Assembly: GCA_025363015.1 (NCBI GenBank)
Contig: JANYEQ010000006.1
Span: 124,001-188,000, forward strand
Source: Bacteroidota bacterium
GTDB lineage: Bacteria > Bacteroidota > Bacteroidia > B-17B0 > Aurantibacillaceae
DNA length: 64,000 nt
Reading direction: 5' to 3'
The stretch's first letter is position 1, and every line of letters starts with the position of its first letter. The notes under the pieces are model-generated. The model searched no databases. It was not told the origin of the DNA and was given only the letters and a program-made list of their open reading frames with translations. The translations under genes were made by a program, and so were the position numbers. Below, one piece after another: positions 1 through 64,000 of this stretch.

Positions 1-624
1 ATGACGGCGATACAATGCCAACAGGCTTTAAAAAATGGTGGATTATTAGTTGAGCAATGTCATTTAGATGGATGTAATGTAATTGGTTTTGGCGAAATGG
101 GAATTGGCAATACCTCATCAGCGGCATTAATTATGAGTTTAATTACACGCATCCCTATTGCCGAATGTGTGGGAAAAGGGGCCGGGTTAGATGATGAAGG
201 TTTAAAACAAAAAATAAATGTATTAACCCAAGCATATAACTTTCATTGTGAAAGAACCGATGCTATGGATATTTTATCCTCAGTAGGGGGCTTTGAAATT
301 GCCACAATAACAGGTGCAATGTTAAGGGCTGCCGAATTAAATATGCTAATTTTAGTAGATGGATTTATTTCTACAGCTGCATTTATAATTGCGCATGCGT
401 TACAAAAAAATATAATAGATTATGCCGTATTTTGTCATCAATCTAATGAACAAGCACATAAAAAAATGCTACAGTATTTAAATGTAGCTCCTATTTTAAA
501 TTTAAATATGCGTTTGGGCGAAGGCACAGGCTGTGCAATAGCCTATCCAATGCTACAATCGGCAGTAAATTTCATCAATCAAATGGCAAGTTTTGAAACT
601 GCGAACGTTTCTAATAAACACTAA
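1..624 (+). CDS. cobT: Nicotinate-nucleotide-dimethylbenzimidazole phosphoribosyltransferase, C-terminal part
   Basis: CobT transfers phosphoribose from nicotinate mononucleotide to 5,6-dimethylbenzimidazole, giving alpha-ribazole phosphate for the lower ligand of cobalamin. About 207 residues are visible, against roughly 350 for the family, so the gene is cut by the window edge; the ATG at base 1 aligns with an internal MT-x-QA segment and is not the true start. Visible motifs are the GEMGIGNTSSA loop near residue 31 and the LGEGTG loop with Glu174, which matches the catalytic glutamate of the family. It is followed after 3 bases by cobS and then cobC, so the three form the end of a cobalamin nucleotide-loop operon. 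Identification is secure; only the 5' end is missing. Confidence 0.95.
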   Translation: MTAIQCQQALKNGGLLVEQCHLDGCNVIGFGEMGIGNTSSAALIMSLITRIPIAECVGKGAGLDDEGLKQKINVLTQAYNFHCERTDAMDILSSVGGFEIATITGAMLRAAELNMLILVDGFISTAAFIIAHALQKNIIDYAVFCHQSNEQAHKKMLQYLNVAPILNLNMRLGEGTGCAIAYPMLQSAVNFINQMASFETANVSNKH

Positions 625-627
625 AAA

Positions 628-1398
628 ATGCGTACAGTAAAAAATGAAATAAAAATTTTCTTCACTGCTTTAATGTTTTATACGCGCATACCCTGTCCTA
701 AATGGGTAAATCATGATGCGGATTATTTAACAAAAGCAACGCGTTATTTTCCTTTAATTGGTTGGCTTGTAGGCGCAATAAGCGCACTCGTTTTTTTTGG
801 GGCATTGTTTGTGTTTACAAAAGAGGTAAGTTTAATTCTATCTATTATAACAAGCATTTTGCTCACAGGTGCTTTTCATGAAGATGGCTTTGCAGATGTG
901 TGCGATGGGTTTGGTGGTGGTTGGACAAAAGAAAAAACATTAGAAATAATGAAGGATAGTCGCGTGGGGGCCTATGGCGTTATAGGCTTAGTGTGTTTAT
1001 TCAGTTTAAAGTTTTTTTTATTATTAAGTATAGATGCAAAACTAATACCATTAGTTTTATTTGTTACTCACGCTTTTAGCCGTTGGTGTGCTGTTACTGT
1101 TATTTACACCCATTTATACGTGCGTGAGGATGAATTGAGTAAAGCCAAGCCAATTGCAAAATCTATAACCTTTACCAATTTTTGCTTGGCTACATTTTTT
1201 GGTATTTTACCTTTTGTTGTTTTTAAAAATGGGTACGTTTTTGGTTTAATTATTCCTATTTATTGTGTAAAATATTTTTTAGCACGCTATTTTAAAAAAT
1301 GGATTGGTGGCTACACTGGCGATTGTTTAGGAGCTACACAGCAAGTATGTGAACTATTTTTTTATTTATTTTTTATTGTTTTATGGCCATTTATTTAG
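628..1398 (+). CDS. cobS: Adenosylcobinamide-GDP ribazoletransferase
   Basis: CobS is an integral membrane enzyme that joins adenosylcobinamide-GDP to alpha-ribazole (phosphate), the last assembly step of cobalamin. The 256-residue product has the usual length and several hydrophobic helices. The acidic segment HEDGFADVCDGFGGG near residues 83-97 is the family's metal and substrate binding motif, followed by the KDSRVGAYG signature near residue 109. It begins 3 bases after cobT and its last 16 bases overlap cobC, which supports translational coupling. No oddities are seen. Confidence 0.95.
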   Translation: MRTVKNEIKIFFTALMFYTRIPCPKWVNHDADYLTKATRYFPLIGWLVGAISALVFFGALFVFTKEVSLILSIITSILLTGAFHEDGFADVCDGFGGGWTKEKTLEIMKDSRVGAYGVIGLVCLFSLKFFLLLSIDAKLIPLVLFVTHAFSRWCAVTVIYTHLYVREDELSKAKPIAKSITFTNFCLATFFGILPFVVFKNGYVFGLIIPIYCVKYFLARYFKKWIGGYTGDCLGATQQVCELFFYLFFIVLWPFI

Positions 1399-1907
1399 TG
1401 CGACATACACCAACTATTTTACCAAAAACTGTTTGCTATGGGCAGTTAGACGTTGGGTTACAAACCCCCTATTCTTTATTGTTTGATGCTGTTTTAAAAC
1501 AACTTCCAACACAAATAAACACCATCTATTCAAGCCCACTAATTCGTTGTAAGCTGCTTGCAAATTTTATTGCTAAAAAAAACAATGCTGCTAAATTAAA
1601 TTTTGATGACAGATTAAAAGAATTACATTTTGGTGATTGGGAAGGTAAAAGTTGGGACGCATTACCACCAAATGAATTAAATCCTTGGATGGAAGATTTT
1701 GTAAACATATCGGTACCAAACGGAGAATGTTTTAAGGATTTATACAGCCGCTCTGTTGCATTTTTTCAAACTATAACAAATAATAATAATACTATAATTA
1801 TTTCGCATGCCGGCGTTATTAGAAGTATATTATGCTATCTAAATAATAAACCTTTAGTCGATGCCTTTTCTTTTAAATGTGATTTTGGAGAAGTTATAGG
1901 AATTTGA
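1383..1907 (+). CDS. cobC: Alpha-ribazole phosphatase, histidine phosphatase family
   Basis: A 174-residue histidine phosphatase. The phosphohistidine motif LVRHTPT sits at residues 5-11 and the second catalytic histidine is His142 in SHAGVIR; the acid residue is in the LHFGDWEG segment near residue 80. The family is broad, but the 16-base overlap with cobS and the preceding cobT argue for the alpha-ribazole-5'-phosphate phosphatase role, removing phosphate from the CobT product. The sequence alone does not exclude another phosphoglycerate-mutase-like substrate. Confidence 0.88.
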   Translation: MAIYLVRHTPTILPKTVCYGQLDVGLQTPYSLLFDAVLKQLPTQINTIYSSPLIRCKLLANFIAKKNNAAKLNFDDRLKELHFGDWEGKSWDALPPNELNPWMEDFVNISVPNGECFKDLYSRSVAFFQTITNNNNTIIISHAGVIRSILCYLNNKPLVDAFSFKCDFGEVIGI

Positions 1908-1951
1908 TTATTCAAAAAAAATATATAAATAAATTATTATTAAATTATTAT

Positions 1952-1959
1952 TAGATTTG
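1952..1959 (+). promoter_or_regulatory. Candidate Bacteroidota -7 promoter box
   Basis: TAGATTTG matches the Bacteroidota sigma-factor consensus TAnnTTTG and lies 10 bases before the first ATG of the aminotransferase gene, in the only gap between cobC and that gene. A convincing -33 TTTG element is not seen. If it is real, the leader is very short. Confidence 0.3.
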
Positions 1960-1969
1960 CTTAAACAAT

Positions 1970-3172
1970 ATGTTTATGGCACATTTATCAAATAGAATAA
2001 ATCAAATTTCAGAATCACAAACCATTGCAATGGCTCGTAAAAGTCGCGAACTAAAAGCCCAAGGTGTTGATATCATAAGTTTAAGTTTAGGTGAACCTGA
2101 TTTTCCAACCCCTCAAATAATAAAAGATGCTGCTAAAAAAGCGATTGATGATAATTTTAGCTATTATACACACGTTAGCGGTTATGTAGAATTACGCCAA
2201 GCCATTTGCGAAAAATTTAAACGCGATAATAATTTAACCTATACCCCTGATGAAATTGTGGTAAGTACAGGCGCCAAGCAAAGCATTGCCAATGCAGTTT
2301 TGTGTTTGGTAAATCCGGGCGATGAAGTCATTATTCCTGCACCGTTTTGGGTAAGTTATTTAGAAATTTTAAAGTTAGCGGAGGGAACTCCAAAAATAAT
2401 TAATACTACTATTGATAGCGATTTTAAAATTACCGCCGCACAGTTGCAAGCTGTTATAACGCCAAAAACCCGATTAATAATGATAAGTACGCCTTGCAAC
2501 CCAACAGGAAGCGTATATACAAAAGAAGAATTAAAAGCCTTAGCAGATGTTGTAGCGAAGCACGATGAACTTTATATTTTAAGCGATGAAATTTACGAGC
2601 ATATTAATTTTGTTGGTGGGCACCAAAGTTTTGCTCAGTTTGATTTTATAAAAGACAGGGTAGTTACCATTAACGGTGTAAGCAAAGGCTTTGCTATGAC
2701 AGGTTGGCGAGGTGGCATTATGGCAGCACCAAAATGGTTAGCCCAAGCTTGCGATAAAATGCAGGGGCAATTTACGTCAGCCACATGTAGCATTACGCAA
2801 AAGGCCATGCACAAAGCCATGGAGTTAGATTACAAAACTCACATTGAACCTATGCGTAACGAATTTTTAAAACGTAGAGATTTAGTTTTAAAATTAATGA
2901 AAGATATACCTGGCTTTAAAACCAATTTACCACAAGGCGCATTTTATGTGTACCCAGAGGTAAGTTATTATTTTGGCAAAAAATATAATTCTTATACCAT
3001 TCATAACGCTACCGATTTATCTATGTATTTATTAGATGAAGCGCACGTAGCGCTAGTGCCGGGAGCAGCTTTTGGCGATGATATATACATTCGTTTTAGT
3101 TATGCCACCAGCGAAGATAAATTAACAGAAGCCTTAACACGCATGAAAAATGCCTTAGCAAAACTTAACTAA
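1970..3172 (+). CDS. Pyridoxal-phosphate-dependent aspartate aminotransferase
   Basis: A class I aminotransferase of 400 residues, the usual length, expected to interconvert aspartate/2-oxoglutarate and oxaloacetate/glutamate in the cytoplasm. Visible are the LSLGEPDFPTP substrate loop near residue 38, the NPTGS segment that contacts the cofactor, the DEIYEH aspartate motif and the Schiff-base lysine in SKGFAMTGWRGG (Lys239 from the first ATG). The start could equally be the ATG at 1976 (MAHLSNRIN), which removes two residues. It is a single gene between the cobalamin operon and the sugar kinase. A second, distantly similar aminotransferase is at 13206-14405. Confidence 0.9.
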   Translation: MFMAHLSNRINQISESQTIAMARKSRELKAQGVDIISLSLGEPDFPTPQIIKDAAKKAIDDNFSYYTHVSGYVELRQAICEKFKRDNNLTYTPDEIVVSTGAKQSIANAVLCLVNPGDEVIIPAPFWVSYLEILKLAEGTPKIINTTIDSDFKITAAQLQAVITPKTRLIMISTPCNPTGSVYTKEELKALADVVAKHDELYILSDEIYEHINFVGGHQSFAQFDFIKDRVVTINGVSKGFAMTGWRGGIMAAPKWLAQACDKMQGQFTSATCSITQKAMHKAMELDYKTHIEPMRNEFLKRRDLVLKLMKDIPGFKTNLPQGAFYVYPEVSYYFGKKYNSYTIHNATDLSMYLLDEAHVALVPGAAFGDDIYIRFSYATSEDKLTEALTRMKNALAKLN

Positions 3173-3189
3173 GTTTTTTTAATTTAAAA

Positions 3190-4206
3190 ATGAAAAAATA
3201 TTCCATTAAAAAAGAACATGTTCGCGAATTATTTAAATCGTTTAGCAACTTAAATGTTTTAATAATTGGCGATGTAATGATTGATGCTTACCTATGGGGC
3301 AAAGTAAATCGCATTTCGCCCGAAGCCCCAGTACCTATTGTAGCTGTTACAAAAAAAGAACGTAGGTTGGGTGGCGCAGCAAATGTAGCCCTAAACATAC
3401 AGGCCATGGGCGCAACCCCAATTTTGTGTTCGGCTATTGGCGTTGATTATGAAGGCCAAGCTTTTTTAGATTTACTAAAAACACAAAAACTAAGCCAAAA
3501 AGGTATTTTAAAATGTAGGGATAGAATTACAACCGTTAAAACCCGTGTTATTGGTAACAATACACAGTTATTACGAGTTGATGAGGAGGTTGAAGAGGAT
3601 ATTACTCCTTCAGAAACACAACAATTAATTACCTTAATTTCGTACATTATTAATCACGATAGAATTGATGTCATCATTTTTGAAGATTATAACAAAGGCT
3701 TAATTAATACCAAACTTATTAACAAAGTAGTGGAGTTAGCAAAAAGCAAAGGCATTCCAACCTGTGTTGACCCTAAAAAGAAAAATTTTAATTCGTATAA
3801 AGGTGTAAGTTTATTTAAACCTAATTTAAAAGAACTACGCGAAGGCTTAAAATTAGATATTACTGGCAGTAACATAAAAGAATTGCAACGTGCGGTAAGT
3901 AGTTTTAGAGTTAAACAAAAAACCGAAACCGTTTTATTAACCCTAGCCGAAAAAGGAGTTATAACAAATTCGCGTAAACAAAAAGAACATATTTTGGCAC
4001 ATGTGCGAAGCATTGCCGATGTAAGTGGCGCTGGCGATACGGTGATAAGTGTAGCTGCTTTGTGTAGGGCATTAGAGTGTAATGATGTTTTAATGGCTGC
4101 TATTTCAAACCTATCGGGTGGTTTGGTTTGCGAACAAATTGGCGTAGTGCCCATTAATAAAGAACAACTTTTAGAAGAAGCCTTAAAACTTGATTTTGTG
4201 CGATAA
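3190..4206 (+). CDS. PfkB-family kinase, D-glycero-beta-D-manno-heptose-7-phosphate kinase (RfaE1/HldE N-domain) type
   Basis: A 338-residue ribokinase-fold sugar kinase. The N-terminal part has the IIGDVMIDAYLWG and RISPEAPVP segments and the RLGGAANVALN substrate loop typical of the RfaE domain I group; the C-terminal signature DVSGAGDTV carries the catalytic aspartate Asp283. The HldE nucleotidyltransferase domain is absent, so this is the stand-alone kinase form common in Bacteroidota. It phosphorylates heptose-7-phosphate (to the 1,7-bisphosphate) in ADP-heptose synthesis, but some homologues in this phylum have no proven heptose role. It starts 17 bases after the aminotransferase. Confidence 0.85.
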   Translation: MKKYSIKKEHVRELFKSFSNLNVLIIGDVMIDAYLWGKVNRISPEAPVPIVAVTKKERRLGGAANVALNIQAMGATPILCSAIGVDYEGQAFLDLLKTQKLSQKGILKCRDRITTVKTRVIGNNTQLLRVDEEVEEDITPSETQQLITLISYIINHDRIDVIIFEDYNKGLINTKLINKVVELAKSKGIPTCVDPKKKNFNSYKGVSLFKPNLKELREGLKLDITGSNIKELQRAVSSFRVKQKTETVLLTLAEKGVITNSRKQKEHILAHVRSIADVSGAGDTVISVAALCRALECNDVLMAAISNLSGGLVCEQIGVVPINKEQLLEEALKLDFVR

Positions 4207-4296
4207 GTATAGAATGCTTATGATTTTAATAAGGTCGAAAAACAACGCCGATTTCTACAATTAACAATAGTTTTTATTATTATAAACTAAACATAG

Positions 4297-4304
4297 TATT
4301 TTTG
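4297..4304 (+). promoter_or_regulatory. Candidate -7 promoter box ahead of menaquinone methyltransferase
   Basis: TATTTTTG at this position and TATATTTG at 4312-4319 both match TAnnTTTG in the 122-base gap before the methyltransferase. The first would give a leader of roughly 20 bases; the second would give a nearly leaderless mRNA. No clear -33 element is seen. Confidence 0.3.
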
Positions 4305-4328
4305 TTCTACGTATATTTGTAGAATACA

Positions 4329-5057
4329 ATGGAACACGATACGATAACCCCCTATAAAACATCTGAAGAAAAAAAAGAACAGGTGGCGCAAATGTTTGAT
4401 AACATTGCTGGCCGATACGATTTTTTAAATTCATTACTGTCTTTAGGCATTCACAAAGGCTGGCGTAAAAATTGCGTAAAGTTAATTGCTGATAAAAACC
4501 CTCAAGTAATTTTAGATGTTGCTACAGGAACGGCTGATTTTGCCATTGAATGCGCTAAACTAAATCCACAAAAAATTATAGGAGTAGATATAAGCGAAGG
4601 CATGATGAATTCTGGAAGAGTAAAATTAAAAAACTTAAAACTAGATGCTTTAATTACACTTGAAACTGGTAATGCCGAAACACTTATTTATAGCGATAAT
4701 ACTTTTGACGCTATTGTTGTAGGCTTTGGTGTACGCAACTTTCAAAATTTAGAAAAAGGCTTGAGTAATTTATACCGCATTTTAAAGCCAGGAGGACAAC
4801 TCGTTATTTTAGAGTTTGCTTACCCAACCAATTGGTTAGTAAAAACAATTTACACCTTTTATTTTTCGTATATAACGCCTTTTATAGGTAAACTATTTTC
4901 TAAAGATAACCGCGCTTATAGCTATTTAACAGAGAGTGTAAAAGCGTTTCCAAACAACCAAAATTTTATAGCTATTTTAAATAAAATTAGCTATAAAAAT
5001 ACGTCGTTTAAAAGTTTAAGTTTTGGAGTAGCTGCTATTTATAAAGCTGAAAAGTAA
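4329..5057 (+). CDS. ubiE: Demethylmenaquinone methyltransferase
   Basis: A 242-residue class I SAM methyltransferase of the UbiE/MenG type, which C-methylates demethylmenaquinone in the last step of menaquinone synthesis. Family hallmarks are the MFDNIAGRYDFLN segment near residue 23, the SAM loop LDVATGTADFAIE near residue 63, GVDISEGMM, and the VGFGVRNF plus LKPGGQLVILEF segments. Length is normal. It converges on the thioredoxin gene, with only 7 bases between the stops. Confidence 0.94.
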   Translation: MEHDTITPYKTSEEKKEQVAQMFDNIAGRYDFLNSLLSLGIHKGWRKNCVKLIADKNPQVILDVATGTADFAIECAKLNPQKIIGVDISEGMMNSGRVKLKNLKLDALITLETGNAETLIYSDNTFDAIVVGFGVRNFQNLEKGLSNLYRILKPGGQLVILEFAYPTNWLVKTIYTFYFSYITPFIGKLFSKDNRAYSYLTESVKAFPNNQNFIAILNKISYKNTSFKSLSFGVAAIYKAEK

Positions 5058-5064
5058 TTTAAAA

Positions 5065-5382
5065 TTACATTTGAGCATCTAACTTTGCCGCTAATGTAGC
5101 TTTAGGCACTACACCCACTTGTTTATCTACTACTTGTCCGTTTTTAAAATATAATAAAGTAGGGATATTACGAATACCGTAGTTTGCGCTAATGTTTGAA
5201 TTTAAGTCAACATTTACTTTACCAATAACGGCTTTGCCTTCATATTCTTTAGCCATTTCTTCAACCACTGGGCCAACCATACGGCAAGGACCACACCACT
5301 CGGCCCAAAAATCTACTAAAACGGGTTTATCGCTTTTTAATACTAACTCTTCAAAGTTTGCGTCTGTTATTTCTAATGCCAT
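5065..5382 (-). CDS. trxA: Thioredoxin
   Basis: A 105-residue cytosolic thioredoxin with the redox centre WAEWCGPC (cysteines 30 and 33), the cis-proline segment [12 protein letters not shown] and Asp24 in VLVDFWAEW. No signal peptide. It lies 93 bases downstream of the YfhO gene on the same strand; that AT-rich gap probably holds its own promoter, although no convincing box is seen. Confidence 0.95.
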
Positions 5383-5475
5383 AATTTTGTGTTTTTAATT
5401 TATTACTTATTTTGTTTTATAAAGTTAATACGATTATTTTAAATCTTTAATTTTATTTTAAAAAATTTATTTGTT

Positions 5476-8049
5476 TTAACTAACAATAACAGTATTCTTT
5501 TTGTTTAAATATAAGCCAAGCCCAATTGTTAACAATACTAAAATAGAGCCCAACACAGCAATGGTAGAGGCGGTTTTGTAGGTTTGTGGCTCAAACTTAA
5601 ATTCAATTTTGTGTTTACCAGGCGGTATGTTTAAGCCCCTTAAAACATAGTTTACATTTGCGTGAGGTTTTAACTGTCCATCAATATAAGCGTTCCAACC
5701 TTTTGGATAATAAATTTCAGAAAAAACGGCAAATCCTTCTTGACTGTTATCACTTTCATATTGCAAATCGTTTGGCTTATATGAAAGTAATTTTATGGTT
5801 CCGCCTGCATTGTAAGTGTCTTTTAAACCTAATTCGCTTTGGTACTTTTGGTTAACAATGGCTTGTGCTTTTGTGTTTATATTAAAAAGCCCAACAATTT
5901 CGCTATCTGCCGAAGCCACTGTTTTTAAACTAGAAACAAACCAAGCGTTGCCATTGGCTTGTTTATTTGTTAATGGAATATTGCCCTGTTGGTCTCCACC
6001 CGGAATAATAAAATACTTGGTGTTCAACATATTAATTACTTGTAATTGCCCCATTAAATTGTTTAATAAACTATCGTTAGCAAAGGCTTTGCCAGCATTG
6101 TTTTTAAATAAATCCAACTCTTTATCAATATGAAAATCTATTAACTCAGCATAACGTTTTAGTTTAGCACCATGATACCCACCAATTGATTTATGATAGT
6201 ATGAGGTTTGGGCATCGTTAAAGGTACTTACGGTTAAATTTAAAACACGGTAATCTAAGCTTGGGTCTTTTAAAATTTCATCGTCGGCAAGGCTTTTAGC
6301 AACAATACTTTGTAAGTTTTGTTCTTTTGTTACAAATGATTTATCGTTTAAATAACGTGCATCTACTGTCCACAAATCAATCACAATAAATAAACCAATG
6401 GCAATAAAAAATAATTCTTTTTTTAATTTATTGGTAAAATATAAAAACAAAGCGCCAAAGCCTAGCACAATAAAAATTAATGAACGCAGGGCATCTGCTT
6501 TAAAAATGGCTTTTCGAGCAATTTCTGTTTGCGCCATTATTTCGGTAATTACAGGGCGCACTTGCGCTTCGGGGTTACCTGCCTGCACTGCCTGTCTAAC
6601 CATTTGTTCTTCTTCGCCAGTTGCAGTAAATGAGTTAAACATATCAGGCATTATCCAGCTCAATAAACAAAAACCACCTACAATACTTACCGAAATAATT
6701 AAAATTTTCTTTAAACTAATTTCTTTTTTAATAAGGTTTAGTTTTATTTTATCTTCCCAATTTTTAATTTTTATCACTTCGTTAATGGCTAATATTGCTA
6801 GTAAGGGAAGGGTTAGCTCTGCAATAACCATAATCATAGCAACGGCTCTAAACTTATTATAGCCGGGTACATAATTCATAAATAGATTGGTTAAACCCAT
6901 AAAATTACTACCCCAACCTAAGGCAACCGTTAATAGTGTTGCAAAAAATATGGACCATTTAATCGGGTTTTTTATTACAAACATACCTAAAACCGATAGT
7001 AAAATAATTATTGCTCCTATATAAACAGGGCCACTGGTAAAGGGCTGATTACCAAAATAAGCATAGCTCCCTGCAACTTGCTGACGATAATCGGGATTTA
7101 CTTTTTTTAAGGCTTCGGGGTAAACGTTACCAATAGGTGTGCTTCCACCACCTTTATAATCAGGTATTAAAAAGGTAAACGTTTCTCCAATACCATAACT
7201 CCATTGTGTGGCATAATTTTTATCTAACCCACTGGTTGTATTATCGTCGTTTGATTTTAAATTTGAATTAATGGTTAATTCGGTTTTGCCACGTGTACTG
7301 TATTTACCATATTCGTTGGTCGTCATCAAATTTCCTGCATTGGGCAATACGCCTATTAAACTTGCTATTGTAAAAAATACTAGCGCTTTAAAAAATGTAG
7401 GTAATTGTTTTTGCTTAACTGCCGTTAAAAAATAACCTGCAATTACAAAGCCAATTAAAATGTAACCGTAGTAAGAAATTTGAACGTGGTTAGTATTTAA
7501 TTCCATGGCTGTAAACAAGGTGGTAACAGCTAAACCTAAGCCATGTTTACCTTTAAATAATAAAATAACGCCTCCTAACAAAGCAGGTAAATAGCCTAAG
7601 GCATTGGCTTTTGAGTTATGGCCAGCTTCTAAAATAATAAAAAAATAAGAGCTTAAACCATAAGCCAGGCCGCCAATTAAAGCTAACCAAGGGTTTACAT
7701 CCAAACATAATAATAAAATAAAAAAGCCTAAAAAGTATAAAAACACATAGCCTGCGGGTAAGGGTATAAATAGTTTAAACACGTTGTCTAATTTTGCTAT
7801 CCAATTACTGGGGTAAAGGGTAGATATTTGATAAGCGGGCATGCCGCCAAACATGGAATTTGTCCATAACGGCTCGGCTTTGTTTTCAGTACGGTAATCG
7901 GCAATTTCTTTACTCATGCCCTTGTGGCGGGCAATATCATCTTGCCTTAATTCTTTACCACTTAATAAAGGTTTAAAATAAATTAAAGTAACAATTGCAA
8001 AAACCAGTATTGCTATTGTGTGTGGAAGGTATTTTTTGTAATTAATCAT
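5476..8049 (-). CDS. YfhO-family polytopic membrane protein
   Basis: An 857-residue membrane protein with about a dozen hydrophobic helices over residues 10-470 and again near 530-570, a large extracytoplasmic region, and a last helix at the C-terminus. The family marks are the GMSKEIADYR/FGGMPAYQ segment near residues 45-75, the SYFFIILEAGHNSK segment, and the C-terminal EIYYPKGWNAYIDG beta-domain. YfhO proteins are GT-C-like and thought to modify lipoteichoic acids in Firmicutes; the Bacteroidota role is unproven. It is transcribed away from the uronic-acid genes and upstream of trxA. Confidence 0.85.
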   Translation of the reverse strand: MINYKKYLPHTIAILVFAIVTLIYFKPLLSGKELRQDDIARHKGMSKEIADYRTENKAEPLWTNSMFGGMPAYQISTLYPSNWIAKLDNVFKLFIPLPAGYVFLYFLGFFILLLCLDVNPWLALIGGLAYGLSSYFFIILEAGHNSKANALGYLPALLGGVILLFKGKHGLGLAVTTLFTAMELNTNHVQISYYGYILIGFVIAGYFLTAVKQKQLPTFFKALVFFTIASLIGVLPNAGNLMTTNEYGKYSTRGKTELTINSNLKSNDDNTTSGLDKNYATQWSYGIGETFTFLIPDYKGGGSTPIGNVYPEALKKVNPDYRQQVAGSYAYFGNQPFTSGPVYIGAIIILLSVLGMFVIKNPIKWSIFFATLLTVALGWGSNFMGLTNLFMNYVPGYNKFRAVAMIMVIAELTLPLLAILAINEVIKIKNWEDKIKLNLIKKEISLKKILIISVSIVGGFCLLSWIMPDMFNSFTATGEEEQMVRQAVQAGNPEAQVRPVITEIMAQTEIARKAIFKADALRSLIFIVLGFGALFLYFTNKLKKELFFIAIGLFIVIDLWTVDARYLNDKSFVTKEQNLQSIVAKSLADDEILKDPSLDYRVLNLTVSTFNDAQTSYYHKSIGGYHGAKLKRYAELIDFHIDKELDLFKNNAGKAFANDSLLNNLMGQLQVINMLNTKYFIIPGGDQQGNIPLTNKQANGNAWFVSSLKTVASADSEIVGLFNINTKAQAIVNQKYQSELGLKDTYNAGGTIKLLSYKPNDLQYESDNSQEGFAVFSEIYYPKGWNAYIDGQLKPHANVNYVLRGLNIPPGKHKIEFKFEPQTYKTASTIAVLGSILVLLTIGLGLYLNKKNTVIVS

Positions 8050-8148
8050 AATGTATTTAAACGTTAAATATATTAATTTATTGTTGCTATTATTTGTTTT
8101 TTAGTATATAATTTACCCAAATTTATAGTGTTAAACCATTGTTTTTTA

Positions 8149-8156
8149 TATTTTTG
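8149..8156 (+). promoter_or_regulatory. Candidate -7 promoter box for the amino-uronic-acid genes
   Basis: TATTTTTG fits TAnnTTTG and lies 18 bases upstream of the acetyltransferase ATG, in the 125-base divergent gap with the YfhO gene. No convincing -33 element was found. Confidence 0.3.
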
Positions 8157-8174
8157 TAATCCTTTTTTATTATT

Positions 8175-8756
8175 ATGGATACTACTACTTTTTATGCCCA
8201 CCCAACAGCCTTTATTGATGACGGCTGCACCATTGGTAAAGGCACTAAAATATGGCATTTTAGTCATATTATGCCAAATTGTACTTTGGGCAACAATTGT
8301 AATATTGGGCAAAACGTAGTGATATCGCCAGAGGTAGTTTTAGGAAAAAATGTTAAAGTACAAAACAACGTATCTATTTATACGGGTGTAACTTGCGACA
8401 ACGATGTGTTTTTAGGTCCTAGTATGGTGTTTACTAATGTTATTAACCCACGCAGTGCTGTAAACCGTAAAAACGAATACGCTAAAACACACGTTGGCAC
8501 TGGGGCTAGTATTGGTGCCAATGCCACTATTGTATGCGGACATGATATTGGTAAGTTTGCATTTATTGGCGCAGGGGCAGTAGTAACTAAAAATGTGCCT
8601 AATTATGCCTTAGTAATTGGCAACCCAGCTCGCCAAACAGGCTGGATGAGCGAATTTGGACATAAATTAGACTTTGATAAAAATGGAAACGCCATTTGTA
8701 CAGAAAGTGGTGAGAAATACAAATTAGAAAATAACACGGTAACAAAGTATGAGTAA
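8175..8756 (+). CDS. WbpD/WlbB-type UDP-amino-uronate N-acetyltransferase (left-handed beta-helix)
   Basis: A 193-residue hexapeptide-repeat acetyltransferase. The turns follow one another from residue 7 to 155, with the family segment GVTCDNDVFLGPSMVFTN near residue 74, then INPRSAVNRKNEY, and a C-terminal extension after IGNPARQTGW. This pattern matches enzymes that acetylate the 3-amino group of UDP-2-acetamido-3-amino-2,3-dideoxyglucuronate. The last 8 bases overlap the next gene, the oxidoreductase of the same pathway, which supports the assignment. The 3-aminotransferase (WbpE type) that should supply its substrate is not in the window. Confidence 0.85.
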   Translation: MDTTTFYAHPTAFIDDGCTIGKGTKIWHFSHIMPNCTLGNNCNIGQNVVISPEVVLGKNVKVQNNVSIYTGVTCDNDVFLGPSMVFTNVINPRSAVNRKNEYAKTHVGTGASIGANATIVCGHDIGKFAFIGAGAVVTKNVPNYALVIGNPARQTGWMSEFGHKLDFDKNGNAICTESGEKYKLENNTVTKYE

Positions 8757-9780
8757 AATAAAATTTGCCGTTATAGGGCAAGGACATATAGGTAAACGCC
8801 ATGCCGAAATGGTACGCAGAAATCCCAATTGTGAGTTAATTGCGGTATGCGATGCTCAACCAATAGAAAGTTTAGGTTTAGAAAACTTACAAGAAAAATT
8901 TTATCATTCAATGGATGAATTATTGGCTAATCATAAAGATATTGCTGTAATAAACGTATGTACGCCCAATGGTTTACATGCCGAGCACGCTTTAAAAGCT
9001 TTAGAAAATAATATACATGTGGTAGTTGAAAAGCCAATGGCTTTAAGCAAAGCCAATTGCGAAAAAATAATTTACTCAGCATTATCACATAGTAAAACTG
9101 TTTTTTGTGTGATGCAAAATCGCTACTCGCCACCAAGTGTATGGTTAAAAGAAATTGTAGATAAAAAAATAATTGGCGATGTGTATATGGTGCAATTAAA
9201 TTGTTACTGGAATCGCGATGAGCGTTACTACAAAAAAGGTGGTTGGAAAGGCACACAAACGTTAGATGGCGGCACTTTATTTACGCAATTTAGCCATTGG
9301 ATTGACATTATGTATTGGGTTTTTGGCGATATTACTAACATACAAGCAAAATTTGCCGATTTTAATCATCAAACATCTACCGCCTTTGAAGACAGTGGTT
9401 TTGTGAGTTTTGATTTTGTAAACGGAGGCATGGGTAGTATTAATTACTCAACAGCTGTTTACGATAAAAATTTAGAATCATCGCTTACAATTATTGGCAG
9501 CAAAGGTAGTGTAAAAGTTGGCGGACAATATATGGATCAAATAGATGTGTGTAATATTAAAGATTATACCATGCCTACTTTAGCCGAAACAAATCCAGCC
9601 AATGATTACGGCGCTTACAAGGGTTCTGCAAATAATCATCACAACGTAATTGAAAATGTGGTAGATACCATTACTGGTAAAAATAAAATCACCACCAATG
9701 CCTTAGAGGGTTTAAAAGTTGTAGATATTATTGAACGGATTTATGCACTTAGACCAAAAGAAATATTAAAAAATACTTAA
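8749..9780 (+). CDS. WbpB/WlbA-type UDP-N-acetylglucosaminuronate 3-dehydrogenase (Gfo/Idh/MocA family)
   Basis: A 343-residue NAD-binding oxidoreductase. The Rossmann motif GQGHIGKRHAEM is at residues 10-21, the family motif EKPMAL at about residue 95, and the catalytic histidine region is FTQFSHWIDI near residue 184. Together with the overlapping acetyltransferase it fits oxidation of the C3 hydroxyl of UDP-GlcNAcA before transamination. Gfo/Idh/MocA proteins are diverse, so the substrate rests on neighbours more than on sequence. Confidence 0.82.
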   Translation: MSKIKFAVIGQGHIGKRHAEMVRRNPNCELIAVCDAQPIESLGLENLQEKFYHSMDELLANHKDIAVINVCTPNGLHAEHALKALENNIHVVVEKPMALSKANCEKIIYSALSHSKTVFCVMQNRYSPPSVWLKEIVDKKIIGDVYMVQLNCYWNRDERYYKKGGWKGTQTLDGGTLFTQFSHWIDIMYWVFGDITNIQAKFADFNHQTSTAFEDSGFVSFDFVNGGMGSINYSTAVYDKNLESSLTIIGSKGSVKVGGQYMDQIDVCNIKDYTMPTLAETNPANDYGAYKGSANNHHNVIENVVDTITGKNKITTNALEGLKVVDIIERIYALRPKEILKNT

Positions 9781-10164
9781 ATGAAAAAATTTAGTTTAAT
9801 ATCTGTATTTTTTGTGATTTTTTTTATTACAAATTGCCAAAAGGGAGAAATTCCAAATAATAACGAAAAATATATTGGTACTTGGCGAGATATAAATAAC
9901 ACACGAACAGATACGCGTATTTTAATTATTAACCCAGATGCTAAAGCAGAATTTAGCGAAAATAGCACAAGCGGTATTTCTTATAAAAGTTCGAGTATAA
10001 AAGGGTATATTTATTTTGAAGGCTATGATTTTAGAATTGGCTCAAAACATATAGGTAAAAAATTTAAAGCAAACCAACCTCCTAAAAGAGTTACAATTAC
10101 TATTAACCCTTATAAATATTATTACATAGCTACTTTTAATGGTGTTGGCTACAAAAAAGACTAA
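9781..10164 (+). CDS. Small putative lipoprotein, unknown function
   Basis: A 127-residue protein with a lysine-rich start, hydrophobic helix and the lipobox-like ITNC ending at Cys18, so it is predicted to be lipid-anchored. The mature part is polar and beta-rich (YIGTWRDIN segment after the anchor), resembling small lipocalin-like 'GTW' lipoproteins in general shape only. The ATG follows the oxidoreductase stop directly with no gap, and the dehydrogenase gene is 45 bases downstream, so it sits inside a sugar-nucleotide operon although nothing suggests a catalytic role. No family was recognised. Confidence 0.75.
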   Translation: MKKFSLISVFFVIFFITNCQKGEIPNNNEKYIGTWRDINNTRTDTRILIINPDAKAEFSENSTSGISYKSSSIKGYIYFEGYDFRIGSKHIGKKFKANQPPKRVTITINPYKYYYIATFNGVGYKKD

Positions 10165-10209
10165 CTAAACAACTATCATTCATAAATTATAAAATAGTAA
10201 ATAAAAAAT

Positions 10210-11502
10210 ATGGGAATTCATAAAGATATTATCGACAAAAAAGCTTCAATAGCCGTTATTGGCTTAGGTTACGTAGGCTTACCAATTGCATTAGCCTTTG
10301 CAAAAAAAGTAAAAGTTATTGGTTTTGATATTAACGAAAAACGCGTGGGAATGATGCAAAAAGGCATTGACCCTAGTAACGAACTTACTAAAAAAGATTT
10401 TGAAAAAAGCGATATTACTTTTACTCATAAACTAGAAGATTTAAAAAAAGCTAAATTTTTTATCATTGCTGTTCCTACTCCAATTGACGAGCATAACCTT
10501 CCCGATTTAAAACCATTAATTGGCTCAAGTACCAGTGTTGGTAAGGTTTTAAAAAAAGGCGATTATGTTGTTTACGAATCTACCGTTTATCCGGGTTGTA
10601 CCGAAGACGATTGTATTCCAATTTTAGAACAACATAGTAAACTTAAATTTATAAAAGATTTTAAAGTTGGTTATTCGCCCGAGCGCATAAATCCAGGTGA
10701 TAAAGAACATACAATTACAAAAATTTTAAAAATTGTAAGCGGTTGCGATAAAGAAAGCTTAGAAGAAATTAGCAAAGTGTACGAAATTATTGTGGAGCCA
10801 GGTACTCACAAAGCCTCATCAATAAAGGTAGCCGAAGCTGCTAAAATTATCGAAAATACACAACGCGATGTGAACATTGCTTTGATGAACGAATTATCTA
10901 TCATCTTTAATAAAATGAATATTAATACCTACGATGTGTTGGAAGCCGCAGGTACAAAATGGAATTTTTTAAAGTTTTCGCCAGGATTAGTTGGGGGACA
11001 TTGTATTGGTGTCGATCCTTATTACCTGACTTATAAAGCCGAAAGTTTAGGCTACCATGCAAAAGTAATAAACAGCGGACGATATGTAAATGATAGTATG
11101 GGGTTTTATGTAGCAAAAACAACTGTTAAAAAAATTATTGCTGCCGGAAAAAACATTTCAAAATCAAAAGTATTAGTAATGGGTGCTACGTTTAAAGAAG
11201 ATGTTAGTGACATTAGAAACAGTAAAGTAGCCGATATAGTAAAAGAATTAAAAAGTTTTGGCGTAAAGGTTGAGATTATTGATCCACATGCTGATAGCGA
11301 AGAACTGAAGCATGAATATGGCTTTGGCTTAAACAAATTAGCTAAGGGTTACGATGGTGTAATTGTTGCTGTAAACCATAAAGAATATAAAACATTAGAT
11401 GAAAAGTTTTTTAAATCTATCCTATCAACTAAAGGTGTATTGGTAGATATTAAAGGAATGTATAAAAATTCCTTTAAAAGCTTTACCTATTGGAGTTTAT
11501 AA
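10210..11502 (+). CDS. UDP-N-acetylhexosamine 6-dehydrogenase (TviB/WbpO/WbpA-like)
   Basis: A 430-residue UDP-sugar dehydrogenase oxidising C6 of a UDP-HexNAc to the uronic acid with two NAD. N-terminal Rossmann motif VIGLGYVGLPIA (residues 17-28), the VPTPIDEHNLPDL loop, YESTVYPG, the SPERINPGDKEH segment, and the catalytic cysteine in GLVGGHCIGVDPYY near residue 263. The C-terminal NAD/UDP domain starts around residue 315 (GATFKEDVSDIRN). The ERINPGDKEH form favours HexNAc dehydrogenases over UDP-glucose dehydrogenase. It would supply the substrate for the two enzymes upstream. Gluco or galacto specificity cannot be decided by eye. Confidence 0.88.
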   Translation: MGIHKDIIDKKASIAVIGLGYVGLPIALAFAKKVKVIGFDINEKRVGMMQKGIDPSNELTKKDFEKSDITFTHKLEDLKKAKFFIIAVPTPIDEHNLPDLKPLIGSSTSVGKVLKKGDYVVYESTVYPGCTEDDCIPILEQHSKLKFIKDFKVGYSPERINPGDKEHTITKILKIVSGCDKESLEEISKVYEIIVEPGTHKASSIKVAEAAKIIENTQRDVNIALMNELSIIFNKMNINTYDVLEAAGTKWNFLKFSPGLVGGHCIGVDPYYLTYKAESLGYHAKVINSGRYVNDSMGFYVAKTTVKKIIAAGKNISKSKVLVMGATFKEDVSDIRNSKVADIVKELKSFGVKVEIIDPHADSEELKHEYGFGLNKLAKGYDGVIVAVNHKEYKTLDEKFFKSILSTKGVLVDIKGMYKNSFKSFTYWSL

Positions 11503-11523
11503 AAACTATTTTTACTAAAAATC

Positions 11524-11895
11524 TTACTCGCTAAAACTATCTATATCGCGCCTATCTTTTTTAGTTGGGCGCCCCGTACCTTTATCTCGCATTATATTTG
11601 TTTCAAAAAATAAGGATTGTAGTTTTGTGTTTTTATCCACTACCGGACTAAAATCAATGTAATAGTTTTTAGCAATTTCAAAACTGCCACGCTTATCAAT
11701 TAAATCTTTTACTTCAATAATTTTTTTTATTGTTCCAATAGTAAGCGTATAACGTTCTGCTATTTTTACTTCGTGCGATGGTTTAAAGTTACTACCTTCT
11801 AATTTTACTTTTCCGCCTTTAATAGCATCGCTCGCTAAAGTGCGCGATTTATACATGCGTATGGCCCACAAATAAGTATCGGCTCGCACTAACAT
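11524..11895 (-). CDS. hslR: S4-domain RNA-binding protein, Hsp15 (HslR) type
   Basis: A 123-residue protein whose first 60 residues form an S4 RNA-binding fold (RADTYLWAIRMYKSRTLA, then GGKVKLEG), followed by a basic tail ending in RPTKKDRRDID. Hsp15 rescues stalled 50S subunits carrying peptidyl-tRNA after heat stress. Length and the basic C-terminus agree. Its ATG overlaps the stop of the upstream gene as TAATG, so the two are translationally coupled. Confidence 0.85.
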   Translation of the reverse strand: MLVRADTYLWAIRMYKSRTLASDAIKGGKVKLEGSNFKPSHEVKIAERYTLTIGTIKKIIEVKDLIDKRGSFEIAKNYYIDFSPVVDKNTKLQSLFFETNIMRDKGTGRPTKKDRRDIDSFSE

Positions 11896-12509
11896 TATCT
11901 AACAATAATAAATTTTGAAGAATAGGCTTTTATCCCATCGGTTAGCCAAATAACAAACAGGCCATTTGTTAAATCATACACGTTAATTGAAGCTAAATCG
12001 CCTTGTGTGGTTATATCTATTTGTTTAAGCGGATTGCCAAATTGGCTAGAAATAAACCCCACCAAGCGTGTTGAACCAATATTTGGTATTTTTAAATTTA
12101 GTAAGTCGTAAATTTGCACAATGGGATTTGGGTACACTATTAACTTTGCATTAACAACATTGGGTACAAAAACGCGTTTAATTAACGATGTTTCAACAGG
12201 TACTAACTCTACTTTATAATAATTAGTTTGATTGATGGCTGGATTTGTATGTGTGTACGAAACATCTTCGGGCATAGATGAGTTACCACACGTGCCAGGG
12301 TAATCATAAATTTGATTGAAAATGCTAGAGTCTAAACTATGATAAATTTTATAACCACCACATTGTGCGCCCGTGCCTATTGTAAATTTTATTCCTACGC
12401 TTGTTCCCGCAACAAATACATTAAGATTTTGGATACGTTGCGCAAATGAAAATGCTGTTAAACACAATAATAAATAACAATTAAAAAAATATTTTTTAGT
12501 AAACGCCAT
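11895..12509 (-). CDS. Secreted protein with a T9SS type A sorting domain
   Basis: A 204-residue protein with a signal peptide ending near residue 24 (AFSFAQ), a beta-rich fibronectin-III-like region (residues 25-115, including a GGYKIYHSLDSS strand pair), and a C-terminal domain starting VYPNPI near residue 127 and ending SSKFIIVR, the pattern recognised by T9SS for export across the outer membrane. No enzymatic domain is seen. It is coupled to hslR through a TAATG junction, an unexpected partner. Confidence 0.75.
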   Translation of the reverse strand: MAFTKKYFFNCYLLLCLTAFSFAQRIQNLNVFVAGTSVGIKFTIGTGAQCGGYKIYHSLDSSIFNQIYDYPGTCGNSSMPEDVSYTHTNPAINQTNYYKVELVPVETSLIKRVFVPNVVNAKLIVYPNPIVQIYDLLNLKIPNIGSTRLVGFISSQFGNPLKQIDITTQGDLASINVYDLTNGLFVIWLTDGIKAYSSKFIIVR

Positions 12510-12559
12510 TTTTAGTTTATTAAAAATACAAAATAAAAGTTAGAGACAAATCACAATTT

Positions 12560-13201
12560 TTATTTTACTTCAACAACAGGTACCATAATTCGGGTAAGCC
12601 ATTTTAAAGGATCTTTTTCTAACGTAGGATCAGTAATATAAAACTCCCGCATGGGGCCACATTGTTGTAATTTATTTTTAACAATATATCTTCGAATTAA
12701 ATCGTACGACGAAAATAAATTTTGATAGGGGCCATAAAAATTATAAATAAGCATTTTACAAGATTCTAGAGCAACAATTTTACACTGTTTTGGTTGCTTT
12801 TTTGGCAACTTATTTATTGGCACAATGCATTCAAACACAAAATTATTTGCATCGTTATTATAGTAAATACAACCGTAAGCTCCATCAACTGTCGCATTAA
12901 TAGCGGCTACCTGTTCTTGTAAAACCGAATAATTTTTGGCCATTTTAAACGAAATGTTTTTCATGGGTGCCGAATCTATTTTTGCAATGGTAAGCATTTC
13001 TGGCACATCAAATACGCCTACAACACCCTGCCTATCGCTAAACTGAGCGGCACTTTTAACAGTGTTTTTTACAGAATCTTTTTTTAATTCTAATAATGCT
13101 TTCTTTTCTTTTTCTTTAAAAGCAACATCATCGGGATTACTACACGATAATAAACCGTAAAAAAATATAGGAGTTAAAAAATAAAAAAATAGTTTAGGCA
13201 T
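12560..13201 (-). CDS. Putative lipoprotein with a GyrI-like effector-binding domain
   Basis: A 213-residue protein. The N-terminus has a hydrophobic segment ending in the lipobox GLLSC (Cys20). A short lysine/glutamate-rich linker follows, then from about residue 65 a domain with the layout of GyrI/AraC effector-binding proteins (two copies of a strand-helix-strand unit; YNFYGPYQNLFSSYDLIRRY and DPTLEKDPLKWLTRIMVPV are the typical second half). Such domains bind small hydrophobic cations or are SOUL-like haem binders. A lipid-anchored version is plausible in Bacteroidota. It lies between an aminotransferase and a secreted protein on the same strand. Confidence 0.65.
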   Translation of the reverse strand: MPKLFFYFLTPIFFYGLLSCSNPDDVAFKEKEKKALLELKKDSVKNTVKSAAQFSDRQGVVGVFDVPEMLTIAKIDSAPMKNISFKMAKNYSVLQEQVAAINATVDGAYGCIYYNNDANNFVFECIVPINKLPKKQPKQCKIVALESCKMLIYNFYGPYQNLFSSYDLIRRYIVKNKLQQCGPMREFYITDPTLEKDPLKWLTRIMVPVVEVK

Positions 13202-13205
13202 AAAG

Positions 13206-14405
13206 TTAGTTTGTTTTTCCTGGGTATATATTTAAAGCTTGTTGCAAGCACTCCATAGCGTTTTTTAAATCGTTTAAATTTAAAACGTAGGCAATACGCA
13301 CCTCGTTTGTACCTGCATTAGGGGTTGAGTAAAAACCTGTTGCAGGAGCTAACATAACGGTTTGATGATTGTAATTAAATTCTTCTAACAGCCATTGACA
13401 AAATTTATCGGCATTATCAATGGGTAGTTTAGCAATACAGTAAAATGCGCCACTTGGCTTTGGGCAAAAAACACCTTCCATTTTATTTAAGGCTTCAACT
13501 ACAAAATTACGACGAGCGATATACTCTGTTTTTACATCTTCAAAATAGCTTTTAGGAGTGTCTAAAGCCGCCTCTGCGCCTATTTGCCCATAACTTGGCG
13601 GACTTAAACGCGCTTGTGCAAACTTTAATGCCGCACTCATTACTGTTTTATTTTTACTAATTAGTGCGCCAATTCTTGCTCCGCAAGCACTGTAACGTTT
13701 ACTTATTGAATCTAATAAAACAACATTTTCTTCAATACCATCAAGGTGCATTACGCTTATATATTCTTTTCCGTCGTAGCAAAATTCACGATACACCTCA
13801 TCGCTTAATAAAAATAAGTCGTACTTTTTTACTAAGTCGCGCAATGCTAATAATTCTTCTTTAGTATATAAATAACCTGTTGGGTTGCCCGGATTGCAAA
13901 TTATTATACCTTTTGTTTTAGGTGTAATTACCTTTTCAAAATCGGCAATGGGCGGTAAGGCAAACCCTGTTTCAATTGAACTGCGAATTGGTTTTACAAT
14001 CACATCGGCAGCTTTACTAAAGCCATTATAGTTTGCATAAAACGGTTCGGGTATAATAATTTCATCACCTGCATTAAAGCAAGTCATTAAAGCAATTTCA
14101 ATGGCTTCGCTTCCGCCACAGGTAATAATAATATCGTTTGGATTAATATTAATAGTATATTCTTTATAATAATTACAAAGTTTTGTACGATAACTTTCGT
14201 TACCAGCACTATGGCTATATTCTAACACTTTAATATCAGCCGTTTTTACCGCATTTAAAAAGCTTTGTGGTGTTTCAATATCGGGCTGACCAATATTTAA
14301 ATGATAAATTTTAGTTCCTCGTTTTTTAGCAGCTTCGGCAAAAGGCACTAATTTGCGAATGGGTGAAGCCGGCATAGAATCGGCTTTGTTAGAGATAGTT
14401 GGCAT
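13206..14405 (-). CDS. Class I/II pyridoxal-phosphate aminotransferase
   Basis: A 399-residue aminotransferase with the LNIGQPDIETP loop near residue 37, the CNPGNPTGYLY cofactor segment, the LLSDEVYREF aspartate, and the Schiff-base lysine in SISKRYSACGARIG. The SKRYSACGAR variant places it with the Bacteroidota aspartate/aromatic aminotransferase group rather than with classical AspC; the amino donor is not certain. It is the first gene of a minus-strand run (to 11524) and starts 4 bases before the lipoprotein gene. Confidence 0.88.
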   Translation of the reverse strand: MPTISNKADSMPASPIRKLVPFAEAAKKRGTKIYHLNIGQPDIETPQSFLNAVKTADIKVLEYSHSAGNESYRTKLCNYYKEYTININPNDIIITCGGSEAIEIALMTCFNAGDEIIIPEPFYANYNGFSKAADVIVKPIRSSIETGFALPPIADFEKVITPKTKGIIICNPGNPTGYLYTKEELLALRDLVKKYDLFLLSDEVYREFCYDGKEYISVMHLDGIEENVVLLDSISKRYSACGARIGALISKNKTVMSAALKFAQARLSPPSYGQIGAEAALDTPKSYFEDVKTEYIARRNFVVEALNKMEGVFCPKPSGAFYCIAKLPIDNADKFCQWLLEEFNYNHQTVMLAPATGFYSTPNAGTNEVRIAYVLNLNDLKNAMECLQQALNIYPGKTN

Positions 14406-14475
14406 AGTATAATTTAAAATGCTAAAGATAATAAATTTACTTTGTAACTAATGTGGATTTGTACGTTATTTGTAT

Positions 14476-15675
14476 ATGCGTTTATTACTACTATTTTGCT
14501 TTTTAAATTACTTTAGTAGGGCACAAACTAAGTACACGGATACTAGCAATGCTATATGTAATTGCAATACAGCAAAAACGTTAATTATAAACAACACCAA
14601 GCTTGTAAAACATATAAAAGCGCCTAATTGTGGGGGAGATAATGGCATAAAAGCTTCGCAAAAAAACAAGTTCTTTGCTTTTGAAAAAGAACATAATACA
14701 AACTGGTATAAATTAATTTTTAAAGTGGGGGGCAATTTATGTTTTACTATTAAACCTTTTAAAAAAGATGACGATTATGATTTTATGTTGTTTAAAGAAA
14801 CACCCAATTTTTGTGATAGCTTAAAAGCAACCAAAGCAAAGCCGGTACGAGTAAATATTTCGCGAGATAAAGAAGATATAAATGGTTATACGGGTTTAAA
14901 CAGTGCCTCAACTAAAGAATTTGTAAAACAAGGTGTGGGCGATGCTTATTGCAAATCGGTGCCAGTAAAAAATAACGACGTGTATTATTTGGTATTAGAT
15001 AATGTATATACCAAAGGAGAGGGTTTTGATTTAGAGTTGTTTTTTGAAACCCAAGTAAATATTACGGGACAGGTTTTAGATGAGGATAATAATCCAATAA
15101 AAGCTGAAGTAAGTCTTAATAATAGTGCTGGAGCCCAAATTGCTAAAGTTTTTTCAGATTCGATAACGGGTAAATACCAATTTAATTTAGCGCTAAAAGA
15201 TAACCAACCGTTTACTTTAAACTATTTTAAAGACAATAGTTTTTTTTATACCCGTTCGTTTAAGAGTAATGACAGTACTTTACTAAAACCACTCAATCAA
15301 ATTTTGCCTAAACTTAAAAAGGGAGCAAAATATAGCGTTGGCACAATAAATTTTGACCCCGACAATGATACATATGTAATGGTTTCGTTACCAGCAATAA
15401 AAAATTTACTAAAGTTAATGCAAAAAAACATCGCCCTGAATATTACAATTATTGGGCATACCAATGGTTGTGGGCAAAGTGGTTACAAAGGTGGGGTTAA
15501 AGCCTTGTCTTTAAGTAGAGCAAATAAAATTAAAAATTATTTGATTGAAAATAAAATAGATGCAAAGCGCCTTAGTACTTTAGGTAAAGATTGTCAGGAA
15601 ATGATTTACCCCGATACAGGTATTTTTTGGCAACAAGAGGCAAACAGGCGAGTAGAAATAATGGTAAAAGAATAA
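14476..15675 (+). CDS. OmpA-family outer-membrane protein
   Basis: A 399-residue protein with a signal peptide (cleavage after FSRAQ). Residues 25-190 form a beta-rich domain with SRDKEDINGYTGLN, residues about 195-270 a carboxypeptidase-regulatory-like beta-sandwich (ITGQVLDEDNNPIKAEV), and the last 115 residues an OmpA peptidoglycan-binding domain (INFDPDNDT, IIGHTNGCG, SLSRANKIKNYLI, EANRRVEI). It probably links the outer membrane to peptidoglycan. The start was taken as the ATG at 14476; a TTG two codons upstream is possible but less likely. The same architecture, enlarged, is seen at 56387. Confidence 0.85.
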   Translation: MRLLLLFCFLNYFSRAQTKYTDTSNAICNCNTAKTLIINNTKLVKHIKAPNCGGDNGIKASQKNKFFAFEKEHNTNWYKLIFKVGGNLCFTIKPFKKDDDYDFMLFKETPNFCDSLKATKAKPVRVNISRDKEDINGYTGLNSASTKEFVKQGVGDAYCKSVPVKNNDVYYLVLDNVYTKGEGFDLELFFETQVNITGQVLDEDNNPIKAEVSLNNSAGAQIAKVFSDSITGKYQFNLALKDNQPFTLNYFKDNSFFYTRSFKSNDSTLLKPLNQILPKLKKGAKYSVGTINFDPDNDTYVMVSLPAIKNLLKLMQKNIALNITIIGHTNGCGQSGYKGGVKALSLSRANKIKNYLIENKIDAKRLSTLGKDCQEMIYPDTGIFWQQEANRRVEIMVKE

Positions 15676-15681
15676 AAAATT

Positions 15682-15849
15682 ATGAAAAATAAATGGATAG
15701 GCTATGTATCGCCAGTATTATTAGTAATAGCAGGCGTTTTACAATTTATAGGGAACAATATTTTATTAGGTTGTTTATTTTTTGTTTGTGCCATTGCCAG
15801 TGTGGTAATTAAAGTTATTATTGCGAATAAAACTAAAGAGGGCGAATAA
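15682..15849 (+). CDS. Small two-helix membrane protein, 55 residues
   Basis: An open frame of 55 codons begins with ATG 6 bases after the OmpA stop, preceded by an A-rich leader. The product starts MKNKWIGYVSPVL, has two hydrophobic segments (about residues 8-24 and 28-47) separated by a short GNN turn, and ends in a charged KTKEGE tail. Two clean membrane segments with flanking charges and tight coupling to the upstream gene argue that it is real. No family was recognised; a role with the OmpA protein is only suggested by position. Confidence 0.6.
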   Translation: MKNKWIGYVSPVLLVIAGVLQFIGNNILLGCLFFVCAIASVVIKVIIANKTKEGE

Positions 15850-15856
15850 GATTTTT

Positions 15857-16879
15857 TTACTCTTTTTCTAAATATTGTTGCCATTTCCAGGCACTTAGCA
15901 TCATATCATCAATAGTGTATTTTGGGTTCCAATTTAATTCTGTTTTTGCTAAAGTATTATTTGCATAAATAGCAATAACATCGCCACTTCTTCGCTCACC
16001 AACTTTATAATTTAGTGATATATTACTTGCTTTTTCAAACGACTTTATTGCCTCTAATACGCTAATACCTGTGCCTGTACCTAAATTAAATAGTGAGCAA
16101 GCTGTTTTGTTTTTTTGCTCGAGTAAGTAACTTAATGCTTTTAAATGGGCATTAGCAATATCGGTTACATGAATAAAATCACGAATACATGAGCCGTCAG
16201 GGGTATCGTAATCGTTTCCAAAAACAGTTAGGGTGTTTTTACCCACCGCTGTTTGTGTAATAATAGGCACTAAATTATTTGGCGGATTAATTGGAAACTC
16301 ACCCATAGTACCCGACATGTGTGCCCCCACTGGGTTAAAGTAACGCAACAATACGGTTTTAAAAGTTGGATTTGATTTGCAAAAAAAGTTAATTAATTCT
16401 TCGCCTACTTGTTTTGTATGTCCATAGGCACTTTCGGCTTTTGCTAAAGGTGTTTGCTCGGTTACAGGAAGTGCAGTAGCATTACCGTATACCGAACACG
16501 AAGAAGAGAAAATAAAATTATTAATTTGATTTTCTTTACACAATTGCAATAAATTGGTAAGTGATAAAATATTGTTATTATAATAAAGCAATGGGTTTGA
16601 CATGCTTTCGGGTACCGATTTAAAAGCTGCAAAATGTATAACTCCCACTATATTATTATATAATGAAAGTTGCGATTTTAAAGTTTGATAATCGCATAAA
16701 TTTATGTTTAATGTAGTAAAGTTTTTATTAGTAATTTCTTTAATTCTATCATATGATTTTGCATTTGAGTTAGAAAAATTATCAATAGAAACAACGTTAT
16801 AGTTTGTGTTTTGTAAAAGCTCTATAATGGTATGAGAGCCTATATATCCTGCGCCGCCTGTTACAATAATTGTTTGCAT
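15857..16879 (-). CDS. galE: UDP-glucose 4-epimerase
   Basis: A 340-residue short-chain epimerase that interconverts UDP-glucose and UDP-galactose, possibly also the HexNAc forms. The N-terminal NAD motif GGAGYIGSH is at residues 7-15, the catalytic Ser-Tyr-Lys are in FSSSCSVYG and AYGHTK, and the GalE-type LRYFNPVGAH segment follows. Length and motifs are canonical. It lies at the downstream end of the polysaccharide locus, 34 bases after a glycosyltransferase gene. Confidence 0.93.
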   Translation of the reverse strand: MQTIIVTGGAGYIGSHTIIELLQNTNYNVVSIDNFSNSNAKSYDRIKEITNKNFTTLNINLCDYQTLKSQLSLYNNIVGVIHFAAFKSVPESMSNPLLYYNNNILSLTNLLQLCKENQINNFIFSSSCSVYGNATALPVTEQTPLAKAESAYGHTKQVGEELINFFCKSNPTFKTVLLRYFNPVGAHMSGTMGEFPINPPNNLVPIITQTAVGKNTLTVFGNDYDTPDGSCIRDFIHVTDIANAHLKALSYLLEQKNKTACSLFNLGTGTGISVLEAIKSFEKASNISLNYKVGERRSGDVIAIYANNTLAKTELNWNPKYTIDDMMLSAWKWQQYLEKE

Positions 16880-16913
16880 AATTTTTATTAAAGTTATTGT
16901 TTTTATTTAATTG

Positions 16914-18131
16914 CTATGTTTTAGTTAGTAATTTATAAATTGTTGTGTATTTTGTAATTGCGTCTTGTGTATCAAAATTAGCTAAGGCAATGTTTCGATA
17001 ATTATTTTTTTGTGCACTTAGTTCTAAATATTTTTTGCAGGCGTTTTCATACTCTATATTGGTAAAATTATTAATTAAAACGCCACCTTGGTTGTTTTTA
17101 AAATATAAATCATTATCGCCAATGCCTGCATTTGTTATTATTGGCAAATCCATTGCCCAACATTCGGCCATTTTAGTGGGCGAAGACGCTATTTTAGAGT
17201 AGGATGGTTTAATAAAAAAAATAGCTGCTTTTGCTATACTTAAATAGTTTGGAATATTTTGGTAAGTTGAACTCTTTACAATTATATTATTTTTAATACA
17301 TGGAGAATATTGATCTGTAATATCGGTTAATGCCGTAATATCTTTTGTAAGTATTAATAGTTTTAAGTTGGGAATAAAGTTTTTCCAAACCAAAATACAA
17401 TCAATCATTTGTTTGGTAAAATACCATGTGCCAATAGAGCCCGTGTAAACAATTACATGACTATCATTAGAAATGCCTTCAATAGCAAAATCTACATTAA
17501 AATTTTTTTTGCTAAATAAAATTGTATTTGTACAACAGGGTATTACCGTTGTTTTGTTTGTAATGACTAGATTTGGGTATTGTTTTGCGAGTTCTAATAT
17601 GCCATTATTCGTTACGGATATAACTGCATTTGAGTGTGTTAAAAATTGTTTTTCTTTTTTCTTAAAATAGTAATAAAAAAAACGATGTAAGGGATTGGTT
17701 AATTTCCATATCCCTCCGTCAATTCTTTCGTCTGCCCAAAAACCACGCATATCAAACATAAAAGGAATATTATACCTTAGCTTAAACCTTAGGCCAATTA
17801 AAGCGGCAATATAACTACGGCAATGAATTAATTGAAAATCGTTTTTTTTGTGTAGTTTTTTTGTATGCCATATTAGTTTTTTTAAGTATAAAAACCGGGT
17901 TATAAAGCTGCCTGTTTCGTTATAAATAATATATTCCCATGTTATGGGTAAATTGCTGATTAAACTTAAAACTGTTTGTTTTTCTTTTAAAAGTGACTCT
18001 TTTTTTTCACAAGAAAGTATGGTTATGCTAAACCCATTGCTGGCAATACCAATTAAATAGGGTAATATCTGCGATTGTCCCAAGGGGTCTGTTAATCCAT
18101 CAAACGTAATGTATAGTGTTTTTTTGCTCAA
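16914..18131 (-). CDS. Glycosyltransferase family 4
   Basis: A 405-residue GT-B transferase of the GT4 type. The N-terminal domain has the HCRSYIAALIGL segment; the C-terminal domain begins near residue 210 with VIVYTGSIGTWY and has the nucleotide-sugar segment SPTKMAECWAMDLPIITNAG in place of the usual E-x7-E motif. It would add a sugar to the growing polysaccharide; donor and acceptor are unknown. It diverges from the membrane protein gene with 31 bases between the starts. Confidence 0.85.
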   Translation of the reverse strand: MSKKTLYITFDGLTDPLGQSQILPYLIGIASNGFSITILSCEKKESLLKEKQTVLSLISNLPITWEYIIYNETGSFITRFLYLKKLIWHTKKLHKKNDFQLIHCRSYIAALIGLRFKLRYNIPFMFDMRGFWADERIDGGIWKLTNPLHRFFYYYFKKKEKQFLTHSNAVISVTNNGILELAKQYPNLVITNKTTVIPCCTNTILFSKKNFNVDFAIEGISNDSHVIVYTGSIGTWYFTKQMIDCILVWKNFIPNLKLLILTKDITALTDITDQYSPCIKNNIIVKSSTYQNIPNYLSIAKAAIFFIKPSYSKIASSPTKMAECWAMDLPIITNAGIGDNDLYFKNNQGGVLINNFTNIEYENACKKYLELSAQKNNYRNIALANFDTQDAITKYTTIYKLLTKT

Positions 18132-18162
18132 TGGCTATTTATGTTTATTTTTATAAAACTTA

Positions 18163-19521
18163 ATGGATATTTACGATATACTTATTCCTCCGTTTTATTT
18201 TATTTTAATACTATTTATTGCACATAAATATAAGTTAAAACATCAAAAGAACGACAAAATATATTCTTATTTCTTATCAGGATTAATTGTAAAGATTATG
18301 GGCGCTATTAGTTTAGGGCTGGTGTATTTTTATTATTACGAGGGGGGAGATACTTTAAATTATCATTGGACGGCAAGTGCATTGGCAGATTTATTAGTAA
18401 ATGACCCAACAAATTTTATGTATATTTATTTTGGAAACCCACACTTTACCGAACATTATTTATTAGATTCACATTATGATTTTACGTATTGGGTAGGCGA
18501 CCAGTATGCCTTTTTTGTAGCAAAATGTTTTATGCCCTTTGTATTTATTGCAGGAAAAAGCTATATGGCTTCGGCAATTATTGTAGCCTCGGTCTGTTAT
18601 ATCCCTGTTTGGAAGTTATATAAAGTTTTTGTGAATGAGTTTCCTCACTTATATAAGCAATTAGCCGTACCCATTTTATTTATGCCTTCAGTTATTTTTT
18701 GGGGTAGCGGGCTTATGAAGGATAGTATAACTTTTTCGGCAGCTTGTTTGTTTGTACACGGATTTTATTGGTTTTTTATTAAAAAAAATCGGAACCTACT
18801 TTATTTTAGCGGTATTATTTTAGCTGGCCTATTACTATTAAGCATTAAGCCTTATATTTTATTCGCATTATTTCCCGGTTCTGTTTTGTGGATGGTGGCA
18901 TTGCGCGTAACCAATATTAAAAATAAGTTCTTTAAAGTAATTATTGCCCCTGCAATTATTGCTATTGGTGCTATTGTTGTATTAGCAATGATGCAAAACT
19001 TTAGTGGAAACTTAGGAAAATACTCTATTGATAAAGTTTTTTCTACCGCTTCCTCGGCGCAACAAGATTTAAAACAAAGTTATTATGGTGGTAATTCTTT
19101 TGATATTGGTGATTATGAACCCACCTTGTTAGGTATGCTTTCTGTATCGCATAAAGCCATATTTGCAACTCTATTTAGACCAACCATTTTTGATGCCAGA
19201 AACGTAGTTATGTTTCTATCAGCCATAGAAAATGCTTATATACTATGCTTTTGTGTTTATTTACTTTTTAAATTAAAGTTTTTTGGTTTTTTTAAATTAA
19301 TAAGGGCTAACTCTTTAGTACTTTTTTCGTTTACGTTTGCGTTATTTTTTGCATTATCGGTGGGTGTTTCAATTGCAAACTTTGGTGCGTTAGTTCGTTT
19401 AAAAATACCTTGTATTCCCTTTTTTATGGCAAGTTTGGTAATAATAAATAGTATGCGCAGTAAAAAAATACTAGAAAAGGAAAAGCTTAAGTACGAAAAA
19501 GAATTAGCTAAACAATTTTAA
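18163..19521 (+). CDS. Polytopic membrane protein, unknown; candidate polysaccharide polymerase
   Basis: A 452-residue protein with about ten hydrophobic segments and an internal loop of roughly 60 residues (near 290-345) containing SYYGGNSFDIGDYEPT. Near the middle is the FWGSGLMKDSITF segment, which resembles a conserved feature of bacterial membrane proteins found in capsule loci. No catalytic motif is certain. It is the only plus-strand gene inside the 16-37 kb locus, its stop codon overlaps that of the asnB gene (shared TTAA), and its start is 31 bases from the divergent GT4. Position and topology make a Wzy-like polymerase the best guess, but this is inference. Confidence 0.6.
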   Translation: MDIYDILIPPFYFILILFIAHKYKLKHQKNDKIYSYFLSGLIVKIMGAISLGLVYFYYYEGGDTLNYHWTASALADLLVNDPTNFMYIYFGNPHFTEHYLLDSHYDFTYWVGDQYAFFVAKCFMPFVFIAGKSYMASAIIVASVCYIPVWKLYKVFVNEFPHLYKQLAVPILFMPSVIFWGSGLMKDSITFSAACLFVHGFYWFFIKKNRNLLYFSGIILAGLLLLSIKPYILFALFPGSVLWMVALRVTNIKNKFFKVIIAPAIIAIGAIVVLAMMQNFSGNLGKYSIDKVFSTASSAQQDLKQSYYGGNSFDIGDYEPTLLGMLSVSHKAIFATLFRPTIFDARNVVMFLSAIENAYILCFCVYLLFKLKFFGFFKLIRANSLVLFSFTFALFFALSVGVSIANFGALVRLKIPCIPFFMASLVIINSMRSKKILEKEKLKYEKELAKQF

Positions 19522-21422
19522 TCCATCCATTTCTCATACCACATTTGAAACATTAGTAAATACCAAATTTTTGTTGCTAATTCCTTTTTACCCAAATAAA
19601 AACTTAGTTGTAAACTATTAATTTCGATTGGATTAAAAATACCTTGTTTAGTGATTAATTCTTTATTTAAATAGTACACTACTTGTTGTTTTAAATCTGT
19701 CATCAACCAGTTTTCAATAGGTATAGCAAAACCCATTTTTGGCCTATCTATTATTTTTTTTGGAATATATTGGTGTACAATTTCTTTTAAAATATATTTT
19801 TTTGTGCCTTTAAAATATTTGTATTCATTGGGTAATTGCGCAACAAATTCAATAATTCGATGGTCTAGAAAAGGTTCGCGCCCCTCTAAACTTGCTGTCA
19901 TTGTTGCTCTATCTACTTTTTGTAAAACATCATCTAACAAATAAGTTTGGTAATCTATTGCCTGCATAAATGCCAGAGGCGAAAAAAAATCCTGCTCTAA
20001 TTCTTGGCTTAAATGCATTGTTTTTAATGGGGAGATTTTTTTTATAAATAAGCTATTTAAACTTTTATCATCAAACTGTTTGCTTAAATTAAGCATTATA
20101 TTTTGTGGCGATGAATTGTTAAGCAACGATTTTAGTTTTTCGTACCTATTATGAAAATTATACTTATTTTTTAATATTGGTATTTTATCAGCGCTAACAA
20201 CATTCATTATTGCACTAGTACTTTTTTTAATAAAATTGGGTAATTGATCTAGTAATTTACCGTGTTTCATTAAATAATCGTAACGGTTATATCCTGCAAA
20301 AATTTCGTCTCCACCATCTGCACTTAGGGCTACTTTAACGTGTTGTTTTGCTATTTTACTAACTAAAGTTGTGGGTATAGCGCTACTATCTGCAAAAGGT
20401 TCGTCGTAATAATAAGGTAATTCTTTTATTAGCTCTAAAGCTTCTTTTTGTGTACACTCAAATTCATAATGCTCTGTGTTAAGATGTTTAGCAACTTGTT
20501 TAGCATAAGGGGCTTCGTTTAGTCCAATGTCGGGCACAGCAATTGTAAAGGTTTTTAATTTTTGTGAATTACTATTTTGTAATAAAGCGGTAACGCAAGC
20601 GCTATCATATCCGCCACTTAAAAAAACACCAACGGGTACATCTGCCACCATTCGGTAATTAACCGCAGATGTTATGATTTTTTCAGTTTCGATTTTTGCT
20701 TCCTCAAACGAAATGTTTAGTTTTGGTTTATTATAGGCATTATAAACATTCCAATATTTAGTAATATTAAATGTTGAATGTTGAATGTTGAATTTTAAAT
20801 AACAACCCGCTTCTAGCTTATAGCAATTATTAAAAATACAATGCGGTGTAGGGACATTGCCAAACTGCATAAAAGCGGCAACCGAATTAACATTTATTTC
20901 TTTTTTAAACTTTGGGTGTTGGTGAAATACTTTTAACTCTGAGGCAAATAAAAATAAATTATTGTGCCAATAATAAAAAAGGGGTTTAACTCCTGCTCTA
21001 TCTCTAATACAAAATATTTCTTCTTTTGCAGTATCATAAATTACAAAAGCAAACATGCCTATAAATTTGTGAATACAATTTATGCTCCATTGTGCAAAGG
21101 CATGTAAAATTACCTCCGTATCTGAATTACTGATAAAGGTGTGATGAAGCAACTCTAATTCTTTTTTTATTTCTTTATAGTTATAAATTTCGCCATTAAA
21201 ACTTATCCATAAATGCTTGTACTGCATAGGTTGTGCGCCTAATTGCGATAAATCTATGATGGATAAACGACGATGCCCTAATCCCACTTGTGCTTTTGGG
21301 TGATTAAAAAACTTTGTGCCAACGGCATCGGGCCCACGATGAATAAGTGTATTTGTTGCTTTATCCAATACCTCTTGCGAAGAGGTTTTATTAAAATCTA
21401 TAAATCCAGCAATACCACACAT
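19518..21422 (-). CDS. asnB: Asparagine synthase-like glutamine amidotransferase (AsnB type)
   Basis: A 634-residue protein. Cys2 of MCGIAGF starts the class II glutaminase domain (to about residue 200), and the ATP-pyrophosphatase domain follows with its P-loop LSGGYDSA near residue 266 and ALSADGGDEIFAGYNRY. In polysaccharide loci such proteins often amidate a uronic acid rather than make free asparagine, as with WbpS-like proteins. The linker between domains holds three copies of a 7-base unit (20770-20793). A second AsnB is at 31651. Confidence 0.88.
   Translation of the reverse strand: MCGIAGFIDFNKTSSQEVLDKATNTLIHRGPDAVGTKFFNHPKAQVGLGHRRLSIIDLSQLGAQPMQYKHLWISFNGEIYNYKEIKKELELLHHTFISNSDTEVILHAFAQWSINCIHKFIGMFAFVIYDTAKEEIFCIRDRAGVKPLFYYWHNNLFLFASELKVFHQHPKFKKEINVNSVAAFMQFGNVPTPHCIFNNCYKLEAGCYLKFNIQHSTFNITKYWNVYNAYNKPKLNISFEEAKIETEKIITSAVNYRMVADVPVGVFLSGGYDSACVTALLQNSNSQKLKTFTIAVPDIGLNEAPYAKQVAKHLNTEHYEFECTQKEALELIKELPYYYDEPFADSSAIPTTLVSKIAKQHVKVALSADGGDEIFAGYNRYDYLMKHGKLLDQLPNFIKKSTSAIMNVVSADKIPILKNKYNFHNRYEKLKSLLNNSSPQNIMLNLSKQFDDKSLNSLFIKKISPLKTMHLSQELEQDFFSPLAFMQAIDYQTYLLDDVLQKVDRATMTASLEGREPFLDHRIIEFVAQLPNEYKYFKGTKKYILKEIVHQYIPKKIIDRPKMGFAIPIENWLMTDLKQQVVYYLNKELITKQGIFNPIEINSLQLSFYLGKKELATKIWYLLMFQMWYEKWMD
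20770..20793. repeat. Heptanucleotide tandem repeat inside asnB
   Basis: Three exact copies of AATGTTG follow one another and a fourth begins (AAT). On the coding strand it encodes part of NIQHSTFNI in the linker between the glutaminase and synthetase domains. Seven is not a multiple of three, so loss or gain of a unit would shift the frame. Confidence 0.85.
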
Positions 21423-21531
21423 ATTAAAACAAAGTTAGTTTAATTTACGTTGTTAGTTTAAAAAATATCACACTTGTGAATTTAATTTTTTATATGTTTT
21501 TGTTTGTTTTTTTAGATAAAAATTTAAACAA

Positions 21532-22407
21532 TTACCAAGTTATAAAAACATGTTTAATAATGGCGAGTGTGCGCTTTTTAAATATTGATAATGGGTTGTA
21601 GTAAGCGCTTTTTATAAAAAGTACTATTGACTCTATTTTATATTTATTCATTGCGGCATGAAGAGCGATGTATGAAGTCATGTGTGCATTTATGCCGTTT
21701 AATGCTTTTTTTTGTTTATTATAAAAAACAATATCACTTTTTACTGAGTTTAAAAGAATGATTTTTTGATTTAAAAAATGATTTATATCAAAGTTTCTAA
21801 CTGTTCTTCCCGCATGATCAACTAAACAACTGGTTGTGATTTTTCCTAAATCAAACGTATATCTAACCGATAACTTAAGGTAAAAATCCCAATCTTCGGC
21901 CATACTTAAACTTGTATTAAATACCACATCATTTAAAATGCTTTTTTTAATAAAAACAGCATTTACTTGTGCAAAATTATTAGTAAGTATAGTTTTATTT
22001 GGGTTTTTGTATCTTAAAAAAAATTGATTTGTTTTTTTCATTTCGGCGTTACTCCAGTCCAAATCAAACATTACAATGTTACTACTTCTGTTTTTTATAA
22101 AATAATTATAGGCTTCGGCTAAATGATTAGGGTAGGCAATATCGTCTGAATCAAAAAAATTAATATAATCGCCCTTACTAATAGTTGCGCCATAATTTCT
22201 GGCAGCTGAAACCCCTTCTTTTTGTTTTTTATAATAGGTTACTCTTTTGTCGCTAATATTTCTTATAATTTGTTCTGTATTATCGGTACTTCCATCGTCA
22301 ATAACCAACAATTCAAAATTAGGATAAGTTTGTGTAATAAATGATTGAATTGTTTTTTCAATTAAATGTGCTCGGTTATATGTTGGTATTATAATTGAAA
22401 AAAGCAT
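21532..22407 (-). CDS. Glycosyltransferase family 2
   Basis: A 291-residue GT-A transferase: FSIIIPTYNRAHLIEKTIQ at the N-terminus, LLVIDDGSTDNTE near residue 35, and the metal-binding NFFDSDD near residue 85. The C-terminal third is polar and lacks a membrane anchor. It is followed, after a 109-base gap, by asnB and preceded 2 bases upstream by another GT2 gene. Confidence 0.88.
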   Translation of the reverse strand: MLFSIIIPTYNRAHLIEKTIQSFITQTYPNFELLVIDDGSTDNTEQIIRNISDKRVTYYKKQKEGVSAARNYGATISKGDYINFFDSDDIAYPNHLAEAYNYFIKNRSSNIVMFDLDWSNAEMKKTNQFFLRYKNPNKTILTNNFAQVNAVFIKKSILNDVVFNTSLSMAEDWDFYLKLSVRYTFDLGKITTSCLVDHAGRTVRNFDINHFLNQKIILLNSVKSDIVFYNKQKKALNGINAHMTSYIALHAAMNKYKIESIVLFIKSAYYNPLSIFKKRTLAIIKHVFITW

Positions 22408-22409
22408 AC

Positions 22410-23396
22410 TTACTTTCGGAGCAATTTAAATAAAAAATTAGGTATGAATGTGGCACGAATATTATATTTTTTATATCTCATTTGTTTATAGTAGCTATTG
22501 TAATTATGTTTAATATAGGAACTAATAATATAGCAAACTTTAAAATTAAAAAATTTATAATTGTAATGGTAATGTAAGTTAAGATGTTGTAAAAACACAC
22601 TTTGTAGTTGGCTATTTGTAAAAGTTGTTTTTGTATTATAGTTCAAGTCACAATTTCCTGTAACCAGGTTTAGTTTTTTTAATTCGTGGGCATAAATGAG
22701 GCCATTACTAAGTGATGAGAATAGCTGATATACGACAATGGCCCAATCGTTTAAAAATTTAAAATCGTTATTTGATTTAGAGTTATTGTGAATACGGTAG
22801 TGAGATAGTAAATTATTAATACGTTTTATCTTTCCGTTATTTAAAATTGTTTTTACAACCAATTCAAAATCCATTGCGTAATACAAACTATTATTTAAAG
22901 GTGAGATTTTGGCAAGCATGGTTTTAGAAAAAAAAGAGGATGATTGTGGAAAACGCATACAGGCTAAATATTCGTATGGTTCAATATCCTGTTCTAATCC
23001 TATTGTTTTGCTTTTTATATTGCTACCAAACAATAATGCTTTGCCATGCACCAGTGCAATTGTACTATCTTTTATAAAAATATCAACAATTGTTTGTAGG
23101 GTGCTAGGCTCATAATAATCATCGCTATTGAGCCAAGTAACAATATCGCCAGTTGCTACTTTTAGCCCTTTATTAATTGCATCACTTTGTCCATTATCTT
23201 TTTCACTAATCCAATAGGCAATTTTATATTGGTATTTTTTAATAATATTAATCGTGTCGTCTATACTTTCTCCATCAACAATAATAATTTCAATATTTTT
23301 ATAGGTTTGATTTAGTATTGACAGAATTGTTTCTTCAATATATTGCCCTTGATTTAACGTTGGAACTATAATGGATATTTTAAGGCTATTTGTAAT
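22410..23396 (-). CDS. Glycosyltransferase family 2 with no canonical start codon
   Basis: A GT-A transferase of about 328 residues if it starts at the ATT at 23396-23394. Conserved GT2 features run from the N-terminus: ISIIVPTLNQGQYIEE, IEIIIVDGESIDDT, WLNSDDYYEP. The first ATG lies at 23051, well inside the domain and downstream of the DxD motif, so it cannot be the true start. Upstream of ATT there is an in-frame TAA at 23405-23403, and beyond that a lone ATG at 23423. There is no ATG, GTG or TTG between the TAA and the conserved core. Either ATT initiates, or a nonsense mutation has broken a gene that started at 23423, or the assembly has an error. Confidence 0.7.
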   Translation of the reverse strand: MTNSLKISIIVPTLNQGQYIEETILSILNQTYKNIEIIIVDGESIDDTINIIKKYQYKIAYWISEKDNGQSDAINKGLKVATGDIVTWLNSDDYYEPSTLQTIVDIFIKDSTIALVHGKALLFGSNIKSKTIGLEQDIEPYEYLACMRFPQSSSFFSKTMLAKISPLNNSLYYAMDFELVVKTILNNGKIKRINNLLSHYRIHNNSKSNNDFKFLNDWAIVVYQLFSSLSNGLIYAHELKKLNLVTGNCDLNYNTKTTFTNSQLQSVFLQHLNLHYHYNYKFFNFKVCYIISSYIKHNYNSYYKQMRYKKYNIRATFIPNFLFKLLRK

Positions 23397-23406
23397 AGTG
23401 TTTTAA

Positions 23407-24120
23407 TTAATACGAAAAATCATTTCTTGCAAAGAATATTGTTGCAACGTTTTTTAAAATTACGTTTTTAGCAACTATGGTATAACCTAAGTTTTTTAAC
23501 AATACTGCTGAACGATGATTTGAAAGATCGTCAATAGAGGTAATGTTAAGTTCAATAGCAATAACTTTTGGTTTAAATTTTAACCAATCGTTTGAGGTTA
23601 AAACCTCATAATCTAATCCCTCAACATCTATGGTAATAAAATCGATTTCTGAAAACTTAGATTCATGCTTTTCTAAAATATTCTTTAAGGTAAAAACTTT
23701 AACGGGAATTATTTTTGTTACCTCGTTTAGCATTCCATTATGCATTAAACCTTCTTTTGAAAAAGAATTCATAGTTGGACTGTGGGCTATTGTATAATAA
23801 TCCATTGTAATTTCATTTTCTCCAACCCCACTCTCAATATTAATATCTCTTGGTCTAATTTTATTAAACGTTAGCATACTATTAGGCGTAGCGTCAATAT
23901 TAATGCCTCGCCAACCGTTTCGATAAAACAGGTAGGTGTTAGAGTCGCGATAAGGATGAAAGGCTCCTACATCAACATAAAAGCCCTTATAGCCTAAATC
24001 CATTTGTTTTCGAAAAATATTTTGAAGAATAGCATCTTCTCCGCCTTGCGAAAAAAAATAATTAGAAATGTCAACCCCTAAAATAGTTTTGCGAATATGT
24101 TTTTTTAATTTATTAAGCAT
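23407..24120 (-). CDS. FkbM-family SAM-dependent methyltransferase
   Basis: A 237-residue methyltransferase of the FkbM type. The SAM loop is FYVDVGAFHPYRDSNT near residue 47, followed by GINIDATPNSM and the C-terminal IDFITIDVEGLDYEVL near residue 157. These enzymes O-methylate sugars in polysaccharide and antibiotic pathways. The stop at 23407-23409 lies about ten bases from the first usable codon of the GT2 gene downstream. The start is a normal ATG. Confidence 0.85.
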   Translation of the reverse strand: MLNKLKKHIRKTILGVDISNYFFSQGGEDAILQNIFRKQMDLGYKGFYVDVGAFHPYRDSNTYLFYRNGWRGINIDATPNSMLTFNKIRPRDINIESGVGENEITMDYYTIAHSPTMNSFSKEGLMHNGMLNEVTKIIPVKVFTLKNILEKHESKFSEIDFITIDVEGLDYEVLTSNDWLKFKPKVIAIELNITSIDDLSNHRSAVLLKNLGYTIVAKNVILKNVATIFFARNDFSY

Positions 24121-24165
24121 AGTTTACTAAACTAATTTTGTTTTGTAAAAGCTATTAACTAAGTA

Positions 24166-25284
24166 TTAATTAAACCTTTTTTTAAAGATAAGTAATTTTT
24201 TTTCAAAAAAACTATAACTAATATAACTTAGCACTATGCTTATAGCTAAAATAATAAAAAACTCTAAGTATAACTTAAAGCTATTAAGTTGTTGCCAACC
24301 TATGCTATTATTTATTTTTTGCATAAAAGATATGCTATACATGTGTAAACAATAAAGGCCATATGTTAAGAGGCCCGCTTTACTTAAAAATTTAAAGTTG
24401 CTTAGCTTATATATTGATTTTTTTGAGAAACATTGTTCTAAAATGACAAATATAAAAAAGAGTGCTAATACAAGTCTTTCACTTATTTTAGTTAAATAAT
24501 TTAAATTATACCAATAGTTTGTAGTAAGTACAACTATCGTTCCGACAATATACATTGCGATTATTTGATATTTTGATAACAAATAAATTTTTTGAATAAA
24601 CCACTGGTTAAAAATAATTAAGTATGCCCCCAAACCTCCCATTGCCATATCAGACATTATACTAAATGTGTGAAAATAAAGAACGTTATAGTTGTTTATG
24701 TTTAGAGCTCTAAAAAATAAACAAAATAGTATTATAGCCAGAAAAACATAAGGAATTATTTTTTTATTGATAAATTTAATTAATATTGGCCAAAATAAAT
24801 AAAACTGCTCTTCAACGGCAATCGACCAAAGAACGCCTAGATTATCATTTCCTGCGCCAGAAAAATTGCTATTAATTCTATCAAAATTTCCAACAAATAT
24901 AAAATAGCTTAAAAAATGATTTTTAATATCGTTAAAATTAAAACTATGCGTTATTAACGGAAACAGAAAAAATCCCAACAATACTGCCAAATAAAATAAT
25001 GGCCAAATTCGTAGTATACGTCTTATATAAAATTTTTTTATATTTATTGTGCCACTATTATTTTTTTCTGTTAAAAGTAAATAAGTAATTAAAAAACCGC
25101 TTAATACAAAAAATAAATTTACCCCAAAATATCCTTTATTAAATACATTTTTTATGATTAATTGGTGAACTGTATTTGTTGTTGTATAATTTAAATAACC
25201 AAAAATATGATACACAAAAACCCACAAAAAAGCTATTGTTCTTAAACCATCTAGGTTTTTAAAATATGGCTTACTTGTATTAAT
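24166..25284 (-). CDS. Acyltransferase family 3 (OafA-like) with no canonical start codon
   Basis: A polytopic membrane acyltransferase of about 372 residues if read from the ATT at 25284. The family's first segment, KNLDGLRTIAFLWVFVYH with the catalytic histidine, is encoded between 25260 and 25210, and ten hydrophobic segments follow; the second mark is VLWSIAVEEQFYLFWP. The nearest standard start is a TTG at 25227, which would remove the conserved LDGLR part of the first helix. The frame is open directly from the TAA that ends the preceding fucosyltransferase gene, with no base between. These enzymes add acetyl or other acyl groups to glycans. Confidence 0.72.
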   Translation of the reverse strand: MNTSKPYFKNLDGLRTIAFLWVFVYHIFGYLNYTTTNTVHQLIIKNVFNKGYFGVNLFFVLSGFLITYLLLTEKNNSGTINIKKFYIRRILRIWPLFYLAVLLGFFLFPLITHSFNFNDIKNHFLSYFIFVGNFDRINSNFSGAGNDNLGVLWSIAVEEQFYLFWPILIKFINKKIIPYVFLAIILFCLFFRALNINNYNVLYFHTFSIMSDMAMGGLGAYLIIFNQWFIQKIYLLSKYQIIAMYIVGTIVVLTTNYWYNLNYLTKISERLVLALFFIFVILEQCFSKKSIYKLSNFKFLSKAGLLTYGLYCLHMYSISFMQKINNSIGWQQLNSFKLYLEFFIILAISIVLSYISYSFFEKKLLIFKKRFN

Positions 25285-26106
25285 TTATAATTGTATTTTA
25301 AAATCGTTACTATTTATTTGTTTGTTTTTGTCTTCAATCATATACAACGGCACATTACCATAAAACGAGGCCCACATTGTATAAGTGCTTGGCGGGCCAA
25401 CAATGTAATTACAGTGTGTCATACAATACATATCTACCAACTCATGATTTGGAGCCAGCGTTAGTTTATGGTTATTTGGGTTTAACTCGTTTAAATTAAT
25501 TTTTTCGTTTGTACAAATTAAAAAATGTACGCTTTTATCTTCAAATAACTTTTTGATAGTATCTATTATATTGCTATACTCGTTTATTGAATAATAATAC
25601 ATGCCATTTTTAAATGTTTTATAATCGCCTCGCCTAATATGAATAGCAATAATGGTTTCAGTACTTAAGTCAAAATTAGTTTTTATAAAGTTATTAATTT
25701 GTGCATTTAACTTTAATGTTGGGGTAAAATATGTTTTTATATTGTCTTTGTGTTTTACAAGCAACTTATCACTTCTGTAAAGCCAACCCTGTATAAAACA
25801 TAGTTTATTTGGGAATTGATTTGGCATATCTAAATCTACAACCTCGTTCCAAGCTATTGATTTTGCATACACTAATGGAAATTTTATATTTAATTTACAA
25901 ATTAAACGAGCAGTGTAATTAGAAAAAAAATAAAATAATTTATAAATTAGTTTAGAGTGTTTTTTTGTTCCTTCAAAATAAGATTGATAATTATAAAATG
26001 CGGGATTTAAAATTTTTATATTATTCTCCAAGCCATAAGCCAAAACATTTGCATATATAAATAGCAAATTTCCTAACTGGCCTGGCTTATTTGAAATAAT
26101 TATCAT
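25285..26106 (-). CDS. Glycosyltransferase family 11 (alpha-1,2-fucosyltransferase type)
   Basis: A 273-residue GT11 protein. The N-terminal KPGQLGNLLFIYANVLA segment, the GDP-fucose motif IAIHIRRGDY near residue 155, and the C-terminal GPPSTYTMWASFYG segment are all typical. It would transfer fucose in alpha-1,2 linkage to a galactose. No GDP-fucose synthesis gene is seen in the window. Its TAA is followed in the same frame by the acyltransferase reading frame. Confidence 0.85.
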   Translation of the reverse strand: MIIISNKPGQLGNLLFIYANVLAYGLENNIKILNPAFYNYQSYFEGTKKHSKLIYKLFYFFSNYTARLICKLNIKFPLVYAKSIAWNEVVDLDMPNQFPNKLCFIQGWLYRSDKLLVKHKDNIKTYFTPTLKLNAQINNFIKTNFDLSTETIIAIHIRRGDYKTFKNGMYYYSINEYSNIIDTIKKLFEDKSVHFLICTNEKINLNELNPNNHKLTLAPNHELVDMYCMTHCNYIVGPPSTYTMWASFYGNVPLYMIEDKNKQINSNDFKIQL

Positions 26107-26130
26107 TTTATTTAAAAGTATAAAACATAG

Positions 26131-27165
26131 CTATTTAGTTTTTTCGATTATTTGTTTCAATTCGCTTTCTAAATATGGAATATCTACAATTAAATTAAAG
26201 TTATTTGCAGATTTTGAAAACATAATAGGCTGGCACAACAAATAATAATAATTTATATTACTAGCGTTTGCTAGATAATAATACATATTATTAATATTAT
26301 CGTTTTTGTTCCGGATTTCCATTACATAACTTCCCTCTTTCATAAACATAATTAGGCTTAGTGCGGCACCATGAATACTAAATACCATTTTTGCTTGAGA
26401 AATTATTTGTACTTGTTCTATAAATGAATAGTCTTCTAAATAGATAATATCAAAGTTGTATTTTTTTAATAAATCACAAGTTTCTTGCTCATTTTGTATA
26501 AATCGCCTACTAGCTTTAGCCCTACTAATATATATAAGCTTTTGGATAAATGGGTTTTGATTAATTTTTGAGAGAACAATGTTTTTTAATTTTTTTAAAT
26601 TTTCTAAATTAAAATTTCCTGTTTCGCAAATATGCGACGGAAAATATAAATTTGGCACTAATGTAAATGTGTTGCTTTTTAAAAACTCAATTTTTTTTAT
26701 ATTAAAAAATGATAAAGATTCTAAATACATTTTTTCATATTTAAAATATTCAGGAACCAACACTGTGTATTCATCTAAAGTATCATTTACCTCCGCTACA
26801 CGCGTAAGTCCATCGCAAAGCCAATGGGCAAAGCCTTTTGGGCCAGTATAATTATCAAAAACTATAATATATTTTATTTGTGCATCTAATTTTATTTTTT
26901 TAGTCTGTAAGATTTGTTTTGCTAAGTACCTAAATTTATACTTTTTAAAGTCGGCGGTATAACAAATTATATTTGATTTAATTGAAAATAAAAATTTATA
27001 AATAATACCTATTGAGCTTACCTTAGCATTTTTAACATAGTATAATCCACTATTTAATGTAGTGTAACCCTCTGAAGCAAATAACCCTATATCTCCTTCT
27101 TTTATATTTGAAGGTTTTTTTTGCAGGATATGTTGTGAGTTATAAAAACTTTTAATTAATTTCAT
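26131..27165 (-). CDS. Glycosyltransferase family 61
   Basis: A 344-residue protein with the GT61 (DUF563) layout: FDNYTGPKGFAHWLCDGLTR near residue 108, LIYISRAKASRRFIQN near residue 210, and the C-terminal MVFSIHGAALSLIMFM with the conserved histidine-glycine. Family members transfer xylose or similar sugars in plants and unknown sugars in bacterial glycan loci. It starts at a normal ATG and lies 24 bases before the fucosyltransferase. Confidence 0.82.
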   Translation of the reverse strand: MKLIKSFYNSQHILQKKPSNIKEGDIGLFASEGYTTLNSGLYYVKNAKVSSIGIIYKFLFSIKSNIICYTADFKKYKFRYLAKQILQTKKIKLDAQIKYIIVFDNYTGPKGFAHWLCDGLTRVAEVNDTLDEYTVLVPEYFKYEKMYLESLSFFNIKKIEFLKSNTFTLVPNLYFPSHICETGNFNLENLKKLKNIVLSKINQNPFIQKLIYISRAKASRRFIQNEQETCDLLKKYNFDIIYLEDYSFIEQVQIISQAKMVFSIHGAALSLIMFMKEGSYVMEIRNKNDNINNMYYYLANASNINYYYLLCQPIMFSKSANNFNLIVDIPYLESELKQIIEKTK

Positions 27166-27261
27166 TATGCTTAATTATAGTTAATAAGGGTCTTTAGATT
27201 ATTTAAATAAATTTATAATTATTATTTGTTTTTTATGCCTTTCTTCAACAAAACTCATTAT

Positions 27262-28383
27262 TTATATTTTTAAAATATTACTTAGTTTAATTCTAGACTT
27301 TATGATACTTTCTAAATAATTTCTTTCAATAAATACTTTATCTTCAAGTATACAATTAATTAAATGCTTTGATAATTGAATATAATCGTCAACGGCAAAA
27401 AATGAAACATCACGTTGAATTTGTTCTTTATTAATCTCAATATCAGATGCAATAATATATTTATTTAAAGCTTTTGCGTCTTCAATAACAGTACTCCAAC
27501 CTTCAAATAAGCTAGGTTGTATAACAGCTTTTGAATTTTTTATTAATTCTATTTGATCTTCTCTTGAAATAAAACCAGTAAATGTAACTAATGAATTAAT
27601 GTTGTTTTTATTAATGTAATTTTTTAATTCTGTTACATATTTTTCATTTCTTACATCGTTATGTTTGCCTGTAAAAACAATATGAATGGCCTGGTTTTGT
27701 GTTTTAAGATAATGAATAGCCTGCAAAACAACCAAATGGTTTTTATGTGGCCAAAACTGATTACATACTATAAAATAATTTTGTGGGATAGTAGTTTTTA
27801 AAGTAAACGTATGTTTAACATCCTCAATTAATGAAACAAAGCTATATACATTAATAAGCGCCTGTGTATTTGGATAAAATTGCAACAAGTGATTCTTAGA
27901 GTCATTGCTCGAAACAACAATGTTTTTAGTATGGGTAGTTATGTTTTTAAAATTAGTATCTCTTTTTATAATTTCTTCTTTTGAAAATAATTCAGGTAAA
28001 AATTTGTGTTGAAAATCGTATAACCAATAGTATGCCTTGCAATTTAATTTTTTGTGCGCCTTATCATAATTAATTAAAGGATAAATAGTATTTAACTTTA
28101 AAGCATTTATATCTTTTACAAAACGATAATTACTTTTAGTAACGGCTCCCATTATTTTACAAAATAGTTTGTATAAAAATGGTTTGTTATCAAGGTTTGT
28201 AAATTGTACGTTTTCTAAATTTAGCTGCTCTATAAGCTCTTTAGTGGTTGTGTTATTTATAATAACTATCACTTTTAAAGAGGTAGTAATAGAAATTTGT
28301 TGTAATAATTTTATAATATTTAGGGAGTAGTACAAGCCGCCAGCCCAACTATAATCACCTGTTAATAGTATACCTATTCGCAT
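27262..28383 (-). CDS. Glycosyltransferase family 4
   Basis: A 373-residue GT-B transferase. The C-terminal domain begins near residue 205 with FIVCNQFWPHKNHLVVLQA, and the nucleotide-sugar motif is AVIQPSLFEGWSTVIEDAKA, with the two glutamates of the E-x7-E signature. The N-terminal GDYSWAGGLYYSLN is the acceptor-side glycine loop. The ATG follows immediately after the stop of the epimerase gene, so they are probably coupled. Confidence 0.87.
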   Translation of the reverse strand: MRIGILLTGDYSWAGGLYYSLNIIKLLQQISITTSLKVIVIINNTTTKELIEQLNLENVQFTNLDNKPFLYKLFCKIMGAVTKSNYRFVKDINALKLNTIYPLINYDKAHKKLNCKAYYWLYDFQHKFLPELFSKEEIIKRDTNFKNITTHTKNIVVSSNDSKNHLLQFYPNTQALINVYSFVSLIEDVKHTFTLKTTIPQNYFIVCNQFWPHKNHLVVLQAIHYLKTQNQAIHIVFTGKHNDVRNEKYVTELKNYINKNNINSLVTFTGFISREDQIELIKNSKAVIQPSLFEGWSTVIEDAKALNKYIIASDIEINKEQIQRDVSFFAVDDYIQLSKHLINCILEDKVFIERNYLESIIKSRIKLSNILKI

Positions 28384-29277
28384 TTATTTATTTTTTAACC
28401 AATTTGTATATTGCTCTAATCCTTGTTGAATAGAGAAGCGAGTCGAAAAACCTATTTGTTTTAATTTGGTAACATCTGCTAAATAATGAATTGGGTCGCC
28501 AACTCTTACACGATTATTAAAACAGATTTTGAAACTAGTATTCAATTGATTTAAAAATAAAGTTACTGCATTTTTAATTGATGTTGCTTGACCAGATGCT
28601 ACATTTATAACGTCTGCATTAAAAACACAGTTTAAAATTATTTTTTCAACCGCTTGGCATAAATCATCAATATAGATAAAATCGCGGGTTTCCTCACCGG
28701 TTCCTTCTAAATAAATGGTTTTGCTTATTAACGCTTTTTGATATACATCCCAAAACAATTGTTTTTGTAATTTGGGGCCATATACCGAAAATACACGTAA
28801 ACTTAATGTTTGTATGTTGTGTTGAATAAAAAACTCTTTGCAAATAATTTCGCTCATTAATTTGTGCCAACCATAAGGCGATACTGGTTTTGATTCTTGC
28901 TGTTCTATAACCGGTAACTGAAGTGAATTCCCATAAATGGCTGCACTTGAAAAATTTATAAATTTACAATTGGGGTTGTGTATCCGAATAGCATCTAATA
29001 ATAAAAAAACGTTTAACGTGTTTAATTTATAATCTAATAAGGGTGATGTATTTGAAAAACCAACCGAGCCTGAACCTGAAGCATTAATACAAATATCATG
29101 TTTTTTGTTTTTAAAAAGAAAATAAAAATCCTCTGTATCTAAATTAATTTTAACATAATTAGCTTTTGTATTATCAATTATATCCGCAAAAAAAACAGTA
29201 TAATTAGTATTAGCTAAAAAATAAGCGCATAAATTTTGTCCAATAAAACCCTCTGAACCTATGATTAAAATTTTCAT
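28384..29277 (-). CDS. NAD-dependent nucleotide-sugar epimerase/dehydratase
   Basis: A 297-residue extended short-chain dehydrogenase: IIGSEGFIGQ at residues 4-13, SSAAIYGNS, the catalytic Tyr-Lys pair in SPYGWHKLM near residue 151, then RVFSVYGP and EGTGEETRDFIYIDD. The product nucleotide-sugar is unknown; the ETRDFIYIDD segment is shared with GalE/RmlB relatives. It begins 9 bases after the methyltransferase stop. Confidence 0.86.
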   Translation of the reverse strand: MKILIIGSEGFIGQNLCAYFLANTNYTVFFADIIDNTKANYVKINLDTEDFYFLFKNKKHDICINASGSGSVGFSNTSPLLDYKLNTLNVFLLLDAIRIHNPNCKFINFSSAAIYGNSLQLPVIEQQESKPVSPYGWHKLMSEIICKEFFIQHNIQTLSLRVFSVYGPKLQKQLFWDVYQKALISKTIYLEGTGEETRDFIYIDDLCQAVEKIILNCVFNADVINVASGQATSIKNAVTLFLNQLNTSFKICFNNRVRVGDPIHYLADVTKLKQIGFSTRFSIQQGLEQYTNWLKNK

Positions 29278-29285
29278 ATAAAAGT

Positions 29286-30134
29286 TTATACTTTATGTGC
29301 AATAAACGAATACAATCGCCCTGCATTATTATGCAGATTATTTGTTTTTAGTTTAAATATAGTAAATATAATAGCATTAAAAATACTGTTATTTGGAAAT
29401 TTTAAGCCTGTTTTTTTTTTGAGTATTTTTCTAAATTCAATTGTTAACTCGCTTTGGGTTTTAGGGTTGTAATTTATTACGGAATCTAAAGGCCCTAATT
29501 TTAATTTAAGTGTTAAATTAGCTTTAATAAACGCATTTTTATATTCATTAATCGAAAAAGCGTTTTCTCCATTATAAAATTTTTGTAAGGGGTGGTTGTT
29601 TAAAAATTCTGTTTTTTGCATAGCGTCATTTACCACGTGATCTCTGGAAGTAAAAAACAGTCCGTTTTTTTTTAATACTCTTGCACTCTCTTTAACAAAA
29701 GCGTTCAAGTTATTTGCGTGATGCATTGCCTGCCTGGCATAAATAACGTCAAAGCTTTCGTTTTCAAATGGTAACAATTCTCCATAAGAAGAATTTACGG
29801 TTATATTAGAGAGATTGTACTCGTTTTTTAAAAAATTAATTGCATTAGCGCCTATGGTATTACTAGGGTCGGGTTCAATGGCGGTAACCGCAAAGCCGTT
29901 TAAAGCAAAAGCAATGCTACTAATACCGTTACCTGCACCAATATCTAAAATTTTAATATTTGAGGTTTTTATGGTAACGTATTTGTTAATTAAAAATAGG
30001 GTTTCGATAAACTCTTTGCTGATACTAAAATTTTCTACATTTCTTTTTAAATCGGCACTTAGGTATGAATCTTCAATTAATTGTTTCAACTCATCGTTTT
30101 CTCTTGCATATAAAATAGTTTCTTCCCAAGTCAT
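29286..30134 (-). CDS. Class I SAM-dependent methyltransferase
   Basis: A 282-residue methyltransferase with the SAM loop LDIGAGNGISSIAFA near residue 65, the acidic VTAIEPDPSN, and the post-motif DVIYARQAMHHANN followed by LKKNGLFFTSRDH. Target unknown; its place between an epimerase and an acyltransferase gene suggests a sugar or lipid-carrier step. It starts 5 bases from the preceding hexapeptide acyltransferase. Confidence 0.85.
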   Translation of the reverse strand: MTWEETILYARENDELKQLIEDSYLSADLKRNVENFSISKEFIETLFLINKYVTIKTSNIKILDIGAGNGISSIAFALNGFAVTAIEPDPSNTIGANAINFLKNEYNLSNITVNSSYGELLPFENESFDVIYARQAMHHANNLNAFVKESARVLKKNGLFFTSRDHVVNDAMQKTEFLNNHPLQKFYNGENAFSINEYKNAFIKANLTLKLKLGPLDSVINYNPKTQSELTIEFRKILKKKTGLKFPNNSIFNAIIFTIFKLKTNNLHNNAGRLYSFIAHKV

Positions 30135-30138
30135 ACAA

Positions 30139-30759
30139 TTAATTTAATTTTTTTATAAAAACAGCAGGGTTTCCCGCAACCAAAGTAAAAGGGTCGACAT
30201 TTTTTGTGACAACGGAGCCCGCTGCCACAATGGCTCCTTCGCCAATAGTAACACCTTTTAAAATTATTACATTAAAGCCAATCCATGCTTTATCTTGTAT
30301 TTCAATTTTCTTATTTACTACATTTGTCCAATCTTTATATTTTCCAATTGCATTTTCGTCTAAACCACGCTTCCAGTTTTTCACATCATCTTTTCTATAT
30401 TCCCAGTTTAAAGAATGGGCGTCTGTATCTATTATTGTGCAGCCCCACGAAAACATCACATCTGAACCAATAGTAATTTCATTTGCACATATAAATACCC
30501 CTCCCCCAACAAAACTATTATTGCCTACAGTTATTTTAGACGTTTTTGTTTCTAATACAAATTTGGTATTTAAAACATTGTTGTTTCCAATTTTAACCAT
30601 TGGATTTGTTTTGTTTAAAAAACGCACCTCAATATTTAAATTATCAATATCATTGTTTTTTTCAACAGTGACAATGCCTGATTTAATTAACTTTGCTAGC
30701 GCTAAATTTGAGCTACCAAATATTGTTTTTTTAATAAATAGTTTTAATCCATTAATCAT
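30139..30759 (-). CDS. Hexapeptide-repeat acyltransferase
   Basis: A 206-residue left-handed beta-helix protein of the WbbJ/maltose O-acetyltransferase type. The active-site region is SWGCTIIDTDAHSL near residue 105 with the catalytic histidine; later turns are AWIGFNVIILKGVTIGEGAIV and the C-terminal AGNPAVFIKKLN. It probably O- or N-acetylates a sugar of the polysaccharide. The start overlaps the upstream gene stop by 4 bases (ATGA type). Confidence 0.86.
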   Translation of the reverse strand: MINGLKLFIKKTIFGSSNLALAKLIKSGIVTVEKNNDIDNLNIEVRFLNKTNPMVKIGNNNVLNTKFVLETKTSKITVGNNSFVGGGVFICANEITIGSDVMFSWGCTIIDTDAHSLNWEYRKDDVKNWKRGLDENAIGKYKDWTNVVNKKIEIQDKAWIGFNVIILKGVTIGEGAIVAAGSVVTKNVDPFTLVAGNPAVFIKKLN

Positions 30760-31658
30760 TTTTTATATGATATTTTGTTTTTAATTTTTTTTAATAGATT
30801 TTTTTTGGGCTGTGAAAAAAACAGTAAATATTGATTATAAAAATTTAAATTTAAATTATTTTCAAGCTTAACCTCTACTTTATTTGTGATTTTAAATATT
30901 GTTTTTACTTCTTGAACAGAAGTGTAATTAACACCAGTGCCATCAAAGCCAATATTTTTAACCAATGTTTGGGTGGGAAATACGTTTAACCCGTTTTTTA
31001 AAAACACCCAAAAATACCATTTTATACCCCACGAATTATTACCACTATTTAACATACTTGTATAATCATAATCAGCTAAATTAAATCGGTTTTTTAAATG
31101 GAGGTTACCTTTAATCGTTTCTATATCTAATTCATTGATAGTAGGGTTAAATGTTTCCCATTTGTTTTTCCAAGTTCCCCATCCCCAAGTAGAAGTGTAG
31201 GGTAATAAAAAGGTGGTGTGCTCTTTTATAGCAATTGGAAACATATACGCATTTACCGAATAAACATTTTCTATATTAGAATACACATCTAATGCCTCGT
31301 TCATGTATTGTAAAAAATGTTGTGATAAAAGTAAATCATCTTCAAGCACAATTATTTTACCGTGTTTATTTATAACCTCCGTTACGCCTTTAATTACAGA
31401 GTTTGCCAAGCCTTTGTTTTCTTCGCTTTCAATAATAATTACTTCTTTACACCAAAGTTGGCTTTTAATAATTTTACGCGTTTCGTCAATTGCTGTATTA
31501 TCCGTTTCAGTCGCACTGCTTTTTTTTCCATCAGCGTAAATATATAATACACTTTGGTTGGCTAAACTATTTTGTTGTAAGCTTTGTAGAGCTTGTAATG
31601 TATGGCTTGGCCTATTATAGACAAATAGTGCTATGGGGGCTAAATTAGTATTAGGCAT
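30756..31658 (-). CDS. GT-A glycosyltransferase, GNT-I-like
   Basis: A 300-residue protein that opens with IALFVYNRPSHTLQALQSL, the start seen in a group of bacterial sugar transferases related to the GNT-I fold. The putative metal motif is VLEDDLLLS near residue 102, and a STWGWGTWKNKWE segment follows. Donor and acceptor unknown. It overlaps asnB by 8 bases upstream and the acyltransferase by 4 bases downstream. Confidence 0.8.
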   Translation of the reverse strand: MPNTNLAPIALFVYNRPSHTLQALQSLQQNSLANQSVLYIYADGKKSSATETDNTAIDETRKIIKSQLWCKEVIIIESEENKGLANSVIKGVTEVINKHGKIIVLEDDLLLSQHFLQYMNEALDVYSNIENVYSVNAYMFPIAIKEHTTFLLPYTSTWGWGTWKNKWETFNPTINELDIETIKGNLHLKNRFNLADYDYTSMLNSGNNSWGIKWYFWVFLKNGLNVFPTQTLVKNIGFDGTGVNYTSVQEVKTIFKITNKVEVKLENNLNLNFYNQYLLFFSQPKKNLLKKIKNKISYKK

Positions 31659-33456
31659 AGCTTAACGATTTTTCCCAAATAACTGGGGTTAGTTGACTAA
31701 ATATGTGTGAGCCCTCTAAAAAACTAATTTCTTTTTTTGAAATAGTTTGGGTTATAGATTTATAAACACTATTGGTGTCAATTAATGTTGAATTCTTAAA
31801 ATCGGCAGAGTGAATTAAATCCTTAATCCAAGTTTTAAGTTCGGTATTCATCCAATTATTTATAGGGGCGTTAAAACCAATTTTATCTTTTCTATATACA
31901 ATGTCTGTTGGCATTATATCTGCCAGGGCATCGCGAACTATAGCTTTACTAAATCCATTTTTTACTTTGGAGGAATAGGGTATTGAAAATGCAAACTCTA
32001 CAATGCGGTAATCCAAAAAAGGCATTCTAATTTCTACACTATTCATCATCGAATATCTATCGTAATTACGTAACAAGGTAGGCAAAATTGTTTTAAACGT
32101 AGATTGAAACAGTACAGAATTTAAATAATCTAAATTATTATTTTTAGAAACTAGGTTAGTGTTTTTAGAAAATCCTCTTAGTGCTGGGTATTTATTAAGT
32201 AATGCGTATTTTAAATTATTGGTATAATCTGTATTTTTTGATTTATTGGTTGTGCCGTTAATAGCGGTTAATACTTTTTTAAATTTAATTAGATTTGGTA
32301 ATGCGTCTATCAACGCGGCATTCATATCAAAAGGATAACCAGCAAACAGCTCGTCAGCACCGTGCCCATCAATACTTACAGTAACATTGTTTTGCTTAAT
32401 GTTTTTATATAATTGTTCAAAGGGTATTACGGGCGCATAAAATAATTCTTCAAATAAATATGTTTTTTTAAAAATAGAATCTAAATCCTGTAAGGGGTTT
32501 ATATTTATAAAGTTTGCATTTATATTTAAATAATCGGTAACTTTTTTGGCGTACTTTGTTTCGTCTAAAGCTGTGTTAGGAAAAGAAGCTACAAAGGCAT
32601 GTTGTTCTGTTTTAATATTGTTGGTTTTATTGAGGTGCGCCATCGTACAAATTACAGCGCTAGAATCTAAACCACCACTTAATGCTGTGCCAATAGTTAC
32701 ATCGCTTCGCATACGTAATTTACAGGCATCAAAAAACAGTTCTCTAAATAATTCTTTTTGTTCGTTATAATTTTTTGGAACTGATTTTTTTATTTCTTCG
32801 GGTTTCCAATATTGCTCAATACTTAATGTATTATTTTTATAATAAGCATAACTTGCTGCCGGAAACCTTATGATATTATTTATTAAACATTCTTGTGTAT
32901 GCTCATAACTAAAACTATTATTCATAGCAATTAGGGCGTTAGTACGATTGATGGACACAGAATCTAAAAAGGGATAAATACCTTTCATTTCTGAACAAAA
33001 AACAAAACCCTGTTTTAATTGTGTGTAAAAAAGTGGTTTTTTTCCTAACCTATCTCGTGATAAAAACAATGTGTTATCAACTTTATCATAAATACAAAAT
33101 GCCCACATTCCGTTTAGTTTGTGTACAAAATTTTTGCCCCATTTAATGTAGGCTTGTAAAAGCACTTCGGTATCGCTAGCGCTTTTAAACTGAACACCTT
33201 GAGTAATTAATTCTTTTTTTAATTCAATATAATTATAAATTTCGCCATTAAATGTAATTACAAATCTATCTAATAATTCAAAAGGTTGTGCGGCGTTTTG
33301 ACTTAAATCAATAATAGACAATCGCCTATGCCCTAATGCTGTAGTGTTATGAAAAAAAACACCATGCCCATCGGGGCCTCTATGACTAATTTTAGTTAAT
33401 CCAATTTGTAATTTTTCTTTTTCAAAATTACCTACGTATCCTATAATGCCACACAT
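31651..33456 (-). CDS. asnB: Asparagine synthase-like glutamine amidotransferase, second copy
   Basis: A 601-residue AsnB homologue: Cys2 in MCGIIGYVG, the glutaminase segment GPDGHGVFF, and the synthetase P-loop ALSGGLDSSAV near residue 257 with SIDGHGADELFAGYP. It differs from the copy at 19518 (634 residues) in length and around the P-loop (GGLDSS here, GGYDSA there), so they are not recent duplicates. Being tightly packed between an epimerase and a glycosyltransferase, it probably amidates a uronic acid of the polysaccharide. Confidence 0.88.
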   Translation of the reverse strand: MCGIIGYVGNFEKEKLQIGLTKISHRGPDGHGVFFHNTTALGHRRLSIIDLSQNAAQPFELLDRFVITFNGEIYNYIELKKELITQGVQFKSASDTEVLLQAYIKWGKNFVHKLNGMWAFCIYDKVDNTLFLSRDRLGKKPLFYTQLKQGFVFCSEMKGIYPFLDSVSINRTNALIAMNNSFSYEHTQECLINNIIRFPAASYAYYKNNTLSIEQYWKPEEIKKSVPKNYNEQKELFRELFFDACKLRMRSDVTIGTALSGGLDSSAVICTMAHLNKTNNIKTEQHAFVASFPNTALDETKYAKKVTDYLNINANFININPLQDLDSIFKKTYLFEELFYAPVIPFEQLYKNIKQNNVTVSIDGHGADELFAGYPFDMNAALIDALPNLIKFKKVLTAINGTTNKSKNTDYTNNLKYALLNKYPALRGFSKNTNLVSKNNNLDYLNSVLFQSTFKTILPTLLRNYDRYSMMNSVEIRMPFLDYRIVEFAFSIPYSSKVKNGFSKAIVRDALADIMPTDIVYRKDKIGFNAPINNWMNTELKTWIKDLIHSADFKNSTLIDTNSVYKSITQTISKKEISFLEGSHIFSQLTPVIWEKSLSYA

Positions 33457-33461
33457 TACAG

Positions 33462-34265
33462 TTATTTAAATTTAACATTTAAGTGTTGTAGTGCTAATTT
33501 ACTTATTATATCAATACCCTCTTTAAGGCTAATATTAAACGTTAATGGGTATGTTTTTAAGGGCTCTATTTTATTTGAGTAACCCTTTTTGCTGCCAAGT
33601 TTTATGGGCACATTATGTTGCACTGCTATTTGCTGAGCAATATGTTCAATGGTAATCCAATTGCCATCGGTAATATCTACCCTGGTTGCCTGTAAATTGC
33701 GAATGGCTACCATGTTTTTTACACAATCATCTATATAAATAAATTGGCGCTGTTCTTGTCCATCGGTTAGTAATTCTATTTTTTGTTTTGTAAGGGCTTG
33801 CATAATTAAATCGGGTATTACATGCGATTTTTCGCCCGGTATTTCCCAACCATATACATTCCAAAACCTACAAATTTGTCCGCCTAAAATACGCGTCCAT
33901 TCTTCGCCTAATAATTTAGTAACGCCATAAGGGGTATCAGCAGCAGCAAGTTGCGACGATGCAAACATAAAAGGCAGTTTTGTTTCTTCTAAAAACCTAA
34001 ATACTTTTTGGCAAATGGTAGTATTGTTTCTAATTATATCTAACAAGTATTTTTCGTTTGATAAATATTTTGCGCCACCTACTTCCCAAGCTAAAAACCA
34101 AACATAATCAACATTTTTAAATTGATGAAGGTCTTGAGTTGTAATATCAAAGCCTGATTTTAAATCAACACTTATTACCTCTTCGTTTATATTTATTAAA
34201 TGGTTGCATAAGGCTTTTCCAATTGTACCATCTCCCCCTAAAACTAAATTTTTTCTAAGTCCCAT
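33462..34265 (-). CDS. NAD-dependent epimerase/dehydratase
   Basis: A 267-residue short-chain sugar epimerase family protein. The NAD motif is LGGDGTIGKAL near residue 8, the catalytic Tyr-Lys pair is in TPYGVTKLLGEEW near residue 111, and EQRQFIYIDDC follows. It is shorter than GalE. It starts inside the last 22 bases of the upstream gene and ends 5 bases before asnB. Confidence 0.84.
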   Translation of the reverse strand: MGLRKNLVLGGDGTIGKALCNHLININEEVISVDLKSGFDITTQDLHQFKNVDYVWFLAWEVGGAKYLSNEKYLLDIIRNNTTICQKVFRFLEETKLPFMFASSQLAAADTPYGVTKLLGEEWTRILGGQICRFWNVYGWEIPGEKSHVIPDLIMQALTKQKIELLTDGQEQRQFIYIDDCVKNMVAIRNLQATRVDITDGNWITIEHIAQQIAVQHNVPIKLGSKKGYSNKIEPLKTYPLTFNISLKEGIDIISKLALQHLNVKFK

Positions 34266-35149
34266 ATTCGTTCACTTATTTTTTTTAAAGATACATTATT
34301 AAAGCCCCAATTGCTTTTGTTTTTGTAGGGAATGTTTTTAAAACTATGTATGCCATGTGTATCGTTGGCGCCATGAATCATCGATTCGGGATGGTCTAAA
34401 TGATAATGATGCCCAATTACCATAGGTTTTAAGCCCAAATGTAATAGTTGATTTAATCCGTTTGCATCCACACCAGCTCTAACATTGGTTAAGCTTTCAT
34501 CGTAACCTGTGGCGTATAGCCAATTACTTTTATGGGTTAATATAAAATTACCAACTACCGACTCCAATGTTGGCCATGCAGGAAAAGCAAATGTATACTT
34601 GGCTTTGTTGGATAAATGATTGTTTGTAATTGTTAAGCCATCCCAATTAAAACTAACGTAATGGGTACCATACACATATTTTTTAGATAATTTTTTTATG
34701 TTTTTTAGCGTGTCGTTTCCAATTAAACAGTCGGCGTTAATCATTAAAATCCAATCATTAGTTGCTTTTTGAATACCCATATTTTTTGCAAAATATTCCA
34801 TTACTGGCATTTTTGAATTAGCGTTAATAGATTGATGCACTTGGTTAGAAACAGTATAACATTTTGAGTTTGGGTATCTTTTTTCAATCCAAAGGCAATC
34901 GCTTTCTTTTTCTGGAATTTTATTCCATTCAATATAAATTAATTCGGCGCCAGGTAATTGCTTCAAGTTCCAATCTATTGTAGTTTTTAGGCGTAAGCTA
35001 AAATCGCCACCATAATTATCGTTTCGGCCCACTACTATGATTGAAATACTGTTAGGCGAAACGTTGATGTTTTGTGTTGAACATGCATAACGAAACCGCC
35101 AAACTATTTTTTGAAGTATAAATAATATTTTTGTAATATAGTACGACAT
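34244..35149 (-). CDS. GT-A fold glycosyltransferase-like protein
   Basis: A 301-residue protein with a basic hydrophobic N-terminus, then ISIIVVGRNDNYGGDF near residue 32 and the metal motif WILMINADCLIG near residue 133, consistent with a GT2-related GT-A fold. The segment YDESLTNVRAGVDANG lies near residue 218, and HHYHLDHPES comes later. Donor unknown. It is placed between a methyltransferase and an epimerase on the same strand. Confidence 0.7.
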   Translation of the reverse strand: MSYYITKILFILQKIVWRFRYACSTQNINVSPNSISIIVVGRNDNYGGDFSLRLKTTIDWNLKQLPGAELIYIEWNKIPEKESDCLWIEKRYPNSKCYTVSNQVHQSINANSKMPVMEYFAKNMGIQKATNDWILMINADCLIGNDTLKNIKKLSKKYVYGTHYVSFNWDGLTITNNHLSNKAKYTFAFPAWPTLESVVGNFILTHKSNWLYATGYDESLTNVRAGVDANGLNQLLHLGLKPMVIGHHYHLDHPESMIHGANDTHGIHSFKNIPYKNKSNWGFNNVSLKKISERIWDLEKI

Positions 35150-35150
35150 A

Positions 35151-36044
35151 TTATTCTTTGTATTTATTAAATAGCATTTTTATTATTGTTCGCAATTTAT
35201 TTTTTTTAATATCTTTAATTAATTGTAACTGTTGTGTACTAATAATTTCGGGTATATATTTTTTAAAGGCGTGTTGTTTTTTAATTTGTTTGCTATTATT
35301 GGTGTCGGCGTATATTTGGTCATTGGGTTTTGTTAAAACGATTCCAAACACATCCATAGCATCTCCATCTACGTTTACAAATCTTTTTTCGGGCCAATTC
35401 ATATCTACTTTTCCTTCGGGAATAAGATTGGTGTAATTTAGTATATCGCCAATGCTAATAATTTTATTAGTTAGGCAAACATCAAAAGTTAGTATTAGTT
35501 TGCCACCAGGTTTAAGTATGCGTGCCATTTCCATAAGACCTTTTTGCCAAACGGCAGGCTCTAAAATATGTTCTAAAACACTTATACAAAATACTTTATC
35601 AAACGTTTCATCTAATGCATCAATAGCATCAATATTAGAGAACGTAAAATTTATCCCAGTATCTTCAATAAATTTTTTTCGCACACCAAAAGCAAAATGA
35701 GTACTGTCTGTTTTTAAAAAATCATTATCAAAGCCAGTAACGTTGCCGGCACCAGTAACTTTTGAAAGATAGGCTATAAAAGGTGTAGAGCCACAACCAA
35801 TATCTGCAACTTTTTGTCCAACACTTAAATCAGCATTAATTATGGCAAAGGGGTATTCCCACATGCGCGAACCGTAATAAGTGCCCGTATTAAGTATTAA
35901 GGGATTATTATTAAACCGTTCTTTATTAAGTTGCGTATGGTTTGGTAAAGAATATTTAATATTCAGTTCCTGAAGCTGTTTATTTAAATCTATAAACTGC
36001 TGATTATTTAAATCAGATATTTCTGCGAATTTAGAGTGAATCAT
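35151..36044 (-). CDS. Class I SAM-dependent methyltransferase
   Basis: A 297-residue methyltransferase with the SAM loop VADIGCGSTPFIAYL near residue 79, VTGFDNDF, and the post-motif KVFCISVLEHILEP followed by LKPGGKLILTFD. The stop is one base from the start of the downstream GT-A gene, and the ATG overlaps the ABC ATPase by 14 bases. Target unknown; a methyltransferase next to a Wzt-like ATPase recalls chain-terminating methylation in ABC-exported O-antigens. Confidence 0.85.
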   Translation of the reverse strand: MIHSKFAEISDLNNQQFIDLNKQLQELNIKYSLPNHTQLNKERFNNNPLILNTGTYYGSRMWEYPFAIINADLSVGQKVADIGCGSTPFIAYLSKVTGAGNVTGFDNDFLKTDSTHFAFGVRKKFIEDTGINFTFSNIDAIDALDETFDKVFCISVLEHILEPAVWQKGLMEMARILKPGGKLILTFDVCLTNKIISIGDILNYTNLIPEGKVDMNWPEKRFVNVDGDAMDVFGIVLTKPNDQIYADTNNSKQIKKQHAFKKYIPEIISTQQLQLIKDIKKNKLRTIIKMLFNKYKE

Positions 36045-37242
36045 GTGTGAGTTGCCAGTTTGAATTTATAATAAAGTAGCCTGTTAAGTCGCTAATAATA
36101 TTAGCTTCATTTGTTGTTTCGGGTTTTATTTCAATTACACATAAATCGGGTAAATATTCTAACATGCCTTCTTTTGAGCGAGAGCCAATACTAAGCGAAT
36201 AAATGTTTGATTTTAGTGCTGAAAAAAAATCTAAGTCAAGTGAATAATCACCCGCTTTATCAATTAATAGTGGGGTTTGGGTTTGATTAGAGCGTATCTC
36301 TACTACTTTTGTTCCTGAAATATCAGAAATTAAAACACCTACAACTAGGTTATTTATTTTTTGTGTAACCGTAAATTTAAAATGTATTTTAAAGGGTTCT
36401 TTTTCTTTTAAGTTTTTTTCGTTATGAATTGTTAAGCTCGTAAATTTAAAAATGCTTTGTTCAGGCCCTTTTCTAATGGCGTTTTTTAATTCAACTACTC
36501 CAGGTATTAATTTGTTTTGATACATAGAAATCCCCTCTGTTGTTTTTCCGTAAAATATTTTTTTTCCGTTTTCAAGTAAAACGGCGCTTAAACAAATATC
36601 TTTTAACTGAATAAGGTTGTGGCTTACAAATAAAAGTGTGCGTCCGCTTTTGCTTATATCACCCATTTTGCCCATGCATTTTTTTTGAAACTCGGCATCG
36701 CCTACTGCTAACACCTCATCTATAATTAAAATTTCGTTTTCTAAAAATGCAGCTACAGCAAAGGCTAAACGTAGTTGCATGCCACTACTATAATGTTTTA
36801 AAGGAGTATCTATAAATTTTTGTACACCTGCAAAATCAACAATTGCATCAAAGTTTTTTTGTATTTCGGTTTTGCGCATACCTAAAATACTCCCATTCAT
36901 AAAAATATTTTCTCGCCCACTTAACTCGGGATGAAAGCCTGTGCCAACCTCTAAAAGGCTTGCTATACGCCCTCGCGAAATAATTTTGCCACTTGTTGGC
37001 GGAGTAATTTTACTTAAAATTTTTAGTAAGGTGGACTTACCTGCCCCATTTTTACCAATAATACCAATGGTATCGCCCTGTTGTACATCAAAACTCACAT
37101 CTTTTAATGCCCAAAAATCTTCGGTTTTAAATTTAGGTTTTAGTAAATTAGAAATACTATCGCGCAAACTTAAATAGGGCTGCTGATTAGCATTAATCCT
37201 AAACTTTTTACTAATGTTTTGTATTTCTAAAATGGGTTTCAA
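36031..37242 (-). CDS. Polysaccharide ABC transporter ATP-binding protein (Wzt type)
   Basis: A 403-residue ATPase. Residues 1-245 form the nucleotide-binding domain: Walker A GIIGKNGAGKST near residue 62, signature YSSGMQLRLAFA, Walker B ILIIDEVLAVGD. Residues 260-403 form an extra C-terminal beta domain like the carbohydrate-binding domain of Wzt proteins, which recognise the modified end of the chain. It would energise export of a lipid-linked glycan through a Wzm permease. No ABC-2 permease gene lies beside it in this window. Confidence 0.88.
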   Translation of the reverse strand: MKPILEIQNISKKFRINANQQPYLSLRDSISNLLKPKFKTEDFWALKDVSFDVQQGDTIGIIGKNGAGKSTLLKILSKITPPTSGKIISRGRIASLLEVGTGFHPELSGRENIFMNGSILGMRKTEIQKNFDAIVDFAGVQKFIDTPLKHYSSGMQLRLAFAVAAFLENEILIIDEVLAVGDAEFQKKCMGKMGDISKSGRTLLFVSHNLIQLKDICLSAVLLENGKKIFYGKTTEGISMYQNKLIPGVVELKNAIRKGPEQSIFKFTSLTIHNEKNLKEKEPFKIHFKFTVTQKINNLVVGVLISDISGTKVVEIRSNQTQTPLLIDKAGDYSLDLDFFSALKSNIYSLSIGSRSKEGMLEYLPDLCVIEIKPETTNEANIISDLTGYFIINSNWQLTHDSL

Positions 37243-37294
37243 TTAGGTAAATATAATAAAAAAGGCTTAAAAAAAATTATATAAATCAACCCTC

Positions 37295-38383
37295 TTACCG
37301 TTGTTTTTCTACAAAATCGCTTAACTCGCTTTCGGTTTGTTTGTAAGAAAAAACATCGCTAACGCTTAAATAATTTTGAGAATCTGTACAGTAGTAATAC
37401 AATAGTTTTGATGCATCTAATTTTTCGCGATCGTGTAAAAAGGTTTGTAATACTAGTTTAACCTGAACAGATGAATAGCAGTAATTAGGGTATAATTTTT
37501 TAAAGGTTTCATAACGCTCTGCATCGTTATAAAAAATGTTTAATTTTTCGGTAAACGATTTTATTTCTATGTCTTCAGCAGCCTTTACACATTTATTAAT
37601 GGCAGATTGCTTGTTGTTTTTTACTTCTAATAAAAGGTTTGACAATTCTTTTTTAGAAGATTCGAATTTAAAACTGGTTTCTAAGTTTTTTACGTTTGTT
37701 TTATCTGTAAGATTATAAAAAGCTATTTTAATTAATTTTAATTTTTCAATTTCATAATCAATATGTTTTAAAAGCATATTGGTTTGCTGAACCGATATAC
37801 AGTTATTTTTAAATACATTTTCTAATACTTCGAATTTTTCGTCAGAAACCTGAGTTTTGTTTATTAATATAGCCGTATAATTTATATACTCTGCAGGCAT
37901 AGGGCTTGTACAGTCTCCTTTTTTTGGAAGATTATTAAAGTACGTGGGATTGTTGTTTTTTAATTCGCAAAAATGCCCCAATACGTTGTTTTTATATTTT
38001 AGGGTAGTATCAATAATTGGTTTTAAAGGCACAATAGGACTAATTAGTTTTTGTATTTCGTTTACACTTATAAAACTTATAACTAATTTATTTTGTAGGT
38101 TTTCGACTTTGTAAACAAATTCTTTATTGCTTGTTTTTTTTGTTTTTTCGAGTAAATAAATTGTTTTTGTAAGGGTTAAATTATTTTCAAACTCTATTTT
38201 TACTGTTATTGTATCTAATAAAATTTCGGTAACTAAGACATTTGCTTGCTCGTGTTCGTTTGCTAAATTTTTATTTATAAATAGCTTAAAAACGCTTCCT
38301 TTAGCAGAATATACACGCAAATTGTTTTGTGCATTTATAAATGTACAGGTAAAGATTAATGCGTATAAAATATTTTTTTTCAA
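37295..38383 (-). CDS. Secreted protein with two tandem DUF4476 domains
   Basis: A 362-residue protein with a signal peptide (FINAQ near residue 18). After a beta-rich N-terminal region with low-complexity threonine/lysine, the C-terminal half holds two copies of a helical DUF4476-like domain: about residues 160-255 (CISVQQTNMLLKHIDYEIEK) and 260-360 (YCYSSVQVKLVLQTFLHDRE). Both copies share an aligned cysteine, a Val-Leu-rich helix and a K-x-L-x-L-I/L-segment. DUF4476 is a Bacteroidota family of unknown function. The gene lies 13 bases after uvrC in the same direction. Confidence 0.7.
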   Translation of the reverse strand: MKKNILYALIFTCTFINAQNNLRVYSAKGSVFKLFINKNLANEHEQANVLVTEILLDTITVKIEFENNLTLTKTIYLLEKTKKTSNKEFVYKVENLQNKLVISFISVNEIQKLISPIVPLKPIIDTTLKYKNNVLGHFCELKNNNPTYFNNLPKKGDCTSPMPAEYINYTAILINKTQVSDEKFEVLENVFKNNCISVQQTNMLLKHIDYEIEKLKLIKIAFYNLTDKTNVKNLETSFKFESSKKELSNLLLEVKNNKQSAINKCVKAAEDIEIKSFTEKLNIFYNDAERYETFKKLYPNYCYSSVQVKLVLQTFLHDREKLDASKLLYYYCTDSQNYLSVSDVFSYKQTESELSDFVEKQR

Positions 38384-38395
38384 TTCTTAAAAATA

Positions 38396-40204
38396 CTATA
38401 AATTACTTAGGGGTTTATTAAAATAATTAAACACTAATTTAGCTTTGGCTTTACCAATGTGTTTTTCTAATTCTTCAATACTTGCTACTTTAATATTGCT
38501 AACACTTTTTAGTTCTATTAATAGAGTTTCGGCAGTTTTATCGCTAATACCATTTATTTGATTCAGTTCGGTTTTAAAGGTTTCTCTGCTTCGTTTATTG
38601 CGATGATGAGTAATGCCAAAGCGGTGAGCCTCATCGCGTATGTGTTGGATTATTCTCAGGCTTTCGCTTCGTTTATCCAAATACAAAGGCAACGAATCGT
38701 TAGGAAAATAAATTTCTTCTAAACGCTTAGCGATGCCAATAATAGCAATTTTGCCCATCAAATTTAATTTTTTTAAGCTTTCAACAGCCGCCCCCAATTG
38801 CCCTTTGCCACCATCAATTACTATTAATTGTGGCAGGGGCAGTTTTTCTTCTAACACGCGTGTATAACGGCGTGTAATAACCTCTTCCATGGTTGCAAAA
38901 TCATTAGGCCCTTCTACTGTTTTTATGTTGAAATGCCTGTATTCTTTTTTTGCAGGTTTTCCATCAATAAATACGGGCATGGCGCTTACGGCATAGTGCC
39001 CTTGTATGTTGCTATTATCAAACCCTTCAATGCGACGAGGTTGTTCTTTCATTCGCAAATCTTTCATCATTTGATTCATTATACGCTCAGTGTGTTTATC
39101 TGGGTCGGTTAAAGCAATTTGTTTTTCGCGCTCTTGTTTATAAGCTAAAGCGTTTTTATAACACAAATCCAACAGTTGTTTTTTATCGCCAATTTTAGGA
39201 ATAATATACTCGCAATTTGGTAGCAAAATTTGCGGTGCATATGGTACCAAAATTTCTTTACTTAGGCTATTAAATCTATTTCTAAATTCAACAATAGCAA
39301 ATAGTAGCAAGTCCTCATTTGTTTCGTCTATTTTCTTTTTTAGTTCAATTGTTTGCGCATGAATAATAGCGCCATTAATAATTTTAAAATAATGTGCATA
39401 TGCGGTTTTTTCATCCGTAATAATATTTATCACATCGGTATTTGTAATAGAGGGGTGAACAATGGTTGATTTGCTTTGATAGGCGCTTAGCACTTCTATT
39501 TTGCTTTTAATGTTTTCGGCTATTTCAAACTCATAACGGCTTGCGGCTTGGTTCATTTTTTCTTTTAAATCACGCAAAGCAAAGCCCAAATCGCCTTTTA
39601 TAATTTGGCGAATTTCCTTTATGTTTTCGTCGTATTCTGAAACGCTTTGTTTATTAACGCAGGGGGCTTTACAGCGCCCTATATGAAACTCGAGGCAGGG
39701 TCTAAATTTTTGTTTATCAATATTTTCTTTACTTAAATCTAAACTACAGGTACGAAGTGGGTAAATTTGTCTTATTAAATCGAGTAAAACAAACATTAGT
39801 TTTACCGATGCATAAGGCCCAAAATGCTCATCGTTATTGGTTTTTTTTTGTCGGGTATAATATAATCTTGGGAAACGTTCGTGTTTTAAAATTATCCAAG
39901 GATAAGTTTTATCATCGCGTAAGTTAATGTTGTAGCGCGGTTTTAAACTTTTAATTAAATTGTTTTCTAAAAGTAAAGCATCTAATTCGGTATTTACTTT
40001 TATGGTTTTAATAGTATTAATTTTTTTTACAAGTATGCGAAGCCTATTGTTATCGTGCTCTTTAGTAAAATAACTACTTACTCTTTTTTTTAAATTTTTA
40101 GCTTTTCCAACATACAAAAGAGCGCCCTCTATATCAAAATACTGGTACACCCCTGGTGTTTCGGGTAATGTTTTAATGTAAATGTTTATGTGTTCAGGTG
40201 TCAT
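38396..40204 (-). CDS. uvrC: Excinuclease ABC subunit C
   Basis: A 602-residue UvrC, the nuclease of nucleotide excision repair. Domains in order: GIY-YIG nuclease at residues 12-95 (ETPGVYQYF, LLYVGKAKNLKKR), the Cys-rich region with HIGRCKAPC near residue 177, the UVR UvrB-binding motif around residue 205, the C-terminal RNase H-like nuclease (GFDNSNIQGHYAVSAM; VIDGGKGQLGAA), and helix-hairpin-helix motifs at the end. Length and domain set are complete. Confidence 0.95.
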   Translation of the reverse strand: MTPEHINIYIKTLPETPGVYQYFDIEGALLYVGKAKNLKKRVSSYFTKEHDNNRLRILVKKINTIKTIKVNTELDALLLENNLIKSLKPRYNINLRDDKTYPWIILKHERFPRLYYTRQKKTNNDEHFGPYASVKLMFVLLDLIRQIYPLRTCSLDLSKENIDKQKFRPCLEFHIGRCKAPCVNKQSVSEYDENIKEIRQIIKGDLGFALRDLKEKMNQAASRYEFEIAENIKSKIEVLSAYQSKSTIVHPSITNTDVINIITDEKTAYAHYFKIINGAIIHAQTIELKKKIDETNEDLLLFAIVEFRNRFNSLSKEILVPYAPQILLPNCEYIIPKIGDKKQLLDLCYKNALAYKQEREKQIALTDPDKHTERIMNQMMKDLRMKEQPRRIEGFDNSNIQGHYAVSAMPVFIDGKPAKKEYRHFNIKTVEGPNDFATMEEVITRRYTRVLEEKLPLPQLIVIDGGKGQLGAAVESLKKLNLMGKIAIIGIAKRLEEIYFPNDSLPLYLDKRSESLRIIQHIRDEAHRFGITHHRNKRSRETFKTELNQINGISDKTAETLLIELKSVSNIKVASIEELEKHIGKAKAKLVFNYFNKPLSNL

Positions 40205-40253
40205 TATTCTAAAACAAATTTACAAACTCTTTATATAACCCGCAGTAATAAAA

Positions 40254-40286
40254 AAAGCCCCAATTAGCTAAGCTAATTGGGGCTTT
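40254..40286 (-). terminator. Intrinsic terminator after the T9SS-exported protein gene
   Basis: The sequence AAAGCCCCAATTA pairs with TAATTGGGGCTTT across a 7-base loop (up to 16 bp if the loop is closed to one base). On the minus strand it is followed by a run of six T. It lies 18 bases beyond the stop of the gene at 40304 and before uvrC, so uvrC has an independent transcript. Confidence 0.85.
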
Positions 40287-40303
40287 AATTTTTTTAATTA
40301 AAA

Positions 40304-42103
40304 TTAGTTTTTAATTACTTTAATAGTTTTTACTAATTTGCTTTCAGCAGTTTTTACTTTAATAAAGTAAACGCCCTTTGCTAAACTAGTAGTATTAATT
40401 GTTTCTGATTCTGAAACAGTTGTAGTTAAAACAACTTGCCCTAAAGTATTAATTACTTCAACTAAACCATTAACACCCGAAATTGTAACTTCGTTAGTAA
40501 ACGGATTAGGGAAAACCGCAACATTAGTGTTTTCGATAGTGTTGTTAGCTATACCAGTACAAACTACAACTACTAAACCGTTAGTAAACGATTTCACACA
40601 ACCTGCTGCACTTGTTCCAGAAACACCATAGCTATATGAACCAGCTGTTGTTGGCGTACCAACAGTTACAACTGTTGCATTAGATGCAAATGGAGCCCAA
40701 GTATAAGTACTAGCACCTGAAGCGGTAACAGTAATAGAAGTACCAGCTGTATTACAAACTGTATTGCTACTTGCTGTAATAGAAACATTAGGTAAAGCAT
40801 TAACTAATACAGTAATAGTGTTTGCACCAAAACAAGCACCTGTAGAACCAGCCACAGTATATGTAGCGTTAGCTGTAGGTGTAACTACAATACTAGAACC
40901 GCTACCTGAAGGTAACCAGGTGTAAGAAGTAGCACCACTTGCTGATAACGTAGCAGAGCTACCTGGACACACACCTGATGGTGAGCTGTTGGTAACACCA
41001 ATTGCTAAATTTGAACCAATACTTACAGTAACTGTTTTTGTGTTTGCACAAATACCATTATAACCTGTTACTGTGTAAGTAGCGGCTGTACCTGCATTAC
41101 TAATTGTTGAAGTTGTTGCACCTGTATTCCACGAATAAGTAGTAGCACCACTAGCCGATAAAGTTACTGGAGAGCCAGAACATGTAGTAGCATTAGCTAC
41201 CGAAACAACTGGCGTTACCGTTACGTTTACTGCTATAGTTTTAGAACTTGTACAACCTGGTGTACTTGAGCCGTATAATGTATAAATGGTAGTAACAGTT
41301 GGAGAAACAGATAAAGAAGCTGTGTTAGGGCCTGAACTCCAAGTGTAGGTACTTGCACCACTTCCAAAAAATGTTGCTGTGTTTCCAGAACAAATGCTTG
41401 CAAATGGAGGGTTAATGTTAATTGTTGGTGTAGCACAAGGTAAACTGTAAGTAACATCATCAATACCAATAACATCGCTATTAGCACCATTAGCACCACC
41501 ATCATTTACAAAATATCTAAACGCAAAACGGCCAGTAACTGTGCCTGTAATACCACTTAGTGTTGTACTAAAAACAGTCCAAGCATTTGGGTAACCGTTA
41601 ACCGAACCACCACTAACCGCTGTTGCAGCGGTTGTGTTTAAATTTGGGTTAATGTCTAACAATAAAGTAGTAAAACTACCTACTGCCGTTGTACCTGCGC
41701 CAATTGCACCAGTGCTAGTACCGGCAGTACTCATACGCAGTTGTAAACCATCTGCATAAGCAATTGTACTGTTGGTGCGTGTAGCAAATTGAATAACCGC
41801 ACCATTAGTTAACGCTACCGTTGGCGTAATTAAAAAGTTACTAATACCGCCTGCTGGCGTTGCAGCTTCGCTTTGAAAGTTTGCCGAATAGTAATCTGTT
41901 GGGCCACCAGTATTTGCAGGAAAGTTTGCTGGGTTACCTTGAAACCAACTTACAGTACCTTGTGGTACAGAGTTGTTTTGTATAGCCCAACCGGCGCCAG
42001 TTGGCGACCATGTAGCTGTAAAGCTCTCGTTTAAAGTTGTTTGTGCATTAATGGTAAAAGCACCAAATGCAGCAGCAACTAATAATGTAATTTTTCTTTT
42101 CAT
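40304..42103 (-). CDS. Secreted Ig-repeat protein with a T9SS type A sorting domain
   Basis: A 599-residue extracellular protein. Signal peptide ends near FTINAQ (residue 20). Residues 22-222 look like a choice-of-anchor J or MAM-like beta domain (LNESFTATWSPTGAGW, ending in DVIGIDDVTYSLPC). Residues 223-510 contain repeated bacterial Ig-like units of about 75 residues, each with a cysteine near the start and a SYTW or TYSWNTG core. The C-terminal sorting domain starts VAVFPNPFTNE near residue 525 and ends KTIKVIKN. Its function is probably adhesive; there is no catalytic signature. Confidence 0.85.
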   Translation of the reverse strand: MKRKITLLVAAAFGAFTINAQTTLNESFTATWSPTGAGWAIQNNSVPQGTVSWFQGNPANFPANTGGPTDYYSANFQSEAATPAGGISNFLITPTVALTNGAVIQFATRTNSTIAYADGLQLRMSTAGTSTGAIGAGTTAVGSFTTLLLDINPNLNTTAATAVSGGSVNGYPNAWTVFSTTLSGITGTVTGRFAFRYFVNDGGANGANSDVIGIDDVTYSLPCATPTININPPFASICSGNTATFFGSGASTYTWSSGPNTASLSVSPTVTTIYTLYGSSTPGCTSSKTIAVNVTVTPVVSVANATTCSGSPVTLSASGATTYSWNTGATTSTISNAGTAATYTVTGYNGICANTKTVTVSIGSNLAIGVTNSSPSGVCPGSSATLSASGATSYTWLPSGSGSSIVVTPTANATYTVAGSTGACFGANTITVLVNALPNVSITASSNTVCNTAGTSITVTASGASTYTWAPFASNATVVTVGTPTTAGSYSYGVSGTSAAGCVKSFTNGLVVVVCTGIANNTIENTNVAVFPNPFTNEVTISGVNGLVEVINTLGQVVLTTTVSESETINTTSLAKGVYFIKVKTAESKLVKTIKVIKN

Positions 42104-42190
42104 TTTTATGGTTTTTATAAATTTTAGATGGCGAATATATAACCTTTTTTTTAATTATTTTGTTAAAAACAAAACTAATAGGCTTTAATA

Positions 42191-42562
42191 CTATTTTAGT
42201 CTTTTCTTTACCGTTTTAGGCAAGCTAGTAACCACTAAGTTATACGAATCATCAACCCAACTCAAAACAAGTTTTTTTGAAGCAATGCCGTTGCAAATAA
42301 TTGTATTCCAATGGGCTTTATTCATATGATAGCCTGGCAAAACACAACTGTAGCTTTCTCGTAACTCTACTGCTTTTTGTGGCATACATTTAACATTAAA
42401 TTGCAAGGGATTGGAGTTTATATTTACTAATAAAAACATTTTACCTCCCACCTTAAAAACCAATGTGTTGTTATCAAAAGGAAAGCTTTCGGTTACACCC
42501 TGCTTTTTAAGGCAGTACTCTCTTAGTTCTTCTATATTCATCTGTTTTTTTGATTTAACCAA
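42191..42562 (-). CDS. MmcQ/YjbR-family protein
   Basis: A 123-residue protein of the YjbR group: LREYCLKKQGVTESFPFD at the N-terminus, VFKVGGKMFLLVN near residue 32, and the closing PGYHMNKAHWNTI and SYNLVVTSLPK. The fold resembles DNA-binding domains, but no function is established. Two 20-base direct repeats lie 31-71 bases upstream of its start. Confidence 0.83.
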   Translation of the reverse strand: MVKSKKQMNIEELREYCLKKQGVTESFPFDNNTLVFKVGGKMFLLVNINSNPLQFNVKCMPQKAVELRESYSCVLPGYHMNKAHWNTIICNGIASKKLVLSWVDDSYNLVVTSLPKTVKKRLK

Positions 42563-42592
42563 AATTAAAAAATTTTTTTACACCACAACGCT

Positions 42593-42633
42593 AAAAACCT
42601 ACCAGATATACAAAAAAACCTACCAGATATACA
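42593..42633. repeat. Two 20-base direct repeats upstream of the YjbR gene
   Basis: Two identical copies of AAAAACCTACCAGATATACA (42593-42612 and 42614-42633) with one base between, period 21 bases. They lie in the 220-base divergent gap between the YjbR gene and exbB. Spacing of two helix turns would suit two bound proteins, but no regulator is identified. Confidence 0.85.
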
Positions 42634-42725
42634 ATGGCGGTATATTTATTCAATAAAAAGTAAAATATTTGTGTCAAATTAACGTTATTCATTAAAATAC
42701 ATTTTTACTTCAAAAAACTATTTAC

Positions 42726-42733
42726 TATGTTTG
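42726..42733 (+). promoter_or_regulatory. Candidate -7 promoter box for the exbBD-tonB operon
   Basis: TATGTTTG matches TAnnTTTG and would start transcription near 42740, leaving a leader of about 43 bases that is A-rich and lacks a Shine-Dalgarno motif. No clear -33 box is visible. Confidence 0.35.
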
Positions 42734-42782
42734 GCATCTAATTAAAAACTAAATTTAAACTAACAATAAAAAATAAAACAAA

Positions 42783-43586
42783 ATGAGCACAAAAAAAACA
42801 TCGGGAGGTTTCCCACTAATTGTTTCAGCATTGGCAATCGTTATCTGTATTTGCTTAGGTTGGGCTATCTACAAAACAATTCTAGGTTCCGCTTCAAACT
42901 TTGAAGGTGGCGATTCTGAAAAAGGTCATCCACACAACATTTTGGGCACCATGTACAAGGGTGGGTTTATTGTACCTATTTTAATTGGTTTTTTATTAAC
43001 CGTAATTACTTTTGCTATTGAGCGTTTTATTACCATTATGAAAGCTAACGGCGCTGGCGCTACCGATAAGTTTGTTGCTAAAATTAAAACCTTAATTGGT
43101 AGTCACGATTTTGAAGGCGCAATTGCTGAGTGCAACAAACAAAAAGGTTCGTTAGCAAACGTTGTACACGAAGGTGTTTTAAAATACCAATTTGTTAAAA
43201 ACGATACACAAATGGATAAAGAAGCAAAAGTAGTTGCTATTCAAAAATCAATTGAAGAAGCTACCTCGTTAGAATTACCAATGTTATCAAAAAACATGGT
43301 GGTAATTTCTACAATGGCTTCTATTGGTACTTTAGCAGGATTAATTGGTACGGTTGTAGGTATGATTCGTGCCTTTGCCGCTTTATCTGCTGCTGGTGCA
43401 CCCGATACATCTGCCCTTGCAACTGGTATTTCTGAAGCCTTAGTAAACACCTTAGTGGGTATTTTAACCTCTGCTTTAGCAATTATATTTTATAACTATT
43501 TTAGTAATAGAATTGACCAAATTACTTATTCTATGGATGAGGCTGGAATGTCTATCATTCAAGAGTTTCAATCAAGCGGAAAATAA
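42783..43586 (+). CDS. exbB: MotA/TolQ/ExbB proton channel protein
   Basis: A 267-residue inner-membrane protein with a short cytoplasmic start, a first helix near residue 14, another near residue 58 (VPILIGFLLTVITFAIE), a cytoplasmic loop, and two conserved helices (STMASIGTLAGLIGTVVGMI near residue 178; LVNTLVGILTSALAII near residue 220). It forms the pentameric motor core that, with ExbD, uses proton flow to energise TonB. The 4-helix form is common in Bacteroidota. It heads the operon exbB-exbD-exbD-tonB. Confidence 0.9.
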   Translation: MSTKKTSGGFPLIVSALAIVICICLGWAIYKTILGSASNFEGGDSEKGHPHNILGTMYKGGFIVPILIGFLLTVITFAIERFITIMKANGAGATDKFVAKIKTLIGSHDFEGAIAECNKQKGSLANVVHEGVLKYQFVKNDTQMDKEAKVVAIQKSIEEATSLELPMLSKNMVVISTMASIGTLAGLIGTVVGMIRAFAALSAAGAPDTSALATGISEALVNTLVGILTSALAIIFYNYFSNRIDQITYSMDEAGMSIIQEFQSSGK

Positions 43587-43597
43587 TTTTGGCAAAT

Positions 43598-43622
43598 GGA
43601 CGCTGAGTCTGTCGAAGCGTCC
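43598..43622. repeat. REP-like palindrome between exbB and the first exbD
   Basis: GGACGCT and AGCGTCC pair as a 7-base stem around an 11-base loop containing GTCTGTCGA. It lies 12 bases after the exbB stop and 42 bases before the next ATG. The shape and GC richness stand out from the AT-rich neighbours and resemble dispersed REP-type sequences. It could modulate mRNA stability or partial termination within the operon. Confidence 0.6.
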
Positions 43623-43664
43623 GCTTAAACAAACAACAATTAACCTTTTAACAATAAATAAGCA

Positions 43665-44348
43665 ATGTCAAAAAAACCATCAAAAGGAGGAGCCCCAGCG
43701 TTAGACATGACGCCCATGGTAGATTTAGCCTTCCTACTGGTAACATTCTTTATGTTAACTGCCTCGTTTCGTATGGCTGAACCCGTTGTAGTTGATCCAC
43801 CTTCCTCTATTGGTATGGTTGATTTACCCGACAATCACATTATGGTAACTATTGATGATAAAGGACGTGCCTTTTTTGGCATTAGTAATTCATCTGCCAA
43901 AATGAGTGCCCTGCGCGAAATGGCAGCCAAATACAAAGTAGGTTTTACCGAACAACAAATTATAAAATTTAGCGGTTTACCAAGTTTTGGTGTTGATATA
44001 AAAGATTTACCAGCGTATATTGATACCAAAGAAGATAAACGTAGCGCCTTTCAACCACAAAAAGGGGTGCCTTTAGATACCATTATTCCCAACAACCAAT
44101 TAAAAGATTGGATTGCTATTGGTGGTAAAGAAGCCGTTAAAATGTATTTAGATGCTAAAGAAAAAGCTGCAACTGCCGGTGGCGAGTTTAAAGCCGAAAA
44201 GCCGCGTTACGCCATTAAGTGTGCCGCAACTACTAAATACATTTACGTTAAAGATGTTATTAAAGCATTTACCGATTTAAAAATATATCAGTTTAACCTT
44301 ATTACCTCGCTTGAAGGCGGCGGAACTATTGTTGAACCAGTTAAATAA
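43665..44348 (+). CDS. exbD: ExbD/TolR biopolymer transport protein, first copy
   Basis: A 227-residue protein with a basic start, then the membrane helix carrying the proton-path aspartate in MTPMVDLAFLLVTFF near residues 16-30. The periplasmic part is about 180 residues, longer than the roughly 100 of enterobacterial ExbD; a middle insertion (near residues 80-165) lacks a match I can name, while the closing segment TKYIYVKDVIKAFTDLKIY is ExbD-like. It lies between exbB and a second exbD. Confidence 0.88.
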   Translation: MSKKPSKGGAPALDMTPMVDLAFLLVTFFMLTASFRMAEPVVVDPPSSIGMVDLPDNHIMVTIDDKGRAFFGISNSSAKMSALREMAAKYKVGFTEQQIIKFSGLPSFGVDIKDLPAYIDTKEDKRSAFQPQKGVPLDTIIPNNQLKDWIAIGGKEAVKMYLDAKEKAATAGGEFKAEKPRYAIKCAATTKYIYVKDVIKAFTDLKIYQFNLITSLEGGGTIVEPVK

Positions 44349-44410
44349 TTATTAATGTTAAGTTTTTAATATAAAACCTATTAAAAACTAATCACTAAAA
44401 ACTAAATTGT

Positions 44411-45046
44411 ATGGCAGAAATATCAGATAGTGGTGGCGGAGGCCACAAAAAAGGGGGCAAAAAAAGAGCCAAAAAACAAAGTACGCGTATAGACATGACG
44501 CCTATGGTGGATTTAGCGTTTTTATTACTAACATTTTTTGTGTTAACCGCTACGTTTAGCAAACCAAAATCAATGGAACTAACCTTCCCTGCTCCTCCCG
44601 ACCCAAATATTGTACAACCTCCCATTAAAAATGGTATTACCTTTTTATTAACGAAAGACGATAGAATTTTTTACTACAAGGGCGAGTTTAGAGCCGCTGA
44701 CGATGCAAAAGGTTTAAAAACACAATTAGCAGAGCTTAATTTTTCAAAAGAAAGTTTGCGTAAATATTTACTTAAAGAAAGCGAATCCATGCAGGCAAAA
44801 GTTATAGCTCTAAAGGCCAAACACGAAGCAAAACAATTAGCCGATACCACCTATAAACGCATGGTACGCGAGGCAAAAGCATCTAAAGAAACGCCTACTT
44901 ACCTTATTAAAACCGATGATAAGGCCACTTACAAAAATGTAATTGATGTTATTGATGAGTTAAATTACAACGTAGTAGGTAAATACGTAATGGTAGATTT
45001 AATAAAACCTGAATACGATATGTTAATTGAAAAAGTAGGAAAATAA
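44411..45046 (+). CDS. exbD: ExbD/TolR biopolymer transport protein, second copy
   Basis: A 211-residue ExbD with a glycine-lysine-rich start (HKKGGKKRAKK), the proton-path helix MTPMVDLAFLLLTFFVL near residues 28-45, and a long periplasmic domain that ends with a typical TYKNVIDVIDELNYNVVGKY. The middle part is charged and helical and differs from the first ExbD. Two different ExbDs in one operon suggest a hetero-dimeric D subunit or two motor forms. Confidence 0.87.
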   Translation: MAEISDSGGGGHKKGGKKRAKKQSTRIDMTPMVDLAFLLLTFFVLTATFSKPKSMELTFPAPPDPNIVQPPIKNGITFLLTKDDRIFYYKGEFRAADDAKGLKTQLAELNFSKESLRKYLLKESESMQAKVIALKAKHEAKQLADTTYKRMVREAKASKETPTYLIKTDDKATYKNVIDVIDELNYNVVGKYVMVDLIKPEYDMLIEKVGK

Positions 45047-45056
45047 AAAATGTTTT

Positions 45057-45076
45057 ATGGAATTAAATAATTCCAT
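45057..45076 (+). promoter_or_regulatory. Hairpin and strong ribosome-binding site ahead of tonB
   Basis: An 8-base stem ATGGAATT/AATTCCAT with a 4-base loop sits 30 bases before the tonB start, and AAAGGAG at 45094-45100 lies 6 bases before the ATG. A Shine-Dalgarno-like site is uncommon in this phylum and in this window, and here it fixes the start at 45107 rather than the ATG at 45152. Confidence 0.55.
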
Positions 45077-45106
45077 GCATCTAAATTAAAAAGAAAGGAG
45101 AAAATT

Positions 45107-45961
<855 letters not shown>

Positions 45962-45979
45962 TCTTTTTTAAATATTTTA

Positions 45980-46009
45980 AAAAAGCCACAACAAACGTTG
46001 TGGCTTTTT
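45980..46009. terminator. Bidirectional intrinsic terminator between tonB and the DUF58 gene
   Basis: AAAAAGCCACAAC pairs with GTTGTGGCTTTTT across an AAAC loop (13 bp), with T runs on both strands. It lies between two convergent stops, 18 bases past tonB and 14 bases past the DUF58 gene. Confidence 0.9.
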
Positions 46010-46022
46010 ATATTAAATGTAT

Positions 46023-46931
46023 TTACAACAAAACGCTGCGTTTAACCAAATAAGTGTATAAAACAGTATCAAAACCTTGGTTAACATCCGCTTCTACAAA
46101 ATCAATTTCAAATTGCCCACATTTTATTTTTAAAGCGTTATTAAAATTTGCTATTTGCTGTTGGTATTGTTGTTTTATTTGTGTGGGGTTTAATTTTATT
46201 TCTTCGCCACTTTCTAAATCAATAAAATGGTAGGGTTTGTTTTCAAATTCAAAATCTAACTCTTTGCTTTTATCTACCACATGAAACAAAACCACTTCGT
46301 GTTTTTTATATTTTAAATGCTGTAACGCCGAAAATAATTGCTCGTTATCAGAATTTGTATCAAACATATCGCTAAAAATTATAACTAACGAGCGCTTATG
46401 TATTACCTCAGCTACTTGGTTTAGCGCGCTTGTAGCATTAGTAGTTGTAGCTTGGGTTTGGTTTTGTAAAAGTTCTTCTAAGGTATTTAGTATTATTTTT
46501 TGGTGCAAAGGGCTTGCCTTAGCGGGATAATGTTTTGTGATTTGATTTTCAAACAAGGTTAAACCAACGGCATCGCGTTGTTGTTTTAATAATTCGCACA
46601 AAGCCGCAGCGGCGTAAACACTAAACGTTAGTTTATTGGTGGCTGTATCCTTTGGAAAAAGCATACTCCCCGAAATATCAATAACAATTTGGCAACGCAA
46701 ATTAGTTTCTTCTTCGTAACGCTTTATAAATAATTTTTCGCTACGAGCAAACAGCTTCCAATCAATATGTCTGGTACTTTCGCCCGCGTTGTATAGCCTA
46801 TGTTCGGCAAACTCTACCGAAAAGCCATGAAAAGGGCTTTTGTGTAAACCTGTAATAAAACCCTCCACCACTTTTTTTGCTAAAAGTTCAAGGTTTTTAA
46901 AGGGTTGTATTTGCGAACTATTTAGCGCCAT
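46023..46931 (-). CDS. DUF58 domain protein (von Willebrand A-like)
   Basis: A 302-residue cytosolic protein with the DUF58 segment RLYNAGESTRHIDWKLFARS near residue 47, then a vWA-type domain with the metal site VIDISGSM near residue 88 and SLVIIFSDMFDT. Such proteins partner MoxR AAA+ ATPases in protein complex maturation; no MoxR is seen within this window. It starts 97 bases before the divergent adhesin gene. Confidence 0.85.
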   Translation of the reverse strand: MALNSSQIQPFKNLELLAKKVVEGFITGLHKSPFHGFSVEFAEHRLYNAGESTRHIDWKLFARSEKLFIKRYEEETNLRCQIVIDISGSMLFPKDTATNKLTFSVYAAAALCELLKQQRDAVGLTLFENQITKHYPAKASPLHQKIILNTLEELLQNQTQATTTNATSALNQVAEVIHKRSLVIIFSDMFDTNSDNEQLFSALQHLKYKKHEVVLFHVVDKSKELDFEFENKPYHFIDLESGEEIKLNPTQIKQQYQQQIANFNNALKIKCGQFEIDFVEADVNQGFDTVLYTYLVKRSVLL

Positions 46932-47028
46932 TTTTGCCTAAAAATACTACCTTTTTGTGTTAAAAAACGCTAATTACAGTTTTTTTTATTATATTCGTAG
47001 AGTTATTTAAAATTTTTAAGCCCAAAAT

Positions 47029-50000
47029 ATGATAAAATATTTACTTTCTTTTTTATTTATTTGCGTCCTTTTTTTTAAACCCAATGCCCAAGTTGATACA
47101 AGCTTTTGGTTTGTAGCCCCTGATATTTCGGCAACAATGGGGCAATCGCCCATAAATTTACACATTCAAACTTACTCTCAGGCAGCTACAGTGTATGTAC
47201 GGCAACCTGCTAATTTGGGCGGTGTAAATGCTACATTAACCATTCCTGCCAATTCTATTTCGGTGTTAAACTTAACAGCTTCTATTACTGCTGTAGAAAG
47301 TGCTCCAACAAATACTATTTCTAATAAAGGAATTTATATTAGCGCTACAGATAATGTATCGGCATACTATACCATTGGTGCAGGAAACAATAAAGAAATG
47401 ATTAGCCTTAAAGGGCAGCGCGCCAAAGGGATAGATTTTTATATGCCTGTGCCCACTACACTTTTATCGGTTACAACCGTTACCGATGCAGGCGTTGGGT
47501 TTGATATAGTGGCTACAAATACGGGTACTACTACTGTTTTAATTACGCCACGCGCAGCTTGTATTGGACATGCAAAAAACGTAACCTTTGCGGTATCATT
47601 AACGCAGGGGCAAACTTTTTCTATGAAAGACAATGGCGTTGTTAATCCTAGCCAATTAGCGGGTTCTATTGTTTCGGCTGATAAACCTATTGCTGTTACT
47701 TTAAGCGGAGCCGTTCGAACCATCACCTCATGCCCATCGTATTTTACCGATCAAATTACTACCAGTGATAATGTTGGGAAAGATTACGTAATTATTAAGG
47801 GCGAAGCTACGACGGATGTGGCCTACATTTTAGCTTCTGTAAACTCCACCAGCTTAGCAATAACAAATGCTACAGGTACTGTAAATTGGCTCATTAATAG
47901 TGGCGAAACGTATTCGGTAAATATTACATCGCTTACCTACATTAAAACCGATAAGCCAGTGTATGTAATGCATGTAAGTGGTTATGGCTGTAAGTTAAGC
48001 GGGGCGCAAGTTACACCAGCCTATTGTGCGGGGTCGTACACTACAAACTTTACGCGTTTAAGTACCGATTCGTTAAATTTAAATTTATACACGCGTGCAG
48101 GGTACCAAAGTACGTTTACACTAACAAGCAATGGCTCGCCTCTTACTATTTCGCCCGCTAGTTTTACCACGGTGCCAGGTACAAGTGGCGTTTTAGTGGC
48201 CGCACGATTATATTTTCCTACATCTGCAATTGCTGTGGGTTCGCATAATGTTTTAAAAAACAGTCAAGATATTTTTGGTTTAAGTGTTCATAATGGAGGC
48301 ACAGCTGGCGGTAGCGCTTACGCCTATACAACCGAATTTGGTATTAGCACAATTGTAAAAGCAAATGCCTTGCCAACAGCCACAATATGTTCAAACACAT
48401 CGTTTAACCTAAATGGTTTTGTGGGTGGTGGTCCAATTACTGGAAATTGGTCGTTTAATGGTTTTGGCTCTTTATCTGCGCCTAGTACCTCTATAACAAA
48501 TAATGTGTATACACCAAGCCCAATAGACACCAGTATAAAATCACCTCCAAGTCTTATTGGCGGGGTTGTAAACATTGTATTAACTACAACGGGTATTTGC
48601 CCTAATAAATCAGATACTTTAAAACTATATGTAAAACAAGCACCAATTGTTACTGCTGGCACAGCTTCTACTATTTGTTCAAACAACCCAACTGTTCAAC
48701 TTAACGGAAATGTAATTGGAGCAACAACACAAGGAATTTGGAGTGTTGTGGCGCCAGCAAACGGCTCGTTTGCCCCCAGTCCTTCGGTTCTTACGGCCTC
48801 TTATATTACTTCGAATAGCGACACCGCACTTAATGTTATAAAAATTGTACTCACCAGTACTAATAACGCAGGTTGTAATGCCGTTACAGATACCATTAAA
48901 ATTACAATGAACCATGCGCCCATTGTCACCTCAAGCCTAATAAAACCAATTTTAAAGTGTGCTAACAATCCTACCGTGTATTTAAGTGGTACTGTAAGCG
49001 GTACTACTACCAGCACTGGTAAATGGACAACCACAGGAACGGGTATTTTTAATCCTAATAATTTATCGTTAATATGTAACTACCTGCCTAGTGCTAGCGA
49101 TATTGCTGCCGGAAGTGTAAGAATTAAACTTGAAAGCACCAATAATTTACAATGTAAAAAAGTACAAGATAGTGTTACCGTTATTTTTACTCAGCCCGTT
49201 ACCGTTAATGTTGGAGTAGATGTAAATAGTTGTAAAAATTATCCTATAACTCCTTTAAACGCCGCAATTACTGGCACAGCAACCAACACAGGTATTTGGT
49301 ATGGCGGTTCGGGTACATTTACAAATTCAAATACGGCTTTAACCCCTACTTACATTGCCACCGCTGGCGAAGTAGCAACCGGCTTTGTAATATTAACATT
49401 TAGCACAACCAATAATGGGCTTTGTAATGGTGTATCTGATCAAATTAGAATAGATTATAGGAATAAACCAACCGCTAACTTTAATGTTGGGCCAGTGTGT
49501 TTAAATCAAGGCAGTGTGTTTAACAACGGTTCGGTTGATCCATCAGGTGCAGGAATTACAACAAATAATTGGAGTTTTGGCGACGGTGGTACCTCAGCAA
49601 CTATAAACACAACAAACACCTACTCAACATCTGGTACGTTTACATCACAATTAATTGTTATAAACGGTTATGGTTGTAGAGATACAATTCGTAAAACAGT
49701 TACTGTTTATCCTTTGCCAACACCAAGTATGCAGGTAACTCGCGCTTGTAGTGGGGCTTCGTTACAAATTAATTTTGTTGATTTATCAAGCGTTTCTCCG
49801 CCTAGTATCATACCAACATTGGGCGGTTATTTTTGGGATTTAGGCGGTTTTGGTTCAGCGGTAACTAAAGATACTTCGGTTGTTTTTCCTAATCAAGGGC
49901 TTTACAGCATTACCCATATTGTTACAACCAATTATGGTTGTAGTGCTACAATTACCCAACCAGTAAACATTACACCTGTTCCTTCGGCATCATTTATTCC

Positions 50001-50508
50001 GGTATATAATAACACACAGGGTTTGGTATCTGATGTTAGTTTTACCGACTTATCTATTTCTGCCATAAATTGGTTTTGGAATTTAGGAAACGGTTTGGTA
50101 AGTAACCAGCAAAACCCAAGCACAAGCTACACTGCAAATGGCACCTACACCGTATCGCTAACCATTGCCGATGCCTTTGGTTGTTCAAATACTTTTACTT
50201 CTACTGTAAAAATTTCAAACGTTGTATCGGAGATTACGCAGCTAATCCCCAACATTATTTCGCCTAATAACGATGGTAAAAATGACATTTGGCGTTTAGA
50301 TTTTATTAATGTGTATTTCCCTAATGCTGAAATTGAAATTTATAACCGCTGGGGCGAACAATTATTTAAAAGTACAGGTTACTCAAATGCTTGGGACGGT
50401 AGCTACAAAGGCAATGCCTTGCCAGTAGGCGCTTACTTTTACACCATTAAGTTAAACGACCCAAAAATAACCGAAGTTTATAAAGGAACCATAACACTTA
50501 TAAAATAA
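47029..50508 (+). CDS. Giant surface protein with IgGFc-binding-like, PKD and T9SS type B sorting domains
   Basis: A 1159-residue secreted protein. Signal peptide ends near KPNAQ (residue 21). Residues 22-445 resemble an IgGFc-binding-type N-terminal domain: DTSFWFVAPDISA, VSADKPIAVTLSG, FTDQITTSDNVGKDYVIIKG. Repeats of about 85-90 residues follow, each opening with a cysteine and ending in an LKSTNN-type strand (near 530-820), then PKD domains with NWSFGDGGT and FWDLGGF cores (near 830-1070). The last 90 residues are a type B gliding-motility sorting domain (IISPNNDGKNDIW ... NRWGEQLFKS). It is probably an adhesin exported by T9SS. Confidence 0.85.
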   Translation: MIKYLLSFLFICVLFFKPNAQVDTSFWFVAPDISATMGQSPINLHIQTYSQAATVYVRQPANLGGVNATLTIPANSISVLNLTASITAVESAPTNTISNKGIYISATDNVSAYYTIGAGNNKEMISLKGQRAKGIDFYMPVPTTLLSVTTVTDAGVGFDIVATNTGTTTVLITPRAACIGHAKNVTFAVSLTQGQTFSMKDNGVVNPSQLAGSIVSADKPIAVTLSGAVRTITSCPSYFTDQITTSDNVGKDYVIIKGEATTDVAYILASVNSTSLAITNATGTVNWLINSGETYSVNITSLTYIKTDKPVYVMHVSGYGCKLSGAQVTPAYCAGSYTTNFTRLSTDSLNLNLYTRAGYQSTFTLTSNGSPLTISPASFTTVPGTSGVLVAARLYFPTSAIAVGSHNVLKNSQDIFGLSVHNGGTAGGSAYAYTTEFGISTIVKANALPTATICSNTSFNLNGFVGGGPITGNWSFNGFGSLSAPSTSITNNVYTPSPIDTSIKSPPSLIGGVVNIVLTTTGICPNKSDTLKLYVKQAPIVTAGTASTICSNNPTVQLNGNVIGATTQGIWSVVAPANGSFAPSPSVLTASYITSNSDTALNVIKIVLTSTNNAGCNAVTDTIKITMNHAPIVTSSLIKPILKCANNPTVYLSGTVSGTTTSTGKWTTTGTGIFNPNNLSLICNYLPSASDIAAGSVRIKLESTNNLQCKKVQDSVTVIFTQPVTVNVGVDVNSCKNYPITPLNAAITGTATNTGIWYGGSGTFTNSNTALTPTYIATAGEVATGFVILTFSTTNNGLCNGVSDQIRIDYRNKPTANFNVGPVCLNQGSVFNNGSVDPSGAGITTNNWSFGDGGTSATINTTNTYSTSGTFTSQLIVINGYGCRDTIRKTVTVYPLPTPSMQVTRACSGASLQINFVDLSSVSPPSIIPTLGGYFWDLGGFGSAVTKDTSVVFPNQGLYSITHIVTTNYGCSATITQPVNITPVPSASFIPVYNNTQGLVSDVSFTDLSISAINWFWNLGNGLVSNQQNPSTSYTANGTYTVSLTIADAFGCSNTFTSTVKISNVVSEITQLIPNIISPNNDGKNDIWRLDFINVYFPNAEIEIYNRWGEQLFKSTGYSNAWDGSYKGNALPVGAYFYTIKLNDPKITEVYKGTITLIK

Positions 50509-50512
50509 TTTT

Positions 50513-51517
50513 ATGACTCTTAAAAAATATATAGTATACCTTTTACTGGTGTTTGCAACCATTACACAGGCGCAACAACAAACGCTATTTACAAATATTT
50601 TAGTTAACCAGTATTTGTACAACCCTGCTTATGCTGGTGCCTTTAAGGGTAAACAATTTAACATGGGGTATCGTCAACAATGGGCGGGCTTTGATGGCGC
50701 ACCAAAAACATTTATGTTAAGTGGTTATGGCACTTTAAAAAAGAAACCCAACATGGCTTTAGGGGGTTTAATTACCAACGATAAAAGTGGCTTGTTGCAA
50801 CGCACTTCTTTTTATGCTTCTTATAGTTATCATTTAAAACTTAATAAAAATGTAAACTTAGGCTTTGGTGTATCTGTTGGTGGGGTGCAATACAATGTTA
50901 AAAATTACGATGCCCGCCCTTACGATGCTGACGATGCTTTTTTAAAAAATAATATTTTAAATGCCAATGCGTTTGATGCTAATGCTGGTTTATATTTATA
51001 CAGTAAAAAATTCTTTTTTGGAGCCAGTAGCCAACAAATATCCAACTCTAAAATATATTGGAACAACACCATTGGGCACCTAACACCACACGTGTATATT
51101 TATACAGGCTATAATTTTACCTTAGATAAAAAGAAAGAATGGGTAGTACAACCATCGGCGCTGGTGCGTTTTAACAACCCTGTGCCTTACCAGTTAGAAT
51201 TTAATTTAAAAACCATTTATAAAGAGCAATATTGGATTGGCGTTTCGTATCGCTTACAATCAACCGCAAGTTTTTTAGTGGGGGTTAATATTAACAAACA
51301 ATTTGGCGTGGCTTATGCCTATGATTATTCGTTAACAGCTTTGCAAAAATACAGTAATGGTAGCCACGAAATAATGTTGAGCTATGCCATTGCTGCTAAA
51401 AAAGCCAAAACCGCTAGCGACAAGGTACAAGATGCCGACGAGGAGGAATTTAACAACATTGATAACAGTATTAAATCAAACTTAAAAAACAAAAAGAAAG
51501 ATGAAGACAAAAAATAA
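50513..51517 (+). CDS. PorP/SprF-family type IX secretion outer-membrane protein, copy 1
   Basis: A 334-residue beta-barrel protein with a signal peptide (TITQAQ) and the family start NQYLYNPAYAGAF near residue 35, then an outer-membrane barrel with GYRQQWAGFDGAPKTFMLS. The last 40 residues are a charged tail (KDADEEEF ... KKDEDKK) not present in copy 2. PorP/SprF proteins pair with type B-sorted substrates and help fix them at the cell surface. It begins 4 bases after the adhesin and overlaps the next gene by 17 bases. Confidence 0.87.
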   Translation: MTLKKYIVYLLLVFATITQAQQQTLFTNILVNQYLYNPAYAGAFKGKQFNMGYRQQWAGFDGAPKTFMLSGYGTLKKKPNMALGGLITNDKSGLLQRTSFYASYSYHLKLNKNVNLGFGVSVGGVQYNVKNYDARPYDADDAFLKNNILNANAFDANAGLYLYSKKFFFGASSQQISNSKIYWNNTIGHLTPHVYIYTGYNFTLDKKKEWVVQPSALVRFNNPVPYQLEFNLKTIYKEQYWIGVSYRLQSTASFLVGVNINKQFGVAYAYDYSLTALQKYSNGSHEIMLSYAIAAKKAKTASDKVQDADEEEFNNIDNSIKSNLKNKKKDEDKK

Positions 51518-54500
51518 ACTCAGCTTTTTATTGTTATTTTTTTTATTAAAAGTAACGGTTTCCTTTGCCCAAATTGATACCACATTTTGGTTTGCAGCCC
51601 CTTGGGTAACCCCCGACCACTGGTGGAAAGATAATTATGTGGTACACATATCTACCTTTAATACGCCAAGCACACAGGTTAGATTAAGGCAACCTGGTGC
51701 AATTGGCCCTAATAAATACGATACAACTATTAACATACCCGCTAACTCAAACTTTGATTATATTTTTTGGAGAGATAAATTAGCAAGCCCTACAAACTTA
51801 GCTTTTGATTCGTTAGAGGTTAGACCAGCAAATACCGTATTGCCTTATGGTCTTTATATTTCAGCAACATCAAACGTTACTATTGTTTATGATGTAATTA
51901 CACGCCCAACAAATTTTTATAATCCTGAAACTTTTTCGTTAAAAGGTAGTAACGGCTTGGGTTTAGAGTTTGTTTGCCCTTTTCAAACCAAATGGAATAA
52001 CCAAACCCTTGGTGGAGATTTAAATGGCGATGCCATAGTTACCCAACCAAAACAACAAATAAACATTGTAGCCTCAAAGCCAAATACCGTAGTGTGGATT
52101 ACCCCAAAGTGTAATGTAGTTGGGCATTTGGCCAATGTTACGTATAGCATTTTGTTACCTGGCTATGGTAGTGCTTATACCATAGAAAACTCAGTACAAA
52201 ATACTACTGCCGCAGGAAATAATTTATCAGGTACTATTGTAGTGGCAGATAAGCCCATTTCGGTAACCGTTGCCGATGATTCGGTAGCTGGAGTTACCGG
52301 TTGTTATGATTTAATGGGCGACCAAATTGTGCCAGTAGATGTTGTAGGACGAAATTATATTTTAAACAAAGGGTATATGAACGCCCCTGAACCAGAAGGC
52401 GCCTATGTTGTAGCAACAAAAAACTTTACAAAACTTACTATTAATGATGGTGTTACCACCACAACCTTAATGAATAAAGGTGATACCTACCATTATAAAA
52501 CAACACAACCCTTAACTTATATTAATGCCGATCAAAATGTGTATTGTTTGCATGCATCGGGTACTGGCTGTGAGTTAGGCGAAGCCTTATTGCCACCCTT
52601 AGAATGTGCGGGCTCAAACCTAGTAACGTTTTCGCGCACAAACAACCAAGGTTTTTATTTAAACATATTATGTAAAAATGGTTCTCAAGGCACATTTACA
52701 TTAAATAACGCTGCTGGTACAGTTACCATTCCTATTACAGCTGCTAACTTTACCTTTACGCCTGGCACATCTACTTTAACACCTGGTGGGTATTATGGTG
52801 GGCAATTAAATTTATCAAACATTGCCACCTTGCCAATAGGTTCTTACACAGTTTATAACCCAACCGACGTGTTTGCTTTGGGTATTTTTGGCGGAAACGC
52901 CAGTACTGGTGGTTTGTTTCACTACCTATCTTCTTTTTTAAGAAAGCCTGTGGTGGTTGCTCAACAAAGTGTACAAATTTGCGCAAGCCCTACTGCATCT
53001 GTAATGTTAACAGGTACAGTAAGTGGTGGTGCAAGCACGGGCACATGGTCAACCAGTGTTGGCAGTGGCGCATTTGGTGCTTATACCTCAACATCTAATA
53101 TTGTTTCAATACCTTATTTTTTATCCCTGGCCGATACCTTATTAAGCAGCATACCCTTTACACTAACCGCAACCGATATTTGTAATAATAAATATAGCGA
53201 TATAGTAACGGTATTTATTAACCAACGTCCAAAAGTGCAAGTGGGTAGTGGCATTAGTTTGTGTAAAAATAATTTAATGCCTATTTCGTTAACGGGTACT
53301 GTAAGTAATGCTGCGGGCGGCAGTTGGAGCGGTGGAAGCGGTACCTTTGGTTCACCGGTACCAAATACAGTTTATAATGCAGGGCCAGGAGATTTATCGG
53401 CAGGTGTAATTACACTTACCTTGACAAGTGCTGGGCCAAACCCAGGATGTTTAAATGCCTCAAAAACAATTACCATTAATTTTGTTAATCCGCCAGTAGT
53501 TAATGCGGGGGCAGATATTACAGCATGTACAAATTCACAATCGGTAACTTTAAACGGTAATGTAACCGGCATAACCAATACGGGTATTTGGACAACAAGT
53601 GGAACCGGCTTATTTAATCCTAATAATGCTACCTCAAATGCTGTGTATTTATTTAGTGCTTCTGATTTATCATTAACCTCAATAACATTTACATTAAGCT
53701 CAACTAATAATAGTTTGTGCGCCGCCTCTAAAGATTATATGCAAATAAACATTATACCAAAACCATTTGTTGCAGCGCCAGCAAATTTTACAGTTTGTGC
53801 AAGTGCAGGCGCAGTGGTTTTAACGGGTACCGTAGGGGGCTCGGCTACTTCTGGTAATTGGTCTACCTCAAATGGTACTGGTGCTTTTACAGCATCGCCA
53901 CCTTCAAGCGCCACGTATTCATTAAGCCAAAACGATACCATTGCCGGTAATGTACAGTTTTATTTAAGTTCAAGTGGTGGTATTTGCCCCATTGAAAAAG
54001 ATTCGACAAAAATTACCATACAAAAAGCACCCAACATAAGTATTACCACTAATAGTATAACTATTTGTAAAAACGCGCCTATCACTTTAACCGCTAATAT
54101 TGTAGGGGGTACTAGTTACACGTGGGTAGCCCAAAGTAGTTCAACGGGTTCGTTTATTACGCCAGGCCCTTCAGGGGCACTCAATCCCACTCTTTCAACT
54201 GTGTTTTCTCAATTTAGCCCCAGTGCTTCAGATATTACAGGAGGAGGCTTAACCTTTACACTATTAATAAGTAATCCACCTTGTGCGCCCAGCCAAAAAA
54301 CAGTTGTTGCCACTTTTATTCCCGCACCTAAGGCCTTATTTAACTTTCCAAATATAGGAAGATGTTTGGGTTCTTCTATACCATTTACAAACGCTAGTTT
54401 ACCAAATGGAGCTGCGCCATTAACCTATAGTTGGAATTTTGGCGCTACCACCAACTCTACCTCTGCCGAATCGATTGCACAAAACCCAATTTATACCTAC

Positions 54501-55379
54501 ACTAGTTTAGGTAATAATGGTTTTGTGGTTACGCTTACCGTAACAGGCACCAACAATTGTCCAGATACGGTTAGCAGACGTATTAAAATTTATCCTTTAC
54601 CAATTGCAAACTTTACAGTAACAAGTGGTTGCCAGGGCATTAATACTATTTTTCAAAACTTATCTATTGTTCCTCTTAATGGTGGTTCGGTTACAGCAAT
54701 GAGTTGGAATTTTGGTGATCCGAAACCAATATTAAACACTGGCTTAACCTATACTGTAAGCCATATTTACGATAATGCAGGTCCTTATAATGCTGTACTC
54801 ACCGTATCTACCAACTTAGGTTGTACAAGCAGTACTTTAGTGCCCATAAACATAAACCCAAAACCTAAGGCAGAGTTTGGTATGACAAATAACCCAACCG
54901 TTGCACAAGAACCTGTATATTTTTCAGACTTTAGTACCCCAACTGGTGCTATTACAAATTGGTCGTGGAATTTTGGCGACGAACTTTCAGGCAGTGGTAA
55001 TGCTCCAACCCACAGTTATGCAGGCCCAGGTATATATATAATAAAATTAACCGTTAGCGATGCCAATGGTTGCAGCGATACTACCAGCCGAACAATTGAA
55101 GTTACCTTGCTGCCACAAGTACCAACAGGCTTTTCGCCAAATAAAGATAATAACAACGATTTATTGTTTGTAAAAGGTGGGCCATTTCAAAAAATGTTGT
55201 TTAGGGTATATAACAATTGGGGCGAATTATTATTTGAAACTACCGACCAAACTAAAGGCTGGGACGGTACAAAAAATGGTGTGGAACAACCCGTAGGCGT
55301 ATATGTTTGGACCTTAGAGGCCGACCTTTATAACAACAGGCAAGCTAAAAAAAATGGAGACGTAACGTTAATTAGATAA
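51501..55379 (+). CDS. Giant surface protein with IgGFc-binding-like, PKD and T9SS type B sorting domains, paralogue
   Basis: A 1292-residue relative of the protein at 47029. Signal peptide ends near SFAQ (residue 24), then DTTFWFAAPWVTPDHWW, the ADKPISVTVADDS and GDQIVPVDVVGRNYILNKGY segments of the IgGFc-binding-like domain (to about residue 475), cysteine-started repeats of about 85-90 residues (SVQICASPTASV, VQVGSGISLCKN, NAGADITACTN and others), PKD domains (YSWNFGATTNS, MSWNFGDPKP, WSWNFGDELS), and a type B sorting domain (FSPNKDNNNDLLFV ... NNWGELLFET). The two share domain order throughout, but sequence is clearly diverged. The first 17 bases overlap the PorP gene. Confidence 0.85.
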   Translation: MKTKNKLSFLLLFFLLKVTVSFAQIDTTFWFAAPWVTPDHWWKDNYVVHISTFNTPSTQVRLRQPGAIGPNKYDTTINIPANSNFDYIFWRDKLASPTNLAFDSLEVRPANTVLPYGLYISATSNVTIVYDVITRPTNFYNPETFSLKGSNGLGLEFVCPFQTKWNNQTLGGDLNGDAIVTQPKQQINIVASKPNTVVWITPKCNVVGHLANVTYSILLPGYGSAYTIENSVQNTTAAGNNLSGTIVVADKPISVTVADDSVAGVTGCYDLMGDQIVPVDVVGRNYILNKGYMNAPEPEGAYVVATKNFTKLTINDGVTTTTLMNKGDTYHYKTTQPLTYINADQNVYCLHASGTGCELGEALLPPLECAGSNLVTFSRTNNQGFYLNILCKNGSQGTFTLNNAAGTVTIPITAANFTFTPGTSTLTPGGYYGGQLNLSNIATLPIGSYTVYNPTDVFALGIFGGNASTGGLFHYLSSFLRKPVVVAQQSVQICASPTASVMLTGTVSGGASTGTWSTSVGSGAFGAYTSTSNIVSIPYFLSLADTLLSSIPFTLTATDICNNKYSDIVTVFINQRPKVQVGSGISLCKNNLMPISLTGTVSNAAGGSWSGGSGTFGSPVPNTVYNAGPGDLSAGVITLTLTSAGPNPGCLNASKTITINFVNPPVVNAGADITACTNSQSVTLNGNVTGITNTGIWTTSGTGLFNPNNATSNAVYLFSASDLSLTSITFTLSSTNNSLCAASKDYMQINIIPKPFVAAPANFTVCASAGAVVLTGTVGGSATSGNWSTSNGTGAFTASPPSSATYSLSQNDTIAGNVQFYLSSSGGICPIEKDSTKITIQKAPNISITTNSITICKNAPITLTANIVGGTSYTWVAQSSSTGSFITPGPSGALNPTLSTVFSQFSPSASDITGGGLTFTLLISNPPCAPSQKTVVATFIPAPKALFNFPNIGRCLGSSIPFTNASLPNGAAPLTYSWNFGATTNSTSAESIAQNPIYTYTSLGNNGFVVTLTVTGTNNCPDTVSRRIKIYPLPIANFTVTSGCQGINTIFQNLSIVPLNGGSVTAMSWNFGDPKPILNTGLTYTVSHIYDNAGPYNAVLTVSTNLGCTSSTLVPININPKPKAEFGMTNNPTVAQEPVYFSDFSTPTGAITNWSWNFGDELSGSGNAPTHSYAGPGIYIIKLTVSDANGCSDTTSRTIEVTLLPQVPTGFSPNKDNNNDLLFVKGGPFQKMLFRVYNNWGELLFETTDQTKGWDGTKNGVEQPVGVYVWTLEADLYNNRQAKKNGDVTLIR

Positions 55380-55381
55380 AA

Positions 55382-56377
55382 ATGAGAAAACTAAAAAAAT
55401 ACAGCTTAATTGCTATGCTATGCTTAGTTGGAATTTTGCGTGCGCAAGATTTTCATTTAAGCTTATACGATGCCGCCCCCTTATTTTTAAACCCTGCCAT
55501 GACGGGTTTAGTAGATGGTAAAATGCGTTTTCATGCGCATTACCGCAACCAGTGGAATGCCGTTGCCTACAAACCATTTACTACAGCCCTAGTGAGTTTT
55601 GATATACCAAAAGGTAAATGGGGTTATGGTGGCCAAATAAGTAATATGCGTGCAGGTTTTGGAAATTATAATGTGTTTCAAGCATTGGCATCTGTAAGTT
55701 ATGCCGTACCATTAGATAAAAACCGATACCATAATTTATCATTAGGTTTACAAGGAGGTTTTACTCAAAAACGTATTGAATATCAAATTTTAAGTTTTGA
55801 TAACCAATGGAGCACACAAGATGGTGGAAGTTTTAATAGTAGCATCAATAATAACGAAAAATTTCAGGGGCAAGCACAGTTTCAAGAAGTGGTAAATTTT
55901 GGTGCCTTATATTACTATGGTAAACAGCAATCGCGTATTAATCCCTTTTTGGGCCTAAGTGCTTTTAATTTAACTCGCCCTAAAGAAACTTTTTATGGAA
56001 GCGACAACCGTTTACCAATGCGCTTTTATGCTCATGCAGGTGTACGTATTAATGTAAGCGAATTATTATACTTTACACCTAAAGTTTTATTTTATAACCA
56101 AGGTAACATTACCCAACAAACAATTGCTGTTGATGCTGGTTACTTTTTTAAAGGCGAGCGCTTTTATGCTTTAGCGGGTTTTATAGTACGTCCTAACGAT
56201 GCAAGCATTGCCTATATTGGCTTTAGAAAAGATAATTACATAGCAAAATTAGGATACGATTTTAACCAATCAAGTTTAAAAGGTACAAGTAAAGCCCGCG
56301 GTGCGTTTGAAATATCATTAACCTATATGGGTAAAAAATCTAAAAACCAAGATGTAAAAAATTGTCCACGTTTGTAA
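55382..56377 (+). CDS. PorP/SprF-family type IX secretion outer-membrane protein, copy 2
   Basis: A 331-residue barrel protein: signal peptide (ILRAQ near residue 21), DAAPLFLNPAMTGLVDG, HYRNQWNAVAYKPFTTALVSFD, and repeated amphipathic strands to YIGFRKDNYIAKLGYDF near the end. It starts 2 bases after the second adhesin and is the partner PorP of that gene by position. It lacks the acidic tail of copy 1. Confidence 0.87.
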   Translation: MRKLKKYSLIAMLCLVGILRAQDFHLSLYDAAPLFLNPAMTGLVDGKMRFHAHYRNQWNAVAYKPFTTALVSFDIPKGKWGYGGQISNMRAGFGNYNVFQALASVSYAVPLDKNRYHNLSLGLQGGFTQKRIEYQILSFDNQWSTQDGGSFNSSINNNEKFQGQAQFQEVVNFGALYYYGKQQSRINPFLGLSAFNLTRPKETFYGSDNRLPMRFYAHAGVRINVSELLYFTPKVLFYNQGNITQQTIAVDAGYFFKGERFYALAGFIVRPNDASIAYIGFRKDNYIAKLGYDFNQSSLKGTSKARGAFEISLTYMGKKSKNQDVKNCPRL

Positions 56378-56386
56378 TAAAAATTT

Positions 56387-58495
56387 ATGTTTAAAAAAAA
56401 TAGCTTCTTAACCTTATTATTTGTTTTAACTAGTGTCTTTGCTTTTTCGCAATCTAAAAAAGTGTGGATAGAACTTGCAGATAACGCTTATGCTAAAAAA
56501 GATTTTGCTACCGCTGCGGTATATTACGCAAAGGTGTTAGACGATACCACTGTTTTAAAAAACTATGTATTACCCTACGAGGCACAAATAGTAAACTTAA
56601 AAATAAAATCGCTTTTTAAGGTGCCCGAATTAAAGGTTACCAAACGAAAAGATAGCACCAACACCGTAAAAGAAACCGTTATAAACTCAAGCAAATACGA
56701 TTTTATAATGTACCGTTTGGCGCAAAGCTATCGCCAAAATTTTGATTATAAACACGCTGCCCAACAATATAAAAAATGTGTAGAACGCAAAGTTTACCCT
56801 GATGCGCCTTATTATTATGGCATATCGTTAATGAGTTTAAAAAAATACCAAGACGCCCTAAAAACTTTTGACGACTACACAATCGGCGGAGTAGGAACCG
56901 ACTCGTTATTAAAACTTGCTGCAAAAAAACAATCCTCGTGTTACTTTGCTTTAGATACTTTAGCAGGTCGCAAACTAATTAAAATAAAACTAATGGATAC
57001 CTTGGTTTTTAACCGTGGTACCAGCAGTTTTGCGCCTATGTATTACTTAAATAGTAATAAATTAATTTTTACAAGTGCCCGTAAAGGGGGTGTAGTAACC
57101 GACCCAGAAAAACAAGATTCGCGCTACTACTGCGATTTATACCAAACCACCTTAGACGATACTATTTGGCAGCGCCCTATAAACTTTGGTAGACCTGTAA
57201 ATACAGCCTTACACGAAGGTGCTGGTGTTTTTACACCCGATGAAGTAATGCTATTTACCCGCTGGAGCGATAATAACCGCAACGAAGCTTTTATCTATAT
57301 GGCACGTACTGTAGATGGCAAATTTTACGAAGCCATGAAGTTGGGCACTAACATTAACGTACCGGGTTATAAATCTCAACAACCCTATGTAAGTTTTGAT
57401 GGTACTAAATTATTTTTCTCCTCTAATCGCCCTGGCGGTAAAGGAGGCTTTGATTTGTGGATGGCACCCATTAACGAAAATGGTTTTATTGGCGACCCTC
57501 AAAACTTAGGAGGAGCTATAAACACAGCCGGAGACGAGATTTCGCCCTTTTACCACACCATCAGTAATACACTTTATTTTAGTTCAAACGGCTTACCCGG
57601 TTTAGGCGGATTAGATGTTTTTAAATCGAGTTTAAATGTGGATGATAGTGTGTATAGCCTTCCTAAAAACCTTAATACACCCATAAATTCGAGTAAAGAC
57701 GATGCCTATTTTATTATGGAACGTTTGGGCGGTAATGGTTTTTTTGCAAGCGATAGGGTAGATTGCGAAAGTGGACACTGTTATAAAATTTATGAATTTA
57801 TTAACGAGCCTATTAAGTTTAATTTAGAAGGTTTGGTAACAGATAACGAAACAGGTGACCCAATACCAAGCGCCCTTGTAACCATTAAAGATGTGCACGA
57901 TGGTGACGAGCCTTTTTTTATTATTACCGATGATAAAGGATATTACAGCACACCTTTAAAACCGCACATGGAATACTTTTTAAAAGCGCAAAAAACAGGT
58001 TATTTTGGTAGAGCTGATGCGGTTGCCACAAAAGGCAAAACCGAATCGGAATTATTTACCCGCGATTTTCAACTAAGTAAAATACCTGAGGGCGATATTG
58101 AAATTGAAGGGATTGAATACGACTTTAACAAATACACCCTTCGTCCAAAATCAATGGAGGTATTAGATAAAATAATTGAGATTTTAAAAATAAACGATAA
58201 CTTAAAAATTGAATTAAGCGCCCACACCGATGCACGCGGAAATGATAATTACAATCTAATACTATCACAAGGTAGAGCACAAAGTTGTGTAGATTATATG
58301 ATTAGCAAGGGCATTAAAAAAAATAAAATTGTTGCAACGGGTTATGGCGAAACAAAACCAATAATACCAGAAGAGGTAATTAATAAAATGGTTCCTAAAA
58401 GCCCCGAATTTGAAACCGCTCACCAAAAAAATCGCCGTACTGCCTTTAGAGTTATTGGCGAAAGCAAAATAAATATTATTAATAAAACACAATAA
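56387..58495 (+). CDS. PorE-like OmpA protein with TPR, beta-propeller and carboxypeptidase-regulatory domains
   Basis: A 702-residue protein. Signal peptide ends near FAFSQ (residue 20). Domains in order: TPR-like helices (residues 25-170; DNAYAKKDFATAAVYYAK, YDFIMYRLAQSYRQNF), PD40/WD-type propeller blades (LIFTSARKGG near 230, LFFSSNRPGGKGGFDLW near 345, LYFSSNGLPGLGGLDVF near 400), a carboxypeptidase-regulatory-like sandwich (LEGLVTDNETGDPIPSALV near 480), and an OmpA domain (ELSAHTDARGNDNYNL near 605). This is the architecture of PorE, the peptidoglycan-bound T9SS component. It starts 9 bases after the PorP gene and closes the module. Confidence 0.87.
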   Translation: MFKKNSFLTLLFVLTSVFAFSQSKKVWIELADNAYAKKDFATAAVYYAKVLDDTTVLKNYVLPYEAQIVNLKIKSLFKVPELKVTKRKDSTNTVKETVINSSKYDFIMYRLAQSYRQNFDYKHAAQQYKKCVERKVYPDAPYYYGISLMSLKKYQDALKTFDDYTIGGVGTDSLLKLAAKKQSSCYFALDTLAGRKLIKIKLMDTLVFNRGTSSFAPMYYLNSNKLIFTSARKGGVVTDPEKQDSRYYCDLYQTTLDDTIWQRPINFGRPVNTALHEGAGVFTPDEVMLFTRWSDNNRNEAFIYMARTVDGKFYEAMKLGTNINVPGYKSQQPYVSFDGTKLFFSSNRPGGKGGFDLWMAPINENGFIGDPQNLGGAINTAGDEISPFYHTISNTLYFSSNGLPGLGGLDVFKSSLNVDDSVYSLPKNLNTPINSSKDDAYFIMERLGGNGFFASDRVDCESGHCYKIYEFINEPIKFNLEGLVTDNETGDPIPSALVTIKDVHDGDEPFFIITDDKGYYSTPLKPHMEYFLKAQKTGYFGRADAVATKGKTESELFTRDFQLSKIPEGDIEIEGIEYDFNKYTLRPKSMEVLDKIIEILKINDNLKIELSAHTDARGNDNYNLILSQGRAQSCVDYMISKGIKKNKIVATGYGETKPIIPEEVINKMVPKSPEFETAHQKNRRTAFRVIGESKINIINKTQ

Positions 58496-58729
58496 TAAAC
58501 CTGTGGTTTTTAAAATTTGTAAACTACTATTTTAATAGTAAAACGTATTTTTTAACCGCATAGGCATATAGATTACTAATATGATGAAATTTAAAAACGC
58601 ACAGAGTTGTAGCGCTGCTTCAATTTAAGCTATGTTTTATAAATTAAGTACAAAGCACCATTTAAACTATATTTCTATGTGGTTTGTTTTTAAACAAATA
58701 GTTTTGTTTCATAAAAATTTAAAAGCTTA
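58496..58729. other. Intergenic spacer without a gene
   Basis: AT-rich, with a perfect inverted repeat TACTATT/AATAGTA at 58525-58540 (two-base loop, so a weak hairpin) shortly after the OmpA stop, which may mark transcript ends. No open frame with coding character and no RNA signature is seen. Confidence 0.5.
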
Positions 58730-58999
58730 ATGCGTCACTACAATATAAAAATAAAAGGCAAGGTGCAAGGTGTGGCTTACCGTTTTAATGCACAGGCACA
58801 AGCACATAAATTTAACCTAACTGGTTTTGTACGAAACTTAAACGATGGCTCGGTTTACTGCGAGGTAGAGGGTACCGACGAAAACATTGCCAAATTTATT
58901 GATTGGTGTTATGTGGGCTCACGCCTAGCAAACGTAAGCGAGGTAAACTCTGAAGAAAGTGCTTTAATTGGCTATCAAACCTTTGAGGTAAAAAAATAA
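58730..58999 (+). CDS. acyP: Acylphosphatase
   Basis: An 89-residue enzyme that hydrolyses acyl phosphates. The active-site loop KGKVQGVAYRFNAQ (phosphate-binding arginine in AYRF) is at residues 9-22, and the catalytic asparagine is in GFVRNLNDGSVYCEVEG near residue 37. Family members usually have G-V-G/F-F-R; here AYRF is a mild variant. Length is normal. Confidence 0.92.
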   Translation: MRHYNIKIKGKVQGVAYRFNAQAQAHKFNLTGFVRNLNDGSVYCEVEGTDENIAKFIDWCYVGSRLANVSEVNSEESALIGYQTFEVKK

Positions 59000-59071
59000 G
59001 CGGTTTTTTTAATTACGTATTTGATATTGTCATTCTTATTTGATACATAAGGTAAACATAAAACTAATGGT

Positions 59072-59353
59072 ATGAAAACATATTTAAACTTTATAATTGC
59101 TGCTTTTGTTTTTTTAGTTGCAGTGGCTTGCCAAAACAATTCAAATATAAAAGAAGGTGTTATAACCGATAGTTCAGCCACTCATTCTTTTGAAATTTAT
59201 CGTGCTGGTGGTGTAGGAGAAGATACCTGTAACCGATTAGATGTAGTTGGACGCAGGCAGGGCAAGTGGTATCTATATGATAAAACACCTCCTAAAAAAA
59301 TTATAGACACTGTGTTTTATAAAAATGGGGTTGTTGTACAAACACAAGACTAA
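59072..59353 (+). CDS. Small putative lipoprotein, unknown function
   Basis: A 93-residue protein with the lipobox VAVAC at Cys20, and a short mature part containing YRAGGVGEDTCNRLDVVG and RRQGKWYLYDK. The RRQGKWYLYD segment resembles the repeat of MORN-like 'toxin-antitoxin YwqK-like' antitoxin repeats, where a G-x-W-x-x-Y unit is common, but only one is present. Ends just before a decayed gene on the other strand. Confidence 0.6.
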   Translation: MKTYLNFIIAAFVFLVAVACQNNSNIKEGVITDSSATHSFEIYRAGGVGEDTCNRLDVVGRRQGKWYLYDKTPPKKIIDTVFYKNGVVVQTQD

Positions 59354-59404
59354 GTTTATGTTTTTTGTTAGCAGGTTAAAATTATTTTGTACTTGTTTGT
59401 TTGG

Positions 59405-59834
59405 CTAGTCGTTAAAATACATTCTTTCTGTTTCATTTTTGAATTTTCCAAATAGCACTATTGGTTTCTGAACATAAAACTGCTCTTTAGCATACTGTAT
59501 TAAAGCAGGTTGCTATATTATTAATTGAGTTATTGGTAAAGCCTATAAACTTACTGTCTTTACTAAAGTTTATATTATACTTTCTTTTATTGTTAGTGGC
59601 AAATAAACACTCGTTTCTTTTACATCCAACACCTACATATATAAATTTGTAAATATGTTAGCAAAAACAACCATTAAATTAGTACTATCTATTTCATTTA
59701 CTTCATACAGTTTTAATTTCCAAACACCATTCTTATCCGTCAAAATGTTTTCAAACCCTGCCTTAAAAAGCCACCCTGTGGGTATTTTTTTACAAGTAGT
59801 AAAAAATTAAAGCAGTGCTAATAAGTATAAACAT
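59405..59834 (-). pseudogene. Decayed lipoprotein gene
   Basis: On the minus strand a coding-like frame runs from an ATG at 59834 to a TAG at 59405. A six-A run on the plus strand (59801-59806) shifts the frame; removing one base joins MFILISTALIF to a lipobox TTCKK. After that one frame gives KIPTGWLFKAGFENIL, DKNGVWKLKLYEVNE, then four in-frame stops (after NLYM, KESII, KTVSL, TQLII) and the closing FYVQKPIVLFGKFKNETER. Amino-acid composition and length suggest an intact ancestor of about 143 residues. No family was recognised. The remaining 59835-60110 holds only scraps that could be further remnants (for example TIDKMDKSIRAIRF in one frame). Confidence 0.65.
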
Positions 59835-60110
59835 TTTACATGTAACATCGTTATATTTTTTGTTGTTATAACCAATGTTCATTGTTTTTTATAATTACTA
59901 TCTGGTTTTGTGTTTTCTTTTAATGGCACGTTTCAACAATCATAACTTAAATCATAAATCTAATTGCCCTAATGCTTTTATCCATTTTGTCTATTGTTTT
60001 TTTAATTCCTCCTCTTCAATTCTCATTTTTTACTTATATGTGTAAATACCCCAGCCCAGCGTTTTGCTATATGGCAAATTAATAGCATTTTTGTGACTTA
60101 AAATTTATTT

Positions 60111-62744
60111 ATGTTTTTAAAATTAATTACCCTTGTTAGCAGCATTACTATTTTAACCGTAAGTTGCCATCCTACAAAAAAAGCTGCCAAAGCCCAATCT
60201 ATTGCTAACGAACCCGCCATACAGTTAGATACTATAAAAGTAGTAGCTAACGAAGCGCCAAAAAAACAAACCTACCAAGCCAGCAACCCTATTGGTTTTG
60301 ATATTATACATACCCGCTTAGATGTAAACTTTGATTGGACGTTTTCGCGCCTTAATGGAAAAGCCACCATACAATTAAAACCACACTTTTACCCAACCAA
60401 CATTTTGTATTTAGATGCTAGAGGAATGGATATTAAAGAAATTAGCCTTATTACCTCGGCCCTTGATAAAAGCACAAACCCATCCAATAAAGCCAATAAT
60501 GTAGTAACCAAATTACCACTAACCTATAGTTATAAAAACGATTCGTTAAAAATTACCTTAGATAAAGTTTATACTACACAAAACAATATTACTCTTTTTA
60601 TTGATTACGTTGCAAAACCTAATGAGCTTAAAGCGGGTGGTAGCGCCGCTATTAATAGCGATAAGGGTTTATACTTTATTAACCCCGCTGGTTTAGATGC
60701 TTATAAAATGCCTCAAATATGGACACAGGGCGAAACTCAATCCAACTCCGCTTGGTTTCCTACCATTGATAGCCCTAACCAAAAAATGACGCAAGAAATT
60801 TTTATGACCGTTGATAATCAATTCACCACCCTATCTAACGGCTTATTAGTTGATAGCAAAAAACATAACGATAGCACCCGCACCGACCATTGGAAATTAG
60901 ACCAACCTCACTCTCCATACCTTGCTATGATGGCTGTTGGCCGATTTAAAAAAGTAATAGACGAGCCGTGGAATGGTAAAGAAATTAGCTATTATGTTGA
61001 AAAAGAATACGAGCCACACGCTAAAGCCATTTTTGGCGATACAAAGGAAATGATAGAGTTTTACTCCACCAAACTTGGCGTGCCATACGCTTGGCCTAAA
61101 TACGCGCAAATTGTAGTACGCGATTATGTAAGCGGCGCTATGGAAAATACAAGCGCTACCCTACATGGCGATTTTACAGTGTACCAAACTACCCGCGAAA
61201 CCATTGATGGTAAAAAGGGTAATTCTATTATTGCACACGAATTGTTTCACCAATGGTTTGGAGACCTTGTTACCAGCGAAAGTTGGAGTAACCTGCCCTT
61301 AAACGAAAGCTTTGCCACTTATGGCGAGTACCTTTGGGAAGAGTATAAATTTGGTCGCGATGCCGCTGACTACCACCACTACCAAAGCAAACAAGGATAT
61401 ATGGGTAGCGATAAAGAGGTAAACCTAATACGCTTTAATTACCAAAACCGCGAAGATATGTTTGATGGCTTTAGCTACAACAAAGGCGGGCAAGTACTAC
61501 ACATGCTGCGCAAAGCCGTGGGCGACGATGCTTTTTTTGCCTCGTTAAAAAATTATTTAGAAACCAATAAGTTTAAAACTGGCGAAATTCATCAACTGCG
61601 CTTAGCTTTTGAACAAACTACAGGCACCGATATGAACTGGTTTTTTAACCAATGGTTTTTAAATAAAGGCAGACCCAAAATTAAAGTTACACAAAGCTAC
61701 AACGCCACAGTAAACACGGTAGAGTTAACCGTAGAACAAACCCAAGATTTTAAAAACGTACCGCTTTATACCCTGCCTATTGATGTAGATGTATACGTAA
61801 ACAATAAAGCCGAGCGCACACGCATTGTAGTAAGCGAAGCCAAACAAACGTTTACTATTAAAACAACAGGCGCACCACAACTTGTAAACTTTGATGCTGA
61901 GCGCCAATTACTGTGCGATTTAGACTATACAAAAACACAAAACGAATATGTTTATCAATACAAAAATACGCCCTTATACGAAGATAGATTAGAGGCCCTT
62001 AAAAAACTAGAAGAAAACCTAAACAATGCAGAAGCTTATAATACCATTAAATGGGCTGCCGAAAACGACCCGTATTTTGTGTTAAGAAACCATTGTATTG
62101 GTAAATTAGAAAAAGCCCCTGCCGATAAATTACCCGAAATAAAAACAGTATTACTATCTATTTATGCAAAAGATAAAAAAACAGTAACGCGTGCAAAAGC
62201 CTTAAATGCTTTAAATAAAAAGTTTGCAAACAATGTTGATATTAAAACTTTAAACGAACAAGCATTAAATGAAATGAGTTATGCTATTTGTGCCGAAGCG
62301 CTTGAGGCCATTGCTAAAACAGATGTTAAGTTGGCGATGGAAAAAGCAAAAGCTTTTGAAAACGAAGCGGGTAAAGATGTTTTATATACCGTTGCTGAGC
62401 TATATGCCAATAATGGTAGCGACGAGCAAATAGGGTTTTATCGCGCTAATTTAAAAAACGTAAACGGGTTTGAAATGGTAAGCTACTGTAGTTACTATGC
62501 CAAATGCGCCAAGCGTTGTGTTAATTCGGTTTCGGCATTAATTGCTGCACAAGATTTTGAAACCATTGCCAAGGCGGGTAATAAATTTACAAAGTTTGGT
62601 GCTCAAAAAAGTTTAAAAGATTTAATGACCCTTTGGGAACAAAAAGAAAAAATGGCTAAAGCAAATAATGTATCTGAAGCGGATTTAAAATTAATTACCG
62701 AAACTAAAGATATTATTACAAAACAATATAACGGCGTTAAATAG
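60111..62744 (+). CDS. M1-family metallo-aminopeptidase, lipoprotein
   Basis: An 877-residue zinc aminopeptidase. The N-terminus has a hydrophobic segment and a lipobox-like LTVSC (Cys19), so it is likely lipid-anchored. The exopeptidase motif GAMENTSATL is near residue 343, the zinc motif HELFH is His376-Glu377-x2-His380, and the third ligand is Glu399 in NESFATYGEYLW. A long helical C-terminal region with HEAT-like repeats follows (residues 620-870). It removes N-terminal residues from peptides, probably at the cell envelope for nutrient peptide use. Confidence 0.9.
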   Translation: MFLKLITLVSSITILTVSCHPTKKAAKAQSIANEPAIQLDTIKVVANEAPKKQTYQASNPIGFDIIHTRLDVNFDWTFSRLNGKATIQLKPHFYPTNILYLDARGMDIKEISLITSALDKSTNPSNKANNVVTKLPLTYSYKNDSLKITLDKVYTTQNNITLFIDYVAKPNELKAGGSAAINSDKGLYFINPAGLDAYKMPQIWTQGETQSNSAWFPTIDSPNQKMTQEIFMTVDNQFTTLSNGLLVDSKKHNDSTRTDHWKLDQPHSPYLAMMAVGRFKKVIDEPWNGKEISYYVEKEYEPHAKAIFGDTKEMIEFYSTKLGVPYAWPKYAQIVVRDYVSGAMENTSATLHGDFTVYQTTRETIDGKKGNSIIAHELFHQWFGDLVTSESWSNLPLNESFATYGEYLWEEYKFGRDAADYHHYQSKQGYMGSDKEVNLIRFNYQNREDMFDGFSYNKGGQVLHMLRKAVGDDAFFASLKNYLETNKFKTGEIHQLRLAFEQTTGTDMNWFFNQWFLNKGRPKIKVTQSYNATVNTVELTVEQTQDFKNVPLYTLPIDVDVYVNNKAERTRIVVSEAKQTFTIKTTGAPQLVNFDAERQLLCDLDYTKTQNEYVYQYKNTPLYEDRLEALKKLEENLNNAEAYNTIKWAAENDPYFVLRNHCIGKLEKAPADKLPEIKTVLLSIYAKDKKTVTRAKALNALNKKFANNVDIKTLNEQALNEMSYAICAEALEAIAKTDVKLAMEKAKAFENEAGKDVLYTVAELYANNGSDEQIGFYRANLKNVNGFEMVSYCSYYAKCAKRCVNSVSALIAAQDFETIAKAGNKFTKFGAQKSLKDLMTLWEQKEKMAKANNVSEADLKLITETKDIITKQYNGVK

Positions 62745-62769
62745 TTTGTTTATTTAATACCTTATGATA

Positions 62770-64000
62770 TTATAAATCCGTTAGTTGTTCTCTTAAAAAC
62801 CTTTCGCTCTTCATCATTAATTCATGTACTATTTCATCCTCTTTCATAAAGGCAATTTCTTTTTTATACTTTAATAGTAAAGCCTCTATTTGTGGAGATG
62901 ATTTTAACGGGCGCTTAAACTCTAAGGCCTGTGCGGCATTTAGCAATTCAATAGCCAACACCTTTTGTGTGTTTTTTATTACCTGCAAACATTTTGTGGC
63001 TGCATTTGCGCCCATGCTAACATGGTCTTCTTGTCCATTACTACTTGTAATACTATCTACACTGGCGGGGCTGCACAATTGTTTGCTTTGGCTTACAATG
63101 CTTGCGGCCGTGTATTGCGGAATCATAAAGCCCGAGTTTAAGCCTGCCTTTGCGGCTAAAAATGGTGGTAAACCCCGCTGACCCGAAATTAATAAATACG
63201 TTCTTCGCTCTGAAATGCTTGCCAATTCTGCCATGGCAATACATAAAAAATCTAACGCTAACGCCAATGGTTGGCCATGAAAATTGCCCCCACTTAAAAT
63301 TTCATCTTCATCTGGAAAGATGGTTGGATTATCGGTTACTGAATTTATTTCTGTTTCAAAAACAGTAGTTACATAATTTACGGTGTCTTTTGTAGCGCCA
63401 TGTACTTGTGGCGCGCAACGAAAAGAATAAGGATCTTGCACCTGTTTTTTAATTTGTTTACTAATATCGCTTCCTTCCAATATTTTACGAATAGCGTGTG
63501 CAGTTTGTAATTGCCCAGCGTGTGGGCGTATGGTGTGTAAATTATCTTTAAAAGGGTCTATTTTACCATCAAAAGCATCTAACGACATAGCAGTTATAAC
63601 ATCGGCTGCTTTGTTTAAGCGCTGCGATACAATTAAATTATACACGCCATAAGCACTCATAAACTGGGTACCATTTAATAATGCTAAACCCTCTTTTGAC
63701 TTTAATTTAATAGGTGCTAAGTTGCAGGCTGTTAGTGCTTGGTTGGCACTTATTTGTGAACCATTATAGTTTACTTTACCCAAGCCAAGCAAAGGCAGGC
63801 TTAAATGGGCTAAGGGTGCTAAATCTCCACTAGCACCTAAAGAGCCTTGCTGATAAATAACGGGGTAAATTTTATGATTTATAAAATCGCACAGCCTACT
63901 AACGGTTTGCAACTGTACCCCACTTTTGCCATAGCTTAGCGATTGTATTTTTAAAAACAACATTAGCTTTACAATCTCTTGTGGTACCTCATCACCCATA
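62770..64000 (-). CDS. hutH: Histidine ammonia-lyase, N-terminus beyond the window
   Basis: About 410 C-terminal residues of a HutH-type lyase, which converts histidine to urocanate. The MIO cofactor-forming Ala-Ser-Gly is in QQGSLGASGDLAPLAHLSLP near residue 58 of the visible part. Other family marks are NGTQFMSAYG near residue 109, PQVHGATKDTVNYV, and GGNFHGQPLALALDF near residue 237. The family has about 500 residues, so roughly 90 N-terminal residues lie beyond the window; the ATG at 63999 is internal. Tyrosine/phenylalanine lyases share the fold, but the active-site segments fit histidine best. Confidence 0.87.
   Translation of the reverse strand, partial: MGDEVPQEIVKLMLFLKIQSLSYGKSGVQLQTVSRLCDFINHKIYPVIYQQGSLGASGDLAPLAHLSLPLLGLGKVNYNGSQISANQALTACNLAPIKLKSKEGLALLNGTQFMSAYGVYNLIVSQRLNKAADVITAMSLDAFDGKIDPFKDNLHTIRPHAGQLQTAHAIRKILEGSDISKQIKKQVQDPYSFRCAPQVHGATKDTVNYVTTVFETEINSVTDNPTIFPDEDEILSGGNFHGQPLALALDFLCIAMAELASISERRTYLLISGQRGLPPFLAAKAGLNSGFMIPQYTAASIVSQSKQLCSPASVDSITSSNGQEDHVSMGANAATKCLQVIKNTQKVLAIELLNAAQALEFKRPLKSSPQIEALLLKYKKEIAFMKEDEIVHELMMKSERFLREQLTDL

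Follow-up and report, generated by a model that had tools for sequence, protein, structure and literature searches.

The acyltransferase 3 gene of the window (the whole 64,000-nucleotide stretch of a Bacteroidota genome analysed here) is most probably a separate gene that is translated from an AUU codon at position 25284, directly behind the stop codon of the fucosyltransferase gene; judging from the sequence, we assign this reading a probability of about 0.8. The original prediction had offered AUU initiation, readthrough into a fusion protein and an error in the stop codon, and AUU initiation is the best of the three. It is supported by TTG and GTG in the corresponding column of two sister species, and by the exchange of such codons with ATT or ATA, which recurs across genes and species. 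AUU, together with AUA, thus appears to be a recurrent start codon in a Bacteroidota genus that lacks Shine-Dalgarno sequences, and it is probably weak and limited by initiation factor IF3. AUU starts as such are already known, and what is new here is chiefly the recurrence of AUU and AUA across genes and species together with the absent Shine-Dalgarno sequence.

The Acyltransferase Frame Opens with ATT

The features of the locus are compiled in Table 1. Pfam identified an FkbM methyltransferase, two GT2 genes and one GT61 gene as neighbours of the acyltransferase gene, and the locus is an exopolysaccharide-type operon. On the minus strand the junction reads ATA CAA TTA TAA for the end of the GT11 gene, immediately followed by ATT AAT ACA AGT AAG, then CCA TAT TTT AAA AAC, then CTA GAT GGT TTA AGA. 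The acyltransferase frame opens with this ATT, without any gap after the GT11 TAA and in the same frame, exactly as originally described, and closes with the TAA at 24168-24166. No ATG, GTG or TTG is present in this frame ahead of the conserved LDGLR motif. The match to PF01757 spans residues 9-357 of the protein and positions 2-325 of the 326 in the profile (E 5.6e-30; 104.9 bits, cut-off 31), while the match of the upstream gene to PF01531 is partial, with positions 135-265 of 298 (E 9.3e-8; 32.1 bits, cut-off 23.9). The start region is A/T-rich and its RNA structure is nothing special (z -0.73).

Table 1. Positions in the window of the genes and start codons discussed in the text.
Feature	Position	Strand	Remarks
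GT2 glycosyltransferase (PF00535)	22410..23396	(-)	ATT 23396-23394 is the only usable start
FkbM-type methyltransferase (PF05050)	23407..24120	(-)	ATG start; between two genes with apparent ATT starts
Acyltransferase 3 gene (PF01757), 372 codons	24166..25284	(-)	Putative start codon ATT 25284-25282
TTG, first canonical codon of the acyltransferase frame (codon 20)	25225..25227	(-)	Rejected as start
GT11-type fucosyltransferase (PF01531), upstream gene	25285..26106	(-)	ATG start; TAA 25287-25285 abuts ATT
TAA followed by ATG, zero-gap stop/start with canonical start, same operon	28381..28386	(-)	Neighbour at 28384/28383

A stop codon that directly abuts a start codon was found for 6 of the 458 clear ATG genes of this genome. 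Since TAA followed by ATG without a gap occurs elsewhere, the in-frame adjacency at the junction is not special; the absence of a canonical start codon is.

The Start Column Is Conserved in Homologues

In homologues from other Bacteroidota an ATG is mostly located 8-11 codons before LDGLR, and the ATT of the query lies at 10. Within the same genus, the codon aligned with codon 1 of the query is TTG in G001, a complete single-contig genome, and GTG in G009. The acyltransferase of G001 is 56% identical over residues 3-371 to that of the genome containing the window (G000), and G001 also keeps the pair of GT11 and acyltransferase genes, with 53% identity for GT11. The ATT therefore stands where orthologues have their canonical starts, and no canonical codon occurs either at the conserved N-terminus or ahead of it. 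As the canonical starts of the homologues fall into the same column, the position of the start is fixed, which supports AUU at this place. The original prediction had considered that homologues might reveal a clear start further downstream; a canonical start was indeed found, but in the same column. The distance between the start and the upstream stop is 0 nt in G000 and 1 nt in G001, a spacing as close as that of termination-reinitiation pairs.

The closest acyltransferase homologue in our genome collection (L003:4992-6125) also has no canonical start codon and carries ATA at the homologous position.

Further Genes without a Canonical Start Codon

We sampled 0.96 Mb of this genome, comprising 670 coding frames, for genes without a canonical start codon at the homologous position. 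Flags based on codon usage only were often false positives, and homology was used in their place. Besides the acyltransferase gene, six genes were found: GT2, miaA, rnhA and an ArnT-like gene with ATT, the last one assigned by codon usage only, and an hddC-like guanylyltransferase gene and an MBOAT acyltransferase gene with ATA. All seven candidate start codons (five ATT, two ATA) are thus of the AUN type, and none is CTG or another near-cognate codon.

The GT2 gene had been put forward in the original prediction as a parallel case within 2 kb. Its ATT is the sole usable start, as predicted, but two codons separate it from the preceding in-frame TAA, and it is located 10 nt after the FkbM stop. 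In the same column the G008 orthologue has TTG, and G034 has ATG one codon upstream. For rnhA, the ATT column is occupied by TTG, GTG or ATG in relatives, and the ATA of hddC corresponds to ATG in relatives. The MBOAT gene (L150:4121-5785) and its orthologues on G005:C4 and G018:C5 have no canonical start in any of the three species; the aligned codons are ATA in this genome and ATC in G005 and G018.

The seven starts lie between -5 and +42 nt from the upstream stop on the same strand, compared to 32% of the clear ATG genes within -25 to +40, a distance that is indicative only, since our detection favours short leaders.

Start Codons of miaA across the Genus

Recurrence across species was seen for miaA, a conserved housekeeping gene for tRNA modification. 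Sequences from 20 species of the genus were aligned; starting at the P-loop and going upstream, the alignment has no gaps. Column -12 relative to the P-loop holds ATT in 10 species, ATA in 3, TTG in 3, GTG in 2 and ATG in 1 (19 of the 20 species); only G006 deviates, with ATC at -13. In columns other than -12 and -13, start-like codons are present in at most 3 of the 20 species. Six species (G000, G003, G006, G011, G017 and G021) have no ATG, GTG or TTG anywhere from the in-frame stop to the P-loop. An upstream TTG is available as an alternative to ATT in G001, G005, G009, G018 and G020, and a canonical codon at -11 is the likelier start in G002 and G015, which have ATA, and in G016, which has ATT (TTG follows ATT in one species, ATG follows ATA in two). 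Only ATG, TTG or GTG was found for miaA in ten species from other families of the class.

Against the background of 0.015 in neighbouring columns, the frequency of ATT at -12 corresponds to a binomial p of about 1e-13, with shared ancestry ignored. When the likeliest start was scored as AUN or not and G000 was left out, the genus differed from the outgroup with p=0.005; counting only species without any alternative start gave p=0.10.

Alternative Explanations

The ATT could stem from an error in sequencing or assembly, or an ATG could have mutated very recently; in either case the ATT would have no biological meaning. The assembly is a draft of 143 contigs, a population mixture is conceivable for the acyltransferase codon taken alone, and a single G-to-T change would convert TAA followed by ATG, an arrangement present elsewhere in the operon, into the observed junction. 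We nevertheless regard this as improbable, considering that at least six more genes in 0.96 Mb have ATT or ATA in the start position of otherwise open frames, and that independent assemblies of sister species have ATT in the same miaA column. An error in the stop codon, as originally proposed, is not needed either, because the cases of GT2, miaA, rnhA and hddC are independent of that TAA.

Slightly less probable still is translation from the TTG at 25227, giving a protein without the first 19 residues. TTG commonly serves as a start in this genome, and in 106 of the 670 frames no other canonical codon comes before it. As the original prediction stated, this start would remove LDGLR, and with it part of the first helix, both of which are kept by homologues; the PF01757 match drops from 104.9 to 86.0 bits, with profile positions 2-12 lost. 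A score of the sequence context, computed without the start codon itself and compared with clear ATG genes and random ATT codons, was +3.1 for the ATT at 25284, placing it within the range of the clear ATG genes, though only at their 30th percentile, and at the 93rd of random ATT. The TTG scored -10.3, under all clear ATG genes.

Readthrough of the TAA would produce a fusion of GT11 and acyltransferase, as allowed by the same frame and the lack of any base between TAA and ATT. A chance of one in three already exists for same-frame adjacency, however, zero gaps also occur with ATG, and TAA is the commonest stop of this genome (566 of 670). In G001 (L083) the GT11 TAA is at 1491-1493, and after one further base the acyltransferase begins with its own TTG at 1495 in a different frame. 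Readthrough could not give a fusion there, which contradicts this option of the original prediction. No fused gene was present in 112 loci with an acyltransferase homologue, and the GT2, miaA and other cases do not need readthrough, which we consider very unlikely.

Equally remote is the idea that the gene is decaying or silent and has no working start: a canonical start is lacking and polysaccharide loci turn over quickly, but 372 codons are open without a stop or frameshift, the identity with G001 is 56% over residues 3-371, and the conserved miaA has the same start in several species.

Possible Mechanism of AUU Initiation

For AUU initiation at the acyltransferase gene, we propose that the initiator tRNA with anticodon CAU would form Watson-Crick pairs with the first two bases of AUU and a mismatch with the third, a pairing that IF3 may weakly tolerate, so that fMet would presumably be the first residue. 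In vitro, the initiator with CAU can be used on AUU, and this is lowered by IF3 (PMC10158994). Like Bacteroidota genes in general (PMC6847099), the acyltransferase gene shows no Shine-Dalgarno sequence, and initiation would depend on a context that is rich in A and free of structure, and on ribosomes that have terminated at the stop just ahead and may reinitiate. We expect little expression of the acyltransferase, and a sensitivity of this expression to IF3; such a weak start could be enough for genes that are needed in small amounts or receive their ribosomes from the gene in front.

Loss of IF3 was rejected as a cause: IF3 was found in 57 of 60 genomes, with no obvious loss in the alignment of the genus. 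The infC gene of the genus itself appears to start with ATT or ATC (L341 G000, L344 G005, L345 G018, L346 G020, L348 G011), and in several species GGAGG precedes this codon by a few nt, even though a Shine-Dalgarno sequence is generally absent from genes of Bacteroidota. An AUU or AUC start of infC combined with GGAGG points to a continued discrimination of IF3 against AUU. The genome of the window contains two IF3 genes, G000:C87:59585-59839 (L295) and G000:C133:12594-12848 (L341). The copy on C87 has an ATG start and differs from the type of the genus; it may stem from a contaminating contig (contamination is 1.33%) or be an acquired copy.

Among 29 tRNA genes found, in a listing that lacks some tRNAs, three have a CAU anticodon and one of these is initiator-like, with the GGG/CCC anticodon stem. 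A second initiator tRNA reading AUU was not seen among the 29 genes of this incomplete listing.

In its broadest form, our proposal is that AUU (with AUA) would be an ordinary fourth start codon of the genus, used without a Shine-Dalgarno sequence in a percent or more of the genes, including miaA, and exchanged with ATG, GTG or TTG between species, while IF3 and the autoregulation of infC are apparently intact. We see the chances of this as evenly balanced.

Comparison to Known Systems

In E. coli, infC, encoding IF3, and pcnB start with AUU, which leads to low, IF3-dependent initiation and in the case of infC also serves autoregulation. Similar to these examples, the genes described here would be normal bacterial genes with an AUU start, and infC of the genus also has an apparent AUN start. 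In E. coli this is a rare exception, whereas here the acyltransferase, GT2, miaA, rnhA and other genes are concerned, with no evident Shine-Dalgarno sequence. In S. aureus, cvfC1 has an AUU and ccpN an AUA start, with initiation at about 10% of AUG, and the AUU/AUA starts of cvfC1, ccpN and infC are all conserved and rely on an extended Shine-Dalgarno sequence (PMC13009471). For E. coli infC, for cvfC1 and ccpN and for sigR of Streptomyces, the unusual start has been proven with reporters or genetics. The starts in our genus share the codons with these cases but have no Shine-Dalgarno sequence, and the codon is exchanged with ATG, TTG or GTG between species. Streptomyces sigR has a GTC start that is repressed by IF3 and holds this operon gene below its neighbour (PMC5472188); the likeness is a non-canonical start in an operon gene, while the codon, the Shine-Dalgarno-type site and the known stoichiometric purpose differ. 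Coupling by termination-reinitiation (PMC6728339, PMC10666635) is resembled in the short distances of the seven starts to the upstream stop. In some sister species the closest ORF stop ahead of miaA is apparently about 100 nt away, and the gene seems uncoupled; coupling is thus not general. Routine AUU starts in Bacteroidota were not reported in the literature searched, a search with most subscription papers outside its coverage.

Gene finders that accept only ATG, GTG and TTG truncate or miss such genes: the acyltransferase would lose LDGLR, and the GT2 protein would be deprived of the catalytic part at its N-terminus. Should AUU be a normal start in a lineage without Shine-Dalgarno sequences, miaA of this genus would represent a natural experiment on start-codon strength, with five codons in one column across many species, and the discrimination by IF3 without Shine-Dalgarno pairing would become testable.

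Frequency of Genes without a Canonical Start Codon

By homology, genes without a canonical start numbered 6 of 392 in four genomes of the genus versus 1 of 363 in 80 other loci (Fisher p=0.075), with flags judged by eye. The comparison is biased upward, since homologues of four of these genes had been fetched beforehand. The control consisted of the 80 loci already fetched, nearly all from Bacteroidota, and its sole case is the L003 acyltransferase with ATA at the same place. A genome-wide excess of AUU/AUA over other Bacteroidota is suggestive only.

Two further frames were noted in the sample of G001. One gene (C1, about 1054369-1055148; L173) lacks a canonical codon around its N-terminus, where CTG AAA AGA ATA is the likely start, and its homologue in G000 has a TTG/GTG start. 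In the other (G001:C1, about 1408654-1409703; L163), a prfB-like frame, the first canonical codon comes 94 codons in, as would be expected if it contained the programmed frameshift known from release factor 2.
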